Virus record (IMG/VR): IMGVR_UViG_3300046737_000119 | Location: 1 to 20,696 of that record | Length of the DNA: 20,696 nucleotides | Reading direction: 5' to 3' (one strand) | DNA from: a virus | Part shown: piece by piece, positions 1 to 20,696 of the stretch | Layout of the letters: each line of letters opens with the position of its first letter | Position numbering within the stretch: the first letter of the stretch is position 1 | Made by a program: the position numbers and the translations under genes | The notes under the pieces: model-generated | The model's input: the letters and a program-made list of their open reading frames with translations, nothing else | Told to the model about the DNA's origin: nothing | Database searches by the model: none

Positions 1-23
1 GTGTCCCAGGGTCGAGGCCCCCA

Positions 24-47
24 TAAAAAACCGCATCGATCGATGCG
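24..47 (-). terminator. Intrinsic terminator of the early operon
   Basis: A perfect 16-nt palindrome CGCATCGATCGATGCG (32-47) gives a 6-bp stem with a GATC-type loop on the minus strand. It is followed by G and six T (complement of A6 at 25-30), the classic intrinsic terminator pattern. It lies about 50 nt past the micropeptide stop and ends the leftward operon that begins at 3566. Confidence 0.85.
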
Positions 48-99
48 CCCGCGCCGGAGTTCACGGGTGCAGCGTGCCCACGGCAGCGCTTACGTGAGG

Positions 100-177
100 T
101 CATCGGCGCACCAGCAGGGTCAGGGCGATGACGACGATGGCGATGGTGGCGATGATCTCGAGTGTGGTGATGGTCAT
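100..177 (-). CDS. 25-residue single-pass membrane micropeptide
   Basis: A very short gene with ATG 177 in an ATGA overlap with the previous stop and GGAGG 7 nt upstream, which is a strong site. The product (MTITTLEIIATIAIVVIALT, then LLVRR) is a single hydrophobic helix with Arg-Arg at the end. It is the last supported gene of the early operon, before the terminator at 24-47. It fits phage or bacterial membrane micropeptides that modulate larger membrane proteins, but no family is claimed. Confidence 0.7.
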   Translation of the reverse strand: MTITTLEIIATIAIVVIALTLLVRR

Positions 178-395
178 CGTGAGACCTCCATTAGTCCAGC
201 TGGTGTGTGCGGTGGCGGGTCCTGGGCGTTGTCGAGCTCGGCGACCATCAGCGCGGCGGCGGCGGCCAGGTACCACTGGGCGATGGGGTAGGCGATCCAT
301 AGCGTGATGCCGGGGTCGTCGGTGGCGTGTGGGTGTGTGACCACGTAGTTGGCCAGTCGCAGCAGCCGTTGACTCAGGAGCAGTCGGCGTTTCAT
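174..395 (-). CDS. Small membrane protein of unknown function
   Basis: A 73-residue protein with ATG 395 overlapping the previous stop (ATGA). A basic N terminus (MKRRLLLSQRLLRLANYVVT) is followed by one hydrophobic segment (about 28-52: ITLWIAYPIAQWYLAAAAAL) that can span a membrane, then an acidic, Pro-rich tail. The stop overlaps the start of the 25-residue membrane peptide. Small membrane proteins in phages include holins, antiholins and superinfection-exclusion proteins. This sequence does not choose between them, and the lysin gene lies at the other end of the window. Confidence 0.7.
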   Translation of the reverse strand: MKRRLLLSQRLLRLANYVVTHPHATDDPGITLWIAYPIAQWYLAAAAALMVAELDNAQDPPPHTPAGLMEVSR

Positions 396-640
396 GGCTG
401 CCGCCGGAATAGGTCGAGTGTCGACGCCTCGCGAGGGCGGTGCCGGCCCAGGAAGCTGCGGCCCTTGGTGGCGTTGTCGCTGCGGTACGGCGTCGGCGAC
501 GGCCGCCGGTGTACCACCGGTTCCTCGAGTGTCTCCCGGGTGATTTCCCGCAGGGCGTTGCTCAGGCTGTCGAGCACATCCAGCGTGTATCGCATCGCCA
601 GCATCAGGTGCCGTCGCGCGTCCTCATCGGTTTGGTTCAC
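392..640 (-). CDS. Small basic protein of unknown function
   Basis: An 82-residue protein starting at GTG 640 in a GTGA overlap with the previous stop. Residues 1-38 form a helix (HLMLAMRYTLDVLDSLSNAL). The remainder is basic and Pro/Arg-rich (VVHRRPSPTPYRSDNATKGR), likely disordered and possibly nucleic-acid binding. No recognised family. The stop overlaps the next gene start (ATGA). Given the tight overlaps it is probably a real gene despite its size. Confidence 0.65.
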   Translation of the reverse strand: MNQTDEDARRHLMLAMRYTLDVLDSLSNALREITRETLEEPVVHRRPSPTPYRSDNATKGRSFLGRHRPREASTLDLFRRQP

Positions 641-885
641 TCGTCGTCCTCCACATCGAAGTAATACTCGGCGGCCATGTCCACGGCCCGGTGTATGTCG
701 CGGGCGATGGAGACCAATGCGAGGGTGGAGGCGACGCTGGCCAGGGCGCCGACGTTGCGCAGGTCCGCGACGACGGGGCCGCCGGGTGTGGCGTCGGCGC
801 CGGTTCCGGTCAGGCGTTGGATGGCGACGGCCAGGCGGTCGGCGAGGGCGTCGGCGCGTGCTAGTGGGTCATGCATGGGGGGCAT
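637..885 (-). CDS. Small helical acidic-ended protein of unknown function
   Basis: An 82-residue protein, ATG 885 with GAGAGG just upstream; ATG 876 is an in-phase alternative. It begins MPPMHDPLARADALADRLAV, is rich in Ala, Leu and Val, and ends with an acidic tail (FDVEDDE). It looks helical, with a hydrophobic central segment (VGALASVASTLALVSIA) of about 17 residues that might be a membrane helix or a helical core. I do not recognise a family. The stop overlaps the next gene (GTGA), so it is part of the same operon as the HNH genes. Confidence 0.68.
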   Translation of the reverse strand: MPPMHDPLARADALADRLAVAIQRLTGTGADATPGGPVVADLRNVGALASVASTLALVSIARDIHRAVDMAAEYYFDVEDDE

Positions 886-896
886 GTCCTCTCGGG

Positions 897-1772
897 TTAG
901 GTGGGTAGTCCCGGATGGTCGGCGGGATCAGGTCCGGTGATGGCGCTGCGGTGGTACGGGTTCGGATGGGCCGAGTCCGGTCGCGCCGGTATCGGGCCGG
1001 TGGTGGTGCGGATTCCGTTGGGCCCGGCGTCGCCTGCTGCGGCGTTAACCCGTCCCGTCCCGTCCCGTACGGGCGCGTGAGTGGTCGCATCTGTGGTCGA
1101 CCAGTTGGTTTTCCCGTTGGTCGACCCGTTGGTCGGCGCGTTGGTTTCGTCGCTGGTCTGCCCCAGCGGCGGCAGGACGGTCATGGCGGCGGCCTCGGGT
1201 GTGCGGTTGCCCTTACGGCTGTTGCATGACCTGCAGGCGATCACCAGGTTCATCGCCCCCGCGGCGACGCCCGGGTCGATGTGATCCAGCACCATGCCCC
1301 CGCCGGAGCGCCGATCGGCCCAGCGGGTTTTCGTTCCGCAGTAGCGGCAGCAGTCGCCATCACGGCGCCGCACCGCGGCCAGGAGCTCCCTGTCGCGCAG
1401 CTCGGCTTGTTTGGCGCGCTGCACGTCATATTCGCCGCGGGTCGGGTTCGACTGCAGATAGTGATGGATGGCGTAATCGGCGCCGGTCGCCGGCCACAGG
1501 CGGCCGTCGAGGCATTCGCAGGTGTCGCCGCGGCGGTGCAGCAGCGGCGTCCCGCCACCTGGCGGATGGGTGAACGCCTCCCGGAGGCGTTTCGAGCGCA
1601 GGTGTTCGCGCACGATGAGCTCCGGTAGGAAGCCGTCGGTCAGATGCCGGGCGGCGTAGAGCATCATGCCGGTCAGGGATCCGAGGATCCGCATCGCGTC
1701 GGCGCGGCTGCGGGCGATGTTCAGGATGATCGGGTCGTTGTCCAGGCCGTCATCGAGCCGAAGCCACGCCAT
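897..1772 (-). CDS. Winged-helix replication-initiation-like/HNH nuclease fusion
   Basis: A 291-residue protein with three parts. Residues 1-115 start MAWLRLDDGLDNDPIILNIA and include GFLPELIVREHL and ADYAIHHYLQSNPTRGEY, like the replication-initiator-style winged-helix proteins of actinophages. Residues 125-195 hold an HNH domain: CRYC (142-145), VLDHID (161-166) and ACRSCN (179-184). The C-terminal part is disordered and has a four-residue repeat, TNxx, repeated about seven times. ATG 1772 is preceded by GAGGAGG at 5 nt, a very strong site. An in-phase GTG at 1811 is less likely. Combining a replication-type domain with a nuclease suggests a fused origin-processing or homing function, which is inference. 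Confidence 0.86.
   Translation of the reverse strand: MAWLRLDDGLDNDPIILNIARSRADAMRILGSLTGMMLYAARHLTDGFLPELIVREHLRSKRLREAFTHPPGGGTPLLHRRGDTCECLDGRLWPATGADYAIHHYLQSNPTRGEYDVQRAKQAELRDRELLAAVRRRDGDCCRYCGTKTRWADRRSGGGMVLDHIDPGVAAGAMNLVIACRSCNSRKGNRTPEAAAMTVLPPLGQTSDETNAPTNGSTNGKTNWSTTDATTHAPVRDGTGRVNAAAGDAGPNGIRTTTGPIPARPDSAHPNPYHRSAITGPDPADHPGLPT
1074..1157. repeat. 12-bp coding minisatellite in the HNH fusion gene
   Basis: The unit carries GTTGGT or a close variant every 12 bp: GTTGGT at 1104, 1116, 1128 and 1140, GCTGGT at 1152, TGTGGT at 1092 and AGTGGT at 1080. On the minus strand each unit encodes a tetrapeptide starting with Thr, often Thr-Asn-x-x. Multiples of 12 keep the frame, so length changes would not break the gene. 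Confidence 0.75.
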
Positions 1773-1803
1773 GGCGGCCTCCTCTTCATCGGTGTAGTAG
1801 TCG

Positions 1804-2244
1804 TCACACACGGATCAGCGGTCCCCGCTGCCGGCGCCACAGGCACGCGGCGTCCACATCGCGGTTGCGCCATGGGTGCCCGGCGTTGATGAGCGCCGGC
1901 AGGGCCTTACGGCGTCCGGCGGTGTAGGGGACGTCGGCGCGGTCGAGCAGCTGCGCGATGACCAGCTGGGCGGGTGTGGGATGCACCGGGCGCAGGTCCC
2001 GGCCGATCCGCACGCCCCGGTTACACACCGGGCATGCGGCCTCGAGGTTCGACGGCGCGTCGACCGGGAACCCGCGGGGCGCATCGGCGCGGCGGACCTT
2101 GTGGTTGACGTCGGTCGCGGTGGCGCCGCAGCGCTGGCCGTCGCGGATCATCTGGCAGCGGTGGCCGTCGCGGATGAGGATCGCGTCGCGGATCCGGCGC
2201 CAGTGCCGGGTGGAACCGCGACGTGTCAGCGCGCTCACGCTCAC
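1804..2244 (-). CDS. HNH endonuclease
   Basis: A 146-residue protein with a clear HNH (beta-beta-alpha metal) motif. A zinc cysteine pair (Cys 30, Cys 39) is followed by DVNHK (45-49) with the catalytic His, then SNLEAACPVCN (65-75) with the second cysteine pair. The C-terminal half (about 80-146) is helical and basic and may bind DNA. Starting at GTG 2244, it overlaps the previous stop (GTGA). HNH proteins are common in phages as packaging nucleases or homing nucleases. This one lies in the early operon, away from the terminase genes, so homing or replication roles are possible. The start of the next gene is 31 nt past its stop. Confidence 0.88.
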   Translation of the reverse strand: MSVSALTRRGSTRHWRRIRDAILIRDGHRCQMIRDGQRCGATATDVNHKVRRADAPRGFPVDAPSNLEAACPVCNRGVRIGRDLRPVHPTPAQLVIAQLLDRADVPYTAGRRKALPALINAGHPWRNRDVDAACLWRRQRGPLIRV

Positions 2245-2501
2245 CGCTGGTGTGCTTCCGGACCCGGACGGGGCGTCCTATCCGGGTACGTCGCCAGGAC
2301 CCGCAGCAGCCGGATGAAGTTCTCGATCGACGGGCTGCATCCCTCCCATGTGATGTCGATCTCCGGGAGCTCGCCGTAGTAGAACCGGCTGCGCAGCTCC
2401 AGACGGGCCGGTGACCGGCCGCGTTGCCGGGCGCCGTCGACGGCGCTAGGCGGCGGATCTTCCAGTCGCTGATCGTCGGGGGGCTGTTCGGCGTCGGTCA
2501 T
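2241..2501 (-). CDS. Early-operon protein of unknown function (86 residues)
   Basis: An 86-residue protein with ATG 2501 in an ATGA overlap with the previous stop. It starts MTDAEQPPDDQRLEDPPPSA and is disordered and acidic for about 25 residues. It then has a basic, Leu-rich region (RLELRSRFYYGELPEIDITW) followed by a helix (SIENFIRLLRVLATYPD). I do not recognise a family. A longer frame in the same phase reads into the previous gene and is a shadow. The stop overlaps the HNH gene start (GTGA). Confidence 0.65.
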   Translation of the reverse strand: MTDAEQPPDDQRLEDPPPSAVDGARQRGRSPARLELRSRFYYGELPEIDITWEGCSPSIENFIRLLRVLATYPDRTPRPGPEAHQR

Positions 2502-2842
2502 CTGCTGCCGCCTTTCTCGCGGATGGGCATGGTCTGCAGGACGCCGTCCAGGTCCTGCTCGAGTTGCCATGGCAGGACGGGCCGGTCGGCGAGACGTTCG
2601 TACTCACGGCGCAGCAGCATCCGCCCGATGCGCCGGTCAGCGTCGTCGGAGATCGCGGCCAGGTGCCGGATGGTGACCTCGCCCAGTGGGCGGCCCGGGT
2701 CGAACGGGTCGGGGCGGCTGGGGGTCACGTCGAGGACGGCGATGGCGAGGCGGGCCCGGCCGGGTTCGGCCAGCAGCTGCGCGCCGAGCTCGGCCAGCGG
2801 CCCCCAGGATCGGCGGTGCAACGTGACCTGCATCGTGGCCAT
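2498..2842 (-). CDS. Early-operon protein of unknown function (114 residues)
   Basis: A 114-residue protein starting at ATG 2842, five nt after the previous stop. It begins MATMQVTLHRRSWGPLAELG and has an alternating beta/helix pattern, with RLAIAVLDVTPSRPDPFDPG, a helix DDADRRIGRMLLRREYERLA, and the basic end MPIREKGGSR. It is Arg-rich. I do not recognise a family. Its stop overlaps the next start by 4 bp (ATGA). A role in phage DNA replication or recombination is suggested only by the neighbouring HNH genes. Confidence 0.7.
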   Translation of the reverse strand: MATMQVTLHRRSWGPLAELGAQLLAEPGRARLAIAVLDVTPSRPDPFDPGRPLGEVTIRHLAAISDDADRRIGRMLLRREYERLADRPVLPWQLEQDLDGVLQTMPIREKGGSR

Positions 2843-2847
2843 GGCCG

Positions 2848-3177
2848 CTACCGCCGGGGGCGTTCGTCGACGGGAAACGGCATTTCCAGCTGTTCACCGA
2901 GGGTCGCGGGGACGGCGTGCGGGGCGTAGCGGTCCCGGGCCCGCGCGGCCTGGCGGCTGGTGCAGGTGACGGCGTGCGCCACCCAGCGGGGCTGGTTGGG
3001 TCCGACCTTGTCGCCTGGCCGGATCGCCCGCACCCGGGGCCCGGCGACGGACCGGTCGAGGATCAGATTCCCGTCGCTGACCGGGTGGGGGTCGATCGGC
3101 AGGTGATGCCCTTTTTCGGTGACGGTCCAGCGGATCGGCGCCTGGCACCACCGGCACGTCGACAGGCGGCGCCTCAC
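2848..3177 (-). CDS. Zinc-knuckle protein of the early operon
   Basis: A 109-residue protein that begins near CRWCQAP and continues with EKGHHLPIDPHPVSDGN and VAHAVTCTSRQ. The CX2C at the start, the central HH region and the later HAVTC suggest a small zinc-binding fold found in actinophages and their hosts. GTG 3177 makes a GTGA overlap with the previous stop, which favours it over GTG 3189. The C-terminal end is basic. Function is unknown; DNA binding is possible. It lies upstream of two unknown proteins and two HNH nucleases in an overlapping operon. Confidence 0.75.
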   Translation of the reverse strand: MRRRLSTCRWCQAPIRWTVTEKGHHLPIDPHPVSDGNLILDRSVAGPRVRAIRPGDKVGPNQPRWVAHAVTCTSRQAARARDRYAPHAVPATLGEQLEMPFPVDERPRR

Positions 3178-3566
3178 GACGCCCGCCACCGCCCGCGGTA
3201 CGGACGTGCCGCCGGCGGCGGGGCTTCCCGCATGGCCGCCCAGTCGACTTCGCGGAACCAGTCCATCAGGGCATGGATCGCGTCCCCGCTCAACATCGTC
3301 TTACCGGGGGTGGGCCGGGACAGGAAATGTCGGGGGATCAGATTTTCGTGGACCAGCTGGCGCAGGGTGTCGGCGGACATGCCCAGCCACGGGGCGGCCT
3401 GCGGGATCGAGTACAGGTGGAACAGGTCGCCGCGTTGCGGCGCCTCCAGCGCCGGTCGCGGCGCCAAATCAAGATCAATTAGGTCGTCATCGATGTGGTG
3501 TTCGGACGGGACCCCCCCCCCGTTTTCGGGTGCGGTTTCCGTCATGCCCGGATCACTATCTGTCAT
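3174..3566 (-). CDS. Excisionase-like HTH protein with N-terminal disordered region
   Basis: A 130-residue protein directly after the integrase region. The C-terminal part fits the excisionase-type HTH: LYSIPQAAPWLGMSADTLRQ, then LVHENLIPRHFLSRP and GDAIHALMDWF. Such proteins choose the direction of integrase action or regulate early genes. The first 45 residues are acidic and probably disordered. A run of ten G (minus strand, 3521-3512) encodes part of a Gly triplet in ENGGGVP. ATG 3566 is preceded by GTG at 3569, with GGGGGA nearby; ATG at codon 8 is another choice. Its stop overlaps the next gene (GTGA). The HTH is visible; the excisionase role is inferred from the neighbouring integrase. 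Confidence 0.8.
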   Translation of the reverse strand: MTDSDPGMTETAPENGGGVPSEHHIDDDLIDLDLAPRPALEAPQRGDLFHLYSIPQAAPWLGMSADTLRQLVHENLIPRHFLSRPTPGKTMLSGDAIHALMDWFREVDWAAMREAPPPAARPYRGRWRAS

Positions 3567-3595
3567 CACGTCACATCCCCCGGAGCGTCGTGCTT

Positions 3596-3633
3596 CCCCC
3601 TGTAACGGGCACTGTAAGGCCCGTCACAGGGGG
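3596..3633 (-). promoter_or_regulatory. Large inverted repeat upstream of excisionase-like gene
   Basis: CCCCCTGTAACGGGC (3596-3610) and GCCCGTCACAGGGGG (3619-3633) form a 15-bp stem with one mismatch and an 8-nt loop (ACTGTAAG). It lies between the integrase stop (3800) and the start of the early operon (3566), about 30 nt before the start. This is the usual place for an operator or an integrase terminator. Each arm contains a CTGTAA or CTGTGA half-site, which suits a dimeric repressor. No T tract follows, so an operator fits slightly better. Function is inferred. Confidence 0.55.
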
Positions 3634-3730
3634 CAACGCGCAACCCGATCAGGACGTCACGCGGGCAGGTGATGGACCGCAGGCCAGCGGGTGTGCGTAG
3701 GGGTCAGGAAATGTAGGGACCGGCCCGGCC

Positions 3731-3760
3731 GGTGCGGGCCGGTGCGGGCCGGTGCCGGCA
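3731..3760. repeat. GC-only tandem repeat after integrase
   Basis: The 10-bp unit GGTGCGGGCC occurs twice in tandem (3731-3740, 3741-3750), followed by a degenerate third copy GGTGCCGGCA (3751-3760). It lies 40-70 nt downstream of the integrase stop in non-coding DNA. It may be a by-product of replication slippage or part of a terminator region. Confidence 0.4.
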
Positions 3761-3799
3761 CGGCCGGGTGGCGGGTTCACCCCTGCGGGGCCCCCGGTG

Positions 3800-5194
3800 C
3801 TACGCGGCGCGGAACTCCGGCACGATCGCCAGGTGCCTGCCGGCGGCCGATGTGCGCAGCGCGGGTGTGGGGCTGGGTGTCGCGGGCGGCGGGTCGGGCC
3901 AGGCCGATTCCGGTACCAGCGCGTTGATTCCGGCGCGGATGTCGGCCATGTCCTCGTCGGTGAGCCGGATATATTCGCCGGTCACTGTTTTTCTACGGTG
4001 GCCGAGCGCAGCACCCAGGACCTCCGGGTGCCGCAGGGGTCGTTTCAGCCAGTTCGAATAGGTGTGGCGCATGGAATGGGTCGTGAAATGCCGCGGGATG
4101 CCGGCCTCGCCTATGAGCGTGTTGATCTGGTCGAGATAGTAATCCTCCGTCTGCCACCGTCGACCGGCCCGGTTGGCCAATACGAGCTCCCGGTCATGTT
4201 GCGCCAGGGGTACCAGGATCCGCTGCATGATCCAGCCGGGGACGGGAATCTCACCGTCGTCACCGTTCTTTCTACCTGGCCGCTTGTCGCCTGCGGCGCC
4301 CCAGTGCCGGCGGATGTGGAGAATGTTGCGGCTCGGGTCGACGTCGGCTGGTGCCAGGCAAGTCACCTCACAGATCCGCAGGCCCGTGACCAGCATGACC
4401 AGCAGCACCGCAGCGAAACGCGGACTGACCTGATATGCGATGCGCAGGAACGTCGCCACCTCGGCCGGGTTATGCAGGATGGGTTTCTGTTGGCGGCTGA
4501 CCGACCGCGGCGTTTCCATTCCCCGTAGCGGATTCTGCGTAGTGCGCAGCGGAATGCGACCGGAATTGGTGGTGGTGGCCCAGTCGAATACGGAAAACAG
4601 AAACGTCCGCACATCGGCGATCGTGTTCACCGACAACGGTCGGGCCGGTCGGTGCATCAATTGGGATTGCCATGCCAGGCAGGTATCGGGGTCGGGGTTG
4701 CGTTCGTCGGTCTGTTCGCCGGTCTGCGCATCGGCGATGCTGGCGCGGCCCAGCGGCAGCGGTTCGATGTGGCAGCGGATCTGTTCCTGGTGTTTGTCGA
4801 AACTTCCTTTGCTCAGCGGGCGCATCGATTTCTGTTTCCACGTCAGGTACCGCCGGCAGGCATCGGCCACGGTGACGTATCGGGCGGCCGGCGGGCGGGT
4901 CGGCGATCCCGCCGGCCGGGGCTGGGCGGGAAGTTTCCACCCGAGGCCGCAGGCCCGCAGCTGGTCGGGTGTCGGTGTGGCGCCGCCGTTGGCCGCCACC
5001 AGGGCCTGCAGTCGCTGCGCATACGCCTGGGCCTTATCGCCGAGCTCGCGGGTGTTGAACGTACATGTGGGTCGGGCCGGTGCGCCGGCGGCCCGGGCGG
5101 CCCGGTCGCGTTCGGGCCAGCGCACGCGGTAGGTGGTGCTGCCGTCGCTGGGGTTGTGGCGGGTTTCGATCGTCGCCGCGGTTCTCTTGACCAT
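3800..5194 (-). CDS. int: Tyrosine integrase
   Basis: A 464-residue tyrosine recombinase that would catalyse integration and, with a directionality factor, excision. I chose ATG 5194 because AGGAGG lies 10 nt upstream, though a GTG at 5239 is in phase. The N-terminal region has an arm-binding-like part (DGSTTYRVRWPERD), then a core-binding helical domain (SFDKHQEQIRCHIEPLPLG). The catalytic domain shows VTGLRICEVT with the first Arg (273), the Lys region around KRPGRKNGDD, HSMRHTYSNWL with His 373 and Arg 376, LGHRRKTVTGEY with His 399, and the Tyr nucleophile at 408. No catalytic residue is missing. The C-terminal tail beyond about residue 425 is Pro-rich. It is flanked on both sides by phage genes. 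Confidence 0.94.
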   Translation of the reverse strand: MVKRTAATIETRHNPSDGSTTYRVRWPERDRAARAAGAPARPTCTFNTRELGDKAQAYAQRLQALVAANGGATPTPDQLRACGLGWKLPAQPRPAGSPTRPPAARYVTVADACRRYLTWKQKSMRPLSKGSFDKHQEQIRCHIEPLPLGRASIADAQTGEQTDERNPDPDTCLAWQSQLMHRPARPLSVNTIADVRTFLFSVFDWATTTNSGRIPLRTTQNPLRGMETPRSVSRQQKPILHNPAEVATFLRIAYQVSPRFAAVLLVMLVTGLRICEVTCLAPADVDPSRNILHIRRHWGAAGDKRPGRKNGDDGEIPVPGWIMQRILVPLAQHDRELVLANRAGRRWQTEDYYLDQINTLIGEAGIPRHFTTHSMRHTYSNWLKRPLRHPEVLGAALGHRRKTVTGEYIRLTDEDMADIRAGINALVPESAWPDPPPATPSPTPALRTSAAGRHLAIVPEFRAA

Positions 5195-5498
5195 GTTCGG
5201 GGGGCCTCCTGTCGTGCCGGCTTCTGGGTTGGCCAACACGTCCGGCGCCGTCGCGGGTTACGCGCCGGCGGCACCGGTTCTGCCCCTCGGAGTGCATCCC
5301 CCGTGCCCCTCGAAAGGTGGTCGACCATATTTGCGCAGGTCAAGGGCATGATCAACCGTGACTACCGGAGATGCACCACTTCTGCGCTTGACACGCCGCT
5401 GACCTGCAGAAACGCACATTACCCGGACATCAGCACCCGGACAACTGCCGGAAATGTCCCGCTGTCTCGATGTAGCTAGCGGCGTTCCGGGGCGTATT
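5195..5498. other. Integrase-upstream intergenic region with repeats
   Basis: About 300 nt without a supported gene. It holds a direct repeat ACCCGGACA at 5421-5429 and 5435-5443, and an inverted pair GCAGGTCA near 5334-5341 with TGACCTGC near 5400-5407. A poor promoter-like pair for the integrase lies on the minus strand (TTGATC at 5355-5350, 17-nt spacer, AAATAT at 5332-5327). AGGAGG sits 10 nt before the integrase ATG. Direct and inverted repeats beside an integrase are often arm-type binding sites or part of attP, but no core can be fixed without the matching attB. Confidence 0.35.
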
Positions 5499-5513
5499 TG
5501 CCCCTCAGGGGCA
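5499..5513 (-). terminator. Short hairpin after the tail operon
   Basis: TGCCCC at 5499-5504 and GGGGCA at 5508-5513 form a 6-bp stem with a 3-nt loop, 3 nt after the fibre-like stop. The following bases on the minus strand are AATACGCCCC, without a T run, so it is at best a weak or I-shaped terminator of the kind found in actinobacteria. Confidence 0.45.
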
Positions 5514-5516
5514 GCG

Positions 5517-5750
5517 TTATTCCGGCTGGTCGGCGGCGGCCTGGTCCCGTAGCGCCTCCGGCTCGCCCTTCCGGGATGCCTTCCTGCGGGCGGCGGCGGG
5601 GCCGCCGGCGACGTCGGCGATGTCGACGCCGCAGACGCCGCAGACGATCAGCGTCTCGTCGGTGATCGAGACGACCTCGAGGGCGTGTTCGGCGTTGTCG
5701 CATCCCTCGGTGTGGCAGGTCGCGGTACGGGTCACGGCAGACTTGGGCAT
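5517..5750 (-). CDS. Possible internal zinc-knuckle protein from in-frame start
   Basis: An in-frame ATG at 5750 (MPKSAVTRTATCHTEGCDNA) lies 8 nt behind GGGAGG and would give a 77-residue protein identical to the C terminus of the fibre-like gene. It has the CX4C and CX2C pairs of small actinophage zinc proteins. It may be a second product, or the sign that two genes merged by loss of a stop. It is listed separately because the ribosome binding site is strong. Confidence 0.4.
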   Translation of the reverse strand: MPKSAVTRTATCHTEGCDNAEHALEVVSITDETLIVCGVCGVDIADVAGGPAAARRKASRKGEPEALRDQAAADQPE

Positions 5751-6356
5751 CGGCGGCGCCTCCCGCCGTAGTCCGACGCCGGTGGGTGTCATCTGGACGC
5801 ACATCACGTCGCATGGCGCCGCCGCAGCGGCATTGGTCACGACGTTGACCGACGTGGTGCTGATAATCGCCACGTTGGCGTGAAAGCTCGTCGAGCCGTA
5901 GAGGTTGGCCGAACATGTCGGCACGGCCGTGAACCGGCCCGCCGGGAGCGTGATGGATGCGCCGCCCCCGCCGGTCGGGACGCTCTGATTGGCGGTGAAC
6001 ATGGCGAAGGGTAGGGGTCGGCTGACGCCGGAAACGACCTGATAGACCACGCCGGTCGATCGCATCGTCAACCCGACCTTTTGAGCGCCGGCCTGGTAGA
6101 CGTCGAGCAGCAGGCCCCCGCCGCTGGGCACGCCGATGATGCATTCGTATGTGCTGCCCCCGTCGAGTTTCAGCAGCCGTACATATCGCGTGGTGGCGTT
6201 GGCGACGTCCCCGACCTTGAAATCGCCGGTGGGCATCGTGAAGCCGTCTTTCAGCAGCGATTCGATCTTGTCGCCGATGGCTTTCATCTGCGTCGGGCCG
6301 TCGGGCGCGTTCGTGGAGTCTGGATATGGAATGGCGTAGTAGGGGGTGTTGCCCAT
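5517..6356 (-). CDS. Tail fibre-like protein with C-terminal zinc-knuckle domain
   Basis: A 279-residue frame. Residues 1-200 fit actinophage fibre-like proteins: MGNTPYYAIPYPDSTNAPDG, a helix ending DKIESLLKDGF, and a beta-rich Gly/Ala/Thr section. Residues 203-250 carry two cysteine pairs (TCHTEGC and VCGVCGVDI), as in small zinc-binding proteins that are usually separate genes in related phages. The end is charged (RRKASRKGEPEALRDQ). No stop separates the two parts. An internal ATG at 5750 has GGGAGG 8 nt upstream, so a 77-residue zinc protein may also be made. ATG 6356 is preceded by GAGGAGA. The fibre assignment is moderate; the fusion is visible in the frame. Confidence 0.82.
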   Translation of the reverse strand: MGNTPYYAIPYPDSTNAPDGPTQMKAIGDKIESLLKDGFTMPTGDFKVGDVANATTRYVRLLKLDGGSTYECIIGVPSGGGLLLDVYQAGAQKVGLTMRSTGVVYQVVSGVSRPLPFAMFTANQSVPTGGGGASITLPAGRFTAVPTCSANLYGSTSFHANVAIISTTSVNVVTNAAAAAPCDVMCVQMTPTGVGLRREAPPMPKSAVTRTATCHTEGCDNAEHALEVVSITDETLIVCGVCGVDIADVAGGPAAARRKASRKGEPEALRDQAAADQPE

Positions 6357-6366
6357 GGTCTTCTCC

Positions 6367-7122
6367 TCATACCCAGGTGATGTTGAGCGCGCCGGTCTGG
6401 CCTGACTGCGTCAGGGATGCCAGGGCCACGAATGGTGCCGCGGTGGCGGTGTATATGCCGAGGCCGGCGGCGGTCCCGGCGATGATCTGATTGATCCATG
6501 CGATCGGCACGGGCAGCCACGCCGCGGCGCCGACCGCGACCGCGCCGATGACAGTGGGGCCGGCCACGGATACCGGGTCGCCGGATGTGGGGGCGGTTTT
6601 CGAGTTGTGCAGGTACAGGCTGATATTCGCGGGGTCGGCGGGGGTCCCGCCGCGGCGGTCGACGAATACCTGCGCGGTGGTGAGACTCAGCCCGGTCATG
6701 GTCGCGGCGATCGCGTCGCCGTAGAACCAGGCGCCGCGGTTGACGCCGGTGCCGTCGTCGTCGCCGGATAGGACGTCGGTGCGGTCGGTGCGGCGGGCGC
6801 CGCGCCAGGTCCCGGCGTCGAGCGCCGGCCAGGTGATCGACCCCCCGGCGGGGACAGCTGGGGGCGTCGGCACGGGGGTTGGGGCGGTGCCGGTGGCCAG
6901 GGCCATGATCGCCCATGCTTCGCCGATGTCGGTGGTGGCCACCAGGACCACATCGCCGACGGCGGGTGTGAAATGCAGCCCGCGGCGCATGGTGATGTTC
7001 GCGCCGTTGACGTTGACCTGCAGGCGGTTCCCGGCCACGAGCGCGGCGACGACCCCGGTGCGCAGGCTGGCCGCGGCGGATGGTTTCGGGGCCAGGACCC
7101 CGGCCAGGTCAACGGGTGGCAT
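6367..7122 (-). CDS. Minor tail protein with OB-fold-like N-terminal domain
   Basis: A 251-residue protein with ATG 7122 preceded by GAGGAGG at 5 nt. Residues 15-75 read as a small beta barrel (GNRLQVNVNGANITMRRGLH, AVGDVVLVATTDIGEAWAI), the pattern of OB-fold domains in baseplate and tail-hub proteins. A Pro-rich linker (GTAPTPVPTPPAVPAGG) follows. The second half is Ala/Gly-rich with beta-strand tendency (GAWFYGDAIAATMTGLSLTT) and may be an adhesive or carbohydrate-binding part. No enzyme motif is seen. The stop lies within the ribosome binding site of the next gene. Its place after the DUF5047-like gene fits a tail-tip or receptor-binding role, which is inference. Confidence 0.8.
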   Translation of the reverse strand: MPPVDLAGVLAPKPSAAASLRTGVVAALVAGNRLQVNVNGANITMRRGLHFTPAVGDVVLVATTDIGEAWAIMALATGTAPTPVPTPPAVPAGGSITWPALDAGTWRGARRTDRTDVLSGDDDGTGVNRGAWFYGDAIAATMTGLSLTTAQVFVDRRGGTPADPANISLYLHNSKTAPTSGDPVSVAGPTVIGAVAVGAAAWLPVPIAWINQIIAGTAAGLGIYTATAAPFVALASLTQSGQTGALNITWV

Positions 7123-7132
7123 CAGGGCCTCC

Positions 7133-8281
7133 TCATAGCGTCGGCAGACTCGGCGCGACCTGAACGGTGGCGGTGGCGGGGCCGTCGGCGGACATCGGCA
7201 ATACGAGCCGGCGTAGGCGGCCGGTGACGGTACGCCGCGGGGTGACGATCGTGACGGTGGTCAGGCCCGGTTCCATCGCCGGGTTCGGCACGAGCCCGAC
7301 CGTGATGTCCTGCTGCCTGCTTTTCAGGTAGGTGTTCAATCGGGTCGTCGCGGCGGCCTGGGCCTGCGCAACGGTCGTGATCATCGGCGAGGCGTAGAAC
7401 GCCGGCACCCGCCCGAACGGCCCATCCCATCGGGTCGGGGACGTCGGGTCGGTGTCGTAGGCGATGCCCTGCACCGGGGCGGCGTCGGTGTCCTGTTCCC
7501 CGCGGGCGACCGTGGCGTTATAGATCCCGTCGCGGCCGTACTCCTCGCTGATGGTTATCAGCCCGCCGTCGACGGCGCCGGTGACCGTGATGTCCCCACT
7601 GGTCACGGTGGCCAGTTGTCGGATGGCAAGGTTTCCAGCGCGGTCCATGAACACTTTCACTCCGGCGACGCCGGCCAGGGACTTGACCGCGGCCATGCGG
7701 TTGTCGTCGTAGATCACATCGGCGGGGACGTTCGGGTCGGTGACCGCGGGCCACGCGGCGATGGGCACCAGCCCGGCACACAGGCGGCGGATCTCGGCGA
7801 GGCATTTCGCCCCCGCTCCGGGCTGGCTGATCGTGAGGAACTTCGAGTCGTCGACCCGTGCCATCCGGTCGACGAGTTCCAGCTCGAGCTCCGCGCCGCC
7901 GGAGACCCATGCGCCGGTCGGGTCGGTGCGCCACCGTTCGTCGGATGTGGCGTTCTGGATCCGGAACCAGCCCAGCGACACATACTCGGTGCCGCCCGAG
8001 GGTAGGACCACGCCGTAGCGGAGCTGGATCTCATGACCCCACGGGGTGATGCGGGTGGTCTCCTGCCCGATGACGGGCACCCATGCCCCAGTGCGGTCGG
8101 CAACGGTGACGGTGCCGCCGCTGCGGATATCGGCGTCGTCGTCGATGGTGAGCGTGCCGCCGGTGATCGGCACATCCCCGATGATCATCTGCCCGCCGTA
8201 CCAGACGTCGCCGCGGATCACGATCCGGTGGGAGCTGCGGACAGCGGCGGCGAACGTCGCGGAGACGGGCAGCAGCGCCAT
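7133..8281 (-). CDS. DUF5047-like minor tail protein
   Basis: A 382-residue protein in the tail-tip position, like the DUF5047 minor tail proteins of actinophages. It begins MALLPVSATFAAAVRSSHRI, then GGQMIIGDVPITGGTLTID, a beta pattern typical of the group. LRYGVVLPSGGTEYVSLGWF leads to a segment with ELELVDRMARVDDSKF. Later regions resemble tail-hub folds (VPADVIYDDNRMAAVKSLAG, GVKVFMDRAGNLAI). It starts at ATG 8281, two nt after the previous stop. A 14-codon in-phase extension exists but lacks a site and overlaps the previous gene. Its TGA sits in the strong GAGGAGG for the next gene. Confidence 0.85.
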   Translation of the reverse strand: MALLPVSATFAAAVRSSHRIVIRGDVWYGGQMIIGDVPITGGTLTIDDDADIRSGGTVTVADRTGAWVPVIGQETTRITPWGHEIQLRYGVVLPSGGTEYVSLGWFRIQNATSDERWRTDPTGAWVSGGAELELELVDRMARVDDSKFLTISQPGAGAKCLAEIRRLCAGLVPIAAWPAVTDPNVPADVIYDDNRMAAVKSLAGVAGVKVFMDRAGNLAIRQLATVTSGDITVTGAVDGGLITISEEYGRDGIYNATVARGEQDTDAAPVQGIAYDTDPTSPTRWDGPFGRVPAFYASPMITTVAQAQAAATTRLNTYLKSRQQDITVGLVPNPAMEPGLTTVTIVTPRRTVTGRLRRLVLPMSADGPATATVQVAPSLPTL

Positions 8282-8283
8282 GA

Positions 8284-9093
8284 CTACGCGCCCGGGTCGG
8301 GGTTGCGCAGGACCTCGAGCCACGTCGCCTTACTGCTCATCAGCGCGTTCCAGCTCGAGTACAGGGCCTTGACCGTCGCCCACGTGTAGACGGGGAAGAA
8401 CAGGCCCGGGTCGGGCCGCCCGGCCGGGATGAGTTCGGTGTGCCACTGCTGCCGGGGGTCGGTCGCGTCGAAGAACATCGCGGTTTCGGTGAGGTCCCCC
8501 ATCGCGAAGAAACCACCGCGCCAATACCACGACGTCGGGGTGCGCAGCTGGATGACCGGCACATCGGCCAGGGCGGTGAGGGTGGCCGCGGCGGCGGCGG
8601 ACTGCGTCAGGATGTCCATCACCGAGGCGGGTTGACTGCGGCGGCCGGTGATCACGATCGCGGAGTCCGCGACGAGCGGGCGCAGCTGCGCCATGTCGCG
8701 GGCGTATGTGCGGCTGGGCCACTCCAGCGCCGTCCACGTCATCGCCAGGGACGGGTTCGACGGGTCGATCACCCACGGGCAGCCGGTCGCCACGTTCAAC
8801 GTGACGGCGTTGGATGCGGCCGACTCCGTCGACGGCACACCGGCGGCGTCATAACCGATCAGCGTGTATGTCAGCGCCACCCCGAACGGCGCCTCGAAAT
8901 CAACGACGATCGTGGGCCCGACCCCGACCGGTTTACGGACCGCTGCGCGTACCGGTTCCTTGCCCGTCGACGAGTTGCGGTTCACGGTGACGGTGACGAC
9001 CCCCGCCGGTGGGGTGAACACGACATCGACCCGGGGGCAGGGCGACGCGTCGGTGTGCCCGGTGGCCGTCGCCGCGCCCGGGGTGGTGGTCAC
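8284..9093 (-). CDS. Minor tail protein with N-terminal beta domain
   Basis: A 269-residue protein that starts at GTG 9093 in a 4-bp overlap with the tape-measure stop. A much longer frame exists upstream but is a shadow of the tape measure. The first 110 residues are beta-rich and Val/Thr-rich (RVDVVFTPPAGVVTVTVNRN, later FEAPFGVALTYTLIGYD), like a fibronectin type III-style domain. The remainder has Trp-rich segments (TSWYWRGGFFAMGDLTETAM, DPRQQWHTELIPAGRPD) reminiscent of actinophage distal tail proteins. It lies where the distal tail protein usually follows the tape measure. It gives way to the next minor tail gene after 2 nt. Confidence 0.82.
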   Translation of the reverse strand: MTTTPGAATATGHTDASPCPRVDVVFTPPAGVVTVTVNRNSSTGKEPVRAAVRKPVGVGPTIVVDFEAPFGVALTYTLIGYDAAGVPSTESAASNAVTLNVATGCPWVIDPSNPSLAMTWTALEWPSRTYARDMAQLRPLVADSAIVITGRRSQPASVMDILTQSAAAAATLTALADVPVIQLRTPTSWYWRGGFFAMGDLTETAMFFDATDPRQQWHTELIPAGRPDPGLFFPVYTWATVKALYSSWNALMSSKATWLEVLRNPDPGA

Positions 9094-10916
9094 TGCGCCG
9101 GCCGTCCGTTGAGGATCCGCCGCGCCAAGATCCGGTTCTGCGCGACGGTCACTTTCGTGACGGCCTTCTCCACGACCTGGCCGTCGAGGACCAGTTGGAA
9201 CGTCGCACCCGCGAGGGGGTTGGCCGGCGAGCGCGGGTCCGTTGATGTTGATCTTGTGTGGGTGGTCGCGGCGGTGGCGGGCATGGGTGCGGGCGCGACC
9301 GGGGCGGGTGCCGCCAGGCCGGCGACCCCCAGGAACGGTTTCAACGCTGACGGGATACCGGGGATGCTTTTGATCTTGTCGATCAGGGACTGGATCATCG
9401 ACTTGACGCGGTCGATCGCACCGGCGATCCCGTTGGCGATGCCGTCGAATATCCCGATGATCGTGTCCTTCGCGGTGCGGAACGCGTTCACGAGCCAGTC
9501 GACGGCGACGCTGTTGCGCACCGACTGCCACGCGGAGCGGATGCCGTTGGCTGCGTTGACGACCGCGGACCACAGGGTGCGGGCGGCGGTGGCGACGGCG
9601 CGGAACGTGACGGCGATCGCGGTGGCGATGATGGCGACCGCCGAGCGCAGCATGCGCCATTGGGCGACGACCCCGGCGATGACGATTTTCGTGGAGGACC
9701 ACAGGACCTGTATCGCGAAGACGATCGCCCGGATCAGGGCCTTGATGACGGTGACGGTCGTGCCGATGCTGGGCGTCAGGATCTTCCACGCCGCGATCAT
9801 CGCCGGGACGGCGGTGCGGACGGTCGCCGCGACCTCCTGAAATGTGGGCTGCAGCTGCCGCCATGCGTCGACGGCGGCGGCGGCGACCGACCCGGCTGCC
9901 GATTTGATCTCGGCCCAGGCTTTCAGGACGGCGGTGCGGAATGCTTCGGAGTTTTTCCATGCCAGGACGACCGCGGCGACGAACAGGGCTATGGCGGCGA
10001 CGATCGCCAGGATGGGCACTACCAGCGGCGCGGCCAGGGCGTTCGTGATGGCCAACGCGACGTTGAGGATGATGACCGCGGCGGCCAGCGCCAGCACGGC
10101 GACGATGATCGCAGTGAACAGCTTGGGGTGTTTCCCCGCCCACTGGGCTACGCCGGCCAGGACCGTCGTGAGGGCGGTCATGGCAGGTAGCAGGGCCTGC
10201 CCGATCGCGGCCTTCGCGTTCTCGAATTTCGCCGCGGCTTTCTGTTGGGCGACGGCGAGGGTGTTGGAGTTGCGGGCGAATTGATCGGCCGTCGTTGCGC
10301 CGGCTTGCTGCATCAGCGCCAGGACGGCGGCGGCGCGGGCTGCCTTCGCCTGTTGGCCGGTCAGCTTGTTTTGTCCCTTGGCCAATAGGCGGGCGTTGAC
10401 ATCGGCCTGTTTGACGTTGATTCCGTACCGTTCGATCGGATCATATTCGCCGCGCAGGGTGGCTGATAGCGCCTGAACCGCTTCGACGGTCGTACCGCCG
10501 TAGGTCGCCGCCAGGTCGGCGCCCATCTTGATCAGATCCTTCGTCTTGCCGATCACCTGATCCTGCGGTATGCCCAGGTTGCCCAGCTGCGAGCCGATGA
10601 GCGCCGCCGTCCGGGCGTAGTCAGCCGCGGCGAGGCCGACGCTATCCGCTGCGGTCGCCGCCCATGCCTTGACGGTGTCGGCCGATTTCCCAAACACGGT
10701 GTCGACGGCGGCCATCGCCTGCTGTTGTTTCTTCGCGGCGTCGATGACCATGTCGGCGCCGGCGAGCGCTGCGGTGCCGATCGCGATCGCGGGCAGGGCC
10801 GCTTTCTGGATCCCGCTCGCCCACTTACTGGTGGTCTTCCCGGCGGACTGCAGCTTCGCCGCGGCCTGTGTGGTGTCCGCAACGACCTTGACGATGAGTG
10901 TCGTACTCAGGGCCAT
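9090..10916 (-). CDS. Tail tape measure protein
   Basis: A 608-residue, Ala-rich, mostly helical protein that sets tail length and is probably ejected with DNA. It begins MALSTTLIVKVVADTTQAAA and carries conserved tape-measure elements (VGLAAADYARTAALIGSQLG, AGATTADQFARNSNTLAVAQ). A long hydrophobic stretch at about residues 265-325 and several more membrane-like segments follow, then FRTAKDTIIGIFDGIANGIA and an Ala/Pro-rich end. ATG 10916 follows the chaperone stop by 1 nt, with GGAAC upstream. The size implies a rather short siphovirus tail, using about 0.15 nm per residue, a general rule and not a measurement. Its stop overlaps the next gene (GTGA). Confidence 0.93.
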   Translation of the reverse strand: MALSTTLIVKVVADTTQAAAKLQSAGKTTSKWASGIQKAALPAIAIGTAALAGADMVIDAAKKQQQAMAAVDTVFGKSADTVKAWAATAADSVGLAAADYARTAALIGSQLGNLGIPQDQVIGKTKDLIKMGADLAATYGGTTVEAVQALSATLRGEYDPIERYGINVKQADVNARLLAKGQNKLTGQQAKAARAAAVLALMQQAGATTADQFARNSNTLAVAQQKAAAKFENAKAAIGQALLPAMTALTTVLAGVAQWAGKHPKLFTAIIVAVLALAAAVIILNVALAITNALAAPLVVPILAIVAAIALFVAAVVLAWKNSEAFRTAVLKAWAEIKSAAGSVAAAAVDAWRQLQPTFQEVAATVRTAVPAMIAAWKILTPSIGTTVTVIKALIRAIVFAIQVLWSSTKIVIAGVVAQWRMLRSAVAIIATAIAVTFRAVATAARTLWSAVVNAANGIRSAWQSVRNSVAVDWLVNAFRTAKDTIIGIFDGIANGIAGAIDRVKSMIQSLIDKIKSIPGIPSALKPFLGVAGLAAPAPVAPAPMPATAATTHTRSTSTDPRSPANPLAGATFQLVLDGQVVEKAVTKVTVAQNRILARRILNGRPAQ

Positions 10917-10917
10917 G

Positions 10918-11031
10918 TCAGCGTTCCTGCTGCTCCTCGAGTAGCGCCAGGGCGGTCGCGATGGTCGCGTCGTCTTCGTCCCACCACGCCGCCGGGGCGG
11001 TCGCGGTGGCCAGGGCTATGGCGACGACCAT
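10918..11031 (-). CDS. Tail assembly chaperone, second frame (gpT-like extension)
   Basis: A 37-residue frame, -1 relative to the chaperone gene, with an ATG at 11031 and TGA at 10918, 1 nt before the tape-measure start. It reads MVVAIALATATAPAAWWDED, then DATIATALALLEEQQER, matching the acidic, Trp-containing helical end of gpT-like extensions. In relatives it is made as a fusion through a programmed -1 frameshift. In this sequence no canonical X-XXY-YYZ slippery heptamer is visible in the permitted window (the last 17 or so codons of the first frame). A TGA in the -1 frame just upstream bounds that window. Independent initiation at the ATG is possible but has no good ribosome binding site. 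Confidence 0.75.
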   Translation of the reverse strand: MVVAIALATATAPAAWWDEDDATIATALALLEEQQER

Positions 11032-11342
11032 CCGGGCCCGGGATCCGGCGGGGTAGGGTCCACGTCATCGTCCGCGGCGGGGTCCTGAATCGGTTCGATG
11101 TGCGCCACGTCTTTCTCGAACTGGCCGAGCGTCATGTTGACCAGTTCGAGGCGTACCGCGGCGTGCCAGCACACGAAGTTCTGGAAGAAGAAGATCCCTT
11201 CCTGCATCCCGGGCCAGTCGCGGTGGCGGGCCTTCTCACGGTCGAACGAAACCATGTCGGCGTTCGCGACTTGAATTTCGTGTTGCGTCCCGTCGGCCAT
11301 GTACAGGCGGTACCGGGGGGCGGTCAGTTTCTGGTCACTCAT
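11016..11342 (-). CDS. Tail assembly chaperone, first frame (gpG-like)
   Basis: A 108-residue protein starting at ATG 11342 just after the gp10-like gene. It fits the actinophage tail chaperone pattern: a beta-strand start (RYRLYMADGTQHEIQVANAD), a helical middle (DWPGMQEGIFFFQNFVCWHA), and an acidic proline-rich end (DPAADDDVDPTPPDPGPGWS). Such proteins coat the tape measure before tube assembly. A second open frame, -1 relative to this one, starts before its stop and runs to the tape measure. That arrangement normally yields a frameshifted fusion (gpGT-like). Confidence 0.87.
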   Translation of the reverse strand: MSDQKLTAPRYRLYMADGTQHEIQVANADMVSFDREKARHRDWPGMQEGIFFFQNFVCWHAAVRLELVNMTLGQFEKDVAHIEPIQDPAADDDVDPTPPDPGPGWSSP

Positions 11343-11725
11343 CAGGTCGCTCCGTGGATCGTGGACACGATGCGGGTGATGCGGTCGTCGATCGCGGCGA
11401 CCGCGGCGGGTTGCGAGCTCTGCAGGGTTTCCGCCAGCCACGGCTGCGGTTCGATGTTGTGGCCCGGCCAGCCGTTGTGGATGACCCGGGCGTAGGGGAT
11501 GCCGGGGCCTCCGGCGGTGACCGTCGCGGTGGCGCGGTCCCACGCGGGGCGGGTGGATCCGGCGAGGCGGCCCGTACGCCGCGGCGCCCGGCCGCGGGAC
11601 GTGTTGGCCATCCGGACCGCGATGCCCTGGCTCACGGCGCGCATGTCGGTCATCGACCTGGCGGCGGCGGCCATCGTCGCCGCGAGCCGGTCCGCGCCGA
11701 TGACCTGCACCCCGGGGGTGGTCAT
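11342..11725 (-). CDS. HK97 gp10-like tail/head-tail joining protein
   Basis: A 127-residue protein with the gp10-like signature: a helical start (MTTPGVQVIGADRLAATMAA), then RAPRRTGRLAGSTRPAW, which fits the AP..TGrL..S pattern of the family, then IPYARVIHNGWPGHNI and a C-terminal helix. ATG 11725 overlaps the tube stop (ATGA). The frame is open further upstream inside the tube gene, but that part is a shadow. Family members occupy the head-tail joining or tail-completion position. Its TGA overlaps the next ATG by one base. Confidence 0.85.
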   Translation of the reverse strand: MTTPGVQVIGADRLAATMAAAARSMTDMRAVSQGIAVRMANTSRGRAPRRTGRLAGSTRPAWDRATATVTAGGPGIPYARVIHNGWPGHNIEPQPWLAETLQSSQPAAVAAIDDRITRIVSTIHGAT

Positions 11726-12171
11726 ACTCCGACGCGTTCCCGGGCGGTGGTCACAGGGCTGGTCCCCCACACCGGGTCGCCGACGATGTCCCACTCGAAA
11801 TCTACGGACATGTTCTTCTTGACCTCGTCGCCGCCGACGTCGAGCGGGTCGACGGTCAGGGTGCCGGTCACGGACTTCCCCGCGGCCGTGTTCGGGGTGA
11901 ACACGAACGGGAAGCTGTTGCCCTTGTTGTCCCAGGTGAAATCGACCATGCCGCCGTCGGACAGGTCCAGCAGGACCGTGCCGGTCATCTTCGCGGTGTA
12001 GGTCGCCGCCCCGGCCAGGGTGTCCCCACACAGGGTCGGGATGTCGTCCTCTTTATCCTTCGACCACTCGACCATGGCGGCCGACAACTGGCACGACATG
12101 TCGAGCATGTCGGGCGCGGTCGCGCCGATGGTGAGTTCACCCGGGCCGAGTTTCGTAGCGGTACCGGCCAT
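11722..12171 (-). CDS. Major tail tube protein
   Basis: A 149-residue tube protein that stacks as rings to form the non-contractile tail. It matches the actinophage tube group: MAGTATKLGPGELTIGATA at the start, a segment reading LCGDTLAGAATYTAKMTGTV, then LLDLSDGGMVDFTWDNKGN and FVFTPNTAAGKSVTGTLTVD. The end has the DFEWDIVGDPVWGT signature. GGAGAGGAAC just before ATG 12171 is a good binding site. The stop overlaps the next start (ATGA). It lies before the gp10-like protein, the reverse of the order usually seen in HK97-type phages. Confidence 0.9.
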   Translation of the reverse strand: MAGTATKLGPGELTIGATAPDMLDMSCQLSAAMVEWSKDKEDDIPTLCGDTLAGAATYTAKMTGTVLLDLSDGGMVDFTWDNKGNSFPFVFTPNTAAGKSVTGTLTVDPLDVGGDEVKKNMSVDFEWDIVGDPVWGTSPVTTARERVGV

Positions 12172-12180
12172 GTTCCTCTC

Positions 12181-12549
12181 CTAAACGGTGACGTTGAAGA
12201 TCAGCACCGGGACGTTGCCGCCGTCGGCGACGATCACCTGCCCCGGCGTGATGGTCGTGATCTGGTATTCGGCCAGGGCGGTGGCGACCGGGTCTATCAG
12301 GGCATCCCCGGCCGCCACCGTTGACATCGGATCACCACCTGGCAGCGCGACGCATGTCTGCCAGTCGGTTTCCGCCACGCACATCGCCACCGGCCGGGCG
12401 GTCTGCCACGTCGGCCACACGTCCCATACCGCGATCGGGTGCGGCTGGACCGGTTTCGCCGACAGGGTGATCGGGTCCCCGTTGAATGTGGCGGAGACGC
12501 CATCCAGCGCAGCGACGAGCTCGGCCCGTATCTGCGCCAGATCGACCAT
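12181..12549 (-). CDS. Putative tail completion/terminator protein
   Basis: A 122-residue protein directly before the tail tube gene. It begins MVDLAQIRAELVAALDGVSA, a helix typical of small tail-completion or head-tail joining proteins. It continues with beta-rich segments (HPIAVWDVWPTWQ, CVAETDWQTCVALPGG), then a helix and a final strand ending VPVLIFNVTV. These proteins cap the tail and join it to the head. ATG 12549 lies 9 nt after the secreted-protein stop, with no strong ribosome binding site. Its TAG is followed by GGAGAGGAAC for the next gene. The assignment relies on position and fold style. Confidence 0.7.
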   Translation of the reverse strand: MVDLAQIRAELVAALDGVSATFNGDPITLSAKPVQPHPIAVWDVWPTWQTARPVAMCVAETDWQTCVALPGGDPMSTVAAGDALIDPVATALAEYQITTITPGQVIVADGGNVPVLIFNVTV

Positions 12550-12558
12550 GACGGTTTG

Positions 12559-13014
12559 TCAGCGGTCCGTGGGGACGCACCGCAGCCGCAGCCGCGTGGT
12601 CACGGGACGCAGGACGTCATCGTCGTCATCCCACCAGTCGCCATCATCGTCGTCGTGGCCGCGGCCTGCGGTGCGCAGCACGCTGTCGACGTCAACGGCG
12701 TCGACCTCCTCGCGGCTGGATCGCCGCACACCTGGGCGGCAGCTCCACAGCATCCGACCGTCGTCGATCAGGACGCGGATGAAACACAGGCGGCGTTCGC
12801 ACCGCTGCTCGAACGTGACGGTGGGTCGGGGTCGGACCCGGTCCCGGTCGTCGTGGTCGGTGCCGGCGATGGTCTGCGGCGCGCTGGCCGCCGCGGTGTC
12901 GGCCGTCTCGGGGATGGGCATGGCGTGTGCCGCGGGGACGCCGAGCGTCGCGGCGGCGAGCGCGGCCACGGAGAGCAGACTGGCCCGCCGTGCTACCGCC
13001 TGAATCGTGAACAC
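12559..13014 (-). CDS. Predicted secreted protein with four cysteines in the connector-tail operon
   Basis: A 151-residue protein starting at GTG 13014 with GAGGAG 6 nt upstream. The N terminus looks like a secretory signal: a short basic region with two adjacent Arg (RR), a hydrophobic run (LLSVAALAAATLGV), and a cleavage-like AHA followed by M near residue 31. The mature part begins with an Ala/Thr-rich segment, then has four Cys (EQRC, RLCF, LWSC, RLRC) that could pair as disulfides outside the cell. A strongly acidic Asp/Trp patch (DDDDGDWWDDDDD) lies between the last two. Codon third positions are strongly GC, so it is coding and of the same style as its neighbours. I do not recognise a family. 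A secreted protein is not expected between connector and tail genes; a lysogenic-conversion (moron) or envelope-acting role is inference. A poorly conserved stopper cannot be ruled out. Confidence 0.78.
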   Translation of the reverse strand: MFTIQAVARRASLLSVAALAAATLGVPAAHAMPIPETADTAAASAPQTIAGTDHDDRDRVRPRPTVTFEQRCERRLCFIRVLIDDGRMLWSCRPGVRRSSREEVDAVDVDSVLRTAGRGHDDDDGDWWDDDDDVLRPVTTRLRLRCVPTDR

Positions 13015-13028
13015 GAACTACTCCTCAC

Positions 13029-13169
13029 CTAGAAGACTTCGTCGTCGTCGGGATCGGTCGGGTTGGGCGCCGGCGGCGCCGGTGGCGCCGGTTCCGGGTC
13101 ATGCGGTACCGGGGGCCCGGATGGCGGGCGGCCCGGGTGCCGCTGCGGGGTCCTGTCGTCGTCTCTCAT
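13029..13169 (-). CDS. 46-residue proline-rich acidic-ended small protein
   Basis: A short gene with ATG 13169 and TAG at 13029. AAGGAG lies 6 nt before the start and overlaps the stop region of the connector gene, which makes translation likely. The protein begins MRDDDRTPQRHPGRPPSGPP, continues with Pro/Ala repeats (PEPAPPAPPAPNP), and ends DPDDDEVF. It is probably disordered. I do not recognise a family. It sits between the connector and a signal-peptide protein, and its stop is followed closely by a GAGGAG ribosome binding site for the latter. It could be a spacer or assembly factor, but no function can be claimed. Confidence 0.7.
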   Translation of the reverse strand: MRDDDRTPQRHPGRPPSGPPVPHDPEPAPPAPPAPNPTDPDDDEVF

Positions 13170-13180
13170 GTCGACTCTCC

Positions 13181-13513
13181 TTATGCCGTGACGAACTTGC
13201 GTAACCGGCGTTCGAGGCGTTCGATCTCCGGGTCGAACTGCGGCAGCCGCGCCGGGCCGTACTCCTCGGAACCGGTCAGGCCCAGCGGCACACCGCGGGC
13301 GGCGACACTACGGCCGCAGCGGCGGAACAACGCCAGCCGCAGCGGGGGCGGGTACGCGGCGGTGTCAGCGGGCCAGGTGTCGGGGATCCGGCACGACATG
13401 ACCTGCAGCTCAACCTCCGCGGCGAGGATGTCGGTGAGTTCGGCGTCGCTCATCGCCGCGGTCGTGACTTTCAGCCATGCCCGCAGCTCGTCAACCGTGG
13501 GAACGGTCGCCAT
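13181..13513 (-). CDS. Head-tail connector protein (gp6-like)
   Basis: A 110-residue protein right after the capsid gene, where gp6-like connectors sit in HK97-type phages. It begins MATVPTVDELRAWLKVTTAA and has the helical pattern seen in this group, with an acidic stretch around AELTDILAAEVELQVMSCRI and an RLALFRRCGRSVAARGVPLG segment. The end (EIERLERRLRKFV) is helical and basic. ATG 13513 has AAGGGGG at 7 nt. The connector attaches beneath the portal. The assignment rests on position plus sequence style. Its TAA is followed by a strong AAGGAG for the next small gene. Confidence 0.8.
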   Translation of the reverse strand: MATVPTVDELRAWLKVTTAAMSDAELTDILAAEVELQVMSCRIPDTWPADTAAYPPPLRLALFRRCGRSVAARGVPLGLTGSEEYGPARLPQFDPEIERLERRLRKFVTA

Positions 13514-13538
13514 TGCCTGACCCCCTTCGCGGGTGTGG

Positions 13539-13627
13539 GCGCCCGGGGGACCGGTTCTAGCGGTGTCACGATTCGAGGCCCCCCAGCCCGCCGTGTATAC
13601 CCGCCCTGACTCCAGTCCCCCGGGCAC
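13539..13627 (-). promoter_or_regulatory. Long-arm inverted repeat between capsid and connector genes
   Basis: GCGCCCGGGGGACCGG at 13539-13554 pairs with CCAGTCCCCCGGGCAC at 13612-13627. Eleven consecutive bases in the middle are perfect, and the two differences can be G-U pairs in RNA. The loop is 57 nt. It starts 3 nt after the capsid stop on the minus strand and ends before the connector ribosome binding site. It could reduce read-through from the capsid gene or protect its 3' end. Confidence 0.6.
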
Positions 13628-13630
13628 GTC

Positions 13631-14908
13631 TTACGGCAACGCCGGTGGGGCGGTGAGCTCCGCGAACGCCTTGGGTTCGAGGACACCGAACGCGGTGTAC
13701 CCGCCATAGGCGACCTCGACGCCGAGGATCGACGGTTCCACTGCGGTCAGCAGCCCGATCCGTTCCTCATAGAATTCGGCCATGCTCGAGACGCCGATGA
13801 CGGCCGTGCCGGCGGGGAAGCTCGGGACCACGATCCGGTCGAGCTCGAACATGTTCCCGCTGAACGCCACGAGCGAGGAGCTTCCGGCACCGGCGGCGCC
13901 GGGTGGGAACACGAGCCGGGCGGTGTCGACGATGGGGCCGATCGCGGCCCACACATCCAGCGACACCCACAGCCGGTCGGGCAGCCGCTTGCATCCCTGG
14001 TATACCAGCGCAGCGGCCTCATACAGGGCCGTGGCCCAGCCGGCGAGGTCGTTCGACTCGACGGTGACGGGGCCACCCATGCCGGCGACGCCGGAGAATG
14101 CGGTGGCGGTCGCGGTTTCGGTGGCGATCGAGTAGCTGTCGGCCAGGTCCTTGATGAGGATGTCCCACGCGGTGGGCGAGGTCCAGTCGATGTCCTGGCG
14201 GGAAATGTTGACGGACCCGCCGTAGGTTTCCTTGAGGAATTCCAGCGACTGGATCGTCATCTGCCGCGTCGCCAGGGCGGTCTTCTCCGCAGCCTGCTTC
14301 CCCACCAGCGTGTGCTGCGTGATCCGGGGGCGTTGGAACTTCGTGCCCGGGATCCCGCCCATCGCCTTGGCGCCGAGGGAGGAGATCAGCGGCCGTGACG
14401 CGTCGATCGTCGACAGGACCGACCCGACGATCGGCACGGGCAGCAGGCCCGGCGTGTCAGTCGTGATCTGGTTCGCTGCGTGTTCGATCCGGTCGCTGTC
14501 GCGCAGCGCCGCCAACCGGGCCGCGGCGGCGTCATGCCGCGGGCCGAACAGGCCCGCCAACTCGTGGTTCTTGTGGGAGATGGTGGCGAGGATGTCGAGC
14601 ATCGCGTGCCCGGCCGACAGGTATGTCGGGGTGTTCGCGGTCGCCGACAGGGACCGTGCCTGCTGCCGGGGCGCGCCCGGGGCGGTGAATGGCAGGTTCC
14701 CGGCCGTCTGGCGCAGCTGCTGAAATTCCTCGAGGGGTTTGATCTGTTCGTCGAGGGCGTTGATGCGTTCCCGGGCAGCGCCCAGGGATGCCTTCTCGGT
14801 GTCCGACAGGTCACGGCCTGCGCCGTCGACCTCGCCCAACAGGTGATCTACGTACGCTACTTGTTCCTGCCGTTCGGACTGGAAACGGTCGAGGATCGCC
14901 ATGGACAT
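13631..14908 (-). CDS. Major capsid protein, HK97 fold, with N-terminal scaffold domain
   Basis: A 425-residue shell protein. The first 75 or so residues form a charged coiled coil (AILDRFQSERQEQVAYVDHL, later LGAARERINALDEQIK), the delta or scaffold domain that the upstream protease removes. The body carries HK97-type features: PGLLPVPIVGSVLS, a segment with NISRQDIDWTSPTAWDILI, RLPDRLWVSLDVWAAIG, and the end ILGVEVAYGGYTAFGVLEPK. I chose ATG 14908 (MSMAILD), with GGAG 9 nt upstream. An in-phase extension to 15097 runs through repeats and looks non-coding. No separate scaffold gene is present, consistent with a fused delta domain. The gene is followed by a 117-nt gap carrying a large hairpin. 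Confidence 0.93.
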   Translation of the reverse strand: MSMAILDRFQSERQEQVAYVDHLLGEVDGAGRDLSDTEKASLGAARERINALDEQIKPLEEFQQLRQTAGNLPFTAPGAPRQQARSLSATANTPTYLSAGHAMLDILATISHKNHELAGLFGPRHDAAAARLAALRDSDRIEHAANQITTDTPGLLPVPIVGSVLSTIDASRPLISSLGAKAMGGIPGTKFQRPRITQHTLVGKQAAEKTALATRQMTIQSLEFLKETYGGSVNISRQDIDWTSPTAWDILIKDLADSYSIATETATATAFSGVAGMGGPVTVESNDLAGWATALYEAAALVYQGCKRLPDRLWVSLDVWAAIGPIVDTARLVFPPGAAGAGSSSLVAFSGNMFELDRIVVPSFPAGTAVIGVSSMAEFYEERIGLLTAVEPSILGVEVAYGGYTAFGVLEPKAFAELTAPPALP

Positions 14909-14974
14909 GGGCACACACTCCACACAGAATCGGGAGGCCAACGCAGCGTGCGTGGCCGTCTGAAACCGATCGTG

Positions 14975-15040
14975 GGTGTCCCCGTGGGTGTCCCGTGGTG
15001 CCCCCGTGTAGGGGGTCCGGCGGTGTCCCGGCGGTGTCCC
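14975..15040. repeat. GGTGTCCC (GGGACACC) repeat cluster before capsid gene
   Basis: Four exact copies of GGTGTCCC occur at 14975, 14987, 15022 and 15033, and an imperfect GGTGCCCC at 14997. The spacings within pairs are 12 and 11 bp, about one helical turn, so the copies face the same side of the DNA. They lie in the otherwise non-coding 223-nt stretch between the protease and capsid genes (14909-15131). That stretch also holds the 15080-15125 hairpin and an open frame that happens to be in phase with the capsid. A protein-binding array is possible but untested. Confidence 0.55.
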
Positions 15041-15079
15041 GGCAGGTCGGGCGGAACTTGTCATATAGGTGTTGTAAGG

Positions 15080-15125
15080 GGGGCCGGTCCAGCACATCGG
15101 GGAAGAGATTGGGGTTACCGGCCCC
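15080..15125 (-). promoter_or_regulatory. Hairpin after protease gene
   Basis: GGGGCCGGT at 15080-15088 and ACCGGCCCC at 15117-15125 form a perfect 9-bp inverted repeat with a 28-nt loop. On the minus strand it begins 6 nt after the protease stop. There is no T tract directly after it, so a partial terminator or processing site is more likely than a strong intrinsic terminator. A weak promoter-like TATATG on the minus strand lies at 15067-15062, but the -35 match is poor. Confidence 0.45.
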
Positions 15126-15131
15126 GCAGTT

Positions 15132-15737
15132 TCACAGTGTAGAGCGCCAGGACTTCCACCGGTCCAACGCCGGCCGGGCGTCGGGTGCCGGCGTGTCGCG
15201 GCGCGACGCGACCAGCGTCACCTGCGCCTCTTCGTACTGCGGCGTGGAGAGCATCGACGTTTCATACAGCCGCCCCTCGACCAATGTGCACCGGTCCAGC
15301 GTCGAGACGTCGTCGAGGTTCCATTCCTGCAGGTCGGAAATCTGCCAGTCGTTGAGGATCGGCTGCCACCCCACGGACAGGCCCGTCATCACCCCGGACT
15401 GGGCGAGCTTCGCGGCGCGTTGGGCCTCCGGGCCGTCGTCGAGGGCCCATTCGCCCCACAGGCCGTCAGGTTTCGAGGTCCATTTCGTGTTGTAGCCGAT
15501 CGGGAACGACGTCGCGTCATGCCACAGCAGCAGCGGCAGATTCCGCCCGGCTTCCTTAATGCTCTTGTCGAAACATCCCTGGGCGAGGCTCAACATATGC
15601 CAGCCGCGGCAGGTCCATGTGTCGTAGGGGGCGGCGCGTCCGGCGAGGGTTCGCAGGTTGCTGCTGGCGTCCATGTCGGTCATCTGGCAGGACATCCGCG
15701 GCCCGCCGCGGACCTTCACCCGCCGTACGCTACTCAT
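15132..15737 (-). CDS. HK97-type prohead protease (S78 family)
   Basis: A 201-residue maturation protease that trims the scaffold part of the capsid protein. The typical motifs are visible: GRAAPYDTWTCRGWHM near the start, a GCFDKSI segment, LLLWHDATSFPIG with the catalytic His at residue 73, and GVMTGLSVGWQ with the catalytic Ser at 121. A late region with ETSMLSTPQYEEAQVTLVAS matches the family end, where sequences usually read EvSlv.PA..A. It starts at ATG 15737 in a 4-bp ATGA overlap with the portal. It is followed by a 9-bp-arm hairpin beginning 6 nt past its stop and by a 223-nt non-coding gap before the capsid gene. No catalytic residue is missing. Confidence 0.92.
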   Translation of the reverse strand: MSSVRRVKVRGGPRMSCQMTDMDASSNLRTLAGRAAPYDTWTCRGWHMLSLAQGCFDKSIKEAGRNLPLLLWHDATSFPIGYNTKWTSKPDGLWGEWALDDGPEAQRAAKLAQSGVMTGLSVGWQPILNDWQISDLQEWNLDDVSTLDRCTLVEGRLYETSMLSTPQYEEAQVTLVASRRDTPAPDARPALDRWKSWRSTL

Positions 15738-16954
15738 CCCGGGACCCCTTTCGGTTCTGTCGTGGCGGTCGGGGCCAGCAACGCCGGACCGGCCGGGCCG
15801 GCCATCCCGAGGAAACCGCGGGCCTCATCGTTGGTCATGATCCCGGCGGCGACCGCCGTGGCGAGAGTCTCGATGGTCGAGGCGAAATCGTCGCGGGTGA
15901 ACTGCACCCGCTCGAAACGCAGCCGCTGACCGCGCGGCAGCAGCGCCATCGACCACACATCCTCGAAATCGGACAGGACCGGCTCGAGGCTGATCCGCAG
16001 CAGATTCGAGAAGTTCGCCCCCGGCGACTGGTACGTCAGGGACGCGTTCGGAGCGCCCAGGTAGTAGGCGTCAAGGTTCGTCATGTTCGCGACGTCGGTC
16101 AGCGCCATCCGGCGGGCGTCGGTGAGCTGCGCATCCTCCGGCGACCACGCCAGCGGGATGACCTGCGTGCCGGCGGACAGGACCACCGGCAGCCGCCGGC
16201 CGCCGCTGTATCCGGCCACCCATTTCGCCTTCGCATCGTCGGCTTCGGTCTGGTCGAGGTCCGGGTTCGGGGACACGACCGCGACCGACGGCACCGCAGC
16301 GTTCTGCAGGGTGGCTTTCTCGTAGCTTTCCTGCGTGGCGACACGCTCGAGCGAGCGGATGTGCTGTTCGACGATGCCGATCCCACGCACGGGGCAGGCC
16401 CGGTCGGCGCCGCGGCGCACATGCACGACGTCGTCGCCGCGCAGCGGCGTCCCGTTCACCAGGTACTGCACCGCGCCGGGGCGGGCGGGATCCCATCCGA
16501 TCTGGCACCAGTTCGCCGGAAGCCAGGTCACGGCGGCGGGCCAGCCGGCGGCGTCGCGGGCGGTGATGACGGCCAGGGCGTTGCCGTTGTACAGGTAATC
16601 CTCGACCTGCACACCTACCCACCACCCGCGGGGGGCGTTCGGGTCCGGTTGGTCGAGCAGCCGCGGCCGGGGCAGCAGCTGGTCCCCGCGATAGGCGTCC
16701 AGCGGCATCTGCCGGATCGCCCCGGCATATACGGCCATCGCCCGGCCCACGGCCGGGATCCCGGCGGCGGTGGTCGGGGTCATCGGCAGCGGCACATCGT
16801 CGGGCGTGCCGGCGGCGTCGGGCCACACGATCCGGTTCCACGGCTGTGACGGCATGACCGCCGATCCCGGCTGCCACGGGAACCGCATCACGGAGGCGAA
16901 TTGGCGCAGTGCCGCACCGACGATCCGGGGTCCATCCAGCTGCGGCCAGGGCAC
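15734..16954 (-). CDS. Portal protein, HK97 family
   Basis: A 406-residue portal that forms the ring at the capsid vertex through which DNA enters. HK97-portal features include the helical PAVGRAMAVYAGAIRQMPLD, a segment reading VGVQVEDYLYNGNALAVI, the VHVRRG turn after a short beta segment, and a C-terminal helical part with SPGANFSNLLRISLEPVL. I chose the GTG at 16954 because AGGA lies 8 nt upstream. The open frame continues to 17056, but that extension runs through the stem-loop region and carries no family features. The stop overlaps the protease ATG by 4 bp (ATGA), so portal and protease are translationally coupled. The length fits the family. The family assignment is firm; the exact start is less so. 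Confidence 0.92.
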   Translation of the reverse strand: MPWPQLDGPRIVGAALRQFASVMRFPWQPGSAVMPSQPWNRIVWPDAAGTPDDVPLPMTPTTAAGIPAVGRAMAVYAGAIRQMPLDAYRGDQLLPRPRLLDQPDPNAPRGWWVGVQVEDYLYNGNALAVITARDAAGWPAAVTWLPANWCQIGWDPARPGAVQYLVNGTPLRGDDVVHVRRGADRACPVRGIGIVEQHIRSLERVATQESYEKATLQNAAVPSVAVVSPNPDLDQTEADDAKAKWVAGYSGGRRLPVVLSAGTQVIPLAWSPEDAQLTDARRMALTDVANMTNLDAYYLGAPNASLTYQSPGANFSNLLRISLEPVLSDFEDVWSMALLPRGQRLRFERVQFTRDDFASTIETLATAVAAGIMTNDEARGFLGMAGPAGPALLAPTATTEPKGVPG

Positions 16955-16982
16955 GGGAACAATCCTAAGTGAGAAATACGAA

Positions 16983-17043
16983 ATGACGGGGGACGGTCGC
17001 CACACAGGGCTCTGACATCTGTGCGCGAACCGTCCCCCGTCAT
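16983..17043 (-). promoter_or_regulatory. Large inverted repeat upstream of portal gene
   Basis: The arms ATGACGGGGGACGGT (16983-16997) and its exact complement (17029-17043) make a perfect 15-bp stem. Inside, CACAG (17003-17007) and CTGTG (17019-17023) can extend it after an internal bulge. On the minus strand the stem is followed by TTTCGTATTTCTC, a loose T-rich stretch, then the portal ribosome binding site. It may be a leaky terminator, an attenuator or a protein-binding palindrome. The structure is certain from sequence; the function is inference. Confidence 0.7.
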
Positions 17044-17045
17044 GG

Positions 17046-17077
17046 GTTGAGACCACATCGTGGGGGATGCTCTCAAC
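17046..17077 (-). promoter_or_regulatory. Stem-loop overlapping the stop of the pre-portal gene
   Basis: A perfect 7-bp inverted repeat, GTTGAGA at 17046-17052 and TCTCAAC at 17071-17077, encloses an 18-nt loop and includes the stop codon at 17073-17075. It lies 2 nt before the larger hairpin at 16983-17043. There is no T tract, so a simple intrinsic terminator is not clear. Together they could act as an attenuator, an RNA-processing site or an mRNA stabiliser. Confidence 0.45.
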
Positions 17078-17387
17078 AGGAAACGATATCCGAATCCGGC
17101 GGATCGGGGGCGTCGTCGCCGGTGTGTGTCGGATGGAAATCGACCGCCGCCAGGTCTGCCGCGTATGTCCGCAGTATCTGATCCAGTTCGTCCTGCCGGC
17201 TGCGGATGGTGCTGCGCCGCAGGATCATCCGCAGCAGGAACACCCGCCGGGCCACGATGGCCCGCTTCTCGCATTCGGTTTCGGACAGGATGCCGTCGGG
17301 GTCGACCTTGTCGGCGAAATTCCGCCATGTCAGGGCGTCCTCGAGCTCCGCGAACGCCACATCTTCTGGATCTATTCGTACCTGCAT
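17073..17387 (-). CDS. Small acidic protein of unknown function between terminase and portal
   Basis: A 104-residue protein with ATG at 17387 preceded by GAGGT at 7 nt, a good ribosome binding site. Its composition is helical and charged (MQVRIDPEDVAFAELEDALT at the start, RVFLLRMILRRSTIRSRQDE in the middle) and it ends with an acidic Asp/Pro-rich tail closing in Cys. I do not recognise a family. The longer open frame upstream overlaps the terminase gene and is not supported. Position between terminase and portal suggests a packaging or head-assembly accessory. Its stop codon sits inside the first of two stem-loops that separate it from the portal gene, so its mRNA may be ended or processed there. 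Confidence 0.8.
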   Translation of the reverse strand: MQVRIDPEDVAFAELEDALTWRNFADKVDPDGILSETECEKRAIVARRVFLLRMILRRSTIRSRQDELDQILRTYAADLAAVDFHPTHTGDDAPDPPDSDIVSC

Positions 17388-17412
17388 CGGTGTACCTCGT
17401 ATCCCCGCGTGA

Positions 17413-18870
17413 TTACAGGACCTTGAACGTCTTACGGGGGGTGTGGTCGAACGCCCACAGCGCCAGGGTGGCGGCGATGAGCGCCGCGACGGACTGGGCG
17501 GTTTCGCGGCGGCCCCACACCCACCGTTCACCGACCGTCCGGCGGGTGGCCGCGGCGGCGGCCACGTCGAGGATCGGGTGTGGCCGGACCCGGATGGTGC
17601 GATCCGACAGTCCGGTCAGGAACGCCGACGCCGCGCCCGCGAGGTCATCGAGGGTGACCGGCGAGATCCCACGGACCCTGGCCCGTTGGCACGCATCACC
17701 GACCGCCACGGCCGGGCCCATCCGGTCATACAGGATCGCCCGAGGTTTCAACCTGCCGGCGACCTCCGCCAGGCGTTGCGGCACCCAACTGGTCCCGGCA
17801 CGGGAGTCGACGAGCTCAACATGCCCAATGCCGTCGCCGCCGCGCCACGCGGCCACGATCGCCGCGTCAGCGCCGTCACGGCCCACATCCAACCCCAGCG
17901 AACAGACGCCGGGATCGGGCAGGGCGGTGGCGATGTCATCGGCGGCCAGAGACCAGATCATCGACGGGATGACCGAATCGGCGCCGCCGGACGTCGGCCA
18001 GCGGTTGCCGTATGCCCGGGCGAACTCTTCCGCCGTCATGATCCGCGACGCGTCGGCGAGGGCAGCGGGGCGGAGTCCGTACCCCCATGCCGGGTGCGCG
18101 GCGGCGACCGCGGCCAGGTCCGCGATGTCGGTGTCCTCGCCGATGGACCACTCGAAATAGGCCATGCCGGTCGTCGAGCCGGACTCCGCCACGAGCCGGC
18201 CCGCCTCGATCAGGGACCGCAGCCAGGTACTGCGGTATGTGCCGGCGGCCGACGTGATCCACAGCTGGCCGGCGACCGTGGCGAACGTCGGCAGGATCGC
18301 CTGCATGAGCTCGGTGCCGCGGGCATCATCGAAACTCCACGCCTCATCGATGTTCACCAGCGCGTTCGTTGTGCCATGCAGGGCGTCGTCACTGGGGGCG
18401 AAAATCCCATACGCGGACCCGTTGGGGAAACTGATCGACTCCGACCCGTTGCTCTCGCGGATCTTCGTAAACGGCGGCGCCATCACCCCGTGACGGACCC
18501 GCTTGACGAGTTTCATGAACGACTGGCGGGCGTGTACCCGGTCCTGCGCGGTTGACCAGCATTCCCGGTCCGGCCCGGCCAGGCAGCGGTGGATGGCGTT
18601 CGCGCCCAGGAGCACCGTCTTGCCGGCCTGGCGCTGCACCGTGCACACGACGAGGGGATGGGCCCACTCCCCCGTCGTCGGGTCGATCTCGAGGGCCACA
18701 TCGGCGACCTGACGTTGCCACGGCTGCAGCTGCCAACCCAGGGCCTGCGCGACCAGGGCGACCGCGCCGCCGAACGTCGCCCGGGTCGGGTCACGGGCGC
18801 TCGCCCACCGGGGCGGGGCTGACGGGTGCTGGGGGTTGGCCGAGGGCGGCGAGGAAATCCTTGACGTCAT
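17413..18870 (-). CDS. terL: Terminase large subunit (packaging ATPase and nuclease)
   Basis: A 485-residue packaging motor that threads DNA into the procapsid and cuts it. The ATPase half shows a Walker A-like VQRQAGKT (residues 78-85), a Walker B ALVNIDEA (170-177), and the coupling motif TSAAGT (206-211). The C-terminal RNase H-like nuclease half shows acidic residues in GLDVGRDGAD (Asp 328), YDRMG (Asp 382) and PILDVAA (Asp 435). I chose ATG 18870, which has a G-rich tract 8 nt upstream. The frame is open for 33 more codons upstream, but those lie deeper in the small-subunit gene and lack family features. No frameshift is seen and the length is normal. The ATG lies inside the small terminase gene (80-bp overlap). 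The small acidic gene follows 25 nt downstream. Confidence 0.95.
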   Translation of the reverse strand: MTSRISSPPSANPQHPSAPPRWASARDPTRATFGGAVALVAQALGWQLQPWQRQVADVALEIDPTTGEWAHPLVVCTVQRQAGKTVLLGANAIHRCLAGPDRECWSTAQDRVHARQSFMKLVKRVRHGVMAPPFTKIRESNGSESISFPNGSAYGIFAPSDDALHGTTNALVNIDEAWSFDDARGTELMQAILPTFATVAGQLWITSAAGTYRSTWLRSLIEAGRLVAESGSTTGMAYFEWSIGEDTDIADLAAVAAAHPAWGYGLRPAALADASRIMTAEEFARAYGNRWPTSGGADSVIPSMIWSLAADDIATALPDPGVCSLGLDVGRDGADAAIVAAWRGGDGIGHVELVDSRAGTSWVPQRLAEVAGRLKPRAILYDRMGPAVAVGDACQRARVRGISPVTLDDLAGAASAFLTGLSDRTIRVRPHPILDVAAAAATRRTVGERWVWGRRETAQSVAALIAATLALWAFDHTPRKTFKVL

Positions 18871-19156
18871 CGGTTTGGCCCCCCCGCGATACTGGATCCA
18901 GACGCAGCCGCTGCAGCGTTTCCCGCAGCTCGGCGCCGATACGGGCGAGCGCCCACACCTGCTGGCCACCCTCGGCGACGTCGACGCCGCGGGCCTGCGC
19001 CTGGGCCAGCTTCCATGCTGCGGCGTCGAGCTCGGTCAGGATCCCGTCGCGGCGGGCGGCGGAGATCGCCGTATCCATGGCCCGTTCGACACGCCCTTTA
19101 CGGCCCGGTGGGACGTCGAACATCGCCTGTGTGTCCCGGCGGCGGCGTTCGGCCAT
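18791..19156 (-). CDS. Putative terminase small subunit
   Basis: A 121-residue, charged, helical protein lies immediately upstream of the large terminase. It starts at ATG 19156 (MAERRRRDTQAMFDVPPGRK), 2 nt after the endolysin stop. A longer frame reading further into the endolysin gene is not needed. The pattern of an N-terminal basic segment, then GRVERAMDTAISAARRDGIL, then an Ala/Gln-rich helix and a Pro-rich end fits small terminase-like proteins of actinophages, which recognise phage DNA and load the motor. The assignment rests mainly on position and this general pattern, not on a catalytic motif. Its 3' end overlaps the large subunit gene by 80 bp, which suggests tight translational coupling. 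Confidence 0.65.
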   Translation of the reverse strand: MAERRRRDTQAMFDVPPGRKGRVERAMDTAISAARRDGILTELDAAAWKLAQAQARGVDVAEGGQQVWALARIGAELRETLQRLRLDPVSRGGQTDDVKDFLAALGQPPAPVSPAPVGERP

Positions 19157-19158
19157 CG

Positions 19159-20040
19159 TCAGTGGGCCAGCGACCAGGCGTTGATCCCACCGATGGCGAG
19201 CATGATCAGCAGCGTGATGACGATGAACCATCGCAGCTCACCGAACGCGCGCCCCTGATCCTCGATCTGCTCCTGCACGTACTGCGTCTGCTGCGTCTGC
19301 CCCGAGACTTGCATGGCGAGATCCGCGACCGCGTTCTGAACGTTGCTCGTCCGACCGCGCATGTTTTCCATGGCGATCTCGATCTCATCGAGGTCGGCTG
19401 ACATCGACGCGAGCGAGCTATTGACATGCGGAGCGAACTCGTTGCCGAGATAGCCGGTGCGTTGGAAACATGTCCATAACGCCCCTGACGCGGTATAGCT
19501 TTCGTCTTCGCTCGGATTCACATCCGCCGACCACACTTCTCCTGCTGACACGTCGTCGTCTCCTGTCCATCCCCACGGTTGCGTGGAGTCCATCGCCCCG
19601 CCCTCGCCGGTACAGTCGACGCTGACGTGGGCATGTTTGTCATGGGGGTTCGATCCGTAGTAGTCGCACCAGGCCCAGTTACTGTCCGGGCTGGCGATCC
19701 GCCGGTTGCTGATGATGTAGCTGACCCGCGTTTCCCGTTGACCACCAATCAGGATCTCGCCCTTACAACGCCGCCGCTGCCAGTCGGCGTAGGCGTACGA
19801 ATCGAAACCGTTGTTCGGGTCATGGGTGAAATCCCGCGCGGTGACCACGCATCCGCAACAGTGCGGGTTGTGGTCCGAATCCGTGCTCTGGTGCGCCTCA
19901 TCACCGATCGAACCGTCGCTCGCCTTGCTCCGGTTCGGCGCCGACGCGTTGATCTCCGCCAGCAGCTGGTCAAGACTCCCCGCCACGCGCCAGGCCATGG
20001 TCGCCACCGCCGTTCCTGTCATCGGATCCATCAAACCCAT
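19159..20040 (-). CDS. M15-type endolysin fused to a coiled coil and a C-terminal membrane helix
   Basis: This 293-residue protein is probably the lytic enzyme. Residues 40-142 match actinophage peptidase M15-type lysin domains, which cut peptidoglycan stem peptides using zinc. Visible markers are SIGDEAHQ (44-51), SDHNP (55-59), the Asp-containing TARDFTHDP (67-75), IISNRRI (109-115), and GSNPHDKHAHVSV (129-141), whose His residues are candidate metal ligands. After an acidic linker (about 150-200), residues 205-268 form a predicted coiled coil rich in Gln, Met and Glu. A hydrophobic helix (271-289, from WFIVITLLIM) follows, then a short tail. The coiled coil plus one terminal membrane helix resembles XhlA-type holin-associated proteins. 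No separate holin is seen next to it. The linker codons are richer in A/T thirds than the enzyme domain. The stop is 2 nt before the terminase small subunit start. The M15 call is strong; the holin-like role is inference. Confidence 0.83.
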   Translation of the reverse strand: MGLMDPMTGTAVATMAWRVAGSLDQLLAEINASAPNRSKASDGSIGDEAHQSTDSDHNPHCCGCVVTARDFTHDPNNGFDSYAYADWQRRRCKGEILIGGQRETRVSYIISNRRIASPDSNWAWCDYYGSNPHDKHAHVSVDCTGEGGAMDSTQPWGWTGDDDVSAGEVWSADVNPSEDESYTASGALWTCFQRTGYLGNEFAPHVNSSLASMSADLDEIEIAMENMRGRTSNVQNAVADLAMQVSGQTQQTQYVQEQIEDQGRAFGELRWFIVITLLIMLAIGGINAWSLAH

Positions 20041-20046
20041 GGTCGA

Positions 20047-20367
20047 TCATTTCTCGAATCGTGTTAGTAGGTCCTGCAGGGCCTCCCGGGTCACCAGGCG
20101 TCGGCGCCCGACACGGATCGACTTGAGCTCGCCAGACTTGACGAGCGCGAACAGTGTCGTTCGACCCAAGCCGCTGATCTTGGCTGCGACTTCAATCGGG
20201 AATGCGATCTGTTCGACTTCGTCATCCGGCAGCTGCTGCTGGGGTGGGGGTTGTTGGTTGGCCAGCGTCAACCTGGTCAGCGCTGTTAGCTGACCCAGCG
20301 CGACGGTCATTCGGTCGAGGGCATCGAAGAGGCGGTCAGTGGCCTGGCTCAACGGATCAGCTTGCAA
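20047..20367 (-). CDS. Small excisionase/MerR-type HTH DNA-binding protein
   Basis: The predicted 106-residue protein has an N-terminal helical part of about 50 residues with a Gln/Pro-rich linker (PPPQQQ). Its C-terminal half fits the excisionase-type helix-turn-helix family: a PIEVAAKISGLGRTTLFALV recognition region, then KSIRVGRRRLVTREAL, the usual short wing and the last helix. The family includes recombination directionality factors and small regulators, and the role here is not fixed. The start is a TTG with GAGGGG about 10 nt upstream; an in-frame ATG at codon 20 is an alternative start. Many codons end in A or T, unlike the head and tail genes. It lies upstream of the endolysin with a 6-nt gap, so it may be part of a lysis or late-control cassette. 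The integrase-proximal HTH gene at 3174-3566 is a separate protein. Confidence 0.75.
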   Translation of the reverse strand: MQADPLSQATDRLFDALDRMTVALGQLTALTRLTLANQQPPPQQQLPDDEVEQIAFPIEVAAKISGLGRTTLFALVKSGELKSIRVGRRRLVTREALQDLLTRFEK

Positions 20368-20696
20368 GATGGTGACCCCTCTCCCGAGCCCGTGCGGGTC
20401 TCGGTATGCTCGTCATGATCTTTTCCGCCCGGCGATGATCTTCGATCACTCGTACCTCAAGTTGCGCGGTAAGAGCTCGGGCACGATCTAGCTGACGAAT
20501 CAGCTCTTCGCCCAGGGCCGCTTCTGCGGCGCGGATCCGCTCCTCCCGGAATCCCAATTCCTGCTCCAGAGTCTCCAGACGTTCGCGCCAACGTTCCAAT
20601 TCGCTTTGTCGAGCGGGTGAAACTCCGCTTTTTCGGCCACCTTTTTTCGGGGTAGGTGCAGATGCGGGCAGGCTAGCGGCGATGGGAACGCGGGTG
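20357..20696 (-). CDS. Partial coiled-coil protein, 5' end outside window
   Basis: This minus-strand frame is open from the window edge to a TGA at 20357, giving 112 visible residues and no certain start. An internal TTG at 20599 could start an 80-residue form, but the codons upstream stay open, so a gene truncated by the window edge is more likely. The visible part begins with an Ala/Pro-rich stretch, then a basic patch (KKGGRKS), then about 60 residues rich in Glu, Arg and Leu with heptad-like spacing, which suggests a coiled coil. The end is basic and proline-containing (PRPARARERG). It overlaps the following HTH gene by 11 bp, so the two are probably co-transcribed. I do not recognise a family. 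A DNA-associated or scaffold-like role is possible but is only inference. Confidence 0.6.
   Translation of the reverse strand, partial: TRVPIAASLPASAPTPKKGGRKSGVSPARQSELERWRERLETLEQELGFREERIRAAEAALGEELIRQLDRARALTAQLEVRVIEDHRRAEKIMTSIPRPARARERGHHLAS

Follow-up and report, generated by a model that had tools for sequence, protein, structure and literature searches.

The window analysed here is the whole 20,696-base stretch of virus record IMGVR_UViG_3300046737_000119, which belongs to a small bacterial virus whose hosts are probably actinobacteria (Actinomycetota). The presence of an integrase gene (3800–5239) indicates that the phage is probably temperate. Its structural genes lie on the minus strand in the order terminase, small gene, portal, protease, capsid, connector-like gene, Pro-rich open reading frame (ORF), four-cysteine gene, 122-residue gene, tail tube, neck-like gene, a further small gene and tape measure. 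The connector-like gene (13181–13513, minus strand) encodes a probable Ad1-like head–tail connector (weak PHROGs match to phrog_5938, E = 0.026), and the major tail (tube) protein is encoded at 11722–12171 (minus strand; phrog_4574, E = 1.6e-34). Between the two, the Pro-rich ORF (46 residues; 13029–13169, minus strand) lies upstream of the four-cysteine gene, and a conserved 122-residue gene (12181–12549, minus strand), without a match in family searches, occupies the place of a tail terminator or completion gene and is named by that position only. Upstream of the terminase, a 293-residue protein (19159–20040, minus strand) is an endolysin candidate by eye only; it matches phrog_32486 (unknown function) and nothing in Pfam or PDB searches. 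In its counterpart from the related contig L002, a histidine-rich run (HDHHVH) is present and the C terminus is hydrophobic.

The four-cysteine gene encodes 151 residues, running on the minus strand from a GTG start codon (13014–13012) to a stop at 12559. The original prediction had placed it correctly at 12559–13014, leaving the strand unstated, and had described a strong ribosome binding site and GC-rich third codon positions. Both descriptions were borne out: the Shine–Dalgarno sequence GGTGAGGAG lies at 13029–13021 (minus strand), where it overlaps the stop codon of the Pro-rich ORF, and is also found in L002 and in a second related contig, L003; third-position GC is 0.86, on par with the 0.85–0.89 of neighbouring genes. 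Homologues occur in L002, L003, L004 and L008. Among the close homologues, dN/dS is 0.23–0.25 (window versus L002 or L003) and 0.12 (L002 versus L003), third codon positions account for most of the changes (39 of 62 and 44 of 68), and the gene is under purifying selection. Long antisense ORFs do overlap it, as they might if the frame were spurious or an antisense artefact of high-GC DNA, but the third-position bias, the ribosome binding site, dN/dS values of 0.12–0.25 and cysteines conserved at 46% identity leave that reading with almost no probability, and we dropped it because the substitution pattern refutes it. Synonymous divergence is very low at the 3′ end of the gene (pS 0.04, window versus L002), and dS in the 122-residue gene is 0.10, compared with 0.3–0.4 in most nearby genes; the low divergence across 12181–12650 possibly reflects recent recombination.

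The N terminus had been read as a secretory signal with an AHA cleavage-like site, and that layout is evident. The predicted Sec signal peptide (residues 1–31; 12922–13014, minus strand) ends in RRASLLSVAALAAATLGVPAAHA, followed by MPIP: an Arg-Arg pair is succeeded by a hydrophobic run and then AAHA, such that the charged n-region, hydrophobic core and AxA site expected for Sec and signal peptidase I are all present. Under a crude home-made rule applied to ORFs of at least 60 residues in the window and related contigs, 22 of 4,015 ORFs (0.5%) qualified, 3 of the 22 being the four-cysteine ORF and its homologues. Whole-protein shuffles passed the rule in 12 of 20,000 cases and shuffles of the first 45 residues in 1,252 of 20,000, indicating that the unusual feature is mainly the N-terminal composition. 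The homologue in L008, which is 46% identical, retains the signal layout, the AHA–MP junction and all four cysteines in register. Judged from these features, the protein is probably exported by Sec and cleaved after AHA, leaving a mature part of roughly 120 residues. A Tat signal was rejected: there is an RR pair, but on visual inspection what follows it does not fit the Tat consensus.

The four cysteines and the Asp/Trp patch that had been noted in the mature part are both present. Three of the cysteines belong to a conserved core (residues 64–97; 12724–12825, minus strand; TVTFEQxCxRRxCxIRVLIDDGxxxxSCRPGVR), which is the most conserved part of the protein between the window and L008 (pN 0.18 versus pS 0.64). 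The acidic/Trp patch DDDDGDWWDDDDD (residues 121–133; 12616–12654, minus strand) is invariant in the close clade, and L008 retains its Asp run but not WW. The fourth cysteine, C146, comes after the patch, within RLRLRC. Disulfides between the four cysteines are likely, on this pattern, to stabilize the mature protein. Two AlphaFold models were poor (pLDDT 48.9 and 54.6), reaching moderate confidence only at residues ~62–91, as beta strands, with three cysteines in or beside that part; in the second model the conserved core alone has block pLDDT 73–79.

HMM and structure searches of the kind suggested alongside the original prediction gave no match, and the structure prediction yielded only these poor models; Foldseek with one of them (pLDDT 54.6) found no fold match at E ≤ 0.001. 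The protein matched nothing in Pfam, PHROGs, NCBIfam or PADLOC, or in phage and plasmid collections (tblastn), and the one PDB match by sequence (E = 0.3) was taken as chance. A host origin was sought in 397 Actinomycetota genomes, which gave no usable match and six weak partial ones judged to be chance (E = 0.001–0.006), and in 395 genomes of the class, again with no usable match; such negatives carry little weight in the absence of a positive control. Scanning genome contigs with peptide patterns gave no host-origin match either. No homologue of known function emerged from these searches, and one close clade accounts for four of the only five sequences known for the family. The family is otherwise undescribed in the libraries searched; exported morons as a kind are already known, and the literature on actinophage morons with signal peptides yielded no direct precedent.

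Searches with the tail-tube protein yielded 21 and then 63 viral contigs, plus cultured relatives. With the connector-like gene as left anchor and the tail-tube gene as right anchor, 57 contigs, including the window, carried both in order. There was no four-cysteine homologue in 53 of the 57, in the stretches searched (mostly stretches rather than whole genomes), nor in G003, G004 and G005, which were searched as whole records. The connector-to-tail-tube spacing is 358–537 bases in 52 of these 53 homologue-free contigs and 650 in L039, and 1,022–1,044 bases in the window, L002 and L003. In relatives without the insertion, the 122-residue gene adjoins the connector gene. L002, L003 and L004 (a fragment) carry a homologue at the same site as the window; these three are ~87% identical in the alignment. 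The gap between the connector and terminator genes holds a small low-complexity ORF in some relatives, which differs between them (Pro-rich, acidic or Thr/Glu-rich; L008 7423–7614, L039 5375–5602, L047 5503–5646, L062 5482–5643). In L008 and L039, such a Pro-rich or acidic ORF is in the gap and the four-cysteine gene is missing there; in L008, a 63-residue Pro-rich ORF stands alone.

L008 is the nearest outgroup, and an HMM search located its homologue between the terminase and portal genes. The two four-cysteine proteins are 46% identical, compared with 58–80% for the other genes compared between the window and L008, and the gene has its own ribosome binding site at both genomic sites. In L008 it lies directly upstream of a conserved 26-base stretch, GCATCCCCCAnGATGTnGnCTCAACC, that precedes the portal gene (window 17045–17070, minus strand; L002 3080–3105; L003 3076–3101; L008 3516–3541); the small gene that follows terminase in the window, L002 and L003 stops immediately short of this stretch. 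Shuffling the window 100 times produced no match to the stretch by chance, and it is possibly a regulatory element.

Comparison of the locus across related phages had been proposed as a way to separate a moron from a diverged stopper, and it favours the moron: the gene is absent from, or inserted relative to, the related phages. It is an extra gene with respect to relatives whose operons are otherwise syntenic, and its position varies, as seen in L008. A gene that is missing or elsewhere in close relatives looks like cargo and not part of the virus particle; occupancy of two sites, absence from most relatives and faster evolution than its neighbours together suit a moron rather than a structural component. 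Classical morons have their own promoter and terminator. Neither was found for the four-cysteine gene, although the scan for sigma-70-like sites suits actinobacterial promoters poorly. The opposing reading, voiced originally as a new type of connector that only looks exported, is that of a head-closure (stopper) protein that has diverged while keeping its customary place. The gene does adjoin the connector gene on the downstream side, its product is of similar size and the low-confidence model is mostly beta, but 53 of the 57 contigs have no homologue in the stretches searched, and the one in L008 sits at another locus. Nor did the protein match a connector family in PHROGs (E ≤ 1), the poor model gave no fold match, and the signal layout and cysteines are conserved. 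The synteny and the second locus led us to drop the stopper or connector reading, which we consider very improbable. The gene may also be ancestral, having been lost or moved in most lineages.

Cultured actinophages provide further context. The Gordonia phages SallySpecial, Emperor and GRU3 and the Rhodococcus phage RRH1 have tail-tube proteins 45–55% identical to that of the window (tblastn) and the same order of connector, short gene and tail tube. Exactly one short gene fills this gap, which leaves no room for the four-cysteine gene, and unlike the window they lack it in the records examined. Their lysin genes are annotated between portal and capsid, a place without a lysin gene in the window; for GMA5, GRU3 and RRH1, the location of lysin genes inside the structural module has been described (PMC4524720). 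The group thus offers a precedent for encoding a protein that acts on the envelope in such an operon, which weakens the original view that an exported protein here is unexpected.

Taken together, we favour, with a probability of about 0.6, the reading of the four-cysteine gene as a moron: cargo in the terminase–head–tail operon of a small, probably actinobacterial, temperate phage, with an exported, disulfide-held product. Such cargo would have entered the late operon at two separate places. Because the gene has its own ribosome binding site and operon-like spacing but no detected promoter, it is probably co-transcribed with the late genes. Sec would then export the product, cleavage would follow AHA, disulfides among the four cysteines would hold the mature protein together, and its action would be at the host envelope or outside the cell, at a late stage of infection. 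As to its job, we can only guess that blocking of re-adsorption or superinfection and assistance with lysis are about equally likely, and a contribution to host fitness less so. More tentatively, the protein might represent a new exported, disulfide-stabilized family known so far from these phages alone. Its members would be produced late, act on the host surface (by exclusion, by masking receptors or by weakening the envelope) and move between structural-operon sites of very small temperate phages.

Two functional alternatives share much of this evidence. A factor expressed by the prophage for lysogenic conversion or superinfection exclusion, in line with two of the original suggestions, is possible though doubtful: a moron with a predicted exported product in an integrase-bearing phage suits it, as does the late-operon moron of P22-like phages, which in P22 includes the superinfection exclusion gene sieA (PMC2629481). 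However, benefit to a lysogen requires expression from the prophage, and the promoter scan, poorly suited to actinobacteria as it is, detected no promoter of the gene's own; PADLOC also gave no match. Somewhat less probable is a lysis accessory, a holin or lysin helper at the host envelope expressed late from the structural operon. Predicted export, the late-operon position and the siting of lysin genes among the structural genes of RRH1, GRU3, SallySpecial and Emperor would fit such a role, as would the failure to identify a holin in GMA5 and GRU3. By inspection, however, the only hydrophobic segment lies within the signal peptide, so the protein is not a typical holin; it shows neither a holin, endolysin or lysin B family match nor two or more transmembrane helices, and has no enzyme motif. 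Most relatives lack it in the stretches searched and have to achieve lysis in its absence.

If the moron reading holds, a few of these phages, despite very small genomes, retain, in two alternative places, an additional and probably exported protein that is subject to purifying selection, and its target would tell what a minimal temperate phage gains from acting on the host envelope while virions are being built. Signal-peptide exclusion proteins of temperate phages are small, phage-encoded and exported or envelope-bound. The four-cysteine protein is likewise small, phage-encoded and predicted to be exported, but it differs from them in having four cysteines and no lipobox, and no sequence relation was found. 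With the ant moron of P22-like phages (PMC2629481) it shares insertion among late genes relative to its relatives and no evident role in virion assembly. It differs from that and similar phage morons in consisting of one gene for which neither a promoter nor a terminator of its own was detected, in occupying two different sites and in encoding a product that is predicted to leave the cytoplasm by export.
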